Positions 1 through 64,000 of a stretch of 64,000 nucleotides of DNA are shown here, in pieces. Source of the stretch: Polyangiaceae bacterium (GTDB taxonomy: Bacteria > Myxococcota_A > Polyangia > Polyangiales > Polyangiaceae); contig WQZB01000007.1 in assembly GCA_009780955.1 (NCBI GenBank), forward strand, positions 1 to 64,000, in the 5' to 3' direction. Position numbers and translations under genes: made by a program. The notes beneath the pieces were generated by a model that saw only the letters and a list, made by a program, of their open reading frames with translations, made no database searches and was not told the origin of the DNA. Each line of letters opens with the position of its first letter. Positions within the stretch are counted from its first letter, which is position 1.

Positions 1-396
1 AAGTGGGCCTACTTCTTTCGGCAAGCGCCCTCGCTCGAAGACGTACCTCCCGTGTTGAGTGATCCTCCCCTTCGAGACGCCCTCGAGGCGGCCAACACGG
101 CGGGCTTCAACGAAGAAGAATGGGACAGCTACATCCGCAATGGCATGGCCATCCAGAGCGAGCGTGGGGCTCTATCTCTCGCGACCAAGCAAGGCGAGGC
201 GAGAGGCGAGGCGAGAGGAATCGCGAAGGGACTTGCCGAAGGGGTCCTCGGGGTTCTCGAGGCTCGCAGCATCCACGTCTCTGCGGAGCAGAAGGCGCGT
301 ATTCTCGACTGCTCGGATATCGCGATCCTCAGCGGCTGGATCCGCGAGGCTACCTCGGTCACTTCGGCGGGCGAGCTCTTTTCCGAATCGAGCTGA
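1..396 (+). CDS. Rpn / PD-(D/E)XK nuclease-family transposase-like protein, C-terminal part (5' end outside window)
   Basis: The frame is open from base 1 and ends at TGA 394-396, so only the last 131 codons are present. The visible part starts KWAYFFRQA, continues through a helical region with an NEEEWDSY segment, and has a charged GEARGEARG run at about residues 65-73 before a short helical end. This pattern is typical of the C-terminal part of Rpn-type recombination-promoting nucleases (PD-(D/E)XK family), whose catalytic domain is N-terminal and would lie upstream of the window. Function cannot be judged here because the nuclease residues are not visible. No neighbouring transposon end was found; a short family B repeat copy lies downstream at 422-436. 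The family call is moderately confident. Confidence 0.6.
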   Translation, partial: KWAYFFRQAPSLEDVPPVLSDPPLRDALEAANTAGFNEEEWDSYIRNGMAIQSERGALSLATKQGEARGEARGIAKGLAEGVLGVLEARSIHVSAEQKARILDCSDIAILSGWIREATSVTSAGELFSESS

Positions 397-421
397 TCGC
401 GCTCGGACCTGGCCATGGCGG

Positions 422-436
422 CTTGAAAGCGGTCTT
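422..436 (-). repeat. Family B repeat fragment
   Basis: The plus strand reads CTTGAAAGCGGTCTT, the reverse complement of the family B core (GACCGCTTTCAAG). It lies in the 124-bp gap between the Rpn-like gene and the BamA-like gene. Confidence 0.6.
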
Positions 437-520
437 CAAATAGCTGCGGCGTTGCGAGCAACGTTCTCATGCAATTCGGAGGTCGTAAGGACTTCTTTTT
501 TGCGATGATGCGCGCTTCCC

Positions 521-3500
521 ATGGTGCGTGCAAAGTGCAAGCTAGGCTGGCGTTGGCTCGCGCCGTTGCTGTTGCTTGTGCTTGCTGTCGTGATGACGCC
601 GCAGAGCTCACGTGCCGATGCGCCTCGGGCGATGCCCGCAGCCAATCCAGCGCGGCATCCCATACGCCGCGACGAGGTGATGGTGCTCACTCCGCCGGCG
701 GTGCCCGCGACCTCGCCGTCTTCGCCTGCCATCGAGCCTGCGCCCGATCTCACGCGCGTTGCCGGCAGTCCCCTCGTGGCGGTCGACGTCGTGCTCGACG
801 ACGAAGTCTGGCCCGACGTGTCGGCCCCGCCAATCTCGGTGATGCGCCCTGGCGATCGCGTTTCTGCGTCGCTCGTGCGGCGGACGATCGACGAAGCGCT
901 CGCAAGTGGCCACTTCGCCGATGCACACGTTGTCTTCCTCGAAGACGACCGTGGTGTTCGCGGCGTAGTTCACGTGATGCCGCGCAAAGTCGTCGAAGCG
1001 ATTCGCGTGGATGCGCACGGCGCGCCCATCAACACCGACAGCCTCGTGCGCGATGCCGGCATCACGGTACAGGGCGAGCTCGTCGCGCGCGATCTACCAG
1101 GGCACCGCCAGCGCATCGAGGCCATGCTCCGGCGTTTCGGTTTCCCATCGCCGCGCGTGATCATCACGACGCTTCCCACGGGCTATCCGCTACGAGTCGT
1201 GGTTCGGGTCGATATCAACACCGGCGCTCCGCGCAAGATCGAGCGGCGCGTTTTCTACCCGTTTCGCGTTACGCCCGAGCACTCGTCCGTGCGACGAGCT
1301 CCCGATAGCGACATCGAGCAAGCGTACCTAGTGCACTCCGGCGACAGGGCCGACGAGACTGCATTGCAGGCTGCTGACACAGCTTTGCAAAATCGCATCC
1401 GCGCCCGCGGTTTCCACCGCGCGGAAGTCTCGCACGACGTGGTTCTTTCTCACGGCCTCGTCGTGCTTCGTGTTCGTGTCGACTTTGGCGCGCTCTTCGA
1501 GACGCGTTACGAAGGCAACGACGCGTTCGACAACGACGCAATCGACGCTGATCTCGATCTCGAGGACGAAACCGACCGCACCCCCAGCCACCTCGTTCAG
1601 AAGGTGCACGATTTCTACGTCAAGCGCGGGTTTCTCGATGCCGAAGTCACGATCGAAACACGTGGCAAGCCGAACGAAGCTGTACATTACATAGTTTTTC
1701 ACGTCGTCGAGCATGCGCGTGTGCAGGTCGTGGCGCGCGCGTACCCATGCCTGCGCGAGAGCGACATCGAGAAGCTGCCTGGCGGGCCGACGTCGGCCAA
1801 AGGCATCGGTCGCGAAATCGACAGCTTTCTCGAAGAAGAGCTGCCCGGTGGCGATTGGTTCATGCCGCCACGGCCGAGCGGGCTCGACGCGACGATTGCC
1901 GGGCCGCTTGGTCAACGAGGCACGCGGCTTGCGCCACTCGAACTCGATCCACACGGGGTTTACGCACCCGAGACGTACGAGCGCGCCGTGCAGCACGTCC
2001 AGGAGCTTTACCGATCGGAAGGCTTCCTTTCGGCGCAAATCGGGCCCGTGCAGATCGTCCGGCGCCGATGCAACCCACGCTCTCCGTCATGGCAGTGCGT
2101 GCCCACGCCAATCGAGAAGGCGATGGCCGATGTGTGTACTTACGACGCTTCTGGACTGCCCTTGCCCGTGCCGCCACTCGAGTCGGACGCGAGCTGCATT
2201 CCCGATCCCGTGCGCGGCGTTGCCTGCGAATCGCGCATAGGGTTGCGCATTCCTGTCAAGCTCGGGCCGCGCACGCAACTCTACGATCTGTCGTTTTCCG
2301 GCGTTCGTGCCATTGCACCTGCCGTTCTTGCCAAGGCAACTGCGCTGAACCTTGGAACGTACGTAAACACGGTGCAGATCGAAGAAGCCAGGCGGCGGCT
2401 CGTCGATGCGTACAAAGAGGAAGGGTACACGTTTGCCGACGTCAAATACGAGCTCGAGCCATCGGTCGACCGAACGCGCGCACGCGTGCACTTTTTCGTG
2501 TCGGAAGGCGAACAGGTAATTGTTCAGCAGATTAATCTTCAGGGCAACGTTCGTACGAAAACGCAGGCCATTTTGCGCCGCGTTGCGCTCGAAGTCGGAA
2601 AGCCTTACCGCGCGAGCGAGGTGCGAAAAACCGAAGAATACATCGCTACGCTGGGAGTTTTCTCGAGTGTTTCGGTCTCTTTGGATAACCCGTTCGTTCC
2701 CGAACGCAACAAGGTTGTCGTGGTCACCGTAGTCGAGCGTCCGCGCCAGTACACCGAGATCGCGCCAGGCTTTTCCACGGGGGAAGGTTTCCGGCTTACG
2801 ACCGAGTACGGTCACCGAAACCTTTGGGGAAATGCCATCTCGTTTACGGCGCGTTTGCAGCTCGCCTACATTCCCACTCCGCTCATCATCGACCCAACGG
2901 CGCGCGACAATTACCGCAATCTGAATCTCTTTGCGCGCCTCGGCATGCGCGCAACGGGTGGCATCGTCATCCCCAATGTTGGGCTCGGTCCGCGGGTGCG
3001 CACCGGGCTCGACGCCCTCGTCGTGCACGATCTTCAACGCGATTTCTATATTACGAAGCTCGCGGCGGTTCCCAATATCAATTATCGCCCGCTCAGCGAA
3101 TTCCAAGTCACATTTTTTCATAGTTTCGAATTCAACAACAGCCGCATCTTCCAGACCGGATCGATTGCAGACTACATTACGAGTCTTGCGCTTCAAGGCA
3201 TCAACACGACCGACATCGTGCGCCAGTTGCTCGTTCCCGACGGTGAAAGCTACGTGCTCGCGCAGCGTGTGCTTGCATCGTGGGACCGACGCGACAACGC
3301 ATTCAACGCCTCGCGCGGCACCTACATCGTGACAGGCATCGAGCACGTCGACGGCTTCCCCGTCAAAGGCGAGCAGCAAACGCCCACGACACCACCTTTA
3401 CAAAGTCACTTTTTCAAGCTTACGCAGACTTTTGCCGGATACATTCCGCTGCCGCGCGGCTTTCGCATTGCCTCCATGACGCGTGTGGGAGGCAACATTC

Positions 3501-3988
3501 AGCTCGCGAAAGATTCGTCGACGTATCCCGATCGCCTCTTCTTCCTTGGCGGTGTCGATTCCATGCGCGGCTGGATGCTCAACAGCTTCATTCCGCAAGA
3601 CGACGTCGACCGCATTCGTGCGGACGCAGGAAAGCCCGACACCGTGCCGGATCCGCAGCATCCCGGGCAGCAAATTCCCAATCCAGCGAAATTCACGCAG
3701 AACACGCGTCCCATTCGCGGCGGCAACTTCATGGTCAACGAACGCATCGAACTTCGAATTCCGATTCATGGACCGTTCGAAACGGTCATTTTTAGTGATT
3801 TAGGGAATTTGTGGATTGATCCGACGTACCCATTTCACACCGGAAAATTTCCTATTCGAGCCGATGTTGGCACCGGCATTCGATTGCAAACGCCGGTGGG
3901 GCCACTCGCGGTCGATTATGGCTTCAACATTACGCGAGAGCCGTACGAAGACATCGGTGCCATCAACTTCGCGATTGGGCTTTATTGA
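521..3988 (+). CDS. BamA/Omp85-family outer-membrane assembly protein, long form
   Basis: The 1155-residue protein has a signal peptide (about 1-32, LLLLVLAVV core ending SRADA), a long periplasmic region and a C-terminal beta-barrel. POTRA-like units are visible near residues 325 (YEGNDAFDNDAI), 587 (LSFSGVRAIAP) and 667 (INLQGNVRTKTQAIL). The barrel starts near 745 with ITPGFS-like IAPGFSTGEGFRL and carries the family's loop-6 signature as GGVDSMRGW near residue 1010. It ends INFAIGLY with a terminal aromatic. Omp85 proteins insert barrel proteins into the outer membrane or secrete partners. At 1155 residues it is well above the ~800 of a standard BamA; the extra length is periplasmic. Whether it is the essential BamA or a TamA-like paralogue cannot be settled, since the window holds a second Omp85 gene at 61139. 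It converges on the permease gene with only 20 bp between stops. Confidence 0.85.
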   Translation: MVRAKCKLGWRWLAPLLLLVLAVVMTPQSSRADAPRAMPAANPARHPIRRDEVMVLTPPAVPATSPSSPAIEPAPDLTRVAGSPLVAVDVVLDDEVWPDVSAPPISVMRPGDRVSASLVRRTIDEALASGHFADAHVVFLEDDRGVRGVVHVMPRKVVEAIRVDAHGAPINTDSLVRDAGITVQGELVARDLPGHRQRIEAMLRRFGFPSPRVIITTLPTGYPLRVVVRVDINTGAPRKIERRVFYPFRVTPEHSSVRRAPDSDIEQAYLVHSGDRADETALQAADTALQNRIRARGFHRAEVSHDVVLSHGLVVLRVRVDFGALFETRYEGNDAFDNDAIDADLDLEDETDRTPSHLVQKVHDFYVKRGFLDAEVTIETRGKPNEAVHYIVFHVVEHARVQVVARAYPCLRESDIEKLPGGPTSAKGIGREIDSFLEEELPGGDWFMPPRPSGLDATIAGPLGQRGTRLAPLELDPHGVYAPETYERAVQHVQELYRSEGFLSAQIGPVQIVRRRCNPRSPSWQCVPTPIEKAMADVCTYDASGLPLPVPPLESDASCIPDPVRGVACESRIGLRIPVKLGPRTQLYDLSFSGVRAIAPAVLAKATALNLGTYVNTVQIEEARRRLVDAYKEEGYTFADVKYELEPSVDRTRARVHFFVSEGEQVIVQQINLQGNVRTKTQAILRRVALEVGKPYRASEVRKTEEYIATLGVFSSVSVSLDNPFVPERNKVVVVTVVERPRQYTEIAPGFSTGEGFRLTTEYGHRNLWGNAISFTARLQLAYIPTPLIIDPTARDNYRNLNLFARLGMRATGGIVIPNVGLGPRVRTGLDALVVHDLQRDFYITKLAAVPNINYRPLSEFQVTFFHSFEFNNSRIFQTGSIADYITSLALQGINTTDIVRQLLVPDGESYVLAQRVLASWDRRDNAFNASRGTYIVTGIEHVDGFPVKGEQQTPTTPPLQSHFFKLTQTFAGYIPLPRGFRIASMTRVGGNIQLAKDSSTYPDRLFFLGGVDSMRGWMLNSFIPQDDVDRIRADAGKPDTVPDPQHPGQQIPNPAKFTQNTRPIRGGNFMVNERIELRIPIHGPFETVIFSDLGNLWIDPTYPFHTGKFPIRADVGTGIRLQTPVGPLAVDYGFNITREPYEDIGAINFAIGLY

Positions 3989-4008
3989 ATTTCTAGGCGA
4001 ACAGGCTC

Positions 4009-5076
4009 TCAATACGCCACAGGTGAAGCAAGCCGCCGAAGCAGCAGCAAAAGAAAGAGCGGCCCGCCCACGAGCGCCGTCACGGCGCCAACCGGTGGCT
4101 CGGTGTGAAGCCATCGAAAAGAAGCGCGGCAGACAAGATCACACACCACGAGCCCTGCTCCGCCCGCAAAAAATGACGCTGGCATGAGCACGCGGGTATC
4201 GGCGCCAACGAGCCTTCGCAGTACATGGGGAACGATGAGCCCCACAAAGCCAATCATGCCCGTGGCGCTTACAATCGCTCCCACGATGAGCGAGCTTGCC
4301 ACGAGCGTCCGTCGTATGACGATGCGAACGCGCACGCCAAGGTGTTCGGCTGCGTCATCGCCGAGCGACAGAACGTTGAGGCGCGCTGCGTTGGTGAGCA
4401 GCAAGCCCGCGCCCGCCGCCACATAGACGGCGAGCGAGACGAGCGACGTGTACGACGGCACGCCGAGAAACCCCATGAGCCAGAAAAGCAGCTCCTGCGC
4501 TTTGGCAGGCGCCACGAGTGTTTTGATGAAGGTGATGGCTGCCGAGGCAATCGCATTGACGATGATTCCCGCGAGCAAAAAACTTGTACCGCGCGCCTCT
4601 GTCGAGGCAACGGCTGCGAAAGCGTGCACGATCGCCGTAGCGCCAATGCCGCCAGCGAGCGCCGCGAGCGGCACGACGGATGCGTTCGCCAGCGGCCCCG
4701 TGGCGAGCCCCGTAGCGAGCCCTGTTGCAATCGCGAGGGTAGCGCCAAGTGCCGATCCGCCCGAAACACCAAGCACGTACGGCTCGGCAAGTGGATTGCG
4801 CAAAAGAGCCTGAAGTGCCACACCCACAATCGACAGCCCTGCGCCCGCAAGCGCACCGAGCAGCACGCGAGGCAGGCGAACCGCAAACACAATGTCGTGG
4901 TCGCGGCAAGACGCGTCGAAAAGAGCGCGTGTGAGCGACACCGAATCGGTACCGAAGCTTATTGCAAGGACGATTGCCACCGCGAGCGCAAGTGCAGAGC
5001 CGACCACCACGCGCATGTGGCGCATGTTGCGCATGTTCGTTGCGTGGCTGCGCGAACATGCAGGCAGCGGCGTCAT
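4009..5076 (-). CDS. FecCD/BtuC-type ABC transporter permease (iron-siderophore or cobalamin uptake)
   Basis: The 355-residue product is highly hydrophobic. It contains the FecCD family pattern RLPRVLLGALAGAGLSIVG, then ALLRNPLAEPYVLGVSGGSA, and further on GFVGLIVPHVLRRLVG and PVGAVTALVGGPLFL. The family forms the inner-membrane channel of metal-chelate importers and normally pairs with an ATPase and a periplasmic binding protein. Neither partner is adjacent, which is unusual. ATG at 5076 is chosen because it forms an ATGA overlap with the coaX stop (5073-5075), implying translational coupling. The open frame extends further upstream, but only inside coaX. The substrate cannot be read from the sequence. 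Confidence 0.85.
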   Translation of the reverse strand: MTPLPACSRSHATNMRNMRHMRVVVGSALALAVAIVLAISFGTDSVSLTRALFDASCRDHDIVFAVRLPRVLLGALAGAGLSIVGVALQALLRNPLAEPYVLGVSGGSALGATLAIATGLATGLATGPLANASVVPLAALAGGIGATAIVHAFAAVASTEARGTSFLLAGIIVNAIASAAITFIKTLVAPAKAQELLFWLMGFLGVPSYTSLVSLAVYVAAGAGLLLTNAARLNVLSLGDDAAEHLGVRVRIVIRRTLVASSLIVGAIVSATGMIGFVGLIVPHVLRRLVGADTRVLMPASFFAGGAGLVVCDLVCRASFRWLHTEPPVGAVTALVGGPLFLLLLLRRLASPVAY

Positions 5077-5840
5077 TCTTGGTTCCGCTCGTAGAGAATG
5101 CGAAGACCGGTGAGCGTAAGGTTGTCGTCGACTTCGTTTATGGTGCGCGTGAGCGGGGCGATGAGTTTCGCGAGACCGCCGGTTGCTACGACCGTACATG
5201 CGAAGCCAAGCTCGTGAGCGAGCTTGTCGACGAGGCCGTCGACGACCGACACGTAGCCGTACACGAGGCCCGATTGCATCGAGTGCTTCGTGTTTCGCCC
5301 GACAACGTGCGGAGGCTTGGCAATTTCAACGCGCGGCAGCCGTGCGGCGTGGGAAAAAAGTGCATCGGCGCTGATCTGAACGCCGGGCGCAATGACGCCG
5401 CCAAGGTACTCACCTTTCGGTGAAACGCAGTCGAACGTGGTTGCCGTGCCGAAGTCGACAACGATAAGGCCGGTGTGAAAGCGCTCGAAAGCAGCCGTTG
5501 CATTGACGATGCGGTCGGCGCCGACCTCGCGTGGATTGTCGCAAAGAATGGGCATGCCCGAGCGGATGCCGTGGCCAACGATGAGTGCTTCGACGCCGAA
5601 GTTGCGACGCACCAGAGCATGCATGGGGTCGGTGAGCGAGGGCACGACGCTCGCGATGATGGCCGCGTTGATGTCAGGCGGCGACACGGCGTGCATCGCG
5701 AGAAGCTGGCGAACGATCACGGTGTACTCGTCGCCGGTGCGGCGGCGGTTGGTTTCCACGCGAAATTGGTGCACAAGGCGAGGCCCGTCGAACAGGCCGT
5801 AGACGATGTTCGTGTTCCCGACGTCGATGGCAAAAAGCAT
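5073..5840 (-). CDS. coaX: Type III pantothenate kinase
   Basis: The 255-residue product starts MLFAIDVGNTNIVYGLF, the phosphate-binding start of type III pantothenate kinases (acetate/sugar kinase fold). It continues with DNPREVGADRIVNA and VVDFGTATTFD, the conserved family blocks. The enzyme phosphorylates pantothenate in the first step of coenzyme A synthesis. ATG at 5840 is chosen because the family begins exactly at this motif; upstream codons encode unrelated low-quality sequence. Its stop overlaps the start of the FecCD permease gene by ATGA, so the two are probably one transcript. No functional link between CoA synthesis and metal-chelate import is obvious. Confidence 0.92.
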   Translation of the reverse strand: MLFAIDVGNTNIVYGLFDGPRLVHQFRVETNRRRTGDEYTVIVRQLLAMHAVSPPDINAAIIASVVPSLTDPMHALVRRNFGVEALIVGHGIRSGMPILCDNPREVGADRIVNATAAFERFHTGLIVVDFGTATTFDCVSPKGEYLGGVIAPGVQISADALFSHAARLPRVEIAKPPHVVGRNTKHSMQSGLVYGYVSVVDGLVDKLAHELGFACTVVATGGLAKLIAPLTRTINEVDDNLTLTGLRILYERNQE

Positions 5841-5907
5841 GAGAGCTAAGCCCTTTCTAGTGCCGTCATTCCATCCATGTCGAGGCAGCTTCGCGAAAGC
5901 GCAAGAC

Positions 5908-5958
5908 TGCCGAAGGAGCCGAATGAATTCGGCTTCTCGCAAAAGGCTCCTTGACGGC
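5908..5958. repeat. Imperfect inverted repeat in the coaX / MBL divergent intergenic region
   Basis: A short stem GCCGAAT/ATTCGGC (5918-5933) is nested inside arms AAGGAGCC (5913-5920) and GGCTCCTT (5945-5952), which give alternative pairings. It lies between divergent genes, so it could be a regulatory or attenuator-like structure. No other copy was noticed in the window. Confidence 0.4.
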
Positions 5959-6001
5959 TTCGTTGCAAGGAGCATATTGAAATCCCGGTTTTCGAGGCGC
6001 G

Positions 6002-6844
6002 ATGCGGATCACTTTTTGGGGAGTTCGGGGAAGCATCCCCAGTCCCGGGCCGGACACCGTTGAAGTCGGTGGCAACACAAGCTGCGTTGAGGTGCGTGCG
6101 GGCAAGGTGCTCGCCGTTTTCGACGCCGGTACTGGTTTGCGCCTCCTCGGCAAAAGTCTACTGAAAGAGATGCCCATCACGGCGCACCTTTTCTTTAGCC
6201 ACGTCCACTGGGATCACATTCAGGGCTTTCCATTTTTTGATCCCGCATTTGCTCAAGGAAACCTGATTCACCTTTACGGCGGCAACAACGTTTCGCGCAC
6301 CCTCGAGGAAACACTCGCAGGTCAGATGGATCACCCAAGCTTTCCGGTGCATCTCAGCGACATGGGCGCCAAGATGGTTTTTCATGACATTGTCGAGAAT
6401 AGGCCCGTAACCGTCGACGACGGCAATGGCTCGAAAGTCACCGTTACGGCAGCGCCTGGCAACCATCCGAACGGTGTGTGGATTTATCGCCTCGACTACG
6501 ACGGAAAAAGCGTCGTTTACGCGACCGACACCGAGCACTATGCGGTTGTCGATCCACGCCTCGTCAAGCTTGCTGCGGGCGTTGACGTTCTTATCTACGA
6601 TGCTCAGTACACGCCCGAGGAATATGCCGGCACGGCCGGCACCGGCGGTCCAAAAGTTGGCTGGGGCCACAGCACGTTCGACGAGGCCGCGAAACTTGCG
6701 CGCGTGGCAGGCGCAAAGCACCTTGTGCTACATCATCATGATCCCACGCAAACCGATGCTGCCGTGCGCGAGAAAGAACGCCGCGCTCGCACTCTGTTCG
6801 CAAGCTGCGAGGCTGCGCGCGAGGGGCTAACGATCAAGTTGTAA
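6002..6844 (+). CDS. MBL-fold metal-dependent hydrolase (PhnP/CpdA-like superfamily)
   Basis: The 280-residue protein begins MRITFWGVRGSIPSPGPDT and GGNTSCVEV, the usual start of a class of MBL hydrolases related to cyclic-phosphodiesterases and PhnP. The metal site H67-x-H69-x-D71-H72 is intact in SHVHWDHIQGFPFF. Further conserved elements are GNHPNGVWIYRL, VVYATDTEH and HLVLHHHDP near the C-terminus. Enzymes of this group cleave phosphoesters with two metal ions; the substrate is not predictable from sequence. A purine-rich GAGGCG just before ATG 6002 can serve as the ribosome site. It is divergent from coaX, with an inverted repeat between them. Confidence 0.8.
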   Translation: MRITFWGVRGSIPSPGPDTVEVGGNTSCVEVRAGKVLAVFDAGTGLRLLGKSLLKEMPITAHLFFSHVHWDHIQGFPFFDPAFAQGNLIHLYGGNNVSRTLEETLAGQMDHPSFPVHLSDMGAKMVFHDIVENRPVTVDDGNGSKVTVTAAPGNHPNGVWIYRLDYDGKSVVYATDTEHYAVVDPRLVKLAAGVDVLIYDAQYTPEEYAGTAGTGGPKVGWGHSTFDEAAKLARVAGAKHLVLHHHDPTQTDAAVREKERRARTLFASCEAAREGLTIKL

Positions 6845-6855
6845 TCGTGCAGTAA

Positions 6856-6887
6856 GACTACTTTCGACTTGACGCGCCCTCTTCTCG
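6856..6887 (+). repeat. Family B repeat copy, slightly degenerate
   Basis: The segment reads GACTACTTTCGACTTGACGC and then ends CTCTTCTCG. It matches the copy at 39113 over the core and the distal CTCTTCTCG, so it is one of the longer family members. It lies 12 bp after the stop codon of the MBL gene, in the same orientation as that gene. Confidence 0.65.
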
Positions 6888-6980
6888 TTGGCGCAGGAGA
6901 AGGTGTGTGTATGCTCTTGCAAGACGCACGGCGCGTGCTTTGCGAATGCGAGGTTCATGATAGCCTCTTGATGCCATCGG

Positions 6981-8933
6981 ATGAATCACTCGGCGAAGTC
7001 GCTCGACAAACGAATCGTGTGGGGCGCCTTGGCCCTTGCGTCTGTCAGCGTCGCCGTGTTTGCCGCTGTGTATTGGCAAAAGGCTGCGGCCCCGCCAAGC
7101 TCCGTGCCGGTTGCGTCTACCAGCGCCTCGCCGTTGTCGTCACGCACCCCTGGCACGCTTGCCGCGGCAAAGCCTATAGAAGTCGATCCCGACAGCGAAG
7201 ATTCCTACGTCTTTCGCATCCCGTCGGGCGAGCCAACGGCGCTGTCGTGTGAAGAAGCACGCGTCATCATCGAGCAGGTGCGCGGCGGGCTTGCCTATTC
7301 GCCGGAGGCTGTTCCCAGAGTTGCGTTCGCAACAGCCACCGCCGATTGGCTTGACCCGCATGGTCTGTTGAGTCTCGCAACCGACGCGCCAACGTCGCGC
7401 GCCATCGCGGTCGCAGCGCCCGAGTTGCTTGCCGATCTCGAGGGTCGTCACCATCGCCAGTGCATCTCGGCGCTCGGCCCAGGCACCGTGCTCGAAGCAT
7501 GGTCAAACGAGCTGCGCGACTTTTTCGATCGCGGGCGATTGTCCCACGCAGGCATTGATGCGAGCGTTGCCGCGATCGAACCGCTGCCCGTCGTGGGCAC
7601 CGCGAAAGAGATCGCCTTCGAAATCGGGCGCCGTGTCGGCGCATTCGAAGCCACGCAGGGCGAGCGAGGGCGCGCCATAGGTGACGAAGCACGTCGCCGG
7701 TTCTTTCCTCCGCTGGACAAGGAAGGGTGGGCCAAAGTCGTCATCGCATCGGCCGTGCGTGCGTACGTGCCGCTCGTCGATCCGCATGGCGAGTGGGCAC
7801 CTTTCGATGAAGAGTCCCACATCTACGAGCTCGATCTCCTTTCGCATCCGCCGCGCAAACTTTGGGAGCACGCAGTACCAACTGCTGTGGGTGTGCGTGT
7901 GAGCGACGGCGTGGTCGCGCCGCTCGCCGACGGCGACGTCATCTTGTCGGTCTCGCACGTCGCAACGGCGGGCCTGCCGCTCGAGCAAATCGACCAGCTC
8001 GGTTTTGCCTCACTCGAGGGCGTTGCCGCTTCGCCACTCGCCCTATCGATGCAGAAAGCAAGCCATGAGCCGCCTCTCATGGCCGTCGTGTTGCGCGACG
8101 GCGCACTGGTATCGCTCAACCTTGCCGAAGCCAAAGGCGACGCCGACGCCGACACCGTGGCCGATGATCTACCAAGCGAGCGCATTGCCTACGGCGACGG
8201 CGACGTCCTCGTTGTGACGATCAAAGACGTCCGCGACGATCTCGGCGATGATCTTGCTGCACTCCTTGACGCAGAGCGATCGCGCAGTCCGCGAAAGCTT
8301 GTCGGCCTTGCACTCGACCTGCGCGGCAATGGCGGAGGCTCGACCGATGGCGCGCTCGGCGCGATTTCTCTCTTTTTGCCTTCGGTGCCGCTTTTTTCGA
8401 TGAAGCGACGCGACGGCTCGATCGAAGTCGACCATTCACCAACACCTCGCGAGCACGATCGGTGGACAGGGCCCGTGGCAACGTTCGTGAATGGAACCAC
8501 CGCGAGTGCCGCGGAAATGATAGCGGGCGCGTTGGCTGTGTACCGGCGCGGTGTATCGATTGGCGTATCCACGTTCGGCAAGGGATGCGCACAGGAATAC
8601 GTCGACGACGACGCGCACGCAGGTGTGCTGCGCCTGACCACGCTCGTCTATGCGCTAGCCGATGGATCACCCGTTCAGCGCATTGGGCTCGCGCCGCAAA
8701 TTCGCTTTGCCTTCCAGGACAGCGACAACGAAGGCACGAGCGAGCGCGAGGCAACCCTCGCGCGCTCGGCCCCGCCCTGGCGAGGACCCGATTTGCGCGA
8801 TCCAGAAACGAAGCGACAAGAAGCACTCTGGCCACCGAGCGGCGGCGTGGTCGGTCCGTGCAAAGATGCTGACACGTGCCGGGCGCTGCGCTTGCTGGGT
8901 GCCGGAAGGCGCGCCGCGTTAGCAAAACATTGA
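6981..8933 (+). CDS. S41-family (carboxy-terminal processing) serine peptidase, membrane-anchored
   Basis: The 650-residue protein has an N-terminal membrane anchor (about residues 12-32) followed by a Ser/Ala/Pro linker. The C-terminal half carries the S41 catalytic domain: LALDLRGNGGGS near 445, NGTTASAAEMIAGAL with the predicted nucleophile Ser509, and STFGKG with the predicted base Lys534. A PDZ-like segment probably lies around 290-370 (LPLEQIDQLGF). S41 peptidases degrade or mature envelope proteins at their C-termini. The long N-terminal region is unlike short CtpA/Prc proteins and resembles the larger secreted S41 enzymes of myxobacteria. It is followed by a family A hairpin pair and converges on dnaK. 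Confidence 0.85.
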   Translation: MNHSAKSLDKRIVWGALALASVSVAVFAAVYWQKAAAPPSSVPVASTSASPLSSRTPGTLAAAKPIEVDPDSEDSYVFRIPSGEPTALSCEEARVIIEQVRGGLAYSPEAVPRVAFATATADWLDPHGLLSLATDAPTSRAIAVAAPELLADLEGRHHRQCISALGPGTVLEAWSNELRDFFDRGRLSHAGIDASVAAIEPLPVVGTAKEIAFEIGRRVGAFEATQGERGRAIGDEARRRFFPPLDKEGWAKVVIASAVRAYVPLVDPHGEWAPFDEESHIYELDLLSHPPRKLWEHAVPTAVGVRVSDGVVAPLADGDVILSVSHVATAGLPLEQIDQLGFASLEGVAASPLALSMQKASHEPPLMAVVLRDGALVSLNLAEAKGDADADTVADDLPSERIAYGDGDVLVVTIKDVRDDLGDDLAALLDAERSRSPRKLVGLALDLRGNGGGSTDGALGAISLFLPSVPLFSMKRRDGSIEVDHSPTPREHDRWTGPVATFVNGTTASAAEMIAGALAVYRRGVSIGVSTFGKGCAQEYVDDDAHAGVLRLTTLVYALADGSPVQRIGLAPQIRFAFQDSDNEGTSEREATLARSAPPWRGPDLRDPETKRQEALWPPSGGVVGPCKDADTCRALRLLGAGRRAALAKH

Positions 8934-8943
8934 ACGCAAATTC

Positions 8944-9000
8944 GTAGGGGCGCCATTCATGGCGCCCGACCCCCGAGGGCGCGATGAATCGCGCCCCTAC
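8944..9000. repeat. Family A hairpin cluster 1 (two hairpins)
   Basis: Hairpin 1 (8944-8970) is GTAGGGGCGCC-ATTCAT-GGCGCCC. Hairpin 2 (8977-9000) is GGGCGCGATGAATCGCGCCC followed by CTAC, in opposite orientation. They fill the gap between the convergent S41 peptidase and dnaK stops, where such hairpins could end transcription from both sides. Confidence 0.85.
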
Positions 9001-9019
9001 GATTCATCGCGATTACAAC

Positions 9020-10954
<1,935 letters not shown>

Positions 10955-11378
10955 GACCTTGTGTCTCCTGCTTGTGCGCTCGGTGCCCGAACATGCTCTC
11001 AATCTGTGTGGGGGCGTGCTGGGGTATACGACAATGGTATGCGGATAGGTGCTGCCAACCGCGTCAGTGTTGATGCTGGTGCGCCGCCCAACCGTAGCTT
11101 TTGGTTCGCGCGCAAGGTAATCACACGCATTGTGGCGTCAACGGCATCCGGCACGGAACTTGAGAGAGTTTTTGCGAGAGCTCTGGATGCGCCAGGCACA
11201 GCCAAGCAGCAGGCAATGCGTGCAACGCGAATGACTGCGAATGAGACCATGCCTCACGTTGCGTGAGATCTGAGCTCCTGGTAAAGTCGTCCAATCAGTT
11301 TGAAAGCGTAATTTTGAGCTGACGGTTTTTGGTGATCGAACGCATTGACGGCCACGGTGACGTGGCGTCGGTAGCGCG
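10955..11378. other. Intergenic region between divergent dnaK and pcnB; no gene recognised
   Basis: The region contains only small open frames on both strands with no recognisable protein pattern or ribosome site. It must hold the dnaK promoter, but I could not pick out a convincing sigma-70 or sigma-32 pair on the minus strand, nor a CIRCE inverted repeat. The pcnB promoter is listed separately. Confidence 0.5.
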
Positions 11379-11407
11379 TTGGTGACCAAAGGGTATTTTA
11401 TTATAAT
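11379..11407 (+). promoter_or_regulatory. Probable pcnB promoter; implies a very short or absent leader
   Basis: A perfect -10 box TATAAT (11402-11407) is preceded at exactly 17 bp by TTGGTG (11379-11384), a weak -35 match. Transcription would start near 11413-11415, only a few bases before ATG 11419, and no Shine-Dalgarno sequence is present there. The gene may be read from a leaderless or nearly leaderless mRNA. Confidence 0.55.
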
Positions 11408-11418
11408 TTCGGCCACTT

Positions 11419-12711
11419 ATGCGCCGTCTGTCGACTCCTTACATCCCTTCCCCTCCCGAGCTCCCGTCATTTACGGTCGAGCAAGAGCCGTCTCATGAGC
11501 TGCCGGTTCTTGAACGCCATGTGGGTACCGGTCTTCGGCGCCACGAGGCTCCGCTCGATGACAGCGCCATCGATCCAGACGCGGCCAAAGTCATTCAACG
11601 GCTCGAGCGTGGCGGCTTTCAGGCCTACCTTGTTGGTGGTTGTGTTCGCGACCTGCTCCTGAACGGTCGCCCGAAAGACTTCGACGTAGCGACGAACGCG
11701 CGGCCCGACGACGTGCGCCAGCTTTTTCGCAACTGCCGCATCATTGGTCGACGCTTCCGCCTCGCCCACGTCCTATTCGGTCGAGGCAAAGTGGTCGAGG
11801 TTGCCACGTTCCGTCGCAGCCCAATCGACAACGACATCGACGACGATGACCTTTTGATCCGAAGCGACAACGTTTTCGGCGAAGCCCACGAAGACGCGCT
11901 CCGTCGCGATTTTACGATTAACGCGCTCTTTTACGATCTCGATCGGCGCCAAGTTCTCGATTGGTGCGGGGGCATGCCCGACATTCGCGCACGCAACATC
12001 CGCACGATCGGCGAGCCAGCGGTGCGTTTCCGTGAAGATCCGGTGCGCATCTTGCGAGCGATCAAGTTCGCCGCGCGGCTCGATTTGGGCATCGATCCAA
12101 GCGTGTATGATGCAATGGTCGCGCAGCGAGGCGAGCTTGCGCGCGCGGCTCGTCCGCGCATCTTCGAAGAAATCTTGCGGCTCATGCGCATGGGCGCGGC
12201 CCATCGCTCGATGTGGCTGCTTTGGGAGATAGGCGCCATGGCAATTCTCTTGCCGGAGCTTTCGGCGTTTCTCGACGACGAAGAGGCAACGAGCGGGGGC
12301 TCTCAGCGCTTCTTCCGGAAAATGAGTCTGCTCGACGCAAAAACAAGAAAAGCAGGCGTGCTCGATGACATCGTGCTGATGGCTGCGCTGCTTTATGATC
12401 CGCTCGAGGAAGTAGCTTCGGGCGTGCGCAACGTGGTTGGCGCTGTGAACGACTTCCTTGAACCGGTGATGGGCCGCATCGCAATGCCACGGCGAATTAC
12501 CGACGGCATCCGCCGGATCGCGTTCATGGTGCCAAGAATCATCGCGGGGCGTATCGGCCGCTTTGCGAAAACGGATATGTTCTTCCCTGCCCTTGACGTT
12601 GCCGAGCTCGTGCTCGCATCACGCGGCAAGGCTACGGGTGACATTGAAGCGCTTCGTCATGAAGCGTCGCGTGCAAAAATGCGTGCTCGCCCTAGCCCGG
12701 ATAATTTATGA
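11419..12711 (+). CDS. pcnB: Poly(A) polymerase I-type tRNA nucleotidyltransferase-family protein
   Basis: The 430-residue protein carries the nucleotidyltransferase head: YLVGGCVRDLLLNGRPKDFDVATNA with catalytic Asp87 and Asp89. It is followed by LFRNCRIIGRRFRLAHVLF and VEVATFR, which specifically favour PcnB (poly(A) polymerase) over a plain CCA-adding enzyme. RRDFTINALFYD and RFREDPVRILRAIKFAARL are the next conserved blocks. In proteobacteria PcnB adds 3' poly(A) tails that promote RNA decay. The tRNA-Arg gene in this window has no encoded CCA, so a CCA-adding activity is needed somewhere; whether this protein supplies it cannot be told. An N-terminal ~50-residue Pro-rich extension precedes the domain. 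Confidence 0.88.
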   Translation: MRRLSTPYIPSPPELPSFTVEQEPSHELPVLERHVGTGLRRHEAPLDDSAIDPDAAKVIQRLERGGFQAYLVGGCVRDLLLNGRPKDFDVATNARPDDVRQLFRNCRIIGRRFRLAHVLFGRGKVVEVATFRRSPIDNDIDDDDLLIRSDNVFGEAHEDALRRDFTINALFYDLDRRQVLDWCGGMPDIRARNIRTIGEPAVRFREDPVRILRAIKFAARLDLGIDPSVYDAMVAQRGELARAARPRIFEEILRLMRMGAAHRSMWLLWEIGAMAILLPELSAFLDDEEATSGGSQRFFRKMSLLDAKTRKAGVLDDIVLMAALLYDPLEEVASGVRNVVGAVNDFLEPVMGRIAMPRRITDGIRRIAFMVPRIIAGRIGRFAKTDMFFPALDVAELVLASRGKATGDIEALRHEASRAKMRARPSPDNL

Positions 12712-12779
12712 CGCGATTGCGGTAGACAGCCGAGACCGAAGCAAAAAGGGCGCACGCCGCACCGCAGGTTTGAATACGG

Positions 12780-13190
12780 CTATTTCGATAGGCGTGAATG
12801 CAAAAGTTCGGCTAGCGCTCGGCACACATCGACGGTTGTGAATATGCCCACAACCTTGCCGTTTTGCATGACCACGGCAGAACCGTACTTGCGCTCGGCC
12901 ATGGTTCCGACCACCTCGTCGAGTGCAGCATCAGGTTCTACGCTGAAAACAACGCTAGACATCGCTTCTTCGACCTTCAGTTTCGTTGCATCGACGTCTT
13001 TAAACGATTCAACGAGGCGCAAATCGCGATCGGTTAAAAGCCCTACGAGCTTGCCCCCCTCGAGCACCGGCAGATGACGGATTTTGTACTCGTTCATCAT
13101 CGCGTGTGCCTTCGCGACGGTTTGGTTGACGCCGATCGAGTGCGGGCTTGTGGTCATATGCTTTTGAATACGTGGAATGGGCTTGCTCAT
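12780..13190 (-). CDS. Two-CBS-domain protein
   Basis: The 136-residue protein is made of two CBS motifs in tandem. The first ends YKIRHLPVLEGGKLVGLLTDRDL, and the second ends YGSAVVMQNGKVVGIFTTVDV. CBS pairs bind adenine nucleotides and act as energy or ligand sensors, often regulating a partner in trans when they occur alone. There is no attached catalytic domain. It converges on pcnB with a 68-bp gap. Upstream lies a palindrome (13221-13284) and then the FHA gene on the same strand. The target is unknown. Confidence 0.88.
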   Translation of the reverse strand: MSKPIPRIQKHMTTSPHSIGVNQTVAKAHAMMNEYKIRHLPVLEGGKLVGLLTDRDLRLVESFKDVDATKLKVEEAMSSVVFSVEPDAALDEVVGTMAERKYGSAVVMQNGKVVGIFTTVDVCRALAELLHSRLSK

Positions 13191-13220
13191 GATGCGGCCA
13201 TTATGGCAGCACCCGACTGC

Positions 13221-13284
13221 GCTGAGCCCGAAATCCGTGGCTCACGCTCCGCTTCTGCCAAGAGCCACAGCTTTCGGGCTCAGC
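13221..13284. repeat. Long imperfect palindrome between an FHA gene and the CBS gene
   Basis: Arms GCTGAGCCCGAAA (13221-13233) and TTTCGGGCTCAGC (13272-13284) are perfect complements. Inner arms TGGCTC (13238-13243) and GAGCCA (13262-13267) extend the stem, with a short mismatch bulge between. It lies downstream of the FHA gene stop, so it may end that transcript, but there is no T-run. No second copy was seen in the window. Confidence 0.6.
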
Positions 13285-13404
13285 GACGGGCGTCGTGTGT
13301 GCATCGCCATCGGATTTTCAAATTCAGCGCAATCAAGTTGCGCTGTAGGTATTGAATCGTGTCTTTGCGAGAAAAAGAAGCGCGGCGCACCCCTCCCGCA
13401 TTCG

Positions 13405-14370
13405 TTATGCCGCGGTGATTTCGATGCGCATGAGTTTGCGTCCGATGAAAAGGTAGTCGCCATGGGCCAGCTTGTGTTCGCTCCTGATGCGCAAATACGT
13501 GCCGTTGCGGCTGTTCAAATCAATCAAAAAAAGCACTTGGCTGTTGTCTTCGAGACGACAATGCGAGGTGCTCATGAAGGGATCGCTTGGGAAGTTGAGA
13601 TCGCCGCCTTCGCGGCCGATTTGCAGGCTTGATCCGCGCGCGCACACGGTCATGCCTGGCCCACCACCCTCGAGCAGTTGCGTGATGCGAAATGGACTTT
13701 GGTATTTTGGCGATGAATAGAAATAGGTGCCTTCAGCGTCCGGCGCCTCGTTCAGCACTGGCGCTGATTCGAGAATGAAAAGTTGTTCGCCTGCGAGGAA
13801 CTGATCGCCAGGATGGACCTCGATCGAGCCCCTCACGCGCACGTAGATACCGTTGAGTGAGCCTTCGTCGCGAATGATGAGCGAGCCTTCGCGGTAAAAG
13901 AGATTCGCGTGTCTCGGCGAAACGAACGCATCGTCGGGCAATATGAGCTGGCCGCTACGACCGAGAACGTGCTCATCGGCGGTCAACTGGTAGCTCAGTC
14001 CCTCGACACCATCGCCACGAATGAGAATCAGCTTTGCCTTGCCTGGCATCTGAAGATGGCCAAAAAATTGGGTGTGAATATTCAGAATTTCCGGCGGCAC
14101 GGCGGCACCGCATCGACCGCAGAACTTGTGCCCGATCGGGACGGCAGTTTGGCACGAACGGCACACAAAGTTCTTTGCTTGATCCATGGGCTCCTCGATG
14201 GAGGTTGGCGACTTTGCCGTGGTGGGTAGAAACAGCTCGTTGAATGCCGTGCGCGCCGACGGCGCGCTAGAACCGATGGCGAGTGCCAGCCCACACGCTC
14301 TGCACGCTTCGGTACCGAACGGTGCGTAAGCATCGCAACGCGCACAAACAATGCCAATTTCGAAGTCCAC
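13405..14370 (-). CDS. Double zinc-ribbon, double FHA-domain protein
   Basis: The 321-residue protein has two N-terminal zinc ribbons, C9-x2-C12 with C23-x2-C26 and C70-x2-C73 with C84-x2-C87. Two FHA domains follow, one near 134-180 (VLGRSG, SPRHANLF, DEGSLNGIYV) and one near 249-295 (IGREGGDLNFP, STSHCRLE, DLNSRNGTYLRI). FHA domains bind phosphothreonine, so this is a reader of Ser/Thr kinase signalling; the window encodes three such kinases. It has no enzymatic domain or membrane segment. Its architecture is repeated in the gene at 17325, indicating paralogy. It lies just downstream of the two-component operon on the same strand, 52 bp from the histidine kinase stop. Confidence 0.85.
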   Translation of the reverse strand: MDFEIGIVCARCDAYAPFGTEACRACGLALAIGSSAPSARTAFNELFLPTTAKSPTSIEEPMDQAKNFVCRSCQTAVPIGHKFCGRCGAAVPPEILNIHTQFFGHLQMPGKAKLILIRGDGVEGLSYQLTADEHVLGRSGQLILPDDAFVSPRHANLFYREGSLIIRDEGSLNGIYVRVRGSIEVHPGDQFLAGEQLFILESAPVLNEAPDAEGTYFYSSPKYQSPFRITQLLEGGGPGMTVCARGSSLQIGREGGDLNFPSDPFMSTSHCRLEDNSQVLFLIDLNSRNGTYLRIRSEHKLAHGDYLFIGRKLMRIEITAA

Positions 14371-14422
14371 GCCGCTCGTAGGCTACCAAAAAAACGGCAA
14401 GAGTTGCGACTTTGGCGTGTGC

Positions 14423-15613
14423 TCAAGCATGGGGTACGTCGATTCCGTCATCGCCTTTGCTGGTCGGTAGCTCGATCGTTACTTCGGCGCCAACGACGGT
14501 GTCGTTTTTTGTGAGGTTGCTGGCCGACACGGCTCCACGATGCGCTTCGATTATCCGGCGGACGAGAGCGAGGCCAAGACCGATGCCGTGGGCACGTGGC
14601 GAGCGGGCTGCATCGCCTCCCATAATGAAGGCATCAAACGCGCGCGGAAGGATCGACGCTGGGAAACCAGGACCGCGATCACGCACGGCGATTCTTACGT
14701 GGTCGCCGTGGAGCGATACATCGACCATGACTGCACACTCTTTGGGGTGACCGTGCGCCCACGCATTCGCGAAGATGTTGTGCACGGCGCGGCCGAAAAG
14801 GGCGCTGTCGATAACGGTCGTGGCACTTTCCGCTCCACGCGCGACGTGTAGCTCAATCGGCCCCTTTTCTTGGGCAATGCGTGCACGAAGCCACGAAACA
14901 AGCACATGGCGCTCTGCATGCAGATCGGCAAGGCTGGCTCGTGCCGAGGCGAGCAGATCGCCCAAGATCGCGTCGACTTCGACGAGCTGGCGGTCCACAT
15001 CGTCAAGGGCAGAGAGCGCGCGCTGAGCCGTGGCTACGCGCGGTTCGGCGTCGATCTGCTCGCGCGCGATCTCGGCGGCAACGCGCGCACGGCCAAGCGG
15101 TGATCTTAGCTCGTGACTGATGGCGGCAAGCAGTTCGCGTTGCTCGACAACGACGCGCGCGATGCGATCGGCCATGGTGTCGAAGGCGCTACCAACGTCG
15201 CGCACTTCTTCGGCGACCCAGCGGCGAGGCATGGTATCGATGCCTGTGCGTGCTCGGAGATCGCCGGCGCCGAAGCGTGTTGCTGTTTGCGCGAGGTGCT
15301 CGAGCGGGCGAGCAAGTCGCTTCGACACACGCCGCGCTGCCGTCCCGAGCACGAGCACGGCCACGCCAAGAGCCACGAACACGCGCCAGAGTCGAGCAGG
15401 GCGAGCGAACCGGTGCTGCGTGTGCCGTGGGGCGACGTGCGCGGGCACTTCGCTTGGTTCGGTGTTCGTGAGCACGGTGACGACTGCGCTTGCAGCAATG
15501 GCGAGAACGATGGCACCCAAAAACCAAACGAACAGGCGCGCTTGCAGGCTTCGAAAGTGGCGCCAGCGCCTTTTCCCGTGCGTGGCGTGCGGAATGCGCA
15601 GAGGCGAAGTCAC
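14423..15613 (-). CDS. Membrane sensor histidine kinase
   Basis: The 396-residue protein has two membrane segments, about 26-48 and 75-92, flanking a short (~25-residue) His-rich periplasmic loop. Then come a HAMP-like region, a HisKA domain with phospho-acceptor His167 in LLAAISHELRSPLG, and an ATPase domain with DRGPGFP and GIGLGLALVRRII. It autophosphorylates and passes phosphate to the response regulator encoded 12 bp upstream (15626-16393). The sensing loop is too small for a ligand-binding fold; a signal in or near the membrane is likely. The start is GTG 15613, just after the regulator stop; the ribosome site is weak. Confidence 0.9.
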   Translation of the reverse strand: MTSPLRIPHATHGKRRWRHFRSLQARLFVWFLGAIVLAIAASAVVTVLTNTEPSEVPAHVAPRHTQHRFARPARLWRVFVALGVAVLVLGTAARRVSKRLARPLEHLAQTATRFGAGDLRARTGIDTMPRRWVAEEVRDVGSAFDTMADRIARVVVEQRELLAAISHELRSPLGRARVAAEIAREQIDAEPRVATAQRALSALDDVDRQLVEVDAILGDLLASARASLADLHAERHVLVSWLRARIAQEKGPIELHVARGAESATTVIDSALFGRAVHNIFANAWAHGHPKECAVMVDVSLHGDHVRIAVRDRGPGFPASILPRAFDAFIMGGDAARSPRAHGIGLGLALVRRIIEAHRGAVSASNLTKNDTVVGAEVTIELPTSKGDDGIDVPHA

Positions 15614-15625
15614 GTGGGCCTTAGC

Positions 15626-16393
15626 CTACAAAGCTTCGGGCGCTCTATTCGCAAGCACGTAGCCTGCGCCGCGCACAGTTTTGATGAGGTGTGGATCTTT
15701 CGGGTCGTCTTCGAGCTTCTGGCGAAGGCGACTGATGTGGACGTCGAGCGAGCGATCCACCGACGGATCGTAATGCGCTGGCTTGTCTTTCGTATGGACT
15801 GGCTCGCGCGCCAAGGTGGCGAGCTCTTCGCGCGTCACGACTTCGCCCGCGCGCCGTGCAAGCGAGACGAGGATGCGGAATTCAAACGATGTAAGTAGGA
15901 CTCGGGTTCCGAGCCGATGCACCGTTCGCGCGCCAACGTCGATGTTGAGCGGTCCAATCGTGAGGCGCTCGGGCCCAGCATGTGCAGCACGCACAGATGA
16001 CGACGTTGCGTTTGCAAAGGAAACAGGGCGTGCGCGCCTTAGCACGGCTCGTATGCGTGCAAGCAGCTCGCGCGGGTTGAAGGGCTTCGGCACGTAATCG
16101 TCGGCGCCGATCTCGAGCCCGACAATGCGGTCGGCGTCGTCGCCGCGTGCTGTGAGCATGACAACGGGAACGCCCGCCACGGTGGAAGCGCGGATCTGAC
16201 GGCACACCTCGAACCCATCTTTGCCAGGTAGCATGACATCGAGCAGGACAACGTCGAAGGTCTCGCGATCGAGCACAGCGAGCGCCGCCGCGCCGTTTTC
16301 GACGTGGGAGATCGTGACCTCGTGCGAGCCCATGTAATCGGAGAGCAAACGCGCCAGATCGAGGTCGTCATCAACGAGAAGCGCGTGAATCAT
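15626..16393 (-). CDS. OmpR-family response regulator
   Basis: The 255-residue protein has a receiver domain (LLVDDDLDL acidic pocket, phospho-acceptor Asp52 in VVLLDVMLPGKDG, and VVMLTARGDD, GADDYVPKPFNPREL). A C-terminal winged-helix domain of OmpR/PhoB type follows, with TSFEFRILVSLARRAGEVVTREEL and DVHISRLRQKLEDDPKDPHLIKTVRGAGYVL. It is a DNA-binding partner of the sensor kinase directly downstream. The gene starts at ATG 16393 and is divergent from the nickel/cobalt transporter across 122 bp, so it may regulate that gene, but no operator could be identified. Confidence 0.95.
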   Translation of the reverse strand: MIHALLVDDDLDLARLLSDYMGSHEVTISHVENGAAALAVLDRETFDVVLLDVMLPGKDGFEVCRQIRASTVAGVPVVMLTARGDDADRIVGLEIGADDYVPKPFNPRELLARIRAVLRRARPVSFANATSSSVRAAHAGPERLTIGPLNIDVGARTVHRLGTRVLLTSFEFRILVSLARRAGEVVTREELATLAREPVHTKDKPAHYDPSVDRSLDVHISRLRQKLEDDPKDPHLIKTVRGAGYVLANRAPEAL

Positions 16394-16515
16394 GCATACT
16401 TTATCGGAAAATACAGGTTATCAGGCTACTGAGCTAGTCCCATTGCCACAGCGCGTTTCGGGGGTAGTGGTCTGGTGACACAATTTCAAAAATTCGTGCT
16501 ACAGCACGCGCACGC

Positions 16516-17199
16516 ATGCTGGCTGCGCTCACAGCATATGTTCTTGGTTTCGTGGGTGGCCTTCGCCATGCCCTCGAGCCTGACCACCTCGCAGCCGTCT
16601 CAACGCTCGTGGCCGGTCAGAAAAGCACACGCACAACCGTTCGCTATGCCGCTGCTTGGGGCGCAGGCCACGCCGTAATGCTCATTGCGGTGGGCGGCAC
16701 ACTCGCACTTTTTCGCACCGAACTTCCCAAGTTCGCAAGCGATATGTTCGAGCTCGTTGTGGCCATGGCGCTCGTTGCTCTTGGTATCCGCGGTTTTTTT
16801 CAGGTCGGCCAGATCAGCGCGCTCAGCGCGAAGGTTGCGCATCGCCATGCTGGTGACGACGACTACGCGCATGTTCACGGTGCGCGTCAACTTGAAAGCG
16901 GTCGCGATCGGTTACCATTTGCTATTGGCCTGATCCACGGCCTGGCGGGCAGCGGCGCGGCGGCTGCTCTTGTAGCGGCGCGAACGCCATCGGCCGCATT
17001 CGCGCTGACGTTCATTGCTGTCTTTGCGGTTGGCGCTGCTGCTGGCATGTCGGCGCTTGCAGGGCTTTTGGGCTGGCCGCTTGCTCGCGCCATGCGTTCC
17101 ACGCGTGCGCTGCCGGTTCTCGTTGGTTTGAGCGCTTCGGTCTCGCTTGGCATCGGGCTTTGGTGGGCGTGGACCAACATCGCCCATCTTGTCGCTTGA
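16516..17199 (+). CDS. NicO/NiCoT-superfamily nickel or cobalt transporter
   Basis: The 227-residue membrane protein starts with a helix carrying the metal signature H18-x4-D23-H24 (GGLRHALEPDHLAAVST), the hallmark of Ni/Co transporters. About six hydrophobic segments follow, including GLIHGLAGSGAAAAL. The family moves Ni2+ or Co2+ across the inner membrane; direction and metal are not decidable here. The cytoplasmic loop (about 115-135) contains HRHAGDDDYAHVHG, likely metal-binding, and right after it codons derived from a family B repeat copy (16884-16903). It is divergent from the two-component operon, and its stop is 4 bp before an inverted-repeat element. Confidence 0.8.
   Translation: MLAALTAYVLGFVGGLRHALEPDHLAAVSTLVAGQKSTRTTVRYAAAWGAGHAVMLIAVGGTLALFRTELPKFASDMFELVVAMALVALGIRGFFQVGQISALSAKVAHRHAGDDDYAHVHGARQLESGRDRLPFAIGLIHGLAGSGAAAALVAARTPSAAFALTFIAVFAVGAAAGMSALAGLLGWPLARAMRSTRALPVLVGLSASVSLGIGLWWAWTNIAHLVA
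16884..16903 (-). repeat. Family B repeat copy inside the NicO reading frame
   Basis: The segment GCGTCAACTTGAAAGCGGTC matches the reverse complement of the family B core exactly over the GACCGCTTTCAAGTTGACGC portion. It is translated in frame as part of the loop after the His-rich stretch and does not disrupt the gene. Confidence 0.7.
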
Positions 17200-17203
17200 T
17201 TAA

Positions 17204-17327
17204 GACCGCTTTCAAGTTGACGCGAGATCGAGGCGGGGCCGAGGAGCGGACCGGAACAGCCTGCTTCGGCTTTGAGGACCGCACCGCAGGCCCTAACGAA
17301 GAGATCGCGTCAAATCGAAAGCGGTCA
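17204..17327. repeat. MITE-like element with family B terminal inverted repeats
   Basis: The left end is GACCGCTTTCAAGTTGACGC (17204-17223) and the right end (17305-17327) is its near-complement, TCGCGTCAAATCGAAAGCGG followed by TCA. About 80 bp of non-coding sequence lie between. It occupies the whole gap between the convergent NicO and FHA genes. The right end supplies the TGA stop of the FHA gene (17325-17327). The two-arm arrangement suggests a small non-autonomous element, or a bidirectional terminator built from the repeat. Confidence 0.65.
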
Positions 17328-18332
17328 GACGGCGACGCGGAAAAGCTGCTGGCCCATGAGCAGCACGTCGCCTGGCGTGATTTCGGTTTCGTCGCGGAGA
17401 CGGAAGAACGAGCCGTTCGAGCTGCCAAGATCGGTCAGCATGAGCCGACCATTGTCCCACGACAGGCGGCAGTGCAGGCCCGAGACATAGCCGTCTTCCG
17501 GGAAAAGCACGTCGCCGCGCTCGCGACCAAGGTGCACGCCGGTGTCTGGGATTGGGAACGCGTTGCCTGTCACATCGCGCCCTATAACCAGCGCAATGCG
17601 GCCGATATAGCCTTTTGAAGGCGAGCCGAGTCGCTCGACACCGTCGGGTGAAGGCAACCGCGGCGTAAGCGCTTCGTACTTGATGATTTCCTGGCCAATG
17701 CGGAAAACATCCTCAGGTTTGAGCTCGACGGGCATGTCGCGAACGAGCTTCTTGTAGATGCCGTTGAGCGAGCCTTCGTCTTTGATTGTCAGGCGGTGTG
17801 CGGTTTGCTTGAACGTGGCGTGGCGCGGGGACAGATAGCTGTCGCCGGCGAAGATTGCGCCGGTCTCGCGGCCGACAGTCATCGTGGCGGTTGGCAGCGC
17901 ATACGTGCCAGCTTCGGTTCCGTCGGCGCGAAGCGCTGTGAGAACAATCGACCCAGGACCACTTGGCGCCATGGCAGGCGCCACGGCAGCAGGGTACGCC
18001 GGAGGCCTTACTGTTTCCTGCCCAAGGCGCAAGCCGCACGAGGCACAAAACAGATTTGCCGTCGTGTTCATGCGACCGCACTGCGGGCAGTTGAACGACG
18101 ACAACGGCGCCGTGCCAAGTGGTGTGGGCCCCGCGACCAAGTTTGGGGTCGGTGCTGTGGCGTGGACCGCGAGGCCTGGTGTACCGATCGCTTGCGTACC
18201 ATGGGGTGGCGAGGGTGGCGATTGCGGCACGAAAGGCTTCGGAGCAACTTCGCGCGGCAGCTCGGCGCCACATCCCAAGCAGAATTTATAGTGGTCTTGA
18301 TTGTCCTTGCTGCACTTTGGACACGTGATCAC
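17325..18332 (-). CDS. Double zinc-ribbon, double FHA-domain protein (paralogue of 13405 gene)
   Basis: The 335-residue protein has an N-terminal ribbon (C4-x2-C7, C18-x2-C21) and a second ribbon near 75-100 (CPQCGRMN, CASCGLRLG) after a Pro-rich linker. FHA 1 (VGRETGAIFAGDSYLSPRHA, DEGSLNGIY) and FHA 2 (LGRERGDVLFPEDGYVSGLH, DLGSSNGSFFRL) follow. GTG 18332 is chosen because CGGAGG lies just upstream and the first ribbon begins two codons later; the open frame extends further but overlaps nothing recognisable. It is likely a phosphothreonine adaptor in a Ser/Thr-kinase network. Its stop codon is formed by a family B repeat end. It lies downstream of the CHAD and RNase J genes on the same strand. 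Confidence 0.85.
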   Translation of the reverse strand: MITCPKCSKDNQDHYKFCLGCGAELPREVAPKPFVPQSPPSPPHGTQAIGTPGLAVHATAPTPNLVAGPTPLGTAPLSSFNCPQCGRMNTTANLFCASCGLRLGQETVRPPAYPAAVAPAMAPSGPGSIVLTALRADGTEAGTYALPTATMTVGRETGAIFAGDSYLSPRHATFKQTAHRLTIKDEGSLNGIYKKLVRDMPVELKPEDVFRIGQEIIKYEALTPRLPSPDGVERLGSPSKGYIGRIALVIGRDVTGNAFPIPDTGVHLGRERGDVLFPEDGYVSGLHCRLSWDNGRLMLTDLGSSNGSFFRLRDETEITPGDVLLMGQQLFRVAV

Positions 18333-18414
18333 AACGAGCCTCCGGAGACGAGTCCGCTCCGCATGGGGACCGGAAACGAAGCACGGCGAGTATCTTGCAT
18401 TGGGTCGATCTGGG

Positions 18415-19326
18415 TCAAGCTTGGTGGGTTTTTGGGTCGCCGGGTTGCTGATCGGTCTCTTTTTTCTGCAGCTTCTGCAGCTCGCCCTTTTCGCTTGCGC
18501 TTGCTTCACGCGCCGCGGAGCCTAGTGGATCGAGCTCTCGAAGGTACTTGGTAACCCGCTTTTCCCGAGCCTGCTGCAAGGCCAAAAGGGCACTTCCTTT
18601 GACCTGAATTTTGAGGTTGCGCGCACGCGTTACGGTCAGGATGGCCGTATCGACGTCGTGGATTTCTCCAAGCCTTTTTTGAAAAACCGTTGATGGTTCC
18701 AAAAGGGCGCGCGCATCGAGCGGCAGTGCCTCCGCAAGCAGCTCGATTGCGTAGCGTAGTTCTTTGTAGGCGATGCGCAGTTCATGCAGGCCGACTACGT
18801 CGGTGATTTCGACGTCCCTTCGCTTTTCGACGTTGCGGCGGGCTTTTTCGACTGCGCGCCGCGAAAACCTCGAAAGGTCCATATCGAGCTTGGGATCCAC
18901 ATGAAAAACGAGCATGGCTTTGAGTAGGAGTCGTGCGCGATAGAGCTCGCCGTGTTCAATGTGCGTGACAACCGCATGGCGTAGATTTTTCTCGCGCGCG
19001 CTTCGGGCTTTCACCCAGCGCGAAAACGATGGATCGTCGGTTGCTTCGGCGAGGGTTTGTTCGAGCACTTCCTCGTCGCGCAGCTCGCCGGTAGCGCGCA
19101 TGACCGTGGCGAACGCATGCCGAACCACGTCGGAGTGCCATCGACCGAAAAGCGAGCGAGTCATCTTGAGCATGGTTCGGAGCCGACGGATTGCCACGCG
19201 CAAGTCGTGAATGGCCTCGTCGTCAGCGTGATCTCGGACGCGTGGAGTGGCCTCGGCGACTGCGGCGTCGAGCTCGCAGAACTTTTCTATGGCGTACGCG
19301 CTGGCGAGCGGAAGTCCGTGGCTCAT
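18415..19326 (-). CDS. CHAD-domain protein
   Basis: The 303-residue protein is a helical CHAD domain. It has DDEAIHDLRVAIRRLRTML near the start, RDEEVLEQTL, and a second half with ITDVVGLHELRIAYKELRYAIELL, the repeated His/Arg-rich helices of the family. CHAD domains bind inorganic polyphosphate on a basic surface. No attached CYTH or other catalytic domain is present. The start codon overlaps the RNase J stop (ATGA, 19323-19326), so the two proteins are probably made in a fixed ratio. A highly charged Glu/Lys/Gln tail ends the protein. A link between polyphosphate binding and RNA turnover is suggested only by this coupling. Confidence 0.88.
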   Translation of the reverse strand: MSHGLPLASAYAIEKFCELDAAVAEATPRVRDHADDEAIHDLRVAIRRLRTMLKMTRSLFGRWHSDVVRHAFATVMRATGELRDEEVLEQTLAEATDDPSFSRWVKARSAREKNLRHAVVTHIEHGELYRARLLLKAMLVFHVDPKLDMDLSRFSRRAVEKARRNVEKRRDVEITDVVGLHELRIAYKELRYAIELLAEALPLDARALLEPSTVFQKRLGEIHDVDTAILTVTRARNLKIQVKGSALLALQQAREKRVTKYLRELDPLGSAAREASASEKGELQKLQKKETDQQPGDPKTHQA

Positions 19327-20975
19327 GCTCGCTCTTGTCCCGTTTGTCGCGCGAGGCGATGCACGCGCACCATGGTGACGGGCTTACTGCCTCGGGCTTT
19401 GTAGAACGTGCGCTCAATCGCGAGCCGAGCGTGTTCGGCCATGGTCTCGTCGCTTGCGTCGGCATACAAATCCAAAATGGCGCGCCGAACCGCGTCTTTG
19501 GCTTGGTCGATTTCACGCCCGAACCGCACTTCGTCCACAACCCCGCGGGTGACGAGGTCGACGGCGTGCACTGAACCGGCATGGTCGACAACCACGAAGC
19601 ACATCGCAACGCCACGCTCCGCCAATTGAGAGCGCGAGGTCAAAGTTTCGGGCCCAAGCTCACGTCCCGCGTAAACGTAAACGCGGCCTGCCCGAACCTT
19701 TTTGCTAATTGTGATGCCGGCGTTGGTAATTTCGGCCACGGTACCATTTTCGATCGCTAGAACGTTTGGAACGCCAACTTCGCGGGCGAGCGCGGCGTGG
19801 CGTGTAAGGTGATGAATGGTACCATGCACGGGCAAAAAGCTTGTTGGGCGCACCAGCTCGATCATTCGGCGCTGCTCCGATCTTGGTGCGTGACCGCTTA
19901 CGTGAACACCTGGGTCGGTGAGTTGCGAACGCACATCGCAGCCTCGTCGTAGCAGTCGATCGATGGTTGCCTGCACCTCCGGCTCGTTGCCGGGGATTGT
20001 TCGGGCCGAGACGATGACGCGATCGCCCGGGCCTACGTCCATCGTGGAATGCTCGCCGCGTGCAAGGCGTGCAAGGGCTGCGCGCGGTTCGCCTTGTGAG
20101 CCGGTGGCGATCCCAAGCACTTTGCTGCGCGGCAGCTCGCGCGCCAAGTCATCCGGCCAGAGGAGATCGTCGGGCCATGGCAAGTAGCCAGTGCGGCGCG
20201 CCACACGGGTGTGTGTACCAACACCACGGCCGAGGAGAACAATCTTCCTGCTGCAGCGCCGGGCAATGTCGCCAAGCATTCGGAGCCGATGCACGTTCGA
20301 CGCAAACATGGCGACGACAACCGCGCCTTGGGTGCTTGCAATGAGGTCTTGCAGCGTGTCGCCCACGCTAATCTCGCTGCCCACTGGACCGCTGACGTCG
20401 ATGTTGGTCGAGTCGCTCATCAAGAGCATGACCCCGCGATCGCGGAGCTCGGCAAGCCGTGCTTCATCGAAGTGTTCGCCGTCCGTTGGCGCGGCGTCAA
20501 TCTTGAAATCGCCTGAGTGCACCAAGGTGCCGGCGCCCGTTTCGATGGCGAGTGCAGTGGCATCGGCAATGGAGTGCGTGACGCGGATTGGTTCGACGCG
20601 GAACGAGCCGGCCTCGAAGACTTCGCGCGGGCGAGTGGGAAAGATGCGCGCGTGGGCAAGCACTGCGTGCTCACGTAGCCGCTCTTCAATGAGGCCGATG
20701 GCGTACGGCGGCGCCCAAATTGGCACATCGTAGCGATTCAGAAGATAGGGCAGCGCGCCGATGTGGTCTTCGTGGCCGTGCGTGATGACCACGGCCGCGA
20801 TGTGCGTACCGAACCCATCGAGCGGCGTAAAATCAGGATGCACGACGTCGATGCCGAGCCCACGGCTATCGAACATGACGCCGCAATCGATGAGCAGCAC
20901 TTCCCCGCGCTGCTCGATCGCCATGCAATTCATGCCGACCTCGCCGAGGCCGCCGAGAGGGAGAACGCGCAGCAC
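19323..20975 (-). CDS. rnj: Ribonuclease J
   Basis: The 550-residue protein starts MLRVLPLGGLGEVGMNCMAI, typical of RNase J. It has the MBL metal site H66-x-H68-x-D70-H71 (THGHEDHIGALPYLL), a beta-CASP region (LMSDSTNID), and HVSGHAPRSEQRRMIELVRPTSFLPVHG towards the C-terminal side. RNase J has 5'-3' exonuclease and endonuclease activity and matures or degrades RNA. GTG 20975 is used because the family begins here; the nearby ATG is out of frame. Its last codons overlap the CHAD gene. Together with the PcnB-like protein this gives the organism both 5' and 3' routes of RNA processing. Confidence 0.93.
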   Translation of the reverse strand: MLRVLPLGGLGEVGMNCMAIEQRGEVLLIDCGVMFDSRGLGIDVVHPDFTPLDGFGTHIAAVVITHGHEDHIGALPYLLNRYDVPIWAPPYAIGLIEERLREHAVLAHARIFPTRPREVFEAGSFRVEPIRVTHSIADATALAIETGAGTLVHSGDFKIDAAPTDGEHFDEARLAELRDRGVMLLMSDSTNIDVSGPVGSEISVGDTLQDLIASTQGAVVVAMFASNVHRLRMLGDIARRCSRKIVLLGRGVGTHTRVARRTGYLPWPDDLLWPDDLARELPRSKVLGIATGSQGEPRAALARLARGEHSTMDVGPGDRVIVSARTIPGNEPEVQATIDRLLRRGCDVRSQLTDPGVHVSGHAPRSEQRRMIELVRPTSFLPVHGTIHHLTRHAALAREVGVPNVLAIENGTVAEITNAGITISKKVRAGRVYVYAGRELGPETLTSRSQLAERGVAMCFVVVDHAGSVHAVDLVTRGVVDEVRFGREIDQAKDAVRRAILDLYADASDETMAEHARLAIERTFYKARGSKPVTMVRVHRLARQTGQERA

Positions 20976-21073
20976 GGTATGGCTTTAGCATGACATGGGG
21001 CGGATCCGAGCTGGGCACGGGTGATGGCGGCCATGGCATGCGGCACGCGGCGACCATGCTATGAGGGCTTCCT

Positions 21074-22021
21074 ATGTCGGTTTCGGAGCCTCGCAACTTA
21101 GGCAGGCTTGAAACAAAGCGCTTTCTTATCGTTACGGGCAAGGGCGGCGTCGGCAAAACCACGGTGTGCGCGGCCTCGGCTCTGGCGCTCGCCCACAAAG
21201 GCAAACGTGTGCTCGTTTGCATGTGCAATGCGAAAGAGCGCTTGTCGACCATGCTTGGGTCCGGTCCCATTGGTGCAACCGTCGCCTCGGTTGCGCCAAA
21301 CGTGTGGGCCGTCAATATGGATCCGGAAAGCGCGCTACACGAATACGGCACCATGGCCTTGCGCTCCGAGACGCTTTATAAGCTGCTTTTCGGCAACAAA
21401 TACGTGCGCGCGTTTTTCCGCGCCGTGCCCGGCATGCAAGAATGGACGATGCTCGGCAAGGCATGGTGGCACACCACCGAAATGTGCCCTGACGAGAGCC
21501 CAGTTTACGACGTTGTCATTCTCGACGCACCGGCAACAGGGCACGGCCTCGATATGCTCCGTGTGCCGAAGGTGATTCTCGACGTGGTTCCGCCGGGCAT
21601 TCTGCGTCGCGACGCCGAGCGCGCGTGGCAGCTCTTTCGAGATCCTGAATGTTGCGCGGTCATTCTTGTCACGCTTCCCGAGGAAATGCCGACGTCGGAG
21701 ACCATCGAGCTTGCACACGCGATCCACGTGGAGCTCGAGTTGCCCATTGGCAAAGTGGTCGTCAACGGCATTTTGCCTCCGCTCTTTTCAAAAGACGAGC
21801 GAAAGGCCCTCGAAAACGCCGGCGCACCTGCCCGCCAGATCTTACCCTCCGACGTCGCTTTCGCGGCCGCGCGCACCCGCGCGATTCGCGAACGCCTGCA
21901 AGCCGAAAGTCTCGCGCGCCTGTCTGCCGAGCTGCCCATCTCGCCGTCGTTTCTTCCCCAGTTATTCGAAGACGCCGCGACGCCGGAAGCCATACGCAAG
22001 CTTGCCAACCGTCTCTTCTGA
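21074..22021 (+). CDS. ArsA/Get3-like anion-transporting ATPase family protein with altered switch region
   Basis: The 315-residue protein has the deviant Walker A loop GKGGVGKTT at about 21-29, and VVILDAPATGHGLDMLRVPK as the switch II region. These place it in the ArsA/Get3 ATPase family. Where family members have the switch I motif TDPAH, this protein has CMCNAKERLS, lacking the conserved Asp that supports hydrolysis. The classical paired-Cys arsenite site is not evident. Family members target membrane proteins or export arsenite. In myxobacteria such ATPases often occur as two adjacent paralogues; only one is seen here. The start ATG 21074 follows GGGCTTCCT with a weak ribosome site. A Nudix gene follows within ~54 bp. 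Confidence 0.75.
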   Translation: MSVSEPRNLGRLETKRFLIVTGKGGVGKTTVCAASALALAHKGKRVLVCMCNAKERLSTMLGSGPIGATVASVAPNVWAVNMDPESALHEYGTMALRSETLYKLLFGNKYVRAFFRAVPGMQEWTMLGKAWWHTTEMCPDESPVYDVVILDAPATGHGLDMLRVPKVILDVVPPGILRRDAERAWQLFRDPECCAVILVTLPEEMPTSETIELAHAIHVELELPIGKVVVNGILPPLFSKDERKALENAGAPARQILPSDVAFAAARTRAIRERLQAESLARLSAELPISPSFLPQLFEDAATPEAIRKLANRLF

Positions 22022-22074
22022 CCTTTCACACGGTATTGATTGACGGCGCACGCCTTCAGGATATCTCTCGCGAC

Positions 22075-22806
22075 GTGTCGTTTGACTATTCGTTCCCGCG
22101 GCCCTCGGTAACGTGCGATGTCGTCGTGTTCACCATACGCTACGACGACCTTGCCGTGCTTTTGATCCGCCGAAAAAAAGATCCCTTTCGCGGCAGCTGG
22201 GCGTTGCCCGGTGGCTTCGTCAACGAGAACGAGGCGCTCGACCGTGCTGCCGCGCGCGAGCTCTACGAAGAGACTGGCGTGAGCGGAGTGAAGCTTGACC
22301 AAATCTCGGCGTTTGGCGATCCGGGGCGCGATCCACGGGGCCATACGGTGACGGTCGCCTGGATGACATACCTCGTTGCCGAGGTGGGCATCGTGGCTGG
22401 CGACGACGCCGAGCGAGCCGAGTGGTATCCTCTGCGTTCGCTCGGCATCGAGCAAATCCCACAGCTTGCCGCCAAGCCAGCCTCTGCGTCGGGCAGGGGC
22501 TCTGGGCGCGCCACCGGCAACAAAGGCCGCGTTCGTCTCGCCTTCGATCACGAAAGAATCATTGTGGCGGCCTATCGCCGGCTCTGTCAGAACCTCGATC
22601 CTTTGCTGCGTGACGTCGCCTTCGATCTCATGCCGCCGCGTTTCACGCTTGCTGAATTTCGGCAAACTTTCGAGATCGTTTTTGGCCGTCCGCTCACGGC
22701 GCCGTCGGTACGCAGAAACCTCGTCGACCGCGGGCTCGTCGTTCCTGCAACGCACAAGCCGGCCGCAAGGCCGTCGAGGCAGCTCTATCGCTGGCACCGC
22801 CGTTGA
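22075..22806 (+). CDS. Nudix hydrolase with NrtR-type winged-helix C-terminus
   Basis: The 243-residue product starts (from GTG 22075) SFDYSFPRPSVTCDVVVF and carries a perfect Nudix box: GGFVNENEALDRAAARELYE followed by ETGV. The C-terminal part (RFTLAEFRQTFEIVFGRPL, then VRRNLVDRGLV and PSRQLYRW) matches the winged-helix half of NrtR-like proteins, which combine ADP-ribose recognition with DNA binding and can control NAD metabolism. With the catalytic box intact the protein may be an active ADP-ribose or nucleoside-diphosphate hydrolase rather than a pure regulator. A TTG at 22036 is an alternative start. The stop is followed at once by a family A hairpin. Confidence 0.8.
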   Translation: MSFDYSFPRPSVTCDVVVFTIRYDDLAVLLIRRKKDPFRGSWALPGGFVNENEALDRAAARELYEETGVSGVKLDQISAFGDPGRDPRGHTVTVAWMTYLVAEVGIVAGDDAERAEWYPLRSLGIEQIPQLAAKPASASGRGSGRATGNKGRVRLAFDHERIIVAAYRRLCQNLDPLLRDVAFDLMPPRFTLAEFRQTFEIVFGRPLTAPSVRRNLVDRGLVVPATHKPAARPSRQLYRWHRR

Positions 22807-22999
22807 GGGGGCACCCACAAGGGGTGCCCCGACGAATGTGCATTGGTTTGGTTGTAGGGGCGCGATTCATCGCGCCCTCGGTATCGGCCAATGGTATGGA
22901 TTCCAAAATACCGCGGTCGGGCGCCATGAATGGCGCCCCTACGAATATGCGGTTTTGTCAATTCTCAATTCGTAGGGGCGTATGGCCATACGCCCCTAC
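22807..22999. repeat. Family A hairpin cluster 2 (four hairpins)
   Basis: Four hairpins with different stem words fill the gap between the convergent Nudix and sodB genes. The words are GGGGCACCC/GGGTGCCCC near 22807-22830, GGGCGCGATTCATCGCGCCC near 22857-22877, GGGCGCCATGAATGGCGCCC near 22919-22938, and GGGGCGTATGGCCATACGCC near 22975-22994. Boundary sequences GTAGGGG and CCCCTAC are shared, as is a linker like GAATGTGC...GGTT. Confidence 0.85.
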
Positions 23000-23005
23000 A
23001 TGGCT

Positions 23006-23584
23006 TTATTTGAGATTCTCGCTCGCAAAGTCCCAATTCACGAGATTCGTTAGGAACGTTTCGATGTATTTGGGCCGGAGATTTCGGTGGTCAATGTAAT
23101 ATGCGTGTTCCCATACGTCGATCGTGAGCAATGCTTTTTTGCCGTGCTTCATGGGCAAATCAGCATTCGCCGTTTTCATGATCGAGAGCTTGCCACCGTC
23201 GAGGGCAAGCCATGCCCAGCCTGAACCAAACTGCGTGGCCGCCGCATTCGAGAATTCCTCCTTGAATTTGTCGAAGGAGCCAAAGTCTCGTGTGATGGCC
23301 GCCGCGAGATTGCCTGTTGGCTGTCCGCCGCCTTTGGGCTTCATGCAATTCCAAAAGAATGTGTGATTCCATATTTGCGCGGCGTTATTGAAAATACCAC
23401 CCTCGGCAACTTTGATGATGCCCTCGAGGCTTTGGTTCGCCTCAGGCTTGCCCTCGAGCAGCTTATTGAGGTTGTTCACGTAGGCCGCGTGGTGTTTGCC
23501 GTGGTGGTATTCGAGCGTTTCGGCCGACATGTACGGGGCAAGGGCGTCTTTCGCGTACGGCAGGTTCGGAAGCGTGAATGCCAT
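23006..23584 (-). CDS. sodB: Superoxide dismutase, iron type
   Basis: The 192-residue protein is a complete Fe/Mn-SOD: LEYHHGKHHAAYVNNLN, then NAAQIWNHTFFWNCM, then QFGSGWAWL, and finally DVWEHAYYIDHRN. The metal ligands are the two N-terminal-half His plus Asp and His of DVWEH. The Gln in NAAQIWNH is the position that favours the iron form. It converts superoxide to oxygen and peroxide in the cytoplasm. ATG 23584 has an excellent ribosome site (AAGGAG). A family B repeat copy (23601-23617) sits directly upstream of that site, so the repeat forms part of the sodB leader. dnaJ lies upstream on the same strand. Confidence 0.97.
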   Translation of the reverse strand: MAFTLPNLPYAKDALAPYMSAETLEYHHGKHHAAYVNNLNKLLEGKPEANQSLEGIIKVAEGGIFNNAAQIWNHTFFWNCMKPKGGGQPTGNLAAAITRDFGSFDKFKEEFSNAAATQFGSGWAWLALDGGKLSIMKTANADLPMKHGKKALLTIDVWEHAYYIDHRNLRPKYIETFLTNLVNWDFASENLK

Positions 23585-23600
23585 GGTTTCGATCTCCTTG

Positions 23601-23617
23601 TTAACTTGAAAGCGGTC
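23601..23617 (-). repeat. Family B repeat core in the sodB leader
   Basis: On the minus strand the segment reads GACCGCTTTCAAGTTAA and runs directly into the AAGGAG ribosome site of sodB. Confidence 0.65.
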
Positions 23618-23741
23618 TTGCGTGGAATTCAAGCGACCATAGGCGCCTGCCGCGAAGTTGAAAAGAGGCACGAGTGATGCGCGAGCCGCGGCAGCTTGGT
23701 GCCGATCGATTGCCGCGATTGGCATTCGTTCCCGTCAGGCT

Positions 23742-24860
23742 CTAACCGAACAAGTCTTTCAACTTGTCCATGAAAGACTTCTGCTGCGGGGTGACGTCTT
23801 CGCCAAGCTCCTTCGCGAGCTCCGCGAGCAGCTCGCGCTGACGATCGGTGAGTGACGTTGGCACGTCGATGTTGACATCGACGCGCTGATCCCCGCGGCC
23901 AATGCCAGCGCGCCTCGGCATACCCTTGCCTTTGATGCGCAGTGTCGTGCCGGGTTGCGTTCCGGCCGGCACGCGCAGCTTGCCCTTGCCATCGAGTGTA
24001 GGAACACTGATTTCGGCGCCGAGCGCAGCTTGCGTAAAGGTGATAGGGATGGTGCAAGCAACGTCGTCGCCATGCCGGCGAAAGAGCGGATGCGGCGCAA
24101 CGTGGATCTCGAGCTCGAGATCGCCTGCGGGGCGGTCGGCACGAGGGCAATTGCCCGCCCCGCTGACAACGCGGGTGGCGCCATGCTCAACGCCTGCGGG
24201 GATGGTCACTTCGATCCGATTCTGGCTGGTGATGAGCCCGGTGCCATGGCACCGATCGCATGCCTGGGCGATCACCGTGCCGCGACCTTTGCAATGCTGG
24301 CAGGTGCGCTCGACCGCAATGGGAAAAATGCCTTGCTGCATCCGGACGCGTCCGCGCCCGTTGCACGAGCTGCACGTGTCGGGCACAAACCCCGGCGCCG
24401 ACCCCGAACCATGGCAGTTGCCACATGCAACGACGCGGTCGTAGCGCATGGTTTTCGTCACACCGAATGCTGCTTCTTCGAAGGAGATTTCGAGCTCGCG
24501 TTTCAGAGCGCCTTTGTCACCGCGTCCAACGCCGAAAACACCGAGCAGATCACCAAGGATTCCGTCGATGGCAATGTCGCTGAAGTCAACGACGCCACCG
24601 GCGAAGGGACCGCCGCTCGCAAAGGGCGACCCTGGTTCTTCCGCGCGGTGCCCGAAGCGGTCGTACATTGCGCGCCGTTGGGGATCGCCAAGCACTTGGT
24701 AGGCTGCATTCAACTCTTTGAAGCGAGCGGCAGCCTTTGGATCGTCCGGGTTCTTGTCGGGATGATGAGTGGCCGCTTGCTTGCGGAACGCGGTCTTGAT
24801 TTCTTCCTGGGTTGCCGTGCGAGCAATGCCGAGGACTTCATAGTGGTCGCGAGGCGACAT
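23742..24860 (-). CDS. dnaJ: DnaJ co-chaperone (type I, with zinc fingers)
   Basis: The 372-residue protein has a J domain with DHYEVLGIARTATQEEIKTA and the HPD motif (ATHHPDKNPDD), a short Gly/Phe region, and four CxxCxGxG repeats (CGNCHGSG, CSSCNGRG, CQHCKGRG, CDRCHGTG). The C-terminal substrate domain includes GDLELEIHVAPHPLFRRHGDD. It delivers substrates to DnaK and stimulates its ATPase. ATG 24860 is chosen over an upstream TTG because the J domain starts three codons later. dnaJ is separated from dnaK by ~13 kb in this genome. It is divergent from a lipoprotein gene. Confidence 0.95.
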   Translation of the reverse strand: MSPRDHYEVLGIARTATQEEIKTAFRKQAATHHPDKNPDDPKAAARFKELNAAYQVLGDPQRRAMYDRFGHRAEEPGSPFASGGPFAGGVVDFSDIAIDGILGDLLGVFGVGRGDKGALKRELEISFEEAAFGVTKTMRYDRVVACGNCHGSGSAPGFVPDTCSSCNGRGRVRMQQGIFPIAVERTCQHCKGRGTVIAQACDRCHGTGLITSQNRIEVTIPAGVEHGATRVVSGAGNCPRADRPAGDLELEIHVAPHPLFRRHGDDVACTIPITFTQAALGAEISVPTLDGKGKLRVPAGTQPGTTLRIKGKGMPRRAGIGRGDQRVDVNIDVPTSLTDRQRELLAELAKELGEDVTPQQKSFMDKLKDLFG

Positions 24861-24962
24861 CGGCTTCTTCACGTAGCACGCGGGCGCCGGCGGTGGCAGT
24901 CCCGACAATAGAATTGCATGCTACAAGGTCTTTGCTCTTTCTCGTTCTTGCCAAACTCCGCG

Positions 24963-26231
24963 ATGGGCACTCACCTAGCATCGATCGCAGCGTTCGCATT
25001 CACGTCGGCATTGGCGCTCGGCTGTCCGTCATCGTCGATCTCGACGATGGCGGACACGGCGGACGCAACGGCGAGTCCGCAAGCGAGTGCAATGCCCGCA
25101 CCCCTCGCCAACGTCACCACCTCACCGAGCGCCACACCGGCGATCGCCATGCCCGAGGGCGGCCCGCTTCCCATACCGATGCGAAGCGATGTTCCTCTGC
25201 CGCCCGACACGCCACCGCACGACGTGCGCGACATGGCTACGGGCTACGCCCTTTCAGCGGTCTTTCGGCAGGGCGAGCTCATTGGGCCGCCGCGCGCTCC
25301 GGAGGTCAATGCATTGGGCATCGATGCCGCGCGCCGGAAGACCGAGCTTCGCCTCGCCATCGATCTCGGCATCTCGCGCATGCGCATGGTGCTTGTCGGT
25401 CAAGGCTTCGTTCTGCCGTCGGACACCGAAATCCGTGCGCGATCGGATAGGTTCGGTCACATCGTTGTGTGGCCCGACGCAACGTACAGGCCGTTTGGAC
25501 CTGGAGCCTTGCGAGCGCTGCTTGGCGAGCGACGGTTCGATGTGGCGCCGCTCACGTCGGCAGACGTTGTCTCGAAAGGTGAGGGCAGCAAACGAATCGG
25601 CATTCGCGTGCGGAGGGTCGAAGTAACAACACGCGCGGCGCGCGCGCTTTTCGAAATCGGTCATCTTCCAGATCTTGGCGACAGCGGTATTTTGCTTTGC
25701 CGTACGCTGCTCGATCTCGTCAATGCACCGCCGACCACGCCGATGTGCGGTCTCGACGAGTTGCCAATGCGTGCCGAGCTCCGGTGGGCGAACCAGGGCT
25801 CGTTCGGCTTTGAGTTGACTCAGGTGTTGAAGAAGAACGACATCGCAACTGCTACGCTTCTCGTTCCACCGCCTACGGCTGTGTTCGCCGAGACCCCCAT
25901 TGGCGGTGCAAACGTTAAGACGACCCAGATCGAGCTCGGCCCGCAAGAGCTCGCGGCGTTCCGCACACTGCCCGTCGATGTCCCCATTGCGGCTGGCCAG
26001 GCATCGGAAGGGCTCACAATCATCAATGCGACCGATGAACTTCGCATCGTATCGATCGACGGCGTGACCGTGGCGTGGGCAGCACCGGGCGCGCGCGATG
26101 TCGTTGTCGGCCTTCCTCATGGTCGTTACAATGTTCAGTGGCGCACGTTCCTCGGAGATATGCTAGCGCCATCGTCGCTCGTCGTTGTGCCGGGAACTTC
26201 CCAAATCGGCGGTGTCGACGGTGGAAAGTAG
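24963..26231 (+). CDS. Predicted lipoprotein, function unknown
   Basis: Starting at ATG 24963, the 422-residue product has a lipoprotein signal: MGTHLASIAAFAFTSALALG followed by the lipobox Cys (LALG-C). A Ser/Thr/Ala/Pro linker of ~60 residues follows. The rest is a mixed alpha/beta region I do not recognise. It has GRYNVQWRTFLGD near the end, resembling a carboxypeptidase-regulatory or PEGA-like beta unit (LRIVSIDGVTVAW...HGRYNVQW). An upstream ATG at 24918 is possible, but the signal peptide then begins late. It is divergent from dnaJ and stands alone before a 179-bp gap. No function is assigned. Confidence 0.7.
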   Translation: MGTHLASIAAFAFTSALALGCPSSSISTMADTADATASPQASAMPAPLANVTTSPSATPAIAMPEGGPLPIPMRSDVPLPPDTPPHDVRDMATGYALSAVFRQGELIGPPRAPEVNALGIDAARRKTELRLAIDLGISRMRMVLVGQGFVLPSDTEIRARSDRFGHIVVWPDATYRPFGPGALRALLGERRFDVAPLTSADVVSKGEGSKRIGIRVRRVEVTTRAARALFEIGHLPDLGDSGILLCRTLLDLVNAPPTTPMCGLDELPMRAELRWANQGSFGFELTQVLKKNDIATATLLVPPPTAVFAETPIGGANVKTTQIELGPQELAAFRTLPVDVPIAAGQASEGLTIINATDELRIVSIDGVTVAWAAPGARDVVVGLPHGRYNVQWRTFLGDMLAPSSLVVVPGTSQIGGVDGGK

Positions 26232-26410
26232 CCGTCCTAGCAGTCATGCTTGTTTATGTCTTACTCATGCAGAACGTGTAGGCCTTCACGTAAATCAATG
26301 CATATGCTTGACGATTCCTTCGCAGTTCCGGTCATCGAGGAGTATGGTTGTGAACCATGTGGCATGCTAACACATGCAGAATGCATATTTCTTGATGTGG
26401 GAGCGCCATC

Positions 26411-28498
26411 GTGATTTCGCTTGATGAATCGGCGCGCCTTAGCGCTGCGCGCGTGGGGTCGGTGCTCAAGAACAAGTGGGTGCTCAACGCGCTCATTGGT
26501 GTGGGGGGTATGGCTGCCGTTTATTCGGCAACGCATCGCAATGGCAGCCGAGCGGCCGTCAAAATTTTGCATCCCGAGCTTGCAGGCAACGCGGCCGTTC
26601 GCGCCCGCTTCCAGCGCGAGGGGTATGCAGCCAACGCGATTGAGCATCCTGGCGTCGTGCGCGTGCTCGACGATGACGTTACTGAAGACGGTCTCGCCTT
26701 TCTCGTGATGGATCTGCTCGAAGGCGAAACGCTCGAGCGACGGGCGCTTTCTTTGGGCGGCCGGCTTGGTGCAAGCGAGGTTCTCGAGCACACCGACGCA
26801 GTTCTCGACATTCTTGCCGCCGCGCACGATCGCAACGTGATTCATCGCGATCTCAAGCCCGACAATCTATTTCTGACCCGCGACGGGGTTATGAAGGTGC
26901 TCGATTTTGGGCTTGCAAGTGTCGACGAAAAGCTCTCATCGTCAATCCGCACGACTCGGGTTGGCTGGTCCATGGGCACACCGGGCTACATGTCGCCCGA
27001 GCAAGCACGTGGTGATTGGGCCGCCGTCGACGCGCGCAGCGATTTGTGGGCCCTTGGTGCGTCCATGTTCTCGCTGCTGTCGGGTCGCATCGTGCACGAC
27101 TCGGAAAACCCTCAAGAAAGTGTTGTGCGTGCGGCTACACGCCCCGCACCTTCGCTTGCGACGGTTGCGCCTGCGCTCCCGTCGTCACTTACGCGGCTGG
27201 TCGATCGCGCGCTTGCGTTTGACCCGCGCGAGCGCTTTCAATCCGCGGCGAGCATGCGCGTTGCACTTCGTCATGTTCGCGACGACTTTGCACCACGGGT
27301 ATCGTCACGTGTAGGCTCTCGTGTTGTCACCATTCCGGAGGTTGCCTTGTCCACTGCGCCACCGACCCGCAACACCGCCATGGAAATGATTAGTCCGGTC
27401 GAGATAGCTCCCGACACATTTTGGGTCGGCAAGCGCGACCCCAAGGCGATTTTTCACTCAAACCCATACTTGCGGATCTTCCGCGGGCAAGGGCCCGACG
27501 GTCGTCCTGTGCAGTTCAACTTGCTCGCCGATCCAGGGTCGAGTTCCGATTTCGCTGTGGTCTCGGCGAAAGTCTCGTCGTTGATCGGCTCGCTCGACAA
27601 GCTGTCGGCTCTGCACATCAACCATCAAGATCCCGACGTTGGTTCTTCGGCGTTCGTGATTTCGATGCGCTTCGCACCGAGGGCGCTGATTCTCTCGTCC
27701 GAGGCCACGTGGCGGCTCATCGTGCACTTCAACCTTCCGCGCGAGCGCTATGTCGATCTCGATAAGTTTGCGCAGGGCTTCAAGCTGCCAACGGGGCACA
27801 CGATGATTCCGGTGCCGACTCCGTTCTGTCACTTCCGCGGCTCGACCATGCTTTACGATCACGCCACGCGCGTCCTGTTTTCGGGCGATCTTTTTGGCGG
27901 CGTGACCACTGAGGGTGTCGAAGGCTTGTGGGCCGACGAGTCCGACTGGCCAGGCATGCGAGCGTTTCACCAGATGTACATGCCCACGCAACGGGCTCTC
28001 GCCAATGCCGTGAGCGCAATCCGAAAGTTGGATCCACCGGTCGAAATCATTGCGCCTCAACACGGGCGAGTCATCCGCGGCGGCCTTGTCGACACCTTCC
28101 TCGACCGGCTCGAGCACTTGCCTGTCGGCCTCGACGTCATGGAAGACGCCGAGCAGGGCGTTGACATGCTCGTGGCTTGGAACAGCGTTTTGCATCGGGT
28201 GGTGAACACGGCAAACATGATCTTCGGCGAAGACGTCGAGCCTCGCTTGCTTGCTTACCAGCCGCTTCATGAAACGCTCGTTGTCGAAGACGACGAGCTC
28301 ACAGTGACGTCACTTGCGCGGTGGACTGTTGGCGTTGTCGTTGCCGTTCTCACCACGGGGCAGAAGCCTTCCATTGCGAATCCAATCAAGCTCGAAGCCA
28401 TTCTTGCGTGCGAAGAGCTCGATTTGCCGTCGCCCGAGTTGCGCATCGAGGACGCCGAAGCCTCCGCGGAGGATGCGGCACCCATTGCAACGACCTAA
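26411..28498 (+). CDS. Ser/Thr protein kinase fused to a flavodiiron-type MBL domain
   Basis: The 695-residue protein has an intact N-terminal kinase domain: glycine loop IGVGGMAAVY, Lys51 in AAVKIL, NVIHRDLKPDN near 145, DFG near 165, and GTPGYMSPEQARG. From about 336 (DTFWVGKRDPKAIF) to 560 there is an MBL domain resembling the diiron domain of flavodiiron proteins. It has NHQDPDVG near 404 (family HxExDH), CHFRG near 473, LFSGDLFGG near 489 and PQHGRVI near 548. All six metal-ligand positions have a His or Asp, with Asp replacing the usual Glu. There is no flavodoxin domain, and about 130 further residues follow. I infer a kinase gated by an O2, NO or redox-responsive diiron site. GTG 26411 has GGGAG 7 bp upstream. 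No membrane segment is seen, so it is cytoplasmic. Confidence 0.85.
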   Translation: MISLDESARLSAARVGSVLKNKWVLNALIGVGGMAAVYSATHRNGSRAAVKILHPELAGNAAVRARFQREGYAANAIEHPGVVRVLDDDVTEDGLAFLVMDLLEGETLERRALSLGGRLGASEVLEHTDAVLDILAAAHDRNVIHRDLKPDNLFLTRDGVMKVLDFGLASVDEKLSSSIRTTRVGWSMGTPGYMSPEQARGDWAAVDARSDLWALGASMFSLLSGRIVHDSENPQESVVRAATRPAPSLATVAPALPSSLTRLVDRALAFDPRERFQSAASMRVALRHVRDDFAPRVSSRVGSRVVTIPEVALSTAPPTRNTAMEMISPVEIAPDTFWVGKRDPKAIFHSNPYLRIFRGQGPDGRPVQFNLLADPGSSSDFAVVSAKVSSLIGSLDKLSALHINHQDPDVGSSAFVISMRFAPRALILSSEATWRLIVHFNLPRERYVDLDKFAQGFKLPTGHTMIPVPTPFCHFRGSTMLYDHATRVLFSGDLFGGVTTEGVEGLWADESDWPGMRAFHQMYMPTQRALANAVSAIRKLDPPVEIIAPQHGRVIRGGLVDTFLDRLEHLPVGLDVMEDAEQGVDMLVAWNSVLHRVVNTANMIFGEDVEPRLLAYQPLHETLVVEDDELTVTSLARWTVGVVVAVLTTGQKPSIANPIKLEAILACEELDLPSPELRIEDAEASAEDAAPIATT

Positions 28499-28516
28499 AG
28501 GATGATGAAGGCCTGC

Positions 28517-28528
28517 TGACCGCTTTCG
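28517..28528 (+). repeat. Family B repeat core adjoining family A cluster 3
   Basis: TGACCGCTTTCG lies 19 bp after the kinase stop codon and runs directly into the first GTAGGGG of the hairpin cluster, so the two repeat families are joined here. Confidence 0.6.
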
Positions 28529-28709
28529 TAGGGGCCGCGATTCATCGCGCCCTCGGTATCGGCCGCCGCGGTCGGGCGCCATGAATGGCGCCCCTACGAA
28601 TGTGCGTTTTGATGCGTTTTGATGGCGGTTGCGTGAGGGGCGTATGGCCATACGCCCCTACGAATGTGCGTTGTGTTGATTGTAGGGGCGCAGCATGCTG
28701 CGCCCTCAC
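28528..28709. repeat. Family A hairpin cluster 3 (four hairpins)
   Basis: Stem words are GGCCGCGATTCATCGCGCC (from 28532), GGGCGCCATGAATGGCGCCC (28573-28592), GGGGCGTATGGCCATACGCC (28637-28656) and GGGGCGCAGCATGCTGCGCC (28685-28704). The same linker GAATGTGCGTT recurs between units. The cluster fills the gap between the convergent kinase and the 28706 gene. Confidence 0.85.
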
Positions 28710-29287
28710 TCATAATCGTCGGACGTGAAGCTCACGTCTCCAAGCCCGGTTTGTTCGGCTTTGGCGCGGAGTGTTGAGACGATGACCGCAACGACGTCGA
28801 AGCGCGTCGTGGGTAGGTAGTACTCGTCTTCGCTCTCGAGCGGCATGATCGACAGGCGCGCTTCGATAACTTCGCTGTCGCCCGGGTCGAGCGCGAAGTG
28901 CGCGTGCCACCCGTCTTGTTCTTCTTGCGTGAGAGCTTCGCGCGCTACGCCGATTGGGTTGAACGAGAGGTACACATTCGTGAAATAGAGCCGATACGAC
29001 TCATACGATTCGCTAACGTTCCACTCGGCGCCGAACTCGCGGCGCATGACTTCGCCAAGGTAAGCGCCAATGGCCGGGGCCACGAGATCGATGCTTTCGG
29101 GCCGCTCGTGAACGGCTTCGCGCGCATCGCGAACATATTGGTCGACAAGGCTCAACGTATCGGGTGTGCCATCCAGGGCGACCTTGTATTTGCTTGCGAC
29201 GAAACGCATGCATGCTGCACATAGCTCGGCGATCGCGCTTGGTGGCGGGGGGATCGTCGGTAGGGTCGTTTGGGGCTCGGCTGTCAC
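28706..29287 (-). CDS. Conserved hypothetical protein, acidic, cytoplasmic
   Basis: The 193-residue protein is acidic and lacks a signal peptide or membrane segment. It has a segment KYKVALDGTPDTLSLVDQYV that I recall from unnamed delta-proteobacterial proteins, followed by APAIGAYLGEVMRREFGAEW and a C-terminal acidic end (SFTSDDYE). The middle reads like a small alpha/beta domain. GTG 29287 is used for lack of another in-frame start. It is divergent from the phosphoesterase gene. Function is unknown. Confidence 0.6.
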   Translation of the reverse strand: MTAEPQTTLPTIPPPPSAIAELCAACMRFVASKYKVALDGTPDTLSLVDQYVRDAREAVHERPESIDLVAPAIGAYLGEVMRREFGAEWNVSESYESYRLYFTNVYLSFNPIGVAREALTQEEQDGWHAHFALDPGDSEVIEARLSIMPLESEDEYYLPTTRFDVVAVIVSTLRAKAEQTGLGDVSFTSDDYE

Positions 29288-29371
29288 GTGAGGCTTAATA
29301 CCAGGGTTTCGAAGGCAATGAGCGCAAACCCCTTTCGTCAGAACGAGAGGCCGCGTAACCTATGGAGATCC

Positions 29372-30109
29372 ATGCGACTTGGTGTTTTCAGCGATATCCA
29401 TGCGAATTTCGAGGCCCTTTCGGCAGCGCTCGAGGCGTATCGGAGGGAAAACATCGACGTTTACTACTGCCTCGGAGACACCGTGGGCTACGGCGGTTCG
29501 CCAAACGAGTGCGCCGATCTGGTGCGCGACTTTGCCCAAGTCACCATCCTTGGCAACCACGACGCTGCCGTGTCAGGGCGTATGGACTATTCCTATTATT
29601 ATGAGGCGGCGCGCCATGCGCTCGATGTGCACGCCGCCATGGTCTCTGCCGAGAACATGCAGTGGCTGAAAGGCTTGCCCTATCAGCACAAACTCGACGA
29701 GGCGGACGTGCTGTTCTGCCACGGATCCCCCGTTCGCCTCGAAGAGTTCGAGTACATCTTCGCCCCCGAGCAAGCGCGCGAGTGCGTGCCGCTTTGGGAC
29801 AAGCTTGGGCACATTACGTTTATTGGGCACTCACACCTCTGCAAGGTATTTGCGCTTACCCGCTCGAGCGTTGAAGAGTTGCCCGCGGTCGATTTCGAAC
29901 TTGCACCCGATAAGAAATACATCGTGTCGGTTGGGTCGGTGGGGCAGCCGCGCGACTTTGACAACCGCGCGAGCTTTACAGTGTTCGATTCGGTGGCAAA
30001 GCGTTTCGAATTCAAGCGAATCGAATACGATATTGAGCTTGCGGCCGACAAAGTCCTTCGCGCCCGGCTCGAGCGCAATTTTGCCCATCGCCTGTTCATT
30101 GGCGTCTGA
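29372..30109 (+). CDS. Calcineurin-like metallophosphoesterase (YfcE/ApaH-like group)
   Basis: The 245-residue enzyme has the ordered metallophosphoesterase motifs: FSDIHANFEAL, CLGDTVGYGGSPNEC, ILGNHDAAVSGR, FCHGSP and FIGHSH. These supply the Asp, His and Asn ligands of a two-metal site. VSVGSVGQPRD follows. This subgroup hydrolyses phosphodiesters or phosphoproteins; the substrate is not predictable here, and a protein-phosphatase role opposing the kinases nearby is only a guess. ATG 29372 has GGAG 5 bp upstream. It is followed by family A cluster 4 and converges on an FHA gene. Confidence 0.88.
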   Translation: MRLGVFSDIHANFEALSAALEAYRRENIDVYYCLGDTVGYGGSPNECADLVRDFAQVTILGNHDAAVSGRMDYSYYYEAARHALDVHAAMVSAENMQWLKGLPYQHKLDEADVLFCHGSPVRLEEFEYIFAPEQARECVPLWDKLGHITFIGHSHLCKVFALTRSSVEELPAVDFELAPDKKYIVSVGSVGQPRDFDNRASFTVFDSVAKRFEFKRIEYDIELAADKVLRARLERNFAHRLFIGV

Positions 30110-30118
30110 CTTGTCCGC

Positions 30119-30223
30119 GTAGGGCATATGGCCATACGCCCCTACGAATGCGTGGTTGTAGGGGCGCGATTCATCGCGCCCTCGGTATCGCCTACGGTCG
30201 GGCGCCATTCATGGCGCCCCTAC
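30119..30223. repeat. Family A hairpin cluster 4 (three hairpins)
   Basis: Words seen are GGCATATGGCCATACGCC near 30123-30140, GGGGCGCGATTCATCGCGCC near 30161-30180, and GGGCGCCATTCATGGCGCCC near 30200-30219. The cluster sits between the convergent phosphoesterase and FHA genes. The segment CGGTATCG between the last two is also present in clusters 2 and 3, so whole units have been copied. Confidence 0.85.
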
Positions 30224-30228
30224 GTGGC

Positions 30229-30996
30229 TTACCGGATTGAGCAATGAATCTCGTGCGTTGTGATTGCGATGATGTCGCCGTCGGTGATGGCATGGCGCGA
30301 GACGCGTTCGCCGCTGAGCGTGACGCCGTTGGTGGAGCCGAGATCGACGAGGAACCAGGACGCGCCGTCGCGTTCGATGGCAGCGTGCTGACGCGACACG
30401 TTCGCGTCGGGAAGGCGCAGATCGGCGTTGGCCTTTGAGCGGCCGAGGACGAAGCGATCTTTGTCAACCTCGTAAGTTTGCCCGCGGTGAGTGAGCACGA
30501 GGCGAGTGGCTCGCGGAACGGCGCGCGGCGCCGGAACCGGGGTTATCGCACGATGAGGCGCTGACGCTGACGTAGCTGGTACGCCTGGCGTGGGAGTGCT
30601 TGTAGGTGTTGTTGTCTTGCGCGGTGGCGGAGCCACAACTGGTGGTCGCCTTGGCGGCGGCGGCACTGGCCGCGTGGTATGCGCGATCGGCGGCAACGGG
30701 GTGCGTGTGGGTGGGCTGGGGGGGCCGACAGAACTGGGGTTTTGTGCCGGCAGGCGCGGACGCTGCGGCGGCGAAGGTGCCGTTTTCGCTTCCTTCACGT
30801 CTGCCTCATTGGCCTCGTCTGCCTCGTTTGGCGCAGGCTCGTCGCTTGTTGGCTTGCGCGTCTTCGCGTATGCGATCATTGCTTTTTCGATCACGTCGTC
30901 CATTGGGATGCCAAGCTCGCTTGCCGTGCTTTCGAGCGTGACCCAAAGGTGCTCGCGGCACAGGAAAGTACGGGGGCTGCGTGGTCCGTTCGTCAT
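30229..30996 (-). CDS. FHA-domain protein with N-terminal helical segment and Pro-rich linker
   Basis: The 255-residue protein starts with a short helical region (LWVTLESTASELGIPMDDVI, resembling a ribbon-helix-helix or coiled protein-contact unit). A ~100-residue Pro/Thr/Ala-rich linker comes next, and the C-terminal FHA domain follows: FVLGRSKANADLRLPDANVS, RQHAAIE and DLGSTNGVTLSG, with the phosphothreonine-binding Arg, Ser, His and Asn in place. It should read a Ser/Thr-kinase signal. ATG 30996 is preferred, but ATG 31011 is possible; neither has a strong ribosome site. It is divergent from recA, so its promoter lies close to the recA control region. Confidence 0.8.
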   Translation of the reverse strand: MTNGPRSPRTFLCREHLWVTLESTASELGIPMDDVIEKAMIAYAKTRKPTSDEPAPNEADEANEADVKEAKTAPSPPQRPRLPAQNPSSVGPPSPPTRTPLPPIAHTTRPVPPPPRRPPVVAPPPRKTTTPTSTPTPGVPATSASAPHRAITPVPAPRAVPRATRLVLTHRGQTYEVDKDRFVLGRSKANADLRLPDANVSRQHAAIERDGASWFLVDLGSTNGVTLSGERVSRHAITDGDIIAITTHEIHCSIR

Positions 30997-31131
30997 CCTG
31001 GACGCAGTCATTCTAATACACACGGCGAGCCAGGACTGCCCGATCTCGTCTCATGCAAAAGTCATTTGAGTGCACGATATGCGGATATGTGTCGCAATGC
31101 CGACCAACGTTGCTCTAGTTGCACACATCGG

Positions 31132-31158
31132 TTGAACTGAACAAAAAATCAGTATAAA
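31132..31158 (+). promoter_or_regulatory. Candidate recA promoter with an overlapping SOS-box-like palindrome
   Basis: TTGAAC (31132-31137) and TATAAA (31153-31158) form a possible -35/-10 pair with a short 15-bp spacer. Between them sits CTGAACAAAAAATCAG (31137-31152), which fits CTG-N10-CAG, the LexA-box pattern of gamma-proteobacteria. A LexA-type repressor bound there would block the promoter. Myxobacterial LexA sites can differ, so this is a candidate only. Confidence 0.4.
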
Positions 31159-31230
31159 GTCGCTTTGTAAATACTGCTAGCGCCCCTTGGTCTCAGCTTG
31201 TCTCAGTCCGAATTGCCTGGAGCCATCAAA

Positions 31231-32451
31231 ATGGACGACAAAACACGCCAGAAGTCGCTCGATCTCACCCTTGCCGGCATCGAAAAAGAATTTGGCAAGG
31301 GTGCCATCATGCGCCTCAAAGAAGGTGCATCGCTCGCCGATGACATTCAGGTTGTCTCGTCTGGCTCCATTGGTCTCGACATAGCGCTCGGCATTGGTGG
31401 CTATCCGAAGGGCCGCATCATCGAGATTTTTGGCCCCGAGTCGAGTGGCAAAACCACGCTTACACTCCACGCCATTGCGGAGGTGCAGAAAGCGGGTGGC
31501 GTTGCGGCGTTCATCGATGCCGAGCACGCACTCGATCCTGCCTACGCGCGCAAGCTCGGGGTGAAAACTGACGAAATGCTTGTCGCGCAGCCAGACTACG
31601 GCGAGCAGGCACTTGAAATCGCCGACATGCTTGTCCGATCGAATGCCGTCGACATCATTGTTATCGACTCCGTTGCGGCGCTGGTCCCAAAAGCAGAAAT
31701 CGAGGGCGACATGGGCGACAGCCACGTCGGCCTTCAGGCTCGGCTCATGAGCCAGGCGTTGCGCAAGCTTACGGGCACTGTAGCCCGTTCGAACTGCCTG
31801 CTCGTTTTCATCAACCAAATCCGCATGAAAATAGGCGTTATATTCGGTTCGCCAGAAACCACGACGGGCGGCAATGCACTCAAGTTTTACGCCTCGCAGC
31901 GTCTCGACATCCGCCGCATTGGTCAAATCAAAGAAAAAGAAACGACATCGAGCGACAAGAAAGAAGCCGTATCAATCGGCAATCGCACACGCGTGCGAGT
32001 GGTGAAAAATAAGCTTGCGCCACCCTTTCGTGAGGTCGAATTCGACATCCTTTTTGGACAGGGCATTAGCCGCTCGGGCGACATCGTCGATCTTGCAACC
32101 GATCTTGGCATTATCGAAAAAAGCGGCGCGTGGTTCTCTTATGGCAGTGACCGCATTGGTCAAGGGCGTGAGAACGCGAAGTCCTACATTGAGCAGCATC
32201 CTCAATTGATGGACAAGCTCGAAGCGCAAATCCTTGCAAGGCACAACATCAAGCGTGGTTCTACGGCGGCTTCGGCGACGCCAGCAGTGTCGGCAGCAAA
32301 CGCGCCCAACACAAACGCGACAGCCAAGGCCGAGGCAAAGCCGTCCGAGCTTGCGCCCGACGGCAAGCCAGTTGTCCGCATCCCGTCAGGGAAAAACGGC
32401 GCAGCGCCGTCGAAGGAAGAGGAACCAAAGCGAGCAGCAATCAAGAACTGA
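31231..32451 (+). CDS. recA: Recombinase A
   Basis: The 406-residue protein is a full RecA: Walker A GPESSGKT at 68-75, [35 protein letters not shown]-type block, [19 protein letters not shown], and [14 protein letters not shown], then the [18 protein letters not shown] block. A tail of about 60 Ala/Thr/Lys-rich residues extends beyond the core. It catalyses strand exchange and stimulates LexA self-cleavage. ATG 31231 is chosen over an upstream TTG because TGGAG lies 8-10 bp before it and the family starts here. The stop is followed within 3 bp by the left arm of a palindromic family C element. Confidence 0.98.
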
Positions 32452-32453
32452 GG

Positions 32454-32606
32454 AGAGCATGTTTACCAGCCGTCGCGAGCGACGTGAGGCCAAGGCAGGC
32501 CCGAGGAGCCCGCGTAAGCGTACGGTGTGGTACGTGCGCAGGCACCGCAGGGCCCGCCAAACGTAATCGCGCATCGCGGCGCGCAGCAGGCTGGTAAACA
32601 TGCTCT
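32454..32606. repeat. Family C palindromic element, complete copy between recA and sixA
   Basis: Outer arms AGAGCATGTTTACCAGCC (32454-32471) and GGCTGGTAAACATGCTCT (32589-32606) are an 18-bp perfect inverted repeat. An inner stem GGCAGGCCC/GGGCCCGCC (32494-32502 with 32550-32558) and a central hairpin GCGTAC/GTACGT (32518-32523 with 32530-32535) lie within. The right arm ends one base before the sixA start. A second full copy with different stem bases lies at 48081 and a right half at 47803. It could be a structured RNA, a terminator or a mobile palindrome. Confidence 0.75.
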
Positions 32607-32607
32607 G

Positions 32608-33171
32608 ATGAAGCTTTACATCATGCGGCATGGTCCTGCCGAAGACGATTCCCCGACAGGGCGCGACGCCAATCGGGCACTAACCAAGTCAGGCCGTGCT
32701 CGCGTTCATGCCGTGGCCCAATCTCTGGTCGATCACGACGAAGCGCCGCTCGCCATTCTATCAAGCCCGCTCGTGCGGGCTTTTCAAACCGCGCAAGTCG
32801 TTTCCGCGGTGATCGAGTTTGCGGCGCGCGTCCGTGCCGAAAACAATTCGCAATCCTCTGTGGCAGCGAGCGTAACGAGTTCGGTCGAAATGTGCCCCGA
32901 GCTCGGTCCGGGTCTCGATGCCATCGGTCTCGTTTCCGATCTTGTGCGCGCTGAGAGAAAGCGCGTGATGATCGTTGGCCACGAACCCGATCTCGGCATG
33001 CTTGTCACGCGTCTTGTCGGCGAGTCGCACATCGCGCACATCGAAAGCGGCCTGCTCAAAGCCATGGTCATTGGCATCAAGCTCACCCCAACAGCCAAAG
33101 CGAGCGGCGTGGGCTTTACATCGAAGTTTCGCTTCGTTTTGCACCCCAAAACGCTCGCCTGGCTAGCTTAG
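32608..33171 (+). CDS. sixA: SixA-type phosphohistidine phosphatase
   Basis: The 187-residue protein starts MKLYIMRHGPAEDD with the phosphoglycerate-mutase-family catalytic RHG (His8). It continues LTKSGRARVHAVAQ, ILSSPLVRAFQTAQVV and VMIVGHEPDLGMLVTRL, the second catalytic His. SixA removes phosphate from phosphohistidine, for example on phosphotransferase or phosphorelay proteins. ATG 32608 is fixed by the family start, and it immediately follows the right arm of the family C element, so translation may depend on how that structure folds. An upstream in-frame GTG lies inside the element and is unlikely. A hairpin overlaps the stop codon. Confidence 0.9.
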   Translation: MKLYIMRHGPAEDDSPTGRDANRALTKSGRARVHAVAQSLVDHDEAPLAILSSPLVRAFQTAQVVSAVIEFAARVRAENNSQSSVAASVTSSVEMCPELGPGLDAIGLVSDLVRAERKRVMIVGHEPDLGMLVTRLVGESHIAHIESGLLKAMVIGIKLTPTAKASGVGFTSKFRFVLHPKTLAWLA

Positions 33172-33204
33172 CGCTACTGCCGGAATACTTCCGGCAATAG
33201 TGCT
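33170..33204 (+). terminator. Strong hairpin overlapping the sixA stop codon
   Basis: AGCGCTACTGCCGGAA (33170-33185), loop TAC, TTCCGGCAATAGTGCT (33189-33204) form a 16-bp RNA stem with two G-U pairs. There is no downstream T-run, so it may act through Rho-assisted pausing or protect the 3' end rather than as a classical terminator. Confidence 0.5.
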
Positions 33205-33472
33205 AGATGCGAAATCGTAGATGCTGCGTGCATGTCTAACTTATTGAAAATAATAATAAATTTACCATTTCTTGACAATAACTCACCCCTCCCTTACCCC
33301 CAACAGAGACACATCCATGGCTGCTCGACCCGGGGTTTCGAACATCATTGCGCCGCGATGGTCGCGCGGCAGCGCTGTGCTCGTTGGTGCTGTACCTTCA
33401 ACTCGCAGCCGCGGGCATCCTGGGCTTGTCGGCACGTCTGAGTGGAGTCGTCGTGCATCATCCGGGCTAACC
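33205..33472. other. Intergenic leader of the SprT-like gene; local AT-rich stretch
   Basis: An AT-rich stretch (33240-33290) contains TTGAAAATAATAATAAATTT and, after it, TTGACA (33272-33277), a perfect -35 box, but no good -10 box at 16-18 bp. ATG 33317 opens an in-frame extension of the downstream gene that encodes Arg/Ser-rich sequence without family similarity. No RNA gene was recognised. Confidence 0.4.
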
Positions 33473-34306
33473 ATGCGGGCTGCTATCCGCATCCCCGAGC
33501 GGGTGAGTGCGCAGCTCGCGCTCGTTTTCACACCGCAGTCCCCCCAGCTATTTGTCCACGAAGGGGCGCGCCAGGCGCTCGAGCGGCGGCTGAAGGCAGC
33601 GTGTCCGGGCCGCTCAGTCGTGCTTTCAATCACTGATAACCGACACTCGATCATCTCGCATTCGACGAAAGATGGCGTGCTCCATGCCCGCATTCACCAC
33701 ATGTTCCTCGACGCACCTTCGCGCATTGTCGAGGCGCTTGTGCGCTACGTCACGCATGGTGATCGTCAGGCAAGCTTGCTGGTTGGCGAATACATCGAAG
33801 CGAGCGGGGCCCGGCTTGCGCGGCGTCGTCCCCATGCCATCCCTCTCGTGGCCAAGGGGCAATGCCACGATCTGCGTGCAATCTTCAACGACATCAACGC
33901 GCGTTACTTCGGCGGCGCCTGCCATGCCCTCATCACGTGGGGCCGCAAAACGACCCGCAAGCGGGGCGCACCGCGCAAGGCCATTCGGCTCGGAAGCTAC
34001 GGCAGCCTCGAGCGGCTCATACGCATTCACCCGGTGCTCGACAAGCCGTGGATCCCCCGGTATTTCGTTGCCTACATCGTTTATCACGAGATGCTCCACC
34101 ACATGATTCTGCATTCGCGCGGCAGTGTGCGCAGCTCGAGCTCGAACATGGCGTCGGCGCGTTCGCTGCGTTCGCTCAAGCCGCGGATCGCTCGGCGTGT
34201 GCTGCACCCACCCGAGTTTCTTGAACGTGAGCGCGAGTTTCGCAACCACGATCGCGCACTTGCCTGGGAGCGTCGCCACATTGGTCGGCTTTTGCGCGCA
34301 TCCTGA
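33473..34306 (+). CDS. SprT-like zinc metallopeptidase-type protein
   Basis: From ATG 33473 the product is 277 residues. It contains DLRAIFNDINARYFGGACHA, a start-of-domain pattern of SprT-like proteins, and the zinc motif HExxH as IVYHEMLHHMI near 200, with further Arg/Ser-rich sequence at the C-terminal end. SprT-like proteins resemble the protease of eukaryotic Spartan that removes protein-DNA crosslinks; many bacterial members are uncharacterised. The whole protein is strongly basic, consistent with nucleic-acid association. The open frame extends upstream to ATG 33317, so the start is uncertain. The next gene starts 4 bp after the stop, indicating an operon. Confidence 0.75.
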   Translation: MRAAIRIPERVSAQLALVFTPQSPQLFVHEGARQALERRLKAACPGRSVVLSITDNRHSIISHSTKDGVLHARIHHMFLDAPSRIVEALVRYVTHGDRQASLLVGEYIEASGARLARRRPHAIPLVAKGQCHDLRAIFNDINARYFGGACHALITWGRKTTRKRGAPRKAIRLGSYGSLERLIRIHPVLDKPWIPRYFVAYIVYHEMLHHMILHSRGSVRSSSSNMASARSLRSLKPRIARRVLHPPEFLEREREFRNHDRALAWERRHIGRLLRAS

Positions 34307-34310
34307 TCCA

Positions 34311-37040
34311 ATGCGTCGGCTGACTCAAAGACAAAGTGCGCTGGTGGTGGCGATTGCGTTCAGCATCGCGTGCAGCGGCGGCAAACCCACTGCTCAAACG
34401 CCACAAGTCGCGGGCACTTCGCCGCCGCGCAAGACTCCTACTTTACCGGAACCTGTCACCGATTACCTTATCGCCTCCATCGGCGAGCGCACAATTGGGC
34501 CTTTTTTGGCGCGAAAGTCCGATGGGGTCGCTCTCGTTGCATGGGTGACGGCAGCGGAAGGACGCAGCCGGCGCATCCTTGCGACTCTCCTTGAACCGAA
34601 TGGCGAGCCGCGTGGTCCAGAAACAGTGCTTGCCAACGCAGGCATCGAAACGAACATGCTGATCGTCCGCCCGTCGCGCGGGCCGTCACCCGGGTTTGTG
34701 GTGGCGTGGACAACACTCACCGATCGAGGCGAAGCGTTGTGGGCCCTATCGGTCAGTAGCGACGGCGCGGCGCGCGGCAAGCCGGTGGAGCTCGCACGCA
34801 CCAGCGACACCATCGTTTGGGTCGATGTTGTCCCGACCGATGCGGGCGCAACATGCTTATGGGCAGAAGAAACACACGCCGGCGATGCGAACGTCATGGC
34901 AGCGGCGCTCGACACCGACGGCAAAGTTCGCGGCGCGCCTGCGCGTGTTGCTCGCGGAGTTACCGGATGGCACGCCGTCGAGCTGCCTGGCGGTCTTGGG
35001 CTTTCTACGGTTTCCGCACCGCCAACGCGGACGAGCAGCTCGGGTGACCAGACGAACCACGCGGGCCACGCGGCTGACGGGCGCGGCGGTATGCTCTCGT
35101 TCGTAAGACTCGATGCCGACGCGCGCGCGGTCGGTGCGCCAGTCACGATTGCCGACAGTCCCACGGTGAGCGGCGACATGGAGGTCGTTCGCATTGGCGA
35201 TCGGCTTCTGTTTGCGTGGACCTGTCGCACGACCGACGAGCCATTCGTCGCCGCAGCTTTCGTCGATGAGCATGGTGCGGTCGCTCCACTAGGCAAGATT
35301 GTTGAAGCGCGCGGGGGTGCGTCACTCGTCGGGCTTGCGTCGGGTCCTTCGGGCGCGGCTCTCATGTGGGAATCGCCAACGCGCCGCATCGCTGATTCGC
35401 GTCATGTGCATATTGCACGCATCAATGGGCGAGGGGAACTCGAGCAGCTCGACGAGCTCGAAACAAAGTCCTTGTCGCTCGAAACCCAGGGCCGAGCACC
35501 ACCTGAAATCGTAGCTGCCGGCTCGGGGTTCGCGGTTCTCGCTACAGCGCGCGATTGCAACGCTACTTCGCCGGCGTGTGCCGACGCATCCTTCGTTCCA
35601 ACGCTCGTTCGCATTGACGACAATGGGCGTGCCGTGCAGCGCGAGCCGCTGACGTTCGGCTCGGACCCTGCGTCCATGAGCTGGGGTGTCACGTGTGACA
35701 ACGACCGTTGCCTTGCTCTTGCTGCTTCGGGAAGTGCGCCCGATGTGCGCGTTCGCGTGGCCTCGGTCCGTTCGCGCGTGAATCTGCAGCCCGAGCCCGT
35801 GCGCAAGCAAGCACACCCTCTGGACGGTCCACGCCTGGTGGATCTTACGGCGGTCGTAACCGGTGAGACGGTGGTCGACTTCGCGACGATGCGTATCGGC
35901 GATGCGACCATGATCGCAACCCTTGCGGTGCGCCCTGAAACACGCGGCGCGCATGGCGCGCAATCGGTCAAAGGTTCTCGTGGCGATCGTGACGAGGAGC
36001 GGTCGCCCACGCTCACGCTCGCAACGCGCATCCTTGACGCCGCCGGTGTCACAAGTGCGCCCGTTGTGCTGTCGCCGCGCGCGACGGCTGCGGGTGGCGT
36101 CGCGATTGCGCCGGCAGCCGGCGACGGTGGCGTCGTGGCATGGGTGGCACGCGAAAGTGGCAATTCTTCCGTGCATATTGCACGCATCGATGCGCGCGGC
36201 AAGCGCACCCGCGATGTCAAGCTCACGACAACGAAGACCGATGCAAGCAACGTGGCGATTGCGAAGGTCAGCTCGGGGTGGATTGTTGCCTGGGTTGACA
36301 GTCGCGATGGCAACGCCGAAGTGTACGCCACGAAGGTCGGTCCTAGCCTTCGTCGTATTGCGCGCGACGAGCGGATCACGAGCGCGCCCGGCGACGCAAG
36401 CGATCTCGCTATCGTTGCGCGAGGGGATCTCGTTTGGCTTGCTTGGGCGGACTCTCGCGAGAGTCCGAATCGCGGCATGGCGGACATCTACGCGTGTGCA
36501 ATTCGAGCGAGCGACGCCAAGCGCGCCGTCGCCGAGCAGCGCCTTCTTGCGACAGTGGCACATTCGCGCACGCCCAAGCTCGCACTTGCTGGTCCTCCTG
36601 GTAATGGCGTTCACATCGCGTGGATCGAAGAAGCACCCCTTGGTGTCGAGACACCAAGCTCTAGCGGTTATGGCGCTATGTGGACAACACTCGATGGGGA
36701 TGGCAAGCTCATGCGTAACCCAACCAAGCTGCCATTCGGCGGCGATGGTGACGGCGCAGCAACGGCTGTCGCTATCGACACAAGCACATCCTCATTGCAC
36801 GCTATCATTGCCAGAAGCACGCAAGACACCGTCGCCCTTGATTCCGTTGACTTATCATCCTCGGTTCCGCAAGGCTTTCCAATGGTTACGCTTGATGGCC
36901 CGCCCTCGCTCGACGTCGCGTTAGTCCTTGATGGCAATGTCATCTACTTCAACGACAGCGGGCCGTCCGGCGCCGCCAACGCCAGCAAAGCCAACAAAAC
37001 CGCCGGTCGCGTCCGTATGGCAACGCTAAAGTGGCGTTGA
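34311..37040 (+). CDS. Large predicted lipoprotein with beta-propeller-like repeats
   Basis: From ATG 34311 the 909-residue product has a lipoprotein signal (MRRLTQRQSALVVAIAFSIA followed by lipobox Cys, SIA-C). The rest is rich in repeated units of the form 'WV-x-SRDGNAEVYATKV' or 'AWADSRESPNRGMADIYACAI', with about 50-60 residues between Trp-containing beta strands. This suggests one or two multi-blade propellers, as in sialidase- or TolB-like folds. The protein should be anchored on the outer or inner membrane facing the periplasm or surface. No catalytic residues are recognisable. It is 4 bp downstream of the SprT-like gene and probably co-transcribed. Function is unknown. Confidence 0.7.
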   Translation: MRRLTQRQSALVVAIAFSIACSGGKPTAQTPQVAGTSPPRKTPTLPEPVTDYLIASIGERTIGPFLARKSDGVALVAWVTAAEGRSRRILATLLEPNGEPRGPETVLANAGIETNMLIVRPSRGPSPGFVVAWTTLTDRGEALWALSVSSDGAARGKPVELARTSDTIVWVDVVPTDAGATCLWAEETHAGDANVMAAALDTDGKVRGAPARVARGVTGWHAVELPGGLGLSTVSAPPTRTSSSGDQTNHAGHAADGRGGMLSFVRLDADARAVGAPVTIADSPTVSGDMEVVRIGDRLLFAWTCRTTDEPFVAAAFVDEHGAVAPLGKIVEARGGASLVGLASGPSGAALMWESPTRRIADSRHVHIARINGRGELEQLDELETKSLSLETQGRAPPEIVAAGSGFAVLATARDCNATSPACADASFVPTLVRIDDNGRAVQREPLTFGSDPASMSWGVTCDNDRCLALAASGSAPDVRVRVASVRSRVNLQPEPVRKQAHPLDGPRLVDLTAVVTGETVVDFATMRIGDATMIATLAVRPETRGAHGAQSVKGSRGDRDEERSPTLTLATRILDAAGVTSAPVVLSPRATAAGGVAIAPAAGDGGVVAWVARESGNSSVHIARIDARGKRTRDVKLTTTKTDASNVAIAKVSSGWIVAWVDSRDGNAEVYATKVGPSLRRIARDERITSAPGDASDLAIVARGDLVWLAWADSRESPNRGMADIYACAIRASDAKRAVAEQRLLATVAHSRTPKLALAGPPGNGVHIAWIEEAPLGVETPSSSGYGAMWTTLDGDGKLMRNPTKLPFGGDGDGAATAVAIDTSTSSLHAIIARSTQDTVALDSVDLSSSVPQGFPMVTLDGPPSLDVALVLDGNVIYFNDSGPSGAANASKANKTAGRVRMATLKWR

Positions 37041-37127
37041 CGGTGGCGTTTTCGCGGGCATTCAAGATTTTTTGTAGATTCTGTTCTTTTCACGCAACTG
37101 CTGCCAAATTCGGTCGACTGGTGAATT

Positions 37128-37673
37128 ATGGACAACAGTAACTCAATTTCAGCTCGCCCCGACGTCAGCATTGCCACTACCACCCCTCGCGTTACGCCCA
37201 CCCAACCGCGAACGCAGTTTAAAGAGGTGCTTTCTCAGTCGCTCGTGCGCAGCGCCGAAACGGCCATGAAAGTGCTTCCAGGCGCACCGCTCATGGCGGT
37301 GGCATTGCGCGGCGCCAGCGGCGCAGCTCCCTCAATTGGCGTACCACTCTCCGGAACCGGCAGTTCCATGTCGGTTCGTAGCGCAACTCCCGAAGGACCG
37401 GTCTCCCTGACCAACGCGTCAGCAACCACAACGGGCAGCAGCGTAGGTTCCACTCTTACCGGTTCGCTCTCGAGTGCAACCGGTGCAACAAACACGAGCA
37501 CCACCGGCTCTGGCAGCATCGAGTCGTCTCTTCAGCAGAGCCAAGAGATGAACCTCTATTATCTGCAGATCCAAGAAACCGTAAACCAACAGAATCGGTC
37601 GTTTACGACCGTTTCGAACGTCCTCAAGACCGAACACGACACGGTGAAGAACGCGATCGGCAATCTGCGCTGA
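37128..37673 (+). CDS. Small Ser/Thr/Ala-rich protein with C-terminal helix, function unknown
   Basis: The 181-residue protein has no signal peptide. The first ~130 residues are Ser/Thr/Gly/Ala-rich and disordered. The last ~45 form a predicted amphipathic helix (QEMNLYYLQIQETVNQQNRS, then VLKTEHDTVKNAIGNLR). A disordered start and a helical end without Cys or Trp is typical of substrates or rods of type III secretion or flagellar export, but no secretion gene is present and the resemblance is weak. It lies upstream of another small low-complexity protein, so the two may act together. Confidence 0.6.
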   Translation: MDNSNSISARPDVSIATTTPRVTPTQPRTQFKEVLSQSLVRSAETAMKVLPGAPLMAVALRGASGAAPSIGVPLSGTGSSMSVRSATPEGPVSLTNASATTTGSSVGSTLTGSLSSATGATNTSTTGSGSIESSLQQSQEMNLYYLQIQETVNQQNRSFTTVSNVLKTEHDTVKNAIGNLR

Positions 37674-37761
37674 ACGCTTCGTTTTCAACCCCGGCGTGTC
37701 CTGTATCGTGAAAACCTCGCGCACGCCTTGGTGTCTTTCTTGCGACGTAATGGAGATCCCA

Positions 37762-38154
37762 ATGGGTATCGACGGTGTTGGAAAAAATCCGGGGTTGCCG
37801 CCGACGGCAGGCGTGGGCACGGGCGCTGTTAGCTCGACCCACGCTCCGTCGCAGGCGTTCCAAGCCGAACGCACTGGCGAGACCTCCGAAACCACGGGCG
37901 CAGCGAGTACAGGCAGTGCAGGCAACGTTGGCGCTGCCAGCGCTAACTCACCGCTCGCAAGGCTACGTTCAGGCGAGATCGACGTAAATGGCTACGTCGA
38001 TCTCAAGGTTGAGGAAGCGACATCTGGGCTCAAAGGGCTTTCCGCGGACGAACTTGCCTTCATCAAAGGCGTGTTGCGCGACCAGACGGTAACCGATCCC
38101 GGGCTTGCCGATCTGACCCACATGGCAACGGGACAAATGCCCAAACCAGCATGA
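37762..38154 (+). CDS. Small Gly/Ser/Ala-rich protein with conserved C-terminal domain, function unknown
   Basis: From ATG 37762 (GGAG 6 bp upstream) the 130-residue product starts MGIDGVGKNPGLPP, has a low-complexity middle, and ends in a ~65-residue compact region. That region has RLRSGEIDVNGYVDLKVEEA, ELAFIKGVLRDQ and DPGLADLTHMATG. I recall small myxobacterial proteins that share this 'YLD-RV-A...LR-QL-TDP-L--L---ATG' end and have no assigned function. The upstream in-frame start at 37696 has no ribosome site. The esterase gene follows 25 bp later. Confidence 0.65.
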   Translation: MGIDGVGKNPGLPPTAGVGTGAVSSTHAPSQAFQAERTGETSETTGAASTGSAGNVGAASANSPLARLRSGEIDVNGYVDLKVEEATSGLKGLSADELAFIKGVLRDQTVTDPGLADLTHMATGQMPKPA

Positions 38155-38179
38155 TAGCTTGCATCGCGTGCAAGTCGCG

Positions 38180-39115
38180 ATGCCTCGACGTTCATTTCTC
38201 GCGGGTCTCGGGCTCGCGGCGTGCTCGCGGCGCAATCGAGCGGGCGCTGATGAGCCCGCGATTGCCGCGTCGTTGTCTCTTCCGCCAATGCCTGAAGCCG
38301 GCACTCCGCCGCTCGCGCGCGGTAAGGTCGGCACGCAAACCTGGATTTTCGACGGGGGCGGTCGCGCGATCGTCGTGGTCCCGGCGTGGGTAAAATCGTC
38401 CGAAAGGCTCCCAGTGCTTGTTGCGCTACATGGTCGCGGCGAAGCGCTCAAAGGACCTGAGCTCGGCGTTATGGGTTGGCCTCACGATTACGCGCTGCTT
38501 CGCGCCATCGAGCGGGTTTGCACGCCTCCTTTGACGTCGGACGACTTCGAGGGTTTCGTCGAAGCGCGCCATCTGAACGACACGAACAAGGCACTTGAGT
38601 CGCGGCCATTTCGCGGCCTCGTTGTTGTCTGTCCGTACTTGCCCGACATCGATATCCGCAAGCCCGCGCGCGTCCACGACTACGGCGAATACCTTTGGAA
38701 AAGCGTCATGCCGCGTGTGCAGCGCGAGCTACCAGTCCTTACCGCGCCAGCGTCAACAGGAATCGATGGCGTTTCACTCGGTGGCGCAGTTGCGCTGCGT
38801 GTTGGGCTCGAGTGGGCGTCCTTGTTTGGGGCCGTTGGCACGCTGCAGGCGGCCATCAGCGAAGATCAAATCAGTGAGCTATTGCAGCTCGTGGCGAGCG
38901 CACGCACCCAAAACCCGAAGGTAGCTCTCAGGCTTTTGACGAGCAAAGAAGATTATTTCCGCGTTGCCATCACGAAAATGTCGCGCGCGCTTCAGGCTCG
39001 CGGCATTGGCCATGACTTTGCCGATGTGCCGGGTCCGCATGACTACCCATTCAACCGCGGTCCGGGCGCGATCGAAATGCTTCTGTGGCATGATCGCATG
39101 CTTACCCATGACTGA
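38180..39115 (+). CDS. Alpha/beta-hydrolase, esterase-like, with Tat-type lipoprotein signal
   Basis: From ATG 38180 the 311-residue product begins MPRRSFLAGLGLAAC, which combines a twin-arginine motif (RRSFL) with a lipobox Cys, so a folded lipoprotein exported by Tat is likely. The body has LPVLVALHGRGE, RPFRGLVVVCPYLPD, the nucleophile elbow GVSLGG, and a C-terminal His in GPHDYPFNRG, matching the alpha/beta hydrolase fold (Fes/PHB-depolymerase-like esterases). The substrate is unknown. A TTG at 38159 would add seven residues. The stop codon TGA (39113-39115) is the first three bases of a family B repeat. Confidence 0.8.
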   Translation: MPRRSFLAGLGLAACSRRNRAGADEPAIAASLSLPPMPEAGTPPLARGKVGTQTWIFDGGGRAIVVVPAWVKSSERLPVLVALHGRGEALKGPELGVMGWPHDYALLRAIERVCTPPLTSDDFEGFVEARHLNDTNKALESRPFRGLVVVCPYLPDIDIRKPARVHDYGEYLWKSVMPRVQRELPVLTAPASTGIDGVSLGGAVALRVGLEWASLFGAVGTLQAAISEDQISELLQLVASARTQNPKVALRLLTSKEDYFRVAITKMSRALQARGIGHDFADVPGPHDYPFNRGPGAIEMLLWHDRMLTHD

Positions 39116-39145
39116 CCGCTTTCGATTGGACGCGATCTCTTCTCG
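39113..39145 (+). repeat. Family B repeat, long copy starting at a stop codon
   Basis: The copy begins TGACCGCTTTCGATTGGACG and ends CGATCTCTTCTCG. Its first three bases are the stop codon of the esterase gene. Confidence 0.8.
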
Positions 39146-39193
39146 GCGGGGCTCCCGTCGGCGCGTAGAACTTTGCTAACATACAAAAAATCT

Positions 39194-41908
39194 ATGGCCG
39201 ATGCCGGTCTCACGAAGGGAGCTTTCGGCCTACCCGGCGCATGGGTTCTGCCGCTCGACGTCCTGGCGCGCGATCCTGCTCTTGCCGATAGAAAAAATGT
39301 TGGCGGGAAAGCTTCGCGGCTTGCGTGGCTCAAGCGCCATGGTTTCCACGTGCCCGACACATGGGTCATTGCTGAGAAGGCTTTTGCGGCGGCTTTGCGT
39401 GAGCTTCCGCCGTCGTGCGAGCCGCGATCGCTTTTGCGCGCAGCCACCGGGAAAACCGTCTACGCCCGCGCGGCCGAGGCTCGCGAGCAGATCCTTGGGG
39501 CCAAGCTTCCACGGCAGCTCGAGATCGAGCTCGCGGATCTCTGGCGCGCGCTGGCAGCCGCTGCACCGTGGGGACTTGCCGTGCGCTCGAGCGCCACGTG
39601 CGAAGACGGCGCTATCGTATCCATGGCAGGCCTCGCCGAATCCATTCTTGGCGTGCGTGGCGACGAAGATCTCATTCAGGCAGTGCGGTGCGTCTGGGCG
39701 TCCATCGCCTCGGGCCGTGCGCTCGGCTACCTCGCGGCGCACGGCATTCGCGATGTCGGCATGGCCGTCGTTATTCAGCCCATGGTGCCGGCGTCGGCTG
39801 CAGGCGTCATGTTCACGCGCAAGCATGGCGGCCCGCGCGAGCGCATCATCAACGCGGGCTTCGGCCTCGGCTCGCCCGTTGTCGATGGCGTGACCACGCC
39901 CGACATGCTCCGCGTCGCCGCCGACGGCCGCGTGCTCAAGCAAACGATTGCGCGCAAGCAGCGGACGATCGTGGTTGGTGACAGCGGCCTCGTCGAGTGC
40001 GAGGCACCAAACCCTGACGCTCCCGCGCTCGAGCAAGCCACGATCGCCGAGCTTGCCGACATTGCCAGGCGCCTCGAGGCAATCGAAGACGTGCCGTGGG
40101 ATGTCGAATTTGCATGCGAGGCGCCGGCAGAGGGTGGGCAGGGCCGCGTGTGGCTTGTCCAGGTACGGCACGTCACCGGGCGCGGATATCCCGATGGCGG
40201 CGACGCGCACACGGTGTGGAGCCATGCAAACGTTGGCGAGGCGCTGCCAGGCGTAGCCACGCCATTCACGTGGTCGGTTGCTGGTGCGTACAGCGAATCG
40301 GGCTTCCGCAAGGCATTCGGAACGCTTGGCTGTTCGGTGCCGAAACACACGCGTCTCGTTGGCAACGTTTATGGGCGCTTTTATCTGAATCTCACCGAGT
40401 TCATGCGCATCGCGGCCCAGGTTCCATGGCTCGATCCTCAAACGCTCGTCGAGCTTGGCGGAGCCGCTGGTGGCCACGAGATCGCAAGCCAAGTCGGCAC
40501 GTCTCACAAAGGGTTTTACGCGCGGCTTCCATTGACCGCCACACGGCTTTTGCGCGAGCAGCTCCGGCTCGAGCAGCATGTGCTTCGCTTCGAAGCCGAA
40601 GCCGAACGGGCCTTCCGCCTGCACAGCGCGCTCGACCTCGCAATCCTTCCTGACGAGGGCGTAGCCAAGAAAATCCGCGACGTGCAAAAGCTGCTCGAGC
40701 GTACGGGCGACGTGATGCTGACTTGCGCATCGAGCTCGCTTGGTACGCACATCGTCTTGAAGAGCGTGCTCGCAGCGCGTGTCTCGCCAAACGAGGGAGA
40801 GCGTCTCGTGCACGACCTCACGCGCGGCATCCGCGATCTCGAGAGCGCACGGCCGGCGATTGGTGTGGCTCGCATCGTCAACCTTGCGCGTCGCGAGCCC
40901 GAGGCCGCCGCCGTGCTCGAGAGCGACGCTGCCACGGTCGCCGCTTTGCCCGACGGCCCGACCAAGCGCGCGCTGCTCGCGTTTCTCGATCTTTACGGCG
41001 ATAGGGTCGTTCGCGAGGCCGAGTTGTCGACACCGCGCTGGCAGGAAGATCCGCGGCCGGTGCTCGCGATGATCCGCGTTGCACTTCGTGGCCAAGAGCG
41101 CCAAGTCGAGTTGAAGATTGCTCGCGCAAAGGAAGAGGCGCATGCGTCGATGCAGGCTTTGCTCCCGCGCCTTAGCTTGGTCGAGCAAACGCTCGTGCGT
41201 CACCTGGTGACGCGTGCTCAGACAGCAGCGCGTCGGCGTGAGCAAATGCGTACGTGGGTGACGCGCGTGCTCGGCATGCTCCGCGAGGTTGCCCTTGACG
41301 CCGACAGGCGCATTTTGCGTCTTGTGCCCGATCTGGCGCGCGACTGGGCAGGCATTCGGGAGCAAGGCGCGCGCCGAGCGGCAATCCACACTGTGTTTTT
41401 TCTCACCATTGACGAAGTTGTCACGGCATTGCGCTGGTCGCGGACCGATCTCGCGCCACTCGTTCGTGCGCGTCGCGCCGAGTTCGCGCGCGATTGCGCA
41501 CGGCCCGATCCGCCGGCAACCTTCGTTGGTGCGCCGCCGTCCGTTCAGCTGCCGCCGTTGGGTGGCGATGTTTTGCATGGCATTGGTGCAAGTTCGGGCG
41601 TCGTCGAAGGACGTGCGCGTGTTCTGTTGTCGGTGTCGCACACGAGCGAGCTCGAACCTGGCGAGGTGCTCGTCGTGCACACCACCGATGTTGGCTGGAC
41701 GCCGCTTTTTTGCCTTGCAGCGGGCGTCGTGACCGAACTCGGCGGTCCGCTGAGCCATGCCGCCGTGGTGGCGCGTGAACTCGGTGTTCCGAGCGTTGTC
41801 AACGTCGACGGCGTGACGCGGGTTCTCAAAACGGGCGATCGTGTGCGGGTCGACGGCGATCGAGGCATTGTCGAACGGCTCGCGGCGATCGCGGCGAACG
41901 CGACATGA
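39194..41908 (+). CDS. PEP synthase / pyruvate phosphate dikinase-family enzyme (PEP-utilising)
   Basis: From ATG 39194 the 904-residue protein has an N-terminal ATP-grasp-type PPDK domain (NVGGKASRLAWLKRHGFHVP, AVRSSATCEDGAIVSMAGLA, VVIQPMVPASAAGVMFTR). A long helical middle follows. A C-terminal swivelling domain has the phospho-carrier His855 (ELGGPLSHAAVVARELGVPS). It lacks the separate pyruvate-barrel domain signature. PEP synthase, PPDK and rifampicin phosphotransferase share these two end domains; a phosphotransfer of this sort is likely, but the acceptor cannot be named. The stop overlaps the pseudouridine synthase start (ATGA, 41905-41908). Confidence 0.8.
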   Translation: MADAGLTKGAFGLPGAWVLPLDVLARDPALADRKNVGGKASRLAWLKRHGFHVPDTWVIAEKAFAAALRELPPSCEPRSLLRAATGKTVYARAAEAREQILGAKLPRQLEIELADLWRALAAAAPWGLAVRSSATCEDGAIVSMAGLAESILGVRGDEDLIQAVRCVWASIASGRALGYLAAHGIRDVGMAVVIQPMVPASAAGVMFTRKHGGPRERIINAGFGLGSPVVDGVTTPDMLRVAADGRVLKQTIARKQRTIVVGDSGLVECEAPNPDAPALEQATIAELADIARRLEAIEDVPWDVEFACEAPAEGGQGRVWLVQVRHVTGRGYPDGGDAHTVWSHANVGEALPGVATPFTWSVAGAYSESGFRKAFGTLGCSVPKHTRLVGNVYGRFYLNLTEFMRIAAQVPWLDPQTLVELGGAAGGHEIASQVGTSHKGFYARLPLTATRLLREQLRLEQHVLRFEAEAERAFRLHSALDLAILPDEGVAKKIRDVQKLLERTGDVMLTCASSSLGTHIVLKSVLAARVSPNEGERLVHDLTRGIRDLESARPAIGVARIVNLARREPEAAAVLESDAATVAALPDGPTKRALLAFLDLYGDRVVREAELSTPRWQEDPRPVLAMIRVALRGQERQVELKIARAKEEAHASMQALLPRLSLVEQTLVRHLVTRAQTAARRREQMRTWVTRVLGMLREVALDADRRILRLVPDLARDWAGIREQGARRAAIHTVFFLTIDEVVTALRWSRTDLAPLVRARRAEFARDCARPDPPATFVGAPPSVQLPPLGGDVLHGIGASSGVVEGRARVLLSVSHTSELEPGEVLVVHTTDVGWTPLFCLAAGVVTELGGPLSHAAVVARELGVPSVVNVDGVTRVLKTGDRVRVDGDRGIVERLAAIAANAT

Positions 41909-42933
41909 CGGCTCGTTTCAAGCGCTGGATCGTTCGGCCAGAAGACGGCGGGCGCGTTGTCGACATCCTTGCGAAAGTCGGCGAGCACCGAAGTGCCATC
42001 GCCGAGGGGCGAGTTTTTCTTGGCGCCAAACGAATCACGACAATGGACGCAAGGACGCGGCCTGGTGACGAGGTGCGCATTGGCGAAAAGCCCGGTGGTG
42101 CGAACAACGCTGTGGGCGATCGCGGCGATCGCGATGCGCTGCGAGCGCCAATTCTTTTCGTGAAAGACGGCGTGGTTGCATGCAACAAGCCCGCAGGGAT
42201 CCCCACAGTGCCCGATCACGTGGGCGCCTCTCATTCGCTCGTGGCGCTCATCGAGAAAGCCGCGACGACCGCGACGACCGCAACAGCCGCAAAAAATGCT
42301 TTCGTGTGCGCTTCCAATCTGCGCGTGACATCGCGTCTCGACCGCGATGTGAGCGGCGTCGTCCTTTTCGCCACCGATCCACGAGCTGCCATGCGATTGC
42401 ATAATGCACGTACATCCGGCCATTACGTACGAAGGTACGTTGCCATTGCAGCTCTTGGTGATCTCGCCGATGTTGCGCAAGGCAAAGGCTCGTGGACAGG
42501 CCCTATCGGGCGCGGGAAAACCGCGCGTCACCGAGCCGTTTTTGGCCCGGACGCCAAGCCCGCCCAAACGCACTGGAAAGTCGTCGCGTTCGCCGGCGCA
42601 AAAGCGCCTTTTGCGCTACTCGCCATTGAGCCCGTGACCGGCCGAACGCACCAGATCCGCGTTCACGCGAGCCATGCGGGTATGCCCCTCGTTGGAGATT
42701 CCGACTACGGCGGTGCGCGTCGGATCACCCTTTCCAACGGGCGCGTGATCGCGCTTTTTCGCATTGCGCTTCATGCGGCTCGCGTGACCGTTTCGTTTGA
42801 TAGCGGCGATGGGCTCGTGGCCGAGGCTCCAATTCCTGCTGATCTCGCACGCATATGGACCGAGCTTGGCGGTGCGGCCGAAGCGTGGGATACGGCTAGA
42901 TCGTGCGTGCTCGATTCTTCGCTGCCCGCGTGA
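41905..42933 (+). CDS. RluA-family pseudouridine synthase
   Basis: The 342-residue protein has an S4-like N-terminal part (RVVDILAKVGEHRSAIAEGR, then KRIT), followed by the catalytic domain: VVACNKPAGIPTVPDH and TSRLDRDVSGVVLF with catalytic Asp146. It then has IEPVTGRTHQIRVHASHAG and GDSDYGG, the classical RluA blocks. It isomerises a uridine in rRNA or tRNA; the site is unknown. The ATG overlaps the PEP-utilising gene's stop, so the two are translationally coupled although no pathway link is known. The next gene starts inside its 3' end. Confidence 0.9.
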   Translation: MTARFKRWIVRPEDGGRVVDILAKVGEHRSAIAEGRVFLGAKRITTMDARTRPGDEVRIGEKPGGANNAVGDRGDRDALRAPILFVKDGVVACNKPAGIPTVPDHVGASHSLVALIEKAATTATTATAAKNAFVCASNLRVTSRLDRDVSGVVLFATDPRAAMRLHNARTSGHYVRRYVAIAALGDLADVAQGKGSWTGPIGRGKTARHRAVFGPDAKPAQTHWKVVAFAGAKAPFALLAIEPVTGRTHQIRVHASHAGMPLVGDSDYGGARRITLSNGRVIALFRIALHAARVTVSFDSGDGLVAEAPIPADLARIWTELGGAAEAWDTARSCVLDSSLPA

Positions 42934-43547
42934 GCCTTCGATGTGGTTGCGTCGTGCTCGCAGGCTTTGGTGGCGGGCTTTTGGCGACGCTCGCATTCGG
43001 CGCAGAGGTCAATGCCGGGGCTGCGGTGTTCGCCGATGCAGCAGATGCTGGCAGCCGAGCGCCGTGGAGTGATGCAGGCGATGCGGGCGCCAGACGCGAT
43101 GCCGATGCGTCGAATTCGAAAATTGCGAAGATTGCGCCGGATCCTCCTGCGATGAAGGAGCGCGAGCAATGGGTTTTCGACCTGCGCTACGACCGAGGTG
43201 ACATCTACCTCGTAGCGATTCAGAAGCGCGACATGGGGGAGCCAGTGCTCACACCCAGGGTGATGGGGCGCTTCGCACTCGAGCTTTTTGAAGGGCCGAC
43301 CTTGATCGAGCGTGTCCGTTTCGATTTTCCAATGCTTGGCGTAACCGAGGCCCCAGACGCAGGAATGAAAACTCCACCGCGGTTCGAGCCCAAGCTAAAA
43401 ACGCGGATCGGCGTATTGTTTCCAGCCACAAAGCGGGGAACACGGCTCGAGCTGTGGGACCGCGCGCGTGACATGCGTTGGGTACTGCCTTGGCCACCGA
43501 AAGAAGGGCTAGCCACGGCCTACCGCCTCGACGCTGGATCTGATTGA
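42903..43547 (+). CDS. Predicted exported protein, function unknown
   Basis: The 214-residue product starts at GTG 42903, overlapping the pseudouridine synthase by 31 bp, and has a signal peptide (about 1-35, VVLAGFGGGLLATLAFGAEV). An Ala/Asp-rich stretch of ~45 residues follows, then a mainly beta domain with VFDLRYDRGDIYLVAIQKRD and LELWDRARDMRWVLPWPPKE. It lacks a lipobox; the Cys residues (14 and 16) are before the hydrophobic core. I do not recognise the family. The heavy Asp content in the linker resembles other myxobacterial secreted proteins. Confidence 0.6.
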   Translation: MRARFFAARVSLRCGCVVLAGFGGGLLATLAFGAEVNAGAAVFADAADAGSRAPWSDAGDAGARRDADASNSKIAKIAPDPPAMKEREQWVFDLRYDRGDIYLVAIQKRDMGEPVLTPRVMGRFALELFEGPTLIERVRFDFPMLGVTEAPDAGMKTPPRFEPKLKTRIGVLFPATKRGTRLELWDRARDMRWVLPWPPKEGLATAYRLDAGSD

Positions 43548-43621
43548 AGCGGGTTCAGACAACGCTGCCGTGTGATCCGAAGATCGTCCGCGCTGCACGG
43601 CCGTAAAAGCCAAAGATCGTC

Positions 43622-45427
43622 ATGAATGCATATTCTCGGCAAAAGGACAAAGTTTGTGCGACCCTTGTTCCGATGACGATGACGCAGGGCATAAGCGCGG
43701 AGGTTCCGCTGGTTGGGCAAACGATAGCCGGCAAGTACAAGGTGATTCGTCTGCTCGGCGAAGGCGGCATGGGTTGCGTGTATCTCGCCGAACAGCAACT
43801 CGGTTCGGCCGCCAGGAAAGTCGCGCTCAAAACGCTGCACAAGCATTTGTCGCACGACGCAAGCATCCAAGCGCGCTTCGATCGCGAGGCCGGCACCGTC
43901 GCGGCCCTGCAGCACCCGAACACGATTCAGGTGTTCGACTACGGCAAGATGGATGACGGCACGCTCTACATCGTTATGGAGTTCGTTCAGGGCAGGAGCG
44001 TTGCCGACATCCTCGAGAAGGACGGGCCAATGCCGCCCGCGCGTGTCGAGCACATCATGAGGCAGGTGTGCGGCTCGCTCGAAGAGGCGCACATAGCTGG
44101 CATCATTCACCGCGACTTGAAACCAGACAACGTGGTTCTCTGTGATCGCGCAGGTCAAAAAGATTGGGTCGAGGTGCTCGACTTCGGCATCGCAAAGCGA
44201 TCGAACGAGCACGATCCGAACGAGGCGAAACTCACGCAACAGGGCATGGTGCTTGGTACGCCACCGTACATGAGTCCCGAGCAATTCACCGGGCAGCCCA
44301 TTGATTCGCGCTCCGACATCTACGCGATCGGCGTGATGGCGTACGAAATGCTCACCGCGAACTTGCCATTCCAGGCCAACACCGCGTGGGAGTGGGCGTC
44401 GAAGCACATGACCGAGCTTCCAACACCGCTCGAACGCCAGCCGCTCGGCGCGCAGGTGCCCGAGGCCATGCGTGCGGCGATCATGAAGGCGCTCTCAAAA
44501 AACCGTGACGATCGCTTCGCCACGGCACACGAGTTCATCGACGCGTTCACGGGTACGCAAAGTGCGCAGGGCACGCTTGGCATGGGCGCGCCAGCGGTGA
44601 GCGTGGCAAGTGCAGCGAGTGGCGGCGCACCAGGCGTCGGCGCCACTGCCGCGATGGGCACTCCTCCCGGTTTTGGCGCTGTGCCGGGACAACCAGGCCA
44701 ACAAGCCCAAATGGGCGGGCATGGAAGAACAGAAATGGCGCAGCCTGCAGTGGGTGCAGTCTACACGCCTCCTGCCATGGCAGCGTATGGGCCGCCTCCA
44801 GCCGCGGGAGGTTTCGGTCCTGGCGTTGCGCCATACCAGCAAGCCTTTGCCGGCGTGCCTGCACGCAAGGGCAAAGGGCGTTACTTTGCGATCGCGATGG
44901 CCGCAGTGGCCGCCGTCGTGCTTCTTGGTGGCGGTAGCTATGCCTTGCTGTCATCGAAGAAACCGTCGACCGGTGCGTCGAGCGCGCAGACCAGTCCCAG
45001 CGCAGTGCCGAGTACCACGGCGCATCCTGAGCCAACCACCACTGCGAGCGCACCGCCGCCGCCAGTACCACCGGTAGAAGAGCCGCAAACAACATCGGTT
45101 CCAGCGCTCGATTCGCCTGCGCAACAGTCTGCTTCTGCGCAAAAGGCCGTCGCCACGCCGCCTGCGGGTGGAAGCAAAGAGACGCCAAAGGCGGCCACGC
45201 CTACACCGAAGGCGGCCACGCCTACGCCGAAGCCGGCGGCCTCGATTCCCACGCCAATTCCTCACCAGGGATGGGGGTCGTCAAGAGGCGATTATTATCG
45301 CGATCGGGGCGATCGGAGTGACCCTCCGGCATGCGCGCAGGCCCGCTCGGCTCGCTCGAACCGCATGCCGGCAGCGATCATCGCGTCGCTCGAAAACAGG
45401 TGTCGTAGCGCGGGCGGCACGCCATAA
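43622..45427 (+). CDS. Receptor Ser/Thr protein kinase A, Pro-rich tail with C-terminal Cys motif
   Basis: The 601-residue protein has a kinase domain from about 36: LLGEGGMGCVYLAEQQ, VALKTLHKHL, IIHRDLKPDNVVL near 160, VLDFGIAKR near 186, and GTPPYMSPEQFTGQP. A Gly/Ala/Pro linker leads to one membrane helix near 422-443 (AIAMAAVAAVVLLGGGSYAL). A Pro/Thr/Ala-rich outside part ends with PACAQARSARSNRMPAAIIA, SLENRCRSAGG. The same C-terminal motif occurs in the neighbouring kinase. The domain outside the membrane is otherwise low complexity, so it has no obvious ligand fold. An internal start (43673 or 43679) is also possible. Confidence 0.88.
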   Translation: MNAYSRQKDKVCATLVPMTMTQGISAEVPLVGQTIAGKYKVIRLLGEGGMGCVYLAEQQLGSAARKVALKTLHKHLSHDASIQARFDREAGTVAALQHPNTIQVFDYGKMDDGTLYIVMEFVQGRSVADILEKDGPMPPARVEHIMRQVCGSLEEAHIAGIIHRDLKPDNVVLCDRAGQKDWVEVLDFGIAKRSNEHDPNEAKLTQQGMVLGTPPYMSPEQFTGQPIDSRSDIYAIGVMAYEMLTANLPFQANTAWEWASKHMTELPTPLERQPLGAQVPEAMRAAIMKALSKNRDDRFATAHEFIDAFTGTQSAQGTLGMGAPAVSVASAASGGAPGVGATAAMGTPPGFGAVPGQPGQQAQMGGHGRTEMAQPAVGAVYTPPAMAAYGPPPAAGGFGPGVAPYQQAFAGVPARKGKGRYFAIAMAAVAAVVLLGGGSYALLSSKKPSTGASSAQTSPSAVPSTTAHPEPTTTASAPPPPVPPVEEPQTTSVPALDSPAQQSASAQKAVATPPAGGSKETPKAATPTPKAATPTPKPAASIPTPIPHQGWGSSRGDYYRDRGDRSDPPACAQARSARSNRMPAAIIASLENRCRSAGGTP

Positions 45428-45480
45428 AGTCGAAAGGGCTACGCTCTCGCGGCAGTTGAAGCCGTCGGAAGCACTCGGAA

Positions 45481-47397
45481 ATGGTGATGCAATGTCCCTC
45501 GTGCTACGCGACCGTTGACGGCACCCGGCCGTTCTGCTCGGCGTGCGGCGCACCGCTTCCCCGTCAAGACGCCGACCCGCTGATTGGTTGCGTAATTCAA
45601 GGGAAATACAAGATCGCACGCCTGCTCGGCGAGGGCGGCATGGGCGCGGTGTATGCCGGTGAGCAAGCACTTGGGCACACCACGCGAAGGGTTGCCATCA
45701 AGACGCTGCATCGACATTTGTCGAACGATCCCCAGATTCGCGAAAGATTTTATCGCGAGGCGGGCACGCTTGCCGGGCTCGAGCACCCCAACACCGTACA
45801 GGTTTTCGACTTCGGAACCACCGACGATGGCGTTCTGTACATCGTCATGGAGTTCGTGCAGGGCGAAAGCATTGCCGCGGCCCTCGAGAAAATCGGCCCC
45901 TTGCCGCTCGGGCGTGCAAAGAAAATTCTCGAGCAGATTTGTGGATCGCTTGGTGAAGCGCACGACAAAGGAATCATCCATCGCGATCTCAAACCGGACA
46001 ACGTGATCCTCACCGAGCGCGCTGGGCAGAAAGACTTCGTGAAAGTCCTCGACTTTGGCATTGCCAAGCGCAACGACGAGGAAGATCGCAACGAAGCGAA
46101 GCTCACACAGCAAGGCATGGTGCTTGGCACGCCGCCGTACATGAGCCCTGAGCAATTCACCGGACAGCCGCTCGACCGGCGCGCCGACATCTATTCGCTC
46201 GGCGTAATGGCCTACGAAATGCTCACCGGCGAGCTTCCTTTCACGGCGAAGAGTTCGTGGGAGTGGGCGACACTTCACATGACGTCCGCGCCGAAGCCAA
46301 TAGAAACGACGTCACGCGGTGCGGCGCTTCCTGAGTCGGTGCGTAGCGCGATCATGTGTGCGCTCTCGAAGGCCAAAGAGCAGCGTTTTTCGAGCGTGCA
46401 GGGGTTCTTCGGTAGCTTTTGCGGTGCGCCGCGCGATCGCTCGACGTTCGAGCGTACGCCAACGGCAATCGATCGTCCTGCAACCGTGCCGGCGGTTGCT
46501 TCTGGCGCTCGTGGGAATGAGCGGCCGGCCGTGATCGCACCATCGGGCGATGATTCTCTCAAAGGCGGAACGCAAATCGGCGAGCCAATATCGTTGCCAG
46601 AGGCAGGTTTCGGTGGTGCATCGCTTGCGCCGTCGTACGGCATGCAACCGAGTGCAATGGCTTACGGTGTGCACTCCAGCGTGCCGTATGCACCACCGCT
46701 CGTGGCCTCCGGCAGGAAAGGCAAGGGGCGCTTCGCGTTGCTCGTGACCATGCTCGGCATCGGAGCGGCCATTGCTGCAGTGGGCGTATATCTCGCCAGC
46801 ACTGGCGCAATTGGCGGCGGCACGTCGTCCGGGCCGGCAATGCCCATAGCCTTCGATGCAGCCGCCACAACGCCAACGCCAACGCCAACGGTTGCGGCGT
46901 CAACTGCGCATGCGCCGCTCGGTACGTCAGCACCGCTTACTGAAGCACCGCCGCTGCCAGGCGCCGCGCGCGCTACGCGCGCTACGGCAACGCTGGCGGC
47001 TGCACCGCCGCAGCGTGCTGCAACACCTGCGTCGCACCATGCACCCGGCACGCCGGCTTCGCAGCACGCATCGGCCACGCCAGCCACACCCACGCCGCCG
47101 TCTGCTCAGACGCCATCGGAAACTTCATCAACGCTGCCCCCTTGGGTGTCAACGCCGCCGTACGTGTCGGCTCCCGCGCCAACCCCAACCCCGACGCCCA
47201 CGCCGCCGTACGTGTCAGCGCCCACGCCAACCCCAACGCCGCGGGGCGTTCCAGCGCCGCAGGCTGGTCCAGCGCCATACGGTGAGCCAGCCGTGTGCGC
47301 TCGGGCACGTTCGGCTCGCGCAAGCGGCATGCCCATAGCCATTGTCAATGCGCTGGAAGCGCGCTGCAGGGCGGAGGGCGACGGCAGCCGATACTAG
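45481..47397 (+). CDS. Receptor Ser/Thr protein kinase B with N-terminal zinc ribbon
   Basis: The 638-residue protein starts with a zinc ribbon (C5-x2-C8, C19-x2-C22) and then a complete kinase domain: LLGEGGMGAVYAGEQA, VAIKTLHRHL, IIHRDLKPDNVIL, VLDFGIAKRN and GTPPYMSPEQFTGQPLDRR. A linker, one membrane helix near 416-440, and a long Pro/Thr/Ala-rich outside region follow. The end is VCARARSARASGMPIAIVNA then LEARCRAEG, matching kinase A. It is 53 bp downstream of kinase A and clearly paralogous (tandem duplication). The ribbon resembles those in the two FHA proteins, which may point to a shared partner. Confidence 0.9.
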   Translation: MVMQCPSCYATVDGTRPFCSACGAPLPRQDADPLIGCVIQGKYKIARLLGEGGMGAVYAGEQALGHTTRRVAIKTLHRHLSNDPQIRERFYREAGTLAGLEHPNTVQVFDFGTTDDGVLYIVMEFVQGESIAAALEKIGPLPLGRAKKILEQICGSLGEAHDKGIIHRDLKPDNVILTERAGQKDFVKVLDFGIAKRNDEEDRNEAKLTQQGMVLGTPPYMSPEQFTGQPLDRRADIYSLGVMAYEMLTGELPFTAKSSWEWATLHMTSAPKPIETTSRGAALPESVRSAIMCALSKAKEQRFSSVQGFFGSFCGAPRDRSTFERTPTAIDRPATVPAVASGARGNERPAVIAPSGDDSLKGGTQIGEPISLPEAGFGGASLAPSYGMQPSAMAYGVHSSVPYAPPLVASGRKGKGRFALLVTMLGIGAAIAAVGVYLASTGAIGGGTSSGPAMPIAFDAAATTPTPTPTVAASTAHAPLGTSAPLTEAPPLPGAARATRATATLAAAPPQRAATPASHHAPGTPASQHASATPATPTPPSAQTPSETSSTLPPWVSTPPYVSAPAPTPTPTPTPPYVSAPTPTPTPRGVPAPQAGPAPYGEPAVCARARSARASGMPIAIVNALEARCRAEGDGSRY

Positions 47398-47532
47398 TTG
47401 GGAAAAGTATAAGGCTTTTGACGTGTTCCGTGCTCTCACCCGTCCGTGCGTGGGGCGTTTCACCCCGTGAGAACCCTTTTGTGTCCGTTTGGGGCCATAG
47501 ACGGGTCGCTGAAGAATGCTAGATTACACTCT

Positions 47533-47781
47533 GTGGAAGTTGTTCTCCGCAAGCTCGGGAAGGGGTCCCGCGCCGTTGCTGGTCGTCTGGTGAGGGCACC
47601 GCGGAAAGGGTCGGTCGTTGTGATCGAATTTCCGGACGGCATGCACGAATATGTAACTACACCGGTCAAGCGCGTGCTTCGAATTGCCGGGCGCGAGGTC
47701 TTCTACATCGAAACGGTCAACAGCCGCTACCGCCTCGAAGTGCGCAGTCGCGAAGATGCGGTTGCCGAAAGCGCCGGCTGA
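47533..47781 (+). CDS. Small conserved hypothetical protein, about 82 residues
   Basis: Starting at GTG 47533, the product is VEVVLRKLGKGSRAVAGRLV, then a beta-rich region (SVVVIEFPDGMHEYVTTPVK and GREVFYIETVNSRYRLEV) and a short acidic end. The composition suggests a small barrel domain, possibly nucleic-acid or protein binding; I do not recognise it. No ribosome site precedes GTG, and a longer open frame begins upstream, so the start is uncertain. A right-half family C element follows 21 bp later. Confidence 0.55.
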   Translation: MEVVLRKLGKGSRAVAGRLVRAPRKGSVVVIEFPDGMHEYVTTPVKRVLRIAGREVFYIETVNSRYRLEVRSREDAVAESAG

Positions 47782-47802
47782 CGCTTTCGATTTTTCGATT
47801 TG

Positions 47803-47865
47803 GCAGGGCCCAGCAAATGCGTTGCGTGCATCGCGGCGCGCAGCAGGCTGGCAAACATGCTCTGA
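47803..47865 (+). repeat. Family C element, right-half copy
   Basis: The last 38 bases (47828-47865) match the right end of the recA-sixA element (32571-32608) with one difference, and the start GCAGGGCC also matches. The left half is missing. It lies between two small genes. Confidence 0.75.
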
Positions 47866-47908
47866 GGACTTGACGGCATGCCAGAATTAGCGTTGTCTCC
47901 GGGCGACT

Positions 47909-48070
47909 ATGGGTAAATTTGATCGTCGCAAGTCGAGAAAAATGAAGCGCCGCAAGGGGCAGGTGAAAAAGAAAATTCGCCTCAAGCGAACGCGCGCAGC
48001 AAGCGAAGCCAAGCCGTCTTCCGCGCCGAAAAAGGCGTCTTTAAAGAAATCCGCTCAAGCCAAGGCTTAA
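47909..48070 (+). CDS. Very basic 53-residue protein, conserved type
   Basis: ATG 47909 to TAA 48068-48070 encodes 53 residues starting MGKFDRRKSRKMKRRKGQVK and ending KKASLKKSAQAKA. More than 40% of residues are Lys or Arg and there are no acidic clusters. The start resembles small Lys/Arg-rich 'MGKFDRR' proteins I recall from related bacteria, which may be RNA- or ribosome-associated, but their role is unknown. It is shorter than usual gene-finding cut-offs. Codon use is uniform through the frame, and the family C element begins right after the stop, which supports it as a real gene. Confidence 0.6.
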   Translation: MGKFDRRKSRKMKRRKGQVKKKIRLKRTRAASEAKPSSAPKKASLKKSAQAKA

Positions 48071-48080
48071 CGATGCAGAT

Positions 48081-48203
48081 GCAAACCGTCGCGAGCAACA
48101 CGACGGTCGAGGCTTTTTCCGAGGAGCGCGCGGAGCGTACTTGAAGTACGTGAGCACGCACCGCAGGAAAAAACGAAGAGATCGTGGCGCGCAGCAGGTT
48201 TGC
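48081..48203. repeat. Family C palindromic element, second full copy
   Basis: Arms GCAAACC (48081-48087) and GGTTTGC (48197-48203) enclose an inner stem TTTTTCC/GGAAAAA (48114-48120 with 48166-48172) and a central hairpin GCGTAC/GTACGT (48135-48140 with 48146-48151). Flanking words CCGAGGAGC and GCACCGCAGG, and the right end GGCGCGCAGCAGG, are the same as in the recA copy. The inner stem bases differ but stay paired. It fills the gap between two convergent genes. Confidence 0.75.
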
Positions 48204-48204
48204 C

Positions 48205-51198
48205 TCAGTACGGTACGGCAGCAACGAAGTAGATCTTGTTCACGCCGCCGCTTGCAAGGCCTTTGGCGTAACCAAGGCGGAATGTGAAAGCTTCAATGTA
48301 GCCAAGCGTTGCGTCGAACCAGAGTTCGCCGCCTGCGCCCGTTTTGAACTTCGCCGAGTTGAATTCATCGAAGGCGCTTCCGTAATCCAGGAAAACCGCG
48401 CCGGTGATGCGGTTTAGGAAAATTGGCAAGGTCTCGGGGCCGCGATCGACGTTGATAATCGGAAAGCGGTATTCGGCGTTGCTAAGCACGTAGCTGCGCC
48501 CTGCTTCGATGACAGGCGGGTAGCCGCGCAGCGTGATGCCGCCCTGGATGAGCACGTTGCGAACGATGTCAACGACGGGCAGGTCGACAAAGCCACCGAT
48601 GTAAAATGCACCTTGTCCTGGGAACGAGCCGCCGCTCGTGCCGCCGCCAGCGTGCAGGGCGAGCGAGTGATGGCGAAACCAAGGCATGAGAAAGTACGTC
48701 GAGAAGTTGCCCTGCACGGCGAACCCGGAGAAATCGCTGCCAAGCGATGGATCGGAAATGTCGAGGCTGGTGGAGAACGACAACCCGCGCTCGGCTCCCG
48801 CGCTGTAGAGATAACGCTCGGCGTTGGTGTACGCGTAGCCAAGGTGCAGCGTGCTTGCGAGGCCGCCGCGCGGCACCGTAGGCGTTTCGTACGGATCGAT
48901 TTTATCGATGGGAAATGACCGATCGATGCCGACGCGCGCAAGCGAGTGTGTGACAACGAACCAGTTGCTGTCGTACGGACTGTTTCGCGTATACGCGATG
49001 GACGATGCAAAGCCGGCTACTTCTTGCATGATCTCGGGCTGGTAGCTGCCGATCGAAAAGCCGCCACGAGGGGTGACCGTGCGAAAAAGTGACATGCTGA
49101 AGTCGAACGGCAAGCGCGCGTACGTGTAGGCAAGCGAGCCTTGAAGCCCGGGTTTTTCAATCTCGGTCGTTGTGCTTGCGGCAATCGTGTGGAAGCCAGA
49201 AATGTCGGTGCCGCTCGCCGTGATGATCACTTGCTGGCCGAAATTGCCCGGGGTGATTTGCACGCCGTAGCGCCGCGGCCAAAGCGTGCGCCACGGGCTG
49301 TAGGGCACGCTTTTCCATTTTTGATCTGGCACAGCGTGCGCGGCAGGATGGTTGTCGACGTAGGCCGGTGCCGGCGTCCAAGTCGACTCGTCGATGGGCA
49401 TCGCAAACAGGTCGAAGCCGTCTTTCGTATAGCCAACGTAGGCGAGTGTTTTGCCGTCGGGCGATGGCTCGGGGCTGTAGGCGCCCAGAATGACATTTGT
49501 AACTTGCAAGATTCGGTTCGTGTTGATTTCCCAGGCATAGATGTTCGAGATGCCCGATCTGTCGGAATGAAAATAAACAAAGCGCCCATCGGGCGAGAAG
49601 CTAGGGCCTCCGTCAATCGCGCGATCGGCTGTGACGTCGACGAAGCTGCCGTCCTCTACGTCGACGTAGCGGATGTCGCGGAAGCCTCCATTCTTCCAAA
49701 TACTGTAAGATACATGCTTTCCGTCGGGTGACCAGCGAGGCGTGTAGGCCTGCTCGAACTTTGCCGTAGGCACGAGTGGCCGCTCGTGGCCCAGGTGATT
49801 GCGTTCAAGATCGGCAATCATGATCGAGCGCGTTCCGTGGCTGTTTCTGACGTAAACGATGCGCCGTCCGTCCGGCGACACGGCAGGATCGCTGGCACGA
49901 AGGGACGGATCGGTCAGGACTGTGCGGCCGCGATCCTGCGTGCCAAACGTAGATTTTTCGCCCGGCGGCAAGTGTTCGAGATTGGCGTAAAGAAAAACGT
50001 TCTTGTCGAAGTTTTGCGAGCTGAAAACGACGCCGCCGTCCGGGGCAAAGCTTGCCTGCGACTCGCCGCTCGTTCGCGCGATGAGGGCGGCACGCGATTC
50101 GTCGAAGGCGGTCATCGCGTTTCGCGCGTCTCGCTCGCCACGTGCGTTGCGCCGAATCGGCAGCGCCCAGAGCCCTGTTTGCAAGTGTTCGTCGTCGCGG
50201 TAGTAAAGGAGCCCGCCTTCGTGCTCAGGCCACGCGCCTTTTGGGATCCATCGCGGGTTGCGCGCAATCTGGCCATGGTGCGTGATGCGCACGCCTTCCC
50301 GCGGCCCCGTGGCTTTCACCTGGGCAGCTTGTGCGCGGTACTTCTGCTGCATGTCGGAGATCCATGTAGGATACAATTCAACGTACGAACTTCCCGTGGC
50401 GCGGCGGATGGACCGATTGAAGCCATAAGGAATGATTTGGCTACCGTAATCGGCGGCGGCTTTGCGAAGGGCTTGTTCGCCGTAGGTGGAGGCGATCCAC
50501 TGAGTGAAGTACGAGCCGTAGAGATACCAAATGTTGCCCTGCGGCCAGCGCCGCACAGAATTCGAGATTTGATCGATGGGCGCAATGTTGTCGGACAGAA
50601 CGTCGGCGCGCATCCACATGTCCCACTGCGAGGCGCGCAGCCGCCCGGCACTTGTGCGTGCGCTTTCTTGGTAAACGGCGAGACCTTCGAGGATCCACCG
50701 CGGCTGCGCCTGGTTCGGTGCAAGCGTTTTTCCAAGCACCGCGTTGACGATGGCGGGAAGGCCCCGAATTTGGTCGGTGTGCAGGATGTGCGTGTACTCG
50801 TGCGTGACGAGCTCGAGGTACCAGTCGTCGACATCGCCGAGCGGGGAAAGATCGTCAGGCGCCGTTACCCAAAGCTGGATCGCGTTGTAAGGCAGCGCCG
50901 TGGAGAAACCGTTCGCATCTTCGCTCGAATCGAGGAGCAGGATGTCCACGGGCTCTTTGGGCTCCCAGCCGACGTGCTCTGCCATGTTGGAATGGATGTT
51001 TTCGGCGACACTCGCAAGATGGTTTGCGACTTCTTCGATGCCGGAATGGTAGGTCACGCGAAAGTGCGGAGTTTCGATTGTGTACCATGCAAGCGATGGG
51101 TCGCTCATGGCATGGCAGACTCGCGCGAGCATGACCACGGCGGCTGCAACGCAGATCGCGAGAGCGGCGACGAGTTTGCGATGCCGCAATGTGTTCAA
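48205..51198 (-). CDS. Outer-membrane protein combining a gluzincin peptidase, TolB-like propeller and Omp85-like barrel
   Basis: The 997-residue protein has a signal peptide (about 1-30), then a peptidase-MA-like region with HExxH as LVTHEYTHILH near 134 and a downstream Glu in WILEGLAVYQES, the expected third zinc ligand. Residues ~300-640 show PD40/TolB-like propeller units (VSPDGRRIVYVRNS, WSPDGKHVSYS, FSPDGRFVYFHSDRSGISNI, PSPDGKTLAYVGYTKDG). From ~650 a beta-barrel typical of Omp85-like proteins ends KIYFVAAVPY. I infer a surface or periplasmic protease tethered to the outer membrane. The start is TTG 51198; in-frame stops lie close upstream. It is divergent from the glycerophosphodiesterase gene. 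Confidence 0.8.
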   Translation of the reverse strand: MNTLRHRKLVAALAICVAAAVVMLARVCHAMSDPSLAWYTIETPHFRVTYHSGIEEVANHLASVAENIHSNMAEHVGWEPKEPVDILLLDSSEDANGFSTALPYNAIQLWVTAPDDLSPLGDVDDWYLELVTHEYTHILHTDQIRGLPAIVNAVLGKTLAPNQAQPRWILEGLAVYQESARTSAGRLRASQWDMWMRADVLSDNIAPIDQISNSVRRWPQGNIWYLYGSYFTQWIASTYGEQALRKAAADYGSQIIPYGFNRSIRRATGSSYVELYPTWISDMQQKYRAQAAQVKATGPREGVRITHHGQIARNPRWIPKGAWPEHEGGLLYYRDDEHLQTGLWALPIRRNARGERDARNAMTAFDESRAALIARTSGESQASFAPDGGVVFSSQNFDKNVFLYANLEHLPPGEKSTFGTQDRGRTVLTDPSLRASDPAVSPDGRRIVYVRNSHGTRSIMIADLERNHLGHERPLVPTAKFEQAYTPRWSPDGKHVSYSIWKNGGFRDIRYVDVEDGSFVDVTADRAIDGGPSFSPDGRFVYFHSDRSGISNIYAWEINTNRILQVTNVILGAYSPEPSPDGKTLAYVGYTKDGFDLFAMPIDESTWTPAPAYVDNHPAAHAVPDQKWKSVPYSPWRTLWPRRYGVQITPGNFGQQVIITASGTDISGFHTIAASTTTEIEKPGLQGSLAYTYARLPFDFSMSLFRTVTPRGGFSIGSYQPEIMQEVAGFASSIAYTRNSPYDSNWFVVTHSLARVGIDRSFPIDKIDPYETPTVPRGGLASTLHLGYAYTNAERYLYSAGAERGLSFSTSLDISDPSLGSDFSGFAVQGNFSTYFLMPWFRHHSLALHAGGGTSGGSFPGQGAFYIGGFVDLPVVDIVRNVLIQGGITLRGYPPVIEAGRSYVLSNAEYRFPIINVDRGPETLPIFLNRITGAVFLDYGSAFDEFNSAKFKTGAGGELWFDATLGYIEAFTFRLGYAKGLASGGVNKIYFVAAVPY

Positions 51199-51231
51199 GG
51201 CGCTAGCCCGAGCAATTCATCAACTATAGTC

Positions 51232-51999
51232 GTGGGCGTGCGCGGTGAAAGTCCGATCCTGTATGCCCACCGAGGCGCGAGCCTCGAGTTGCCCGAGAAC
51301 ACTCTCGAAGCGTTTGCTCGTGCTTTCGACCTTGGCGCGAACGCCATCGAAACCGATGCGCACATGACGCGCGACGGGCGCGTCGTGCTTTCCCACGATT
51401 CGACCGGCGAGCGCATGGCGGGCGTGCCCATGGCGATTCGCGATGCAACGCTCAACGACGTGCGCACCTGGAATGTGGGGGCTGGGTTCACCATTGCCTC
51501 GGGAGGTGAGCGTCGTGCCTACCGAATGCCAACGCTCGACGAGACCCTCGAAGCATTTCCAAATGCGTTCTTCAATATCGACGTGAAGCAAACGTCGCCC
51601 GACATGATCCAAGCTTTGCTTCGAAGCATTCGTGCGGCGCATGCTACCAATCGTGTGCGGATTGCAAGCTTCTCTGCGCGAAATCTCCGTCGGGCACGTG
51701 CGCTCGGCTACGACGGCGCTCTTGGCATGGCCTCGAGCGACCTTGCGAAGGTGATGCTGCTTCCAAGGCTGTTTGCGCGGCGCTTGCCCATTGCCGGTGA
51801 CGCCGCCCAGGTGCCGGAGCGCGCATGGGGCATGACGTTCGCGAGCCAAAGCGCGATCGATCGGCTTCACGCATGCGGTCTTCGCGTCGACTTTTGGACG
51901 ATCGACGATCCTGAACGAGCCAAGTGGCTCTTTGCCATGGGGGCCGATGGGATTGTAACGAACGACGTGCGCGGGCTCCGCGCTGTACTATCCGGCTAG
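51232..51999 (+). CDS. Glycerophosphodiester phosphodiesterase
   Basis: The 255-residue product starts (GTG 51232, or GTG 51238) GVRGESPILYAHRGASLELP and has the GDPD motifs: HRGA with ENTLEAF, IETDAHMTRDGRVVLSHD, and FFNIDVKQTSPDMI. The C-terminal part contains VDFWTIDDPERAKWLFAMGA, then GIVTNDV, as in bacterial GlpQ/UgpQ enzymes. It hydrolyses glycerophosphodiesters to glycerol-3-phosphate, or related lipid headgroups. No signal peptide is seen, so it is likely cytoplasmic. Only ~33 bp separate it from the divergent outer-membrane protein gene. The glycosyltransferase gene starts 2 bp after its stop. Confidence 0.88.
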   Translation: MGVRGESPILYAHRGASLELPENTLEAFARAFDLGANAIETDAHMTRDGRVVLSHDSTGERMAGVPMAIRDATLNDVRTWNVGAGFTIASGGERRAYRMPTLDETLEAFPNAFFNIDVKQTSPDMIQALLRSIRAAHATNRVRIASFSARNLRRARALGYDGALGMASSDLAKVMLLPRLFARRLPIAGDAAQVPERAWGMTFASQSAIDRLHACGLRVDFWTIDDPERAKWLFAMGADGIVTNDVRGLRAVLSG

Positions 52000-52001
52000 G
52001 T

Positions 52002-52739
52002 ATGCTCGAGGGCTCTTCGGTCATCGTCATTGTCCCGGCCTTTCAAGAGCAGCAGCGAATCGCTCGCGTGGTCGAGACAATGCCCGAGTTCGTCGACATG
52101 ATCGTGGTGGTCGATGACGGAAGCCGGGACGAAACGACGGAGCGCGCGCGCCGTGCAGCAGACGCGCGCACCGTGCTCATGAAACACGAAAAGCGCCGCG
52201 GCGTTGGAGCGGCCATTAAAACCGGCTACCAAGAGGCGCTCGCGCGGGGCGCACACGGACGCCCAACCGATGCACTCTGCATCATGGCCGGTGACGGCCA
52301 AATGCACCCGAATGATTTACGCAGCGTGGTGCTGCCAATCGTTCTCGGGGAAGCCGATTACGTCAAAGGCGATCGATTCCGCATCGAAGGCGTCCGCAGG
52401 GCGATGGGCTGGCCTCGATGGGTGGGCGGGATGCTTTTCTCGTTTCTCACGTCGCTCGCCATTGGCCAGGCGATCTCCGACAGCCAATGCGGGTTCACTG
52501 CCTTGTCGCGCGCCGCTGCGATGCAGCTCGACCTTGTAGGGCTCTGGCCTAGTTTTGGCTATCCAAACGACATTCTTGGCCAGCTTGCAGCAAAACGCCT
52601 TCGCATTCGTGAGGTGCCCGTGATGCCCATCTACGGCACCGAGCAAAGCAAGCTAAGACTCCGACACCTGCCCCCGATTTTCTATCTCGTTGCGCGTGCC
52701 GCTGCGCGCCGGCTTGGCACGCGAAATGAATCGCAATAG
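52002..52739 (+). CDS. Family 2 glycosyltransferase (dolichyl-phosphate-mannose synthase-like)
   Basis: The 245-residue protein is a GT-A fold transferase: VIVIVPAFQEQQRIARVVET, VVVDDGSRDET, GVGAAIKTGYQEAL and the metal site MAGDGQMHPNDL. It then has VKGDRFRI and SDSQCGFTAL, blocks found in polyprenyl-phosphate sugar transferases of the DPM1/DPG type. It probably loads a sugar on a lipid carrier for envelope glycans. There is no C-terminal membrane helix, though SFLTSLAIGQAIS is hydrophobic. It lies in an apparent operon with the glycerophosphodiesterase (2-bp gap). Confidence 0.88.
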   Translation: MLEGSSVIVIVPAFQEQQRIARVVETMPEFVDMIVVVDDGSRDETTERARRAADARTVLMKHEKRRGVGAAIKTGYQEALARGAHGRPTDALCIMAGDGQMHPNDLRSVVLPIVLGEADYVKGDRFRIEGVRRAMGWPRWVGGMLFSFLTSLAIGQAISDSQCGFTALSRAAAMQLDLVGLWPSFGYPNDILGQLAAKRLRIREVPVMPIYGTEQSKLRLRHLPPIFYLVARAAARRLGTRNESQ

Positions 52740-52762
52740 CGCAAGCTTGCAAAGGGAATCGA

Positions 52763-53371
52763 GTGTATCATCTTATGAAGATGAGTCAGATGGCGCATAC
52801 ACGACGTTTGGCTAGGCCGCATCGAAGCACTCTGATTGGCAACGGATTTTTGTTGGAATCGCTGCGCAACCGGTTCCCCTTGCTTTGGGACATCCGCCTG
52901 AGCAAATCCGCGATGAAAAAGCGTGTGTACCTGCAAGTACCGCCCGAGATCACGCGTCTCGCGCCGCCGCAGGGCCCGCTGCGCGCGCGGGCAGCGGGCC
53001 CTCCGCGTGCCCAAGCGCCAATGCCGCCGAGGCGCGATTCGCGCAAGTTCGTGCGCCAGTTCCCCGCTTTTAACGCGCACGCGTACATGACGAACGCTTC
53101 TCGGACGCTTGACATGAGATCCGCAACGCAGGCGGACGCCATGGCAGGTGTTCGCGCAAGTGGCGGGGTGAGTAGGGCAAGTGCTGCATGCGCATGGTGG
53201 GAAGGGCCCCTCGTGGTTGGCGTCCTGCTCATCGCCCTACCGCCTGTTGGACTATCCCTCGTGTGGAGCAGCCGGCACTACGATTCGGACGCGCGCTGGG
53301 CGCTCACAGGAATGACGGCGCTCATGATGGGGCTTGTGACCGTCATAGGCATAGCCCTTGTCGTGATGTAG
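52763..53371 (+). CDS. Hypothetical protein with two C-terminal membrane helices
   Basis: The frame gives up to 202 residues. The first ~140 are basic, Pro/Ala/Arg-rich and without a recognisable domain; two hydrophobic helices follow (GPLVVGVLLIALPPVGLSLV and MTALMMGLVTVIGIALVVM). The start is unclear (GTG 52763, ATG 52775, ATG 52781 or ATG 52912), and none has a good ribosome site. A basic cytoplasmic part and two membrane helices suggest a small inner-membrane protein. The TAG stop (53369-53371) overlaps the first base pairs of a family B repeat. Function is unknown. Confidence 0.5.
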   Translation: MYHLMKMSQMAHTRRLARPHRSTLIGNGFLLESLRNRFPLLWDIRLSKSAMKKRVYLQVPPEITRLAPPQGPLRARAAGPPRAQAPMPPRRDSRKFVRQFPAFNAHAYMTNASRTLDMRSATQADAMAGVRASGGVSRASAACAWWEGPLVVGVLLIALPPVGLSLVWSSRHYDSDARWALTGMTALMMGLVTVIGIALVVM

Positions 53372-53392
53372 ACCGCTTTCGATTTGACGCGA
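53369..53392 (+). repeat. Family B repeat starting at a stop codon
   Basis: The copy begins TAGACCGCTTTCGATTTGAC; TAG is the stop of the preceding gene. A degenerate inverted copy (53485-53506) lies on the far side of the hairpins and overlaps the end of purB, so the block could be a second MITE-like unit. Confidence 0.7.
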
Positions 53393-53402
53393 ACGCGATG
53401 AA

Positions 53403-53475
53403 GGGCGGCCACAGGGGGCCGCCCCTACGAATGTGTGTTTGTTAGGTTGTAGGGGCAGGCCTCCGTGCCTGCCCC
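53403..53475. repeat. Family A hairpin cluster 5 (two hairpins)
   Basis: Words GGGCGGCC-ACAGG-GGCCGCCC (53403-53423) and GGGGCAGGC-CTCCGT-GCCTGCCCC (53452-53475) are linked by GAATGTGTGTTTGTTAGGTT. The cluster lies between convergent 52763 and purB genes. Confidence 0.85.
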
Positions 53476-53489
53476 GCTTTGAACTTGCG

Positions 53490-54782
53490 TTAATTTGAAA
53501 GCGCGCGATCGACGATCGTGTCGGCCCACTTCAAAGCATGATCGAGATCGAATAGCTCGGCGAGCTGCTGGTGCGAGAGCTTTACGTCAGCATCACTTGC
53601 GAGGTTTTCGCGAAACGTGCCGTCGCCGTGCCACGCGCGCATGGCGTTGCGCTGCACGAGAACATAGGCCTCTTGGCGCGGCAAACCCGCTTCGACAAGC
53701 GCAAGAAGAACCGCTTCGGAGAAGAAGAGTTCGGCCGCGCGATCGAGATTCTGCTTCATGCGCTCCGGGTAGACAACGAGACCTTCCACCAGGCTGCACG
53801 CGCGGTCGAGCATGAAAGCGAGCGTGGTTGTGGCATCGGGGGCGATCATGCGCTCGACCGATGAGTGCGAGATGTCGCGTTCGTGCCAGAGGGCAACGTT
53901 CTCGAGCGCAGGGATGCATGCTGCACGCACAACGCGCGCAAGCCCACAGAGGTTCTCGCTCGAGATAGGGTTTCGCTTGTGAGGCATCGCGCTCGACCCC
54001 TTCTGCCCGACCGTGAATGCCTCTTCGGCTTCGCCAACTTCGGAGCGTTGCCAATGACGAACGTTCGTGGCTAGGCGTTCAATGCCAGCCGAGAGCAGGG
54101 CCATCGCGCAAAAAAGTTCGGCGTGGCGATCGCGCGGGACCACCTGCGTGCTCACGACTTCCGGCTGAAGGCCGAGCGCCGCGAGAGCCCTTTGCTCGAT
54201 CGCAGGGGTTACGTGCGCATAGGTGCCAACAGCGCCGGCGATTTTTCCATATGCAATATGCACGCGTGCCTGCGCGAGACGCGCACGGCCGCGCGCGATT
54301 TCGGCGTGGTGACCGGCAAGGACGATGCCGAAAGTAACCGGTTCGGCGAAAATGCCGTGACTGCGGCCCATCATCGGCGTTTTTTTGTGCTCGCGAGCAC
54401 GCTTGGCGAGCGCGGAAACCAGTGCATCGGCGCGTTTGAGCATCGCGTCGGTCGCGTCGCGAAGCAAAATGGCAAACGACGTGTCGAGCACATCGCTCGA
54501 TGTCATGCCGCGATGAAGCCACCTTGCATCGGCGCCCGCGAGCTGCTCCACATGCGTGAGGAATGCAATGACATCGTGTTTGACCGTGCGCTCGATTTCT
54601 TCGATGCGCGCAGCGCTGAGCACGAGATTTTTTGCACGAATGCGCGCGGCAGTGCCCTGCGGGACAACATTGGCTTCTTCCATGGCTTCGCATGCGGCAA
54701 GCTCGACGTCGAGCCAGACCTCGTAGCGATGTTCGGAAGACCAGAGCGTGGCGAAATCAGCGGGCGTGTAGCGTGGGATCAT
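53490..54782 (-). CDS. purB: Adenylosuccinate lyase
   Basis: The 430-residue enzyme starts [20 protein letters not shown] and has [32 protein letters not shown] and the fumarase/aspartase signature [20 protein letters not shown]. It cleaves adenylosuccinate and SAICAR in purine synthesis. ATG 54782 is the family start; the open frame continues upstream into a hairpin repeat and is not coding. No ribosome site is evident. The TAA stop falls inside a degenerate family B repeat (CTTTCAAATTAACGC), so the repeat writes the last residues of the protein. The aldolase gene lies upstream on the same strand. Confidence 0.96.
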
Positions 54783-54790
54783 AGCGATTT

Positions 54791-54893
54791 GGGCGGCCAC
54801 AGGGGGCCGCCCCTACGAAGATGCGTTCTGTTGGTCGTAGGGGCAGGCCCCTGTGCCTGCCCTGTGTTGGGCACCCACAAGGGGTGCCCCTAC
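54791..54893. repeat. Family A hairpin cluster 6 (three hairpins)
   Basis: Words are GGGCGGCC-ACAGG-GGCCGCCC (54791-54811), GGGGCAGGCCCCTGTGCCTG with CCC (54840-54862), and GGGCACCC-ACAAG-GGGTGCCCC (54869-54890). This is the only cluster not between convergent genes; it separates the aldolase 3' end from the purB start on one strand. Confidence 0.85.
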
Positions 54894-54911
54894 GAATGCG
54901 AATGCGTTCGC

Positions 54912-55838
54912 CTACTTCGCTTTGCGGAAGATCTCCATCACGTCTTGCAGAAGCTTGATGGCTTCGGCCTTCGGCCTTTGGAACGCATTGCGTCCCATGA
55001 TTGAGCCGAACGCACCGCCCTCGGCCAGACCTCGCACTTCCTCGAGCACGGCGGGCGTGTCTTTCGCTTCGCCGCCCGAGAAGATCACGATGCGCTTACC
55101 GTTGAATGCGCTTTGCACGCAATGGCGAACGCGGTCCGCCAGCGTTTTGGTTGGAATGTGATACTTTTCGAAAACCTTTTTGGCTTCAGGCTGCTCGATG
55201 TGCTCTTTTGGCGGCTTGATTTTGATGACGTGTGCACCAAGTTGTGCCGCGATTTGCGCGGCATACGCGGCCACGTCAACGGCCGTTTCGCCCTCTTTCG
55301 ACAGCCCAGCGCCACGCGGATAAGACCAAACCACGGTGGGCAGTCCAACTTCTTTCGCGTCGAGAATCAGTTGGCGAAGGTTCTCGTACATTGGGTTGCG
55401 CAAGCCCGAGCCGGGGTAAATCGTGTAGCCGATGGCCGCGCAGCCAAGGCGAAGTGCGTCTTTCACAGAGCCCGTTTGCGCGCTGCAAGGCTGCTCGATT
55501 TTCGCAAGCGTGTCGGAGTTATTGAGCTTGAGAATGAGTGGAACCTGACCCGCATATTTGTCTGCAACGGCCTCGATGAAGCCGAGCGGCGCGGCATACG
55601 CATTGCAACCAGCATCAACGGCAAGCTGCACATGGTAGTCAGGGTCGTAGCCTCCAGAGTTCGGCGCGAAAGACCGAGCAGGGCCATGCTCAAAGCCTTG
55701 ATCGACCGGCAAAATCACCATTTTGCCAGTGCCGCCAAGCGTGCCGTGGTTCAGCATGCGCGCGAGGTTGGCCTTCACTCCGGGGTTGTCCGAACCGTAA
55801 TGGGACAGGATCTCTTTCACGCGGTCGGTGGCAGGCAT
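54912..55838 (-). CDS. fbaB: Fructose-bisphosphate aldolase, class I (FbaB/DhnA type)
   Basis: The 308-residue enzyme starts MPATDRVKEILSHYGSDNPG and has MVILPVDQGFEHGPARSFAP, GYTIYPGSGLRN, VVWSYPRGAGL and the Schiff-base Lys in AHVIKIKPPKEH, then VIFSGGEAK and GSIMGRNAFQRP. It interconverts fructose-1,6-bisphosphate with triose phosphates without metal. It is divergent from fructose-1,6-bisphosphatase over 157 bp, so the pair could share a control region serving glycolysis and gluconeogenesis. GAGGAG lies ~12 bp before ATG 55838, slightly far. Confidence 0.94.
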   Translation of the reverse strand: MPATDRVKEILSHYGSDNPGVKANLARMLNHGTLGGTGKMVILPVDQGFEHGPARSFAPNSGGYDPDYHVQLAVDAGCNAYAAPLGFIEAVADKYAGQVPLILKLNNSDTLAKIEQPCSAQTGSVKDALRLGCAAIGYTIYPGSGLRNPMYENLRQLILDAKEVGLPTVVWSYPRGAGLSKEGETAVDVAAYAAQIAAQLGAHVIKIKPPKEHIEQPEAKKVFEKYHIPTKTLADRVRHCVQSAFNGKRIVIFSGGEAKDTPAVLEEVRGLAEGGAFGSIMGRNAFQRPKAEAIKLLQDVMEIFRKAK

Positions 55839-55995
55839 GGTCTCTTTGCTCCTCGGTTAATCCGCACGGGGCGGGTGAAAAACGGTGCGAACCCGGGGCG
55901 CAAGGTAGCCGCCCGCATCTGGCAGATCAACCCACGAAAAGTATCGCTTGCGCAAGCTCGCGCCATCGAACAACATTCTGAAGTCGGAGGTAACC

Positions 55996-57066
55996 ATGGC
56001 TGAAAGTAACAGCAGCATTCCGGTGCGCCGTCCTGCCCCCGTGGTTGGCACCACGCTTCGCGAGCATGTCCTTGCTGGAATGCATGCCGCACCTGGTGCC
56101 ACCGGCGACTTCACGTCGCTTCTCAATCACATTTCGCTTGCGATCCGCATCATCAACACGCGTGTGCGCGCCGTTGGGCTCGCAGACATGCTCGGCTACA
56201 CGGGCGAAACGAACATTCAAGGCGAAGAAGTGCAAAAGCTCGACGCCTTCGCAAACGAAGTGCTCCTCAACGTGCTCGATCGAAGCGGTTTTTGCGGCGT
56301 TGTCGGAAGCGAAGAACTCGACGAGGCGCAGATCGCGGAAACCCACGCCAAGTACGTCGTGCTCTTCGACCCGCTCGACGGCTCGAGCAACATCGACACA
56401 AATGTTGGCATCGGTACCATCTTTGCCGTTCTTCGCCGCACCGAGCCGAAGCTTTCGCGCCCAAGCCTCGACGACGCGTTGCGCCCGGGTCGCCAGATCT
56501 TGGCTGCAGGTTATGTGCTTTATGGGCCTTCCACTGTGTTCGTTTTGTCGACGGGGCATGGCGCCCACGCCTTCACGCTCGACCCGTCGATTGGCGAGTT
56601 TTTCCTCTCGCAGCCCGACATTCGCTGCCCGAGGCGTGGCACCTGCTTTTCGGTGAACGAAGGCTACTTTTCACGTTGGTCGCCCGAGGTACAAGCCTGG
56701 GCGCGGTGGGTCAAAGCCGAAAAGGGCGCGGCTGCACCGCCTATCGCAAGCGCCGAGCCATTCAAGGTGCCATATTCGTCGCGCTACGTTGGATCGCTTG
56801 TCGCCGACGCGCACCGCACGCTCATCAAAGGCGGTATTTTCGCGTATCCAGCCGACACGCAACACACGGGCGGCAAACTTCGTCTGCTCTACGAAGCAAA
56901 CCCCATGGCCTTCCTCTTCGAGCAGGCAGGCGGGCTTGCCACAACCGGCAAAGATCGCATTCTCGACATCGTGCCAACCGCGCTGCACCAGCGCACTCCG
57001 CTCGTGCTCGGTTCGAAAGACGATGTCACGGCGTTCCAGCAGTTTGTCGACGGCTCGCCAACGTAA
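55996..57066 (+). CDS. fbp: Fructose-1,6-bisphosphatase, class I
   Basis: The 356-residue enzyme has the metal site in YVVLFDPLDGSSNIDTNVGI, an earlier GEEVQKLDAFANEV, and SRYVGSLVADAHRTLIKGGI, KLRLLYEANPMAFLFEQAGG, the classical FBPase blocks. It dephosphorylates fructose-1,6-bisphosphate for gluconeogenesis. ATG 55996 has a strong site (CGGAGG, 5 bp away); the upstream in-frame start at 55948 is not needed. It is divergent from the aldolase gene and is followed by a hairpin cluster and queE converging. Confidence 0.96.
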   Translation: MAESNSSIPVRRPAPVVGTTLREHVLAGMHAAPGATGDFTSLLNHISLAIRIINTRVRAVGLADMLGYTGETNIQGEEVQKLDAFANEVLLNVLDRSGFCGVVGSEELDEAQIAETHAKYVVLFDPLDGSSNIDTNVGIGTIFAVLRRTEPKLSRPSLDDALRPGRQILAAGYVLYGPSTVFVLSTGHGAHAFTLDPSIGEFFLSQPDIRCPRRGTCFSVNEGYFSRWSPEVQAWARWVKAEKGAAAPPIASAEPFKVPYSSRYVGSLVADAHRTLIKGGIFAYPADTQHTGGKLRLLYEANPMAFLFEQAGGLATTGKDRILDIVPTALHQRTPLVLGSKDDVTAFQQFVDGSPT

Positions 57067-57076
57067 ACGGGTAGGT

Positions 57077-57171
57077 GGGTCAGACACGGGGGTCTGCCCC
57101 TACACACAACCGCCGCCAGAACACGTATCGAAAACGCAAATCCGTAGGGGCGGCCCCCTGTGGCCGCCCTA
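57077..57171. repeat. Family A hairpin cluster 7 (two hairpins)
   Basis: Words GGGTCAGAC-ACGG-GGGTCTGCCCC (57077-57100) and GGGGCGGCC-CCCT-GTGGCCGCCC (57147-57169) sit between the convergent fbp and queE genes, next to a family B end. Confidence 0.8.
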
Positions 57172-57175
57172 TATA

Positions 57176-57186
57176 GAAAGCGGTCA
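57176..57186 (-). repeat. Family B repeat end forming the queE stop codon
   Basis: On the minus strand TGACCGCTTTC starts with the TGA stop of queE (57184-57186). Confidence 0.7.
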
Positions 57187-57840
57187 GACGCCTTGCGTGT
57201 TCGGGGGCCAAATGTACTTGTGCATTTGCATCTGAACGCGCACCGGCAGTGCGTCTTCGAGCACCCAGCGAACGACGTCGCGCATGGCAAGCTTGCCAAA
57301 CACCGTGCTTACGAGCAGGTTCGGTGTGAGCATGCTCAGCGAGCGCCCGCGTAGGATGTCGCGCATCCATAGGTAGTCTGCGCGATTTTCGATCACGAAC
57401 TTGATCTCGTCTCGTGGCGTGATGTAGCCGAGATTCGACCAGCGCATTCGGTGCATCTCGCCCGAGCTCGGCGTTTTGAGATCCATGATTTTGTGCACGC
57501 GACGATCGACGCGCGAGACATCGACCTCGCCGTTCGTCTCGACAAGAACCGTTCGCCCAGCATCGCATAACTCTGTCATGAGCACAAAGGCTCCTGGCTG
57601 AAGGAGTGGCTCGCCGCCGGTGAGCTCGACGAGCTCGAGGCCCATGGCGAGCGCCCTCGCAAGCACCTCGGCGCGGGCCATGCGACGGCCGCCATAAAAA
57701 GCTTGCGTGGTGTCGCACCACTGGCAACGCAGGTTGCACCCCGTGGTTCGCACGAACGTGCACGGCAGCCCAGCAAACGTCGATTCCCCCTGGATGCTTG
57801 CGTAAATCTCGTGAATGACGAGTGAGTCTGCTTTGGCCAA
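57184..57840 (-). CDS. queE: 7-carboxy-7-deazaguanine synthase (radical SAM)
   Basis: The 218-residue protein starts ADSLVIHEIYASIQGES and has the radical-SAM cluster C35-x3-C39-x2-C42 (GCNLRCQWCDT), then VELTGGEPLLQP and VLVETNGEVDV, and DEIKFVIENRADY. It makes CDG, a precursor of queuosine and archaeosine. The start is TTG 57840 (with AAGAG close upstream); no ATG fits. Other queuosine genes (queC, queD, queF) are not in the window. Its stop lies in a family B repeat. Confidence 0.93.
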   Translation of the reverse strand: MAKADSLVIHEIYASIQGESTFAGLPCTFVRTTGCNLRCQWCDTTQAFYGGRRMARAEVLARALAMGLELVELTGGEPLLQPGAFVLMTELCDAGRTVLVETNGEVDVSRVDRRVHKIMDLKTPSSGEMHRMRWSNLGYITPRDEIKFVIENRADYLWMRDILRGRSLSMLTPNLLVSTVFGKLAMRDVVRWVLEDALPVRVQMQMHKYIWPPNTQGV

Positions 57841-57860
57841 ATCTCTTGATTTTTAGCAGA

Positions 57861-58094
57861 TCATGGCGAAGGCGGTACCGGTTCGAGTTCGGGTGCCGGG
57901 ATCTCCGTTGCTGACGGCGCGGGACCGAGCATTGGTGCCAACGGCACAGTGTAGTGTCTCCAAATCGCGTAGGCCGCAGCCGCGATCGCCACGCTGCCGA
58001 TAACGAACATGCGAAAGAGCGCGGCAAACGGAATGCGCGGCGGCTCCGGCGTCGCGGGCAACTTCCTCGCCTTTGCACGTGGCACAACGAGCAA
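57861..58094 (-). CDS. Small single-span membrane protein, hypothetical
   Basis: The frame of 77 residues has a basic start (LVVPRAKARKLPATPEPPRI), one membrane helix (AALFRMFVIGSVAIAAAAYA) and a Pro/Glu-rich end. It starts with TTG 58094 or GTG 58085. It lies 20 bp upstream of queE on the same strand. The basic-membrane-Pro pattern fits a real small protein, but no family is recognised. Confidence 0.4.
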   Translation of the reverse strand: MLVVPRAKARKLPATPEPPRIPFAALFRMFVIGSVAIAAAAYAIWRHYTVPLAPMLGPAPSATEIPAPELEPVPPSP

Positions 58095-58157
58095 GCGTAG
58101 CGCCTTTCGTGCCAGCCCGAAACGAAGTCCGGGCAGGAGTGCTAAGTCGCCTGTGCC

Positions 58158-61034
58158 ATGGCGACTGTCACTCCGGCCTCATGGCCGCCGCATCCTTATG
58201 CCGAGTTCGTGCACCGAGTCGACAAACCCGCACGTTACCTTGGCGGTGAGTACGGTTCGTCGACTCGGGCGTGGGACTCTGCCAAGGCGCGCGTGTGCCT
58301 CGCATTTCCAGACGTTTACGACATTGGCATGAGCCATCTTGGCTTGAAGATTCTCTACAACATTTTGAATCATGACCCACGCACGCTTGCGGAACGGTGC
58401 TTTGCACCCTGGGTTGACATGGAAAGGGAACTTATCGCGCGAAATCTTCCGCTCGTTTCGCTCGAAAGCGCGCACAAGCTTGCCGACTTCGATGTCGTGG
58501 GTTTCTCTCTGCAGTTCGAGCTCACATACACAAACATTCTGACGATGCTCGATCTTGGGCGTATTCCGCTGCGCGGTTCGGCACGCGGCGAGAGCGATCC
58601 GCTCATTATTGCGGGCGGCCCGGCGGCAACACACCCCGAACCCCTCGCCATGTTCATTGACGCATTCGTCGTTGGCGATGGCGAAGAGCGCACCACCGAG
58701 CTTGCGCTGCTGTGGACGGAGCTTCGCGAAAAAGGTGTATCCCGCACAGATCGATTGAGAGCGATTGGCAAGCTTCGCGGCGTGTATGTGCCGTCGCTTT
58801 ACAGCGTGCGCACTGAGCCGCAATTAGGTCTAGAAGTGGTCGATGGGCCCGAAAAAGACTTGCCGTTTCCCATCGTGCGCAACGTCGTGGGCGACATCAA
58901 CGAGTTCCCGTTCCCCGACAACGGGCCTGTGGGCGGTCCCGAAGCCATCTTCGATCGAATGTCCATCGAGATCGCGCGCGGCTGCACCCAGGGCTGCCGC
59001 TTCTGCCAGGCTGGCATGATTTACCGCCCGGTGCGCGAGCGCGATCCGGCCGAGATCGTCGACACCGTCGTTAAGGCGGTGAACCGCTCGGGCTACGATG
59101 AAGTGAGCCTTACCTCACTTTCAACTGCCGACTACTCGTGCCTTGCTCCGCTCGTCAGGCAGGTAACCGAAAAGCTCAGCGCCAAGAACGTGTCGCTCGG
59201 CGTTTCGTCACTGCGTGCGTACGGGCTCGAAGAAGCCGTGCTCGACGACATGCGCCGCGTTCGCGCCTCCGGGATCACGTTCGCACCCGAGGCTGGCAGC
59301 CAGCGCATGCGCGATGTCATCAACAAGAACATCAGCCTAGACAATTTGATGACGACCGCGGAGCGCGTTTGCGCTCGTGGCTGGGACAAGATGAAGCTTT
59401 ATTTCATGATCGGCTTGCCCACCGAAAACGAGTGCGACGTTCGCGAGATCGTCCAGGTTGGCAAGCGCGTTCGCGAGATCGGCGGCAAAGTGCGCCGCGA
59501 AACGAACCAGGGCGGACCGCCAAAGATCACCGTGAGCGTGTCCACGTTCGTGCCAAAACCGCACACGCCGTTTCAGTGGTGCGCCATGGATCGGCAAGAG
59601 CGCATACTCGAAAAGCAAGCATGGCTCAAAGACGAAGGGCGCCATGCCAAGAGCGTCGAGATTCGCTTGCATCATGCAGCAACAAGCTGGCTCGAGGGCG
59701 TGTTCGCGCGTGGCGATCGCAAGCTGGGTCGCGTGCTCGAGCGCGCGCAGCACGCGGGCTGCCGCTTCGACTCGTGGGAAGACCAAATGGACATCGATCT
59801 CTGGATGAGCGCCTTCCGCGCCGAGGGCATTGAGCCAGAAAACTACCTTGGAACCATTCCGGTCGGCACGCGCCTGCCGTGGGATCACATCGATGTAGGG
59901 CTCGAAGATGGCTTTCTGAACCGCGAATATCGCAAGGCATTGAAAAACCGTTTGAGCCCGCCCTGTAGCAAAGGCGGCAAGGCTGCCAGCACAATTGTGC
60001 GCCATACAAATATTGAGAACGCGGAGTCAGAAAAAGATAACGAAAAACTTGTATGTTACAATTGTGGCATTGCGTGTGATCTGTCAGCGATGCAAAAAAC
60101 GAGGCAGACGTACCTTGACCGTCTCGATTCGCTTGATTCGCTCGACACGAAAGCCAGCCAATTGCCAAACGCTTTGGCACAAGCACCGAAGCCAAAAGGC
60201 CCAAGGCAGCCGCCACGCATCGTGCAAGGCGAGGCGCGCCGCTATCGTTTCGTGTACGAGAAAATAGGTCCGGCAGCCTTTCTTTCGCACCTCGATGTTC
60301 TTCGCGCCCTGCCGCGATCGTTTCGACGGCTACAAATCCCTATTTTTTACTCGTCGGGTTTCCACCCGAAACCCGAAATGACATTTTCGCCGGCGCTGTC
60401 GCTCGGTGTTTCAAGCCTTGCAGAAGTCGTCGATGCAAAGCTCGCCATCGATGTCGATCCAACCGAGCTCGCTTCGGCGTTGTCTGGCGCCTCGGCGCAA
60501 GGCCTCGTGTGGAAGGCTTGTGTGCGTCTTGGCCCGCATGATTCATCCGTTGCACGCCTCGTGGATGCCGCGCGCTACGCGGTGGCGATCGCGCGAAAGG
60601 AGCTCCATGCAATGGGCGGCGAAACACGACTTGCTGCCGAAATTCAGCGCCTGGCAGAAGCAAGCGAGCATTTGGTGATTCGCCGGTTCGAACGGAGCAG
60701 TCTGCCAAACGCTGTGCCAAAAACCGTGAACGTAAAGAAGTTTTTGCGCCGAATCACGGCGGGCGATCCGCGTGCCACCGCGCTACTGAGAGACGCCGGC
60801 GTGCACGGGGATTTCGTCACGCTGCTCATCGATGTGGACATCACACCCGAAGGCGGCGTGAAGGTCTCGGAAGTCATCGAAGCCCTTATGGGCAACATCG
60901 ACGGTTGGCAACAGGTCTTCTGTCCGTCGGTGCGCATCGAGCTTGGGCTGCGCGATGGCGAAAGAATCGTATCGCCGATCGACTTGGCAACGATCCGCTT
61001 ACGATCGAACCCTAGCCCAAGGTTGCCGCATTAG
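58158..61034 (+). CDS. B12-binding-like radical SAM protein (TIGR03960 type) fused to TIGR03936 domain
   Basis: The 958-residue protein has an N-terminal cobalamin-binding-like domain (ARVCLAFPDVYDIGMSHLGL and LIIAGGPAATHPEP), then a radical-SAM domain with C276-x3-C280-x2-C283 (RGCTQGCRFCQAGMIYRP), VSLTSLSTADYSCLAPLV and FAPEAGSQRMRDVINKNI. After ~600 comes a linker, and the C-terminal ~300 residues (KIGPAAFLSHLDVLRALPRS) match the separate radical-SAM-linked protein family. The two are separate genes in some bacteria and fused here. The linker (about 600-690) contains CYNCGIACDL and unusually AT-rich codons. Function is unknown; relatives often neighbour rRNA or ribosomal-protein genes. ATG 58158 is used. 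Confidence 0.85.
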   Translation: MATVTPASWPPHPYAEFVHRVDKPARYLGGEYGSSTRAWDSAKARVCLAFPDVYDIGMSHLGLKILYNILNHDPRTLAERCFAPWVDMERELIARNLPLVSLESAHKLADFDVVGFSLQFELTYTNILTMLDLGRIPLRGSARGESDPLIIAGGPAATHPEPLAMFIDAFVVGDGEERTTELALLWTELREKGVSRTDRLRAIGKLRGVYVPSLYSVRTEPQLGLEVVDGPEKDLPFPIVRNVVGDINEFPFPDNGPVGGPEAIFDRMSIEIARGCTQGCRFCQAGMIYRPVRERDPAEIVDTVVKAVNRSGYDEVSLTSLSTADYSCLAPLVRQVTEKLSAKNVSLGVSSLRAYGLEEAVLDDMRRVRASGITFAPEAGSQRMRDVINKNISLDNLMTTAERVCARGWDKMKLYFMIGLPTENECDVREIVQVGKRVREIGGKVRRETNQGGPPKITVSVSTFVPKPHTPFQWCAMDRQERILEKQAWLKDEGRHAKSVEIRLHHAATSWLEGVFARGDRKLGRVLERAQHAGCRFDSWEDQMDIDLWMSAFRAEGIEPENYLGTIPVGTRLPWDHIDVGLEDGFLNREYRKALKNRLSPPCSKGGKAASTIVRHTNIENAESEKDNEKLVCYNCGIACDLSAMQKTRQTYLDRLDSLDSLDTKASQLPNALAQAPKPKGPRQPPRIVQGEARRYRFVYEKIGPAAFLSHLDVLRALPRSFRRLQIPIFYSSGFHPKPEMTFSPALSLGVSSLAEVVDAKLAIDVDPTELASALSGASAQGLVWKACVRLGPHDSSVARLVDAARYAVAIARKELHAMGGETRLAAEIQRLAEASEHLVIRRFERSSLPNAVPKTVNVKKFLRRITAGDPRATALLRDAGVHGDFVTLLIDVDITPEGGVKVSEVIEALMGNIDGWQQVFCPSVRIELGLRDGERIVSPIDLATIRLRSNPSPRLPH

Positions 61035-61062
61035 CCCTTTTTCTCTATGGTTGGCGGCATTC

Positions 61063-61135
61063 GCCCTCGTAGCTCAGTGGATAGAGCAGCGCTTTCCTAA
61101 AGCGTTGGTCGCAAGTTCGACTCTTGCCGGGGGTA
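61063..61135 (+). tRNA. tRNA-Arg, anticodon CCU
   Basis: The acceptor stem GCCCTCG/CGGGGGT has two G-U pairs. The D-stem is GCTC/GAGC, the anticodon stem GCGCT/AGCGT with loop TTCCTAA (anticodon CCT at 61096-61098), and the T-stem GCAAG/CTTGC with loop TTCGACT. Length is 73 and no CCA is encoded, so it must be added. It decodes AGG. It ends three bases before the start of the Omp85 gene. Confidence 0.93.
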
Positions 61136-61138
61136 CGA

Positions 61139-62785
61139 TTGACCACACGGCGCAGCCTTTGTTTTGTCGCGACGGTGTTCGCGGTCGCAAGCTGGCCCTG
61201 TCATGCCACGGGTGAGCCGCTAAAAACATGGGGAACAGCAAAGCCCGAACCCTCTCAAGCAACAACGAGCCAGGTGCCGCCGCCGCCACCGCCATCGGAT
61301 CGACCGACGGATCGACCACAAGACGGCGCGCTGCCTGCGGACGGGACGGGCGGCCACCTCACCACGCCCGAGCCGCCGGAACCTTCACCCGAGCCAGCGC
61401 CTCCTGCTGCAAAGGCGGGCCTTCGCTACACTCTCGAAGGCGTTGAGGTTCGCGGCAACACGTCGACTCTTGCGCGCGTCGTGCTTCGCTACGTGCCATT
61501 TCGTGCAGGCGACGTCCTTGATGTCGACGACAAAGAACTTCTTTTAACGCGCTTTCGGCTTCTGGGCACCGGCTTCTTTCGCGACGTCGAGCTCTCGCTC
61601 CGGCGAGGCACCAAGCGCGGTTACGTGGTTCTCGTCGTTCACGTCGTCGAGCGCAACACCATCGTTGTAAACGACACGTGGCTTGGCCTGTCTGCCGACG
61701 CCGAACCCAATGGCAAGGCGCGACCTCTTACCGCCTACGGTGGCATTGACGTTTCGGAGTTGAACCTCGCCGGCACCGGAATCGCGCTCGGTGGCGCGAT
61801 GGCCATCGCAGACGGGCAGCTCGGTCTGCGCATGCGCCTCGGCGTGCCGCAGTTTCTTGGCTCCTCGTGGTCGGCCGAAACACAGCTTCTCTACAACAAC
61901 GCGAAAGACTTCTTTGGCACTCGCGACGTGCTGGTGGACGATCCCACACAAACCGTTTCGCAGGACTATGCCGTTGTTTCGTATCGTCGCTTTGGCGGCT
62001 TGGTTGGTGCCGGTCACGAAATCGGCGGCGTAGCCACACGCGTTTTCTTCGATTACCGGCTCGAGAAAATTGACGCGACCTTGCCTCTCGCCGCGAGCCA
62101 GCGTCGCGGTCTCGACATCGAGCCCATCGACTTTTATCTCATCGGCGGTTCGAGCGTTCTTTCGACCCTCAGCGCTACCATTGTGCATGATACACGCGAT
62201 GAGCCTTTCTTGCCAACGCGCGGATGGCACGTGCTTGGTCGTGCCGAGGTCTCGCTCTCACCGTTGGGAAGCGACTATCCGTACGCGAAGCTTGGTTTGC
62301 GTGGTTCGCGGTGGATCCCTCTGCCCTGGGGTCACGTTCTTCGCATCGAAGGCGTTTTCGGTACCATTTTCGGCCGAGCGCCGCTCTTCGAGAAGTTCTA
62401 CGTCGGCGACTACACCGATTTGCGGCCCCATCGCGCGCTCGATCTCGCCTTCGACCGCCGTGCTGCGCCGAACTTTTTCGGCACAACGATCGCCGAGATT
62501 CGCTACGGCGACTACGCCACGCGCATTGGCGCCGAGTATCGCATCCCAATGTACCGCGGAACGAAAAGCATCTACGGCGTCGACTTCGTCTCGTCGGTGG
62601 GGGTTTATGGCGTTGCCAATCTGCGTGATCTTACCAATCCGGCGCGCGGCTACAGCGGCTTGTCGCGCGTACCTGTCGACCTAACGTTCAACCTCGGTCT
62701 GCGCGCCGACACCGCGGTAGGCGGCTTCGCGGTCGGCATTGCCAACCTCATTGGCTTCATTCCGATCCGATCGGAGGGGCCATGA
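61139..62785 (+). CDS. Omp85-family (BamA/TamA-like) outer-membrane protein with one POTRA-like unit
   Basis: From TTG 61139 the 548-residue product starts MTTRRSLCFVATVFAVASWP with a signal peptide ending near HATG. A Pro-rich stretch (~60 residues) is followed by a POTRA-like unit near 95-170 (YTLEGVEVRGNTSTLARVVL and LLLTRFRLLGTGFFRDVELS). A barrel follows (NDTWLGLSADAEP, GGIDVSELNLAGTGIAL, ATIVHDTRDEPFLPTRGWHV). It ends ANLIGFIPIRSEGP without the usual terminal aromatic residue. It should insert in the outer membrane and may transport a partner. TTG is the only near start with a plausible signal peptide, and it lies just after the tRNA gene, so transcription is likely shared. Confidence 0.75.
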   Translation: MTTRRSLCFVATVFAVASWPCHATGEPLKTWGTAKPEPSQATTSQVPPPPPPSDRPTDRPQDGALPADGTGGHLTTPEPPEPSPEPAPPAAKAGLRYTLEGVEVRGNTSTLARVVLRYVPFRAGDVLDVDDKELLLTRFRLLGTGFFRDVELSLRRGTKRGYVVLVVHVVERNTIVVNDTWLGLSADAEPNGKARPLTAYGGIDVSELNLAGTGIALGGAMAIADGQLGLRMRLGVPQFLGSSWSAETQLLYNNAKDFFGTRDVLVDDPTQTVSQDYAVVSYRRFGGLVGAGHEIGGVATRVFFDYRLEKIDATLPLAASQRRGLDIEPIDFYLIGGSSVLSTLSATIVHDTRDEPFLPTRGWHVLGRAEVSLSPLGSDYPYAKLGLRGSRWIPLPWGHVLRIEGVFGTIFGRAPLFEKFYVGDYTDLRPHRALDLAFDRRAAPNFFGTTIAEIRYGDYATRIGAEYRIPMYRGTKSIYGVDFVSSVGVYGVANLRDLTNPARGYSGLSRVPVDLTFNLGLRADTAVGGFAVGIANLIGFIPIRSEGP

Positions 62786-63465
62786 AAACGCGGCTGCTAG
62801 CCCGGTTAGCAATGGCGCTCGTGGTGCTCGGCGTTTTGGCAACTTGTGGGCGTGACGCGCGCGCAGCCGACGATGCTCCAAAGCAAGAAGAGTTGCCGCG
62901 CCGCCAAGCCAACTTCACCTGGCAGAAGACGGACAAGGGAAACTCGCTCTTGCTTGCGAGCTTCTCGTACAGGGACGTTATCGACAAGGGCGTTGCCGAC
63001 AAGCTTGCAAGCGGCCTCACAACGGTGATCGCCTTGCGCGCCTACCTGCTTCGCGAAGGCGACGCGAATCCTGTCGCTCTCGCGGTTCGCACCTGCCGCG
63101 TCGCCTACGATCTTTGGGACGAAGTTTACCGCTTGAAAATTTCAGGGCCCGGCGGCGAACGTGACAGCGCCGCGTTCAACCTCGAAGGCGTCGTTCGTCA
63201 ATGCGCCGAAGTGCGCGATTTCGTCCTTGCCGACCGCGCGATGCTTGCCCGTGCACAGCCGTATTTCATTGGCGCGATCGTGGAGGTGAACCCAGTGAGT
63301 CCGCAGATGCTCGAGCAGATGCGCAGGTGGGTATCGCGCCCTGCCGGTTCCACGGGCATTGGCCCTGGCGATGCGCTTTTTGGCTCGTTCGTGGGGCTTT
63401 TCCTTCGGCAAATTGGCACCGCCGACCGCACGTTGCGCTTTCGCACCCAATCCATAATTCCATAA
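62782..63465 (+). CDS. DUF4390-like exported protein
   Basis: The 227-residue protein starts at ATG 62782, overlapping the Omp85 stop as ATGA. It has a signal peptide (about 1-30, LLARLAMALVVLGVLATCG; the Cys fits a lipobox poorly). The body has a beta-rich domain with VALAVRTCRVAYDLWDEVYR and AEVRDFVLADRAML, typical of DUF4390 proteins. These occur with Rnf/NtrY-type genes in some proteobacteria; function is unknown. Coupling to the Omp85 gene suggests a joint envelope role. Confidence 0.65.
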   Translation: MKTRLLARLAMALVVLGVLATCGRDARAADDAPKQEELPRRQANFTWQKTDKGNSLLLASFSYRDVIDKGVADKLASGLTTVIALRAYLLREGDANPVALAVRTCRVAYDLWDEVYRLKISGPGGERDSAAFNLEGVVRQCAEVRDFVLADRAMLARAQPYFIGAIVEVNPVSPQMLEQMRRWVSRPAGSTGIGPGDALFGSFVGLFLRQIGTADRTLRFRTQSIIP

Positions 63466-63529
63466 GCGGCCCGGATGCGCGCTGGCACAATGTGGCGCGC
63501 GACGCCATTGTTTTGTAGCCTTGTTCTTG

Positions 63530-64000
63530 ATGCCGCGGCGTCTTTCGAACCTCACACACCTTGGCCACCTTGGCGTTGGCGCGCTCTGCTCGCTCATGCT
63601 TGTGGCATCCTCGCCTCCACCTCTTCGCGGTCGCGTGAAGGCGATCATCGTCACGCGCATTCACGTGAGCAAAGGCGATCGCACCATGGACCTATACGAC
63701 GGCTCCACTTTGGTTGCGACTTATGCCGTGGCGGTGGGTCGTGGCGGCGCCGGACACAAAAAAATGGAAGGCGACAACGTCACGCCGGTCGGCCATTACC
63801 ACGTTGTCACGCGCGTGCCTTCGCATCTGCGCGTTTTCATGCGGCTCGATTACCCCAACGCGGACGACCGCGCGCGCTTCGAAGAACTCAAAAGGCACGG
63901 AGAACTGCCGAAAAATGCCACCATCGGGGGTGAGATCGGCATTCACGGTGAACCGCCCGAGGTCAAGCCTTTCAACAAGTTCGACTACGGCAGCCATGGC
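63530..64000 (+). CDS. L,D-transpeptidase (YkuD family), N-terminal part (3' end outside window)
   Basis: From ATG 63530 the frame stays open to the window end (157 codons). It has a short hydrophobic N-terminal segment (LGVGALCSLMLVASSPPP), then VTRIHVSKGDRTMDLYDGST and VGRGGAGHKKMEGDNVTPVG with HYHVVTRVP, and IGGEIGIHG with its His, the start of the YkuD active site. The catalytic Cys would follow beyond the window. These enzymes cross-link peptidoglycan or attach lipoproteins. The gene is 64 bp after the DUF4390-like gene. Confidence 0.85.
   Translation, partial: MPRRLSNLTHLGHLGVGALCSLMLVASSPPPLRGRVKAIIVTRIHVSKGDRTMDLYDGSTLVATYAVAVGRGGAGHKKMEGDNVTPVGHYHVVTRVPSHLRVFMRLDYPNADDRARFEELKRHGELPKNATIGGEIGIHGEPPEVKPFNKFDYGSHG

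Follow-up and report, generated by a model that had tools for sequence, protein, structure and literature searches.

A predicted soluble Ser/Thr kinase fused to an ODP-type diiron domain in Polyangiaceae, and its relatives in the Myxococcota

Architecture of the fusion gene

The window analysed here is a stretch of 64,000 nucleotides from a Polyangiaceae bacterium (GenBank assembly GCA_009780955.1, contig WQZB01000007.1, positions 1 to 64,000). Its forward strand carries at 26411-28498 an open reading frame, defined from the ORF list and its translation, which begins with GTG and encodes a protein of 695 aa that joins a kinase to an ODP domain. The sequence GGGAG is found at 26399-26403, seven bases 5' of the GTG, and the orthologue from another Polyangiaceae genome (L001/L012), which is 79% identical over the full length, starts at the same position but with ATG. 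From the N-terminus the protein comprises a PknB-like Ser/Thr protein kinase domain (aa 26-278; 26486-27244, + strand), a disordered linker (aa 296-320; 27296-27370, +), an ODP diiron sensor domain with a Pfam core at aa 370-552 (27518-28066, +) inside a fold of approximately aa 328-575, and a C-terminal domain (aa ~575-685; 28133-28465, +). The linker is recognized from pLDDT values under 50, and from a length and sequence that vary widely among members. A full-length AlphaFold model has a pLDDT of 87.3 and a pTM of 0.52, a value at which the relative arrangement of the domains is uncertain. No transmembrane helix was found in the protein (the top 19-residue hydropathy is 1.6), and it is most likely soluble and cytosolic.

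The kinase half

The N-terminal half is shown by computation to be an intact PknB-like Ser/Thr kinase, predicted to be active from its motifs. In a Pfam scan aa 26-278 match Pkinase (PF00069, E 5.7e-35), and PknB is the best PDB match both by sequence and by fold. Each of the features by which Hanks-type kinases are recognized (the catalytic Lys, HRD, DFG and GTPxYMxPEQ) is present in the sequence: Lys51 lies in AVK, HRDLKPDN runs from residue 145, DFG from 165, and GTPGYMSPEQ occupies residues 189-198. A first-pass annotation of this DNA had described a complete kinase domain with Lys51, HRD near 145 and DFG near 165, and the motifs and the Pkinase match bear this out. The low E-values of this match and of the ODP match described below (E 2.3e-46) rule out chance similarity. 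Compared with Hanks kinases of the PknB/StkP type, the kinase fold and catalytic motifs are shared, whereas the fusion has neither a membrane helix nor PASTA repeats, and any sensing would be cytosolic.

All 18 fusions examined retain the kinase motifs, a few of them in the variant forms HCD or DLG. Such variants occur among some of the kinases of group c (see below), which counts against an explanation of these proteins as sensor-controlled kinases. The kinase domains of L017, L053 and L146 have HCD in place of HRD and DLG in place of DFG, and may be non-RD kinases with a different mode of activation.

The ODP half and its predicted metal site

The metallo-β-lactamase (MBL) half of the protein is an ODP, a member of the family of the two-iron O2/Fe sensor of chemotaxis, as judged by sequence comparison. 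The Pfam scan matches aa 370-552 to ODP (PF19583) with E 2.3e-46 and 158.6 bits, against a curated cut-off of 27.2. The closest solved structures by sequence are the ODPs 6qrq (E ~6e-26) and 6qnm (E ~9e-26), below which flavodiiron enzymes rank with E 5e-7 or weaker. By fold, Foldseek pairs this half with the zinc-loaded Thermotoga maritima ODP 6qwo (E 1e-16, TM 0.82 by target; rmsd 2.8 over 253 columns). When aligned, HQDPDV, the next His, SGD and APQHG are common to the fusion, 6qrq and 6qnm. The six predicted ligands are H405, D407 and D409 in HQDPD (27623-27637, +; identical in the solved ODPs), H474 in CHFRG (27830-27832, +; aligned with the His of the solved ODPs), D493 in SGDLFGG (27887-27889, +) and H551 in APQHGR (28061-28063, +). 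All six positions are invariant in 34 of the 34 aligned sequences, a set made up of kinase fusions, module-only proteins and other ODPs, and the fold match and the alignment imply that they cluster in space.

The annotation had read this half as a ‘flavodiiron-type’ MBL domain on the strength of NHQDPDVG, CHFRG, LFSGDLFGG and PQHGRVI, and had noted that every metal position keeps a ligand-capable residue and that a flavodoxin domain is missing. The motifs, the ligands and the missing flavodoxin domain (none was found in Pfam and NCBIfam scans) are all confirmed; the description as a diiron MBL domain without flavodoxin thus holds, and it is the label that is too loose, the domain belonging specifically to the ODP family (PF19583, HxDxDV). 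This half is assigned as an ODP and not as a flavodiiron enzyme because its ligands match those of the solved ODPs and because flavodoxin is absent. Flavodiiron proteins and flavorubredoxin share the MBL fold with a diiron site as distant homologues, and differ in having a C-terminal flavodoxin domain and the motif H-x-E-x-D-H in place of the ODP-type H-x-D-x-D-V; the identity as a flavodiiron enzyme was rejected on both counts. Membership of the chemotaxis subgroup of ODPs, whose genes are coupled to a chemoreceptor gene, was likewise not assigned: the neighbouring window genes that were scanned include no chemoreceptor, and the ODP shares its chain with a kinase.

That the MBL part might nonetheless be an enzyme, an O2 or NO reductase or a hydrolase to which the kinase is incidental or acts as controller, appears very unlikely. 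Members of the flavodiiron family, diiron proteins with an MBL fold, do reduce O2 or NO, and a weak similarity to flavorubredoxin can be measured (E 4e-6), but the fusion contains neither flavodoxin nor any other electron donor domain, its motif is that of ODPs, and ODP relatives are repeatedly fused to signalling domains. The earlier preference for sensing over catalysis is thus supported by the family assignment, the matches to solved ODPs, the invariant ligands and the joining of the domain to three unrelated kinases.

The signal is a separate matter. The annotation had named O2, NO or redox state; O2 (and Fe2+) is the better-founded part of that proposal, because the characterized ODP senses O2 and Fe2+, and nothing points firmly to NO. 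The predicted site could also carry a metal other than iron, and one alternative is that the ODP part mainly reports the supply of iron, or of another metal, with the metal-loaded and apo forms acting as the switch. The characterized ODP is called an Fe[II] and oxygen sensor in the title of its paper, as given in a reference of PMC7319448, and the zinc-loaded structure 6qwo also fits a metal-supply role. We nevertheless consider this alternative unlikely: a plain metal sensor would not require the full and wholly conserved ligand set of O2-binding ODPs, and no iron-uptake genes were recognized near the fusion.

A conserved C-terminal domain

The last part of the protein, residues ~575-685, had gone unmentioned in the first-pass annotation and forms a conserved helical domain of about 115 residues. 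Folded alone it is predicted with a pLDDT of 88 as a long helix of 40 residues, a β-hairpin and two helices. Both the kinase fusions and the stand-alone ODP relatives keep it, the group c fusions in diverged form. The domain matches no known family and appears undescribed in the literature searched: no Pfam match was found, the PDB sequence search gave nothing beyond a designed repeat protein (E 0.02-0.03), and no Foldseek match fell under E 1. The VIA search gave a best Z of 5.0. H-NOX took fold ranks 1-2, weakly (Foldseek E 2, Z 5.0); profile comparison with 14 H-NOX domains did not support the resemblance (hhalign probability 0.1%), which was dropped. The search for relatives of the domain also traced DUF2378, a myxobacterial family, within the phylum.

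Distribution and repeated joining to kinases

The first-pass annotation had suggested a search for the same domain order across the Myxococcota, and kinase-ODP fusions are found in at least 19 genomes of that phylum. Several further Myxococcota genomes, including those of Cystobacterineae, encode stand-alone proteins consisting of the ODP and C-terminal domains. The Cystobacterineae samples with these stand-alone proteins presumably come from termite gut, as judged from the isolate names. ODP-GGDEF proteins occur in both Myxococcota (L055, L056, L057, L059) and Pseudomonadota (L211, L213, L217, L219-L221) and form a separate ODP clade. The survey covered the Myxococcota and 398 Pseudomonadota genomes; the latter contain many ODPs, none of which matches past query residue 308 of 370; the whole C-terminal domain is in no ODP match among these 398 genomes, and no kinase was seen at the 15 Pseudomonadota ODP loci inspected. 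The window's own genome has one ODP and three COX1-family matches, and gave no match to cytochrome bd subunit I. At one locus (L002:7012-8181 / L073:2951-4120) a second ODP gene lies directly downstream of the kinase-ODP fusion, with its own C-terminal part and its metal ligands kept.

The fused kinases fall into three clans. Group a, to which the kinase of the window belongs, is a family of its own that lies inside a large kinase clan bearing other tails; group b is family f29; and group c consists of kinases with an N-terminal cysteine-pair motif. A single clade for all fused kinases, and with it a single origin, was rejected by an AU test (p 1.8e-28), and forcing pairs together gave p 7e-63 for a+c, p 6e-5 for b+c and p 0.014 for a+b, the separation of the group a from the group b kinases being moderately supported. 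The ODP parts of the fusions and the stand-alone modules, by contrast, form one clade (support 99/96). Because one ODP clade is thus paired with three unrelated kinase clans, either the module would have been joined to kinases on three or more occasions, or an old fusion would have had its kinase replaced. That the module is found again and again with signalling outputs is the chief reason for regarding the ODP as the sensor of the kinase, and it suggests a recurring, putative type of O2- or iron-responsive kinase.

The same comparisons bear on signalling in the reverse direction, in which the kinase would phosphorylate its own ODP or C-terminal part and so set the function of the ODP. The stand-alone proteins, whose genes encode no kinase, indicate that the module also exists independently. 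Reverse signalling is nevertheless highly improbable in our view, given that L146, a close kinase paralogue in group c, has GAF and STAS domains, which are typical input or partner domains, in the slot of the ODP, and that ODPs elsewhere precede GGDEF output domains.

Genomic neighbourhood

A conserved O2- or NO-related neighbourhood was sought in ~25 loci, and yielded only single cases that do not recur in the near relatives examined. The window has a Fe/Mn superoxide dismutase gene at 23006-23725, but no such gene was seen flanking the fusion in the close relative L061; elsewhere a hemerythrin gene (L067), a ScdA/YtfE-like gene (L071) and a protoglobin histidine kinase beside a stand-alone ODP (L077) were each met once. 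These neighbours are suggestive, but none is well enough conserved to place the fusion in a pathway. At L077:4383-8600 (- strand) a stand-alone ODP gene with the C-terminal domain has behind it, in the same orientation, genes for the protoglobin histidine kinase and for response regulators, which places two presumed types of O2 sensor side by side.

The ScdA/YtfE-like gene near L071 is, together with the binding of NO by flavodiiron relatives, what could be cited for NO as the physiological ligand of the ODP kinase. This neighbour does not recur in two genomes of the same genus, however, and the characterized ODP is an O2 sensor; a role for NO strikes us as extremely improbable.

Proposed mechanism and relation to known systems

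We consider it probable that the ODP-type diiron domain sets the activity of the fusion, which would be a soluble Ser/Thr kinase of the cytosol. On this analysis it is most likely an O2- (or Fe2+-) responsive kinase, for which we infer the ligand, the metal, the direction of regulation and the targets alike. The diiron site of ODP is said to form a stable peroxo adduct, with a subunit association that differs between states, as Muok and colleagues reportedly described in 2019. By the same chemistry, the reduced diiron site of the fusion would bind O2 to give a stable peroxo adduct, as is reported for the ODP of Treponema. Metal loading and O2 binding might then alter the association or dimerization of the ODP subunits, or the way in which the ODP contacts the kinase over the disordered linker; the C-terminal domain would serve as a dimer or coupling element, and the change would switch trans-autophosphorylation and hence the phosphorylation of targets. 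The availability of Fe2+ would be read simultaneously with O2, because only an iron-loaded site could respond. As for the broader proposal, that a diiron-peroxo module of ODP and new C-terminal coupling domain has been plugged at least three times into unrelated Ser/Thr kinases to give cytosolic gas- or iron-gated Hanks kinases, we hold its chances to be evenly balanced.

The ODPs of Treponema denticola and T. maritima (6qnm, 6qrq, 6qwo) resemble the fusion in Pfam family, six ligands, fold and lack of flavodoxin. They are stand-alone proteins of ~250 aa, that of Treponema being coupled to a cytoplasmic chemoreceptor and CheA, whereas the ODP of the fusion has a Ser/Thr kinase before it and an additional domain after it. 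In Treponema, iron and oxygen bind directly to an ODP, which activates its receptor, according to work cited in PMC6978683 and PMC7666581, and ODPs fused to signal-transduction domains have already been reported in general terms (PMC7319448, citing Muok 2019). In the ODP-GGDEF diguanylate cyclases the ODP is likewise presumed to be the N-terminal sensor of a signalling protein; they differ in their c-di-GMP output and separate ODP clade, and no comparable C-terminal helical domain was found in them. Text searches of the literature found no paper on an ODP-kinase fusion, and the kinase version and its recurrence, like the new C-terminal domain, appear undescribed in the literature searched.

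The signals read by many soluble myxobacterial Ser/Thr kinases are mostly unknown, and a review of bacterial Hanks kinases makes no mention of oxygen (PMC6213207). Here a presumed sensor from a family with solved structures and known O2/Fe chemistry lies on the same soluble chain as the kinase, and therefore metal loading, O2 and kinase output could be measured together. If the proposed reading is true, ODP signalling would extend from chemotaxis to Ser/Thr phosphorylation, and a single module joined repeatedly to unrelated kinases would provide natural replicates for how coupling arises.

Other genes in the window and at related loci

Upstream of the fusion, at 24918-26231 (+), the window encodes a lipoprotein-like protein of 437 aa without a Pfam match, and in the close relative L001/L061 a similar gene of 426 aa likewise immediately precedes the fusion. 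Two adjacent Ser/Thr kinase genes at 43622-45427 and 45481-47397 (both +) have long tails without a Pfam match, the second also having an N-terminal zinc-ribbon match. At L065:13936-15789 (-) a fumarase-like lyase carries an N-terminal cyclic-nucleotide-binding domain.
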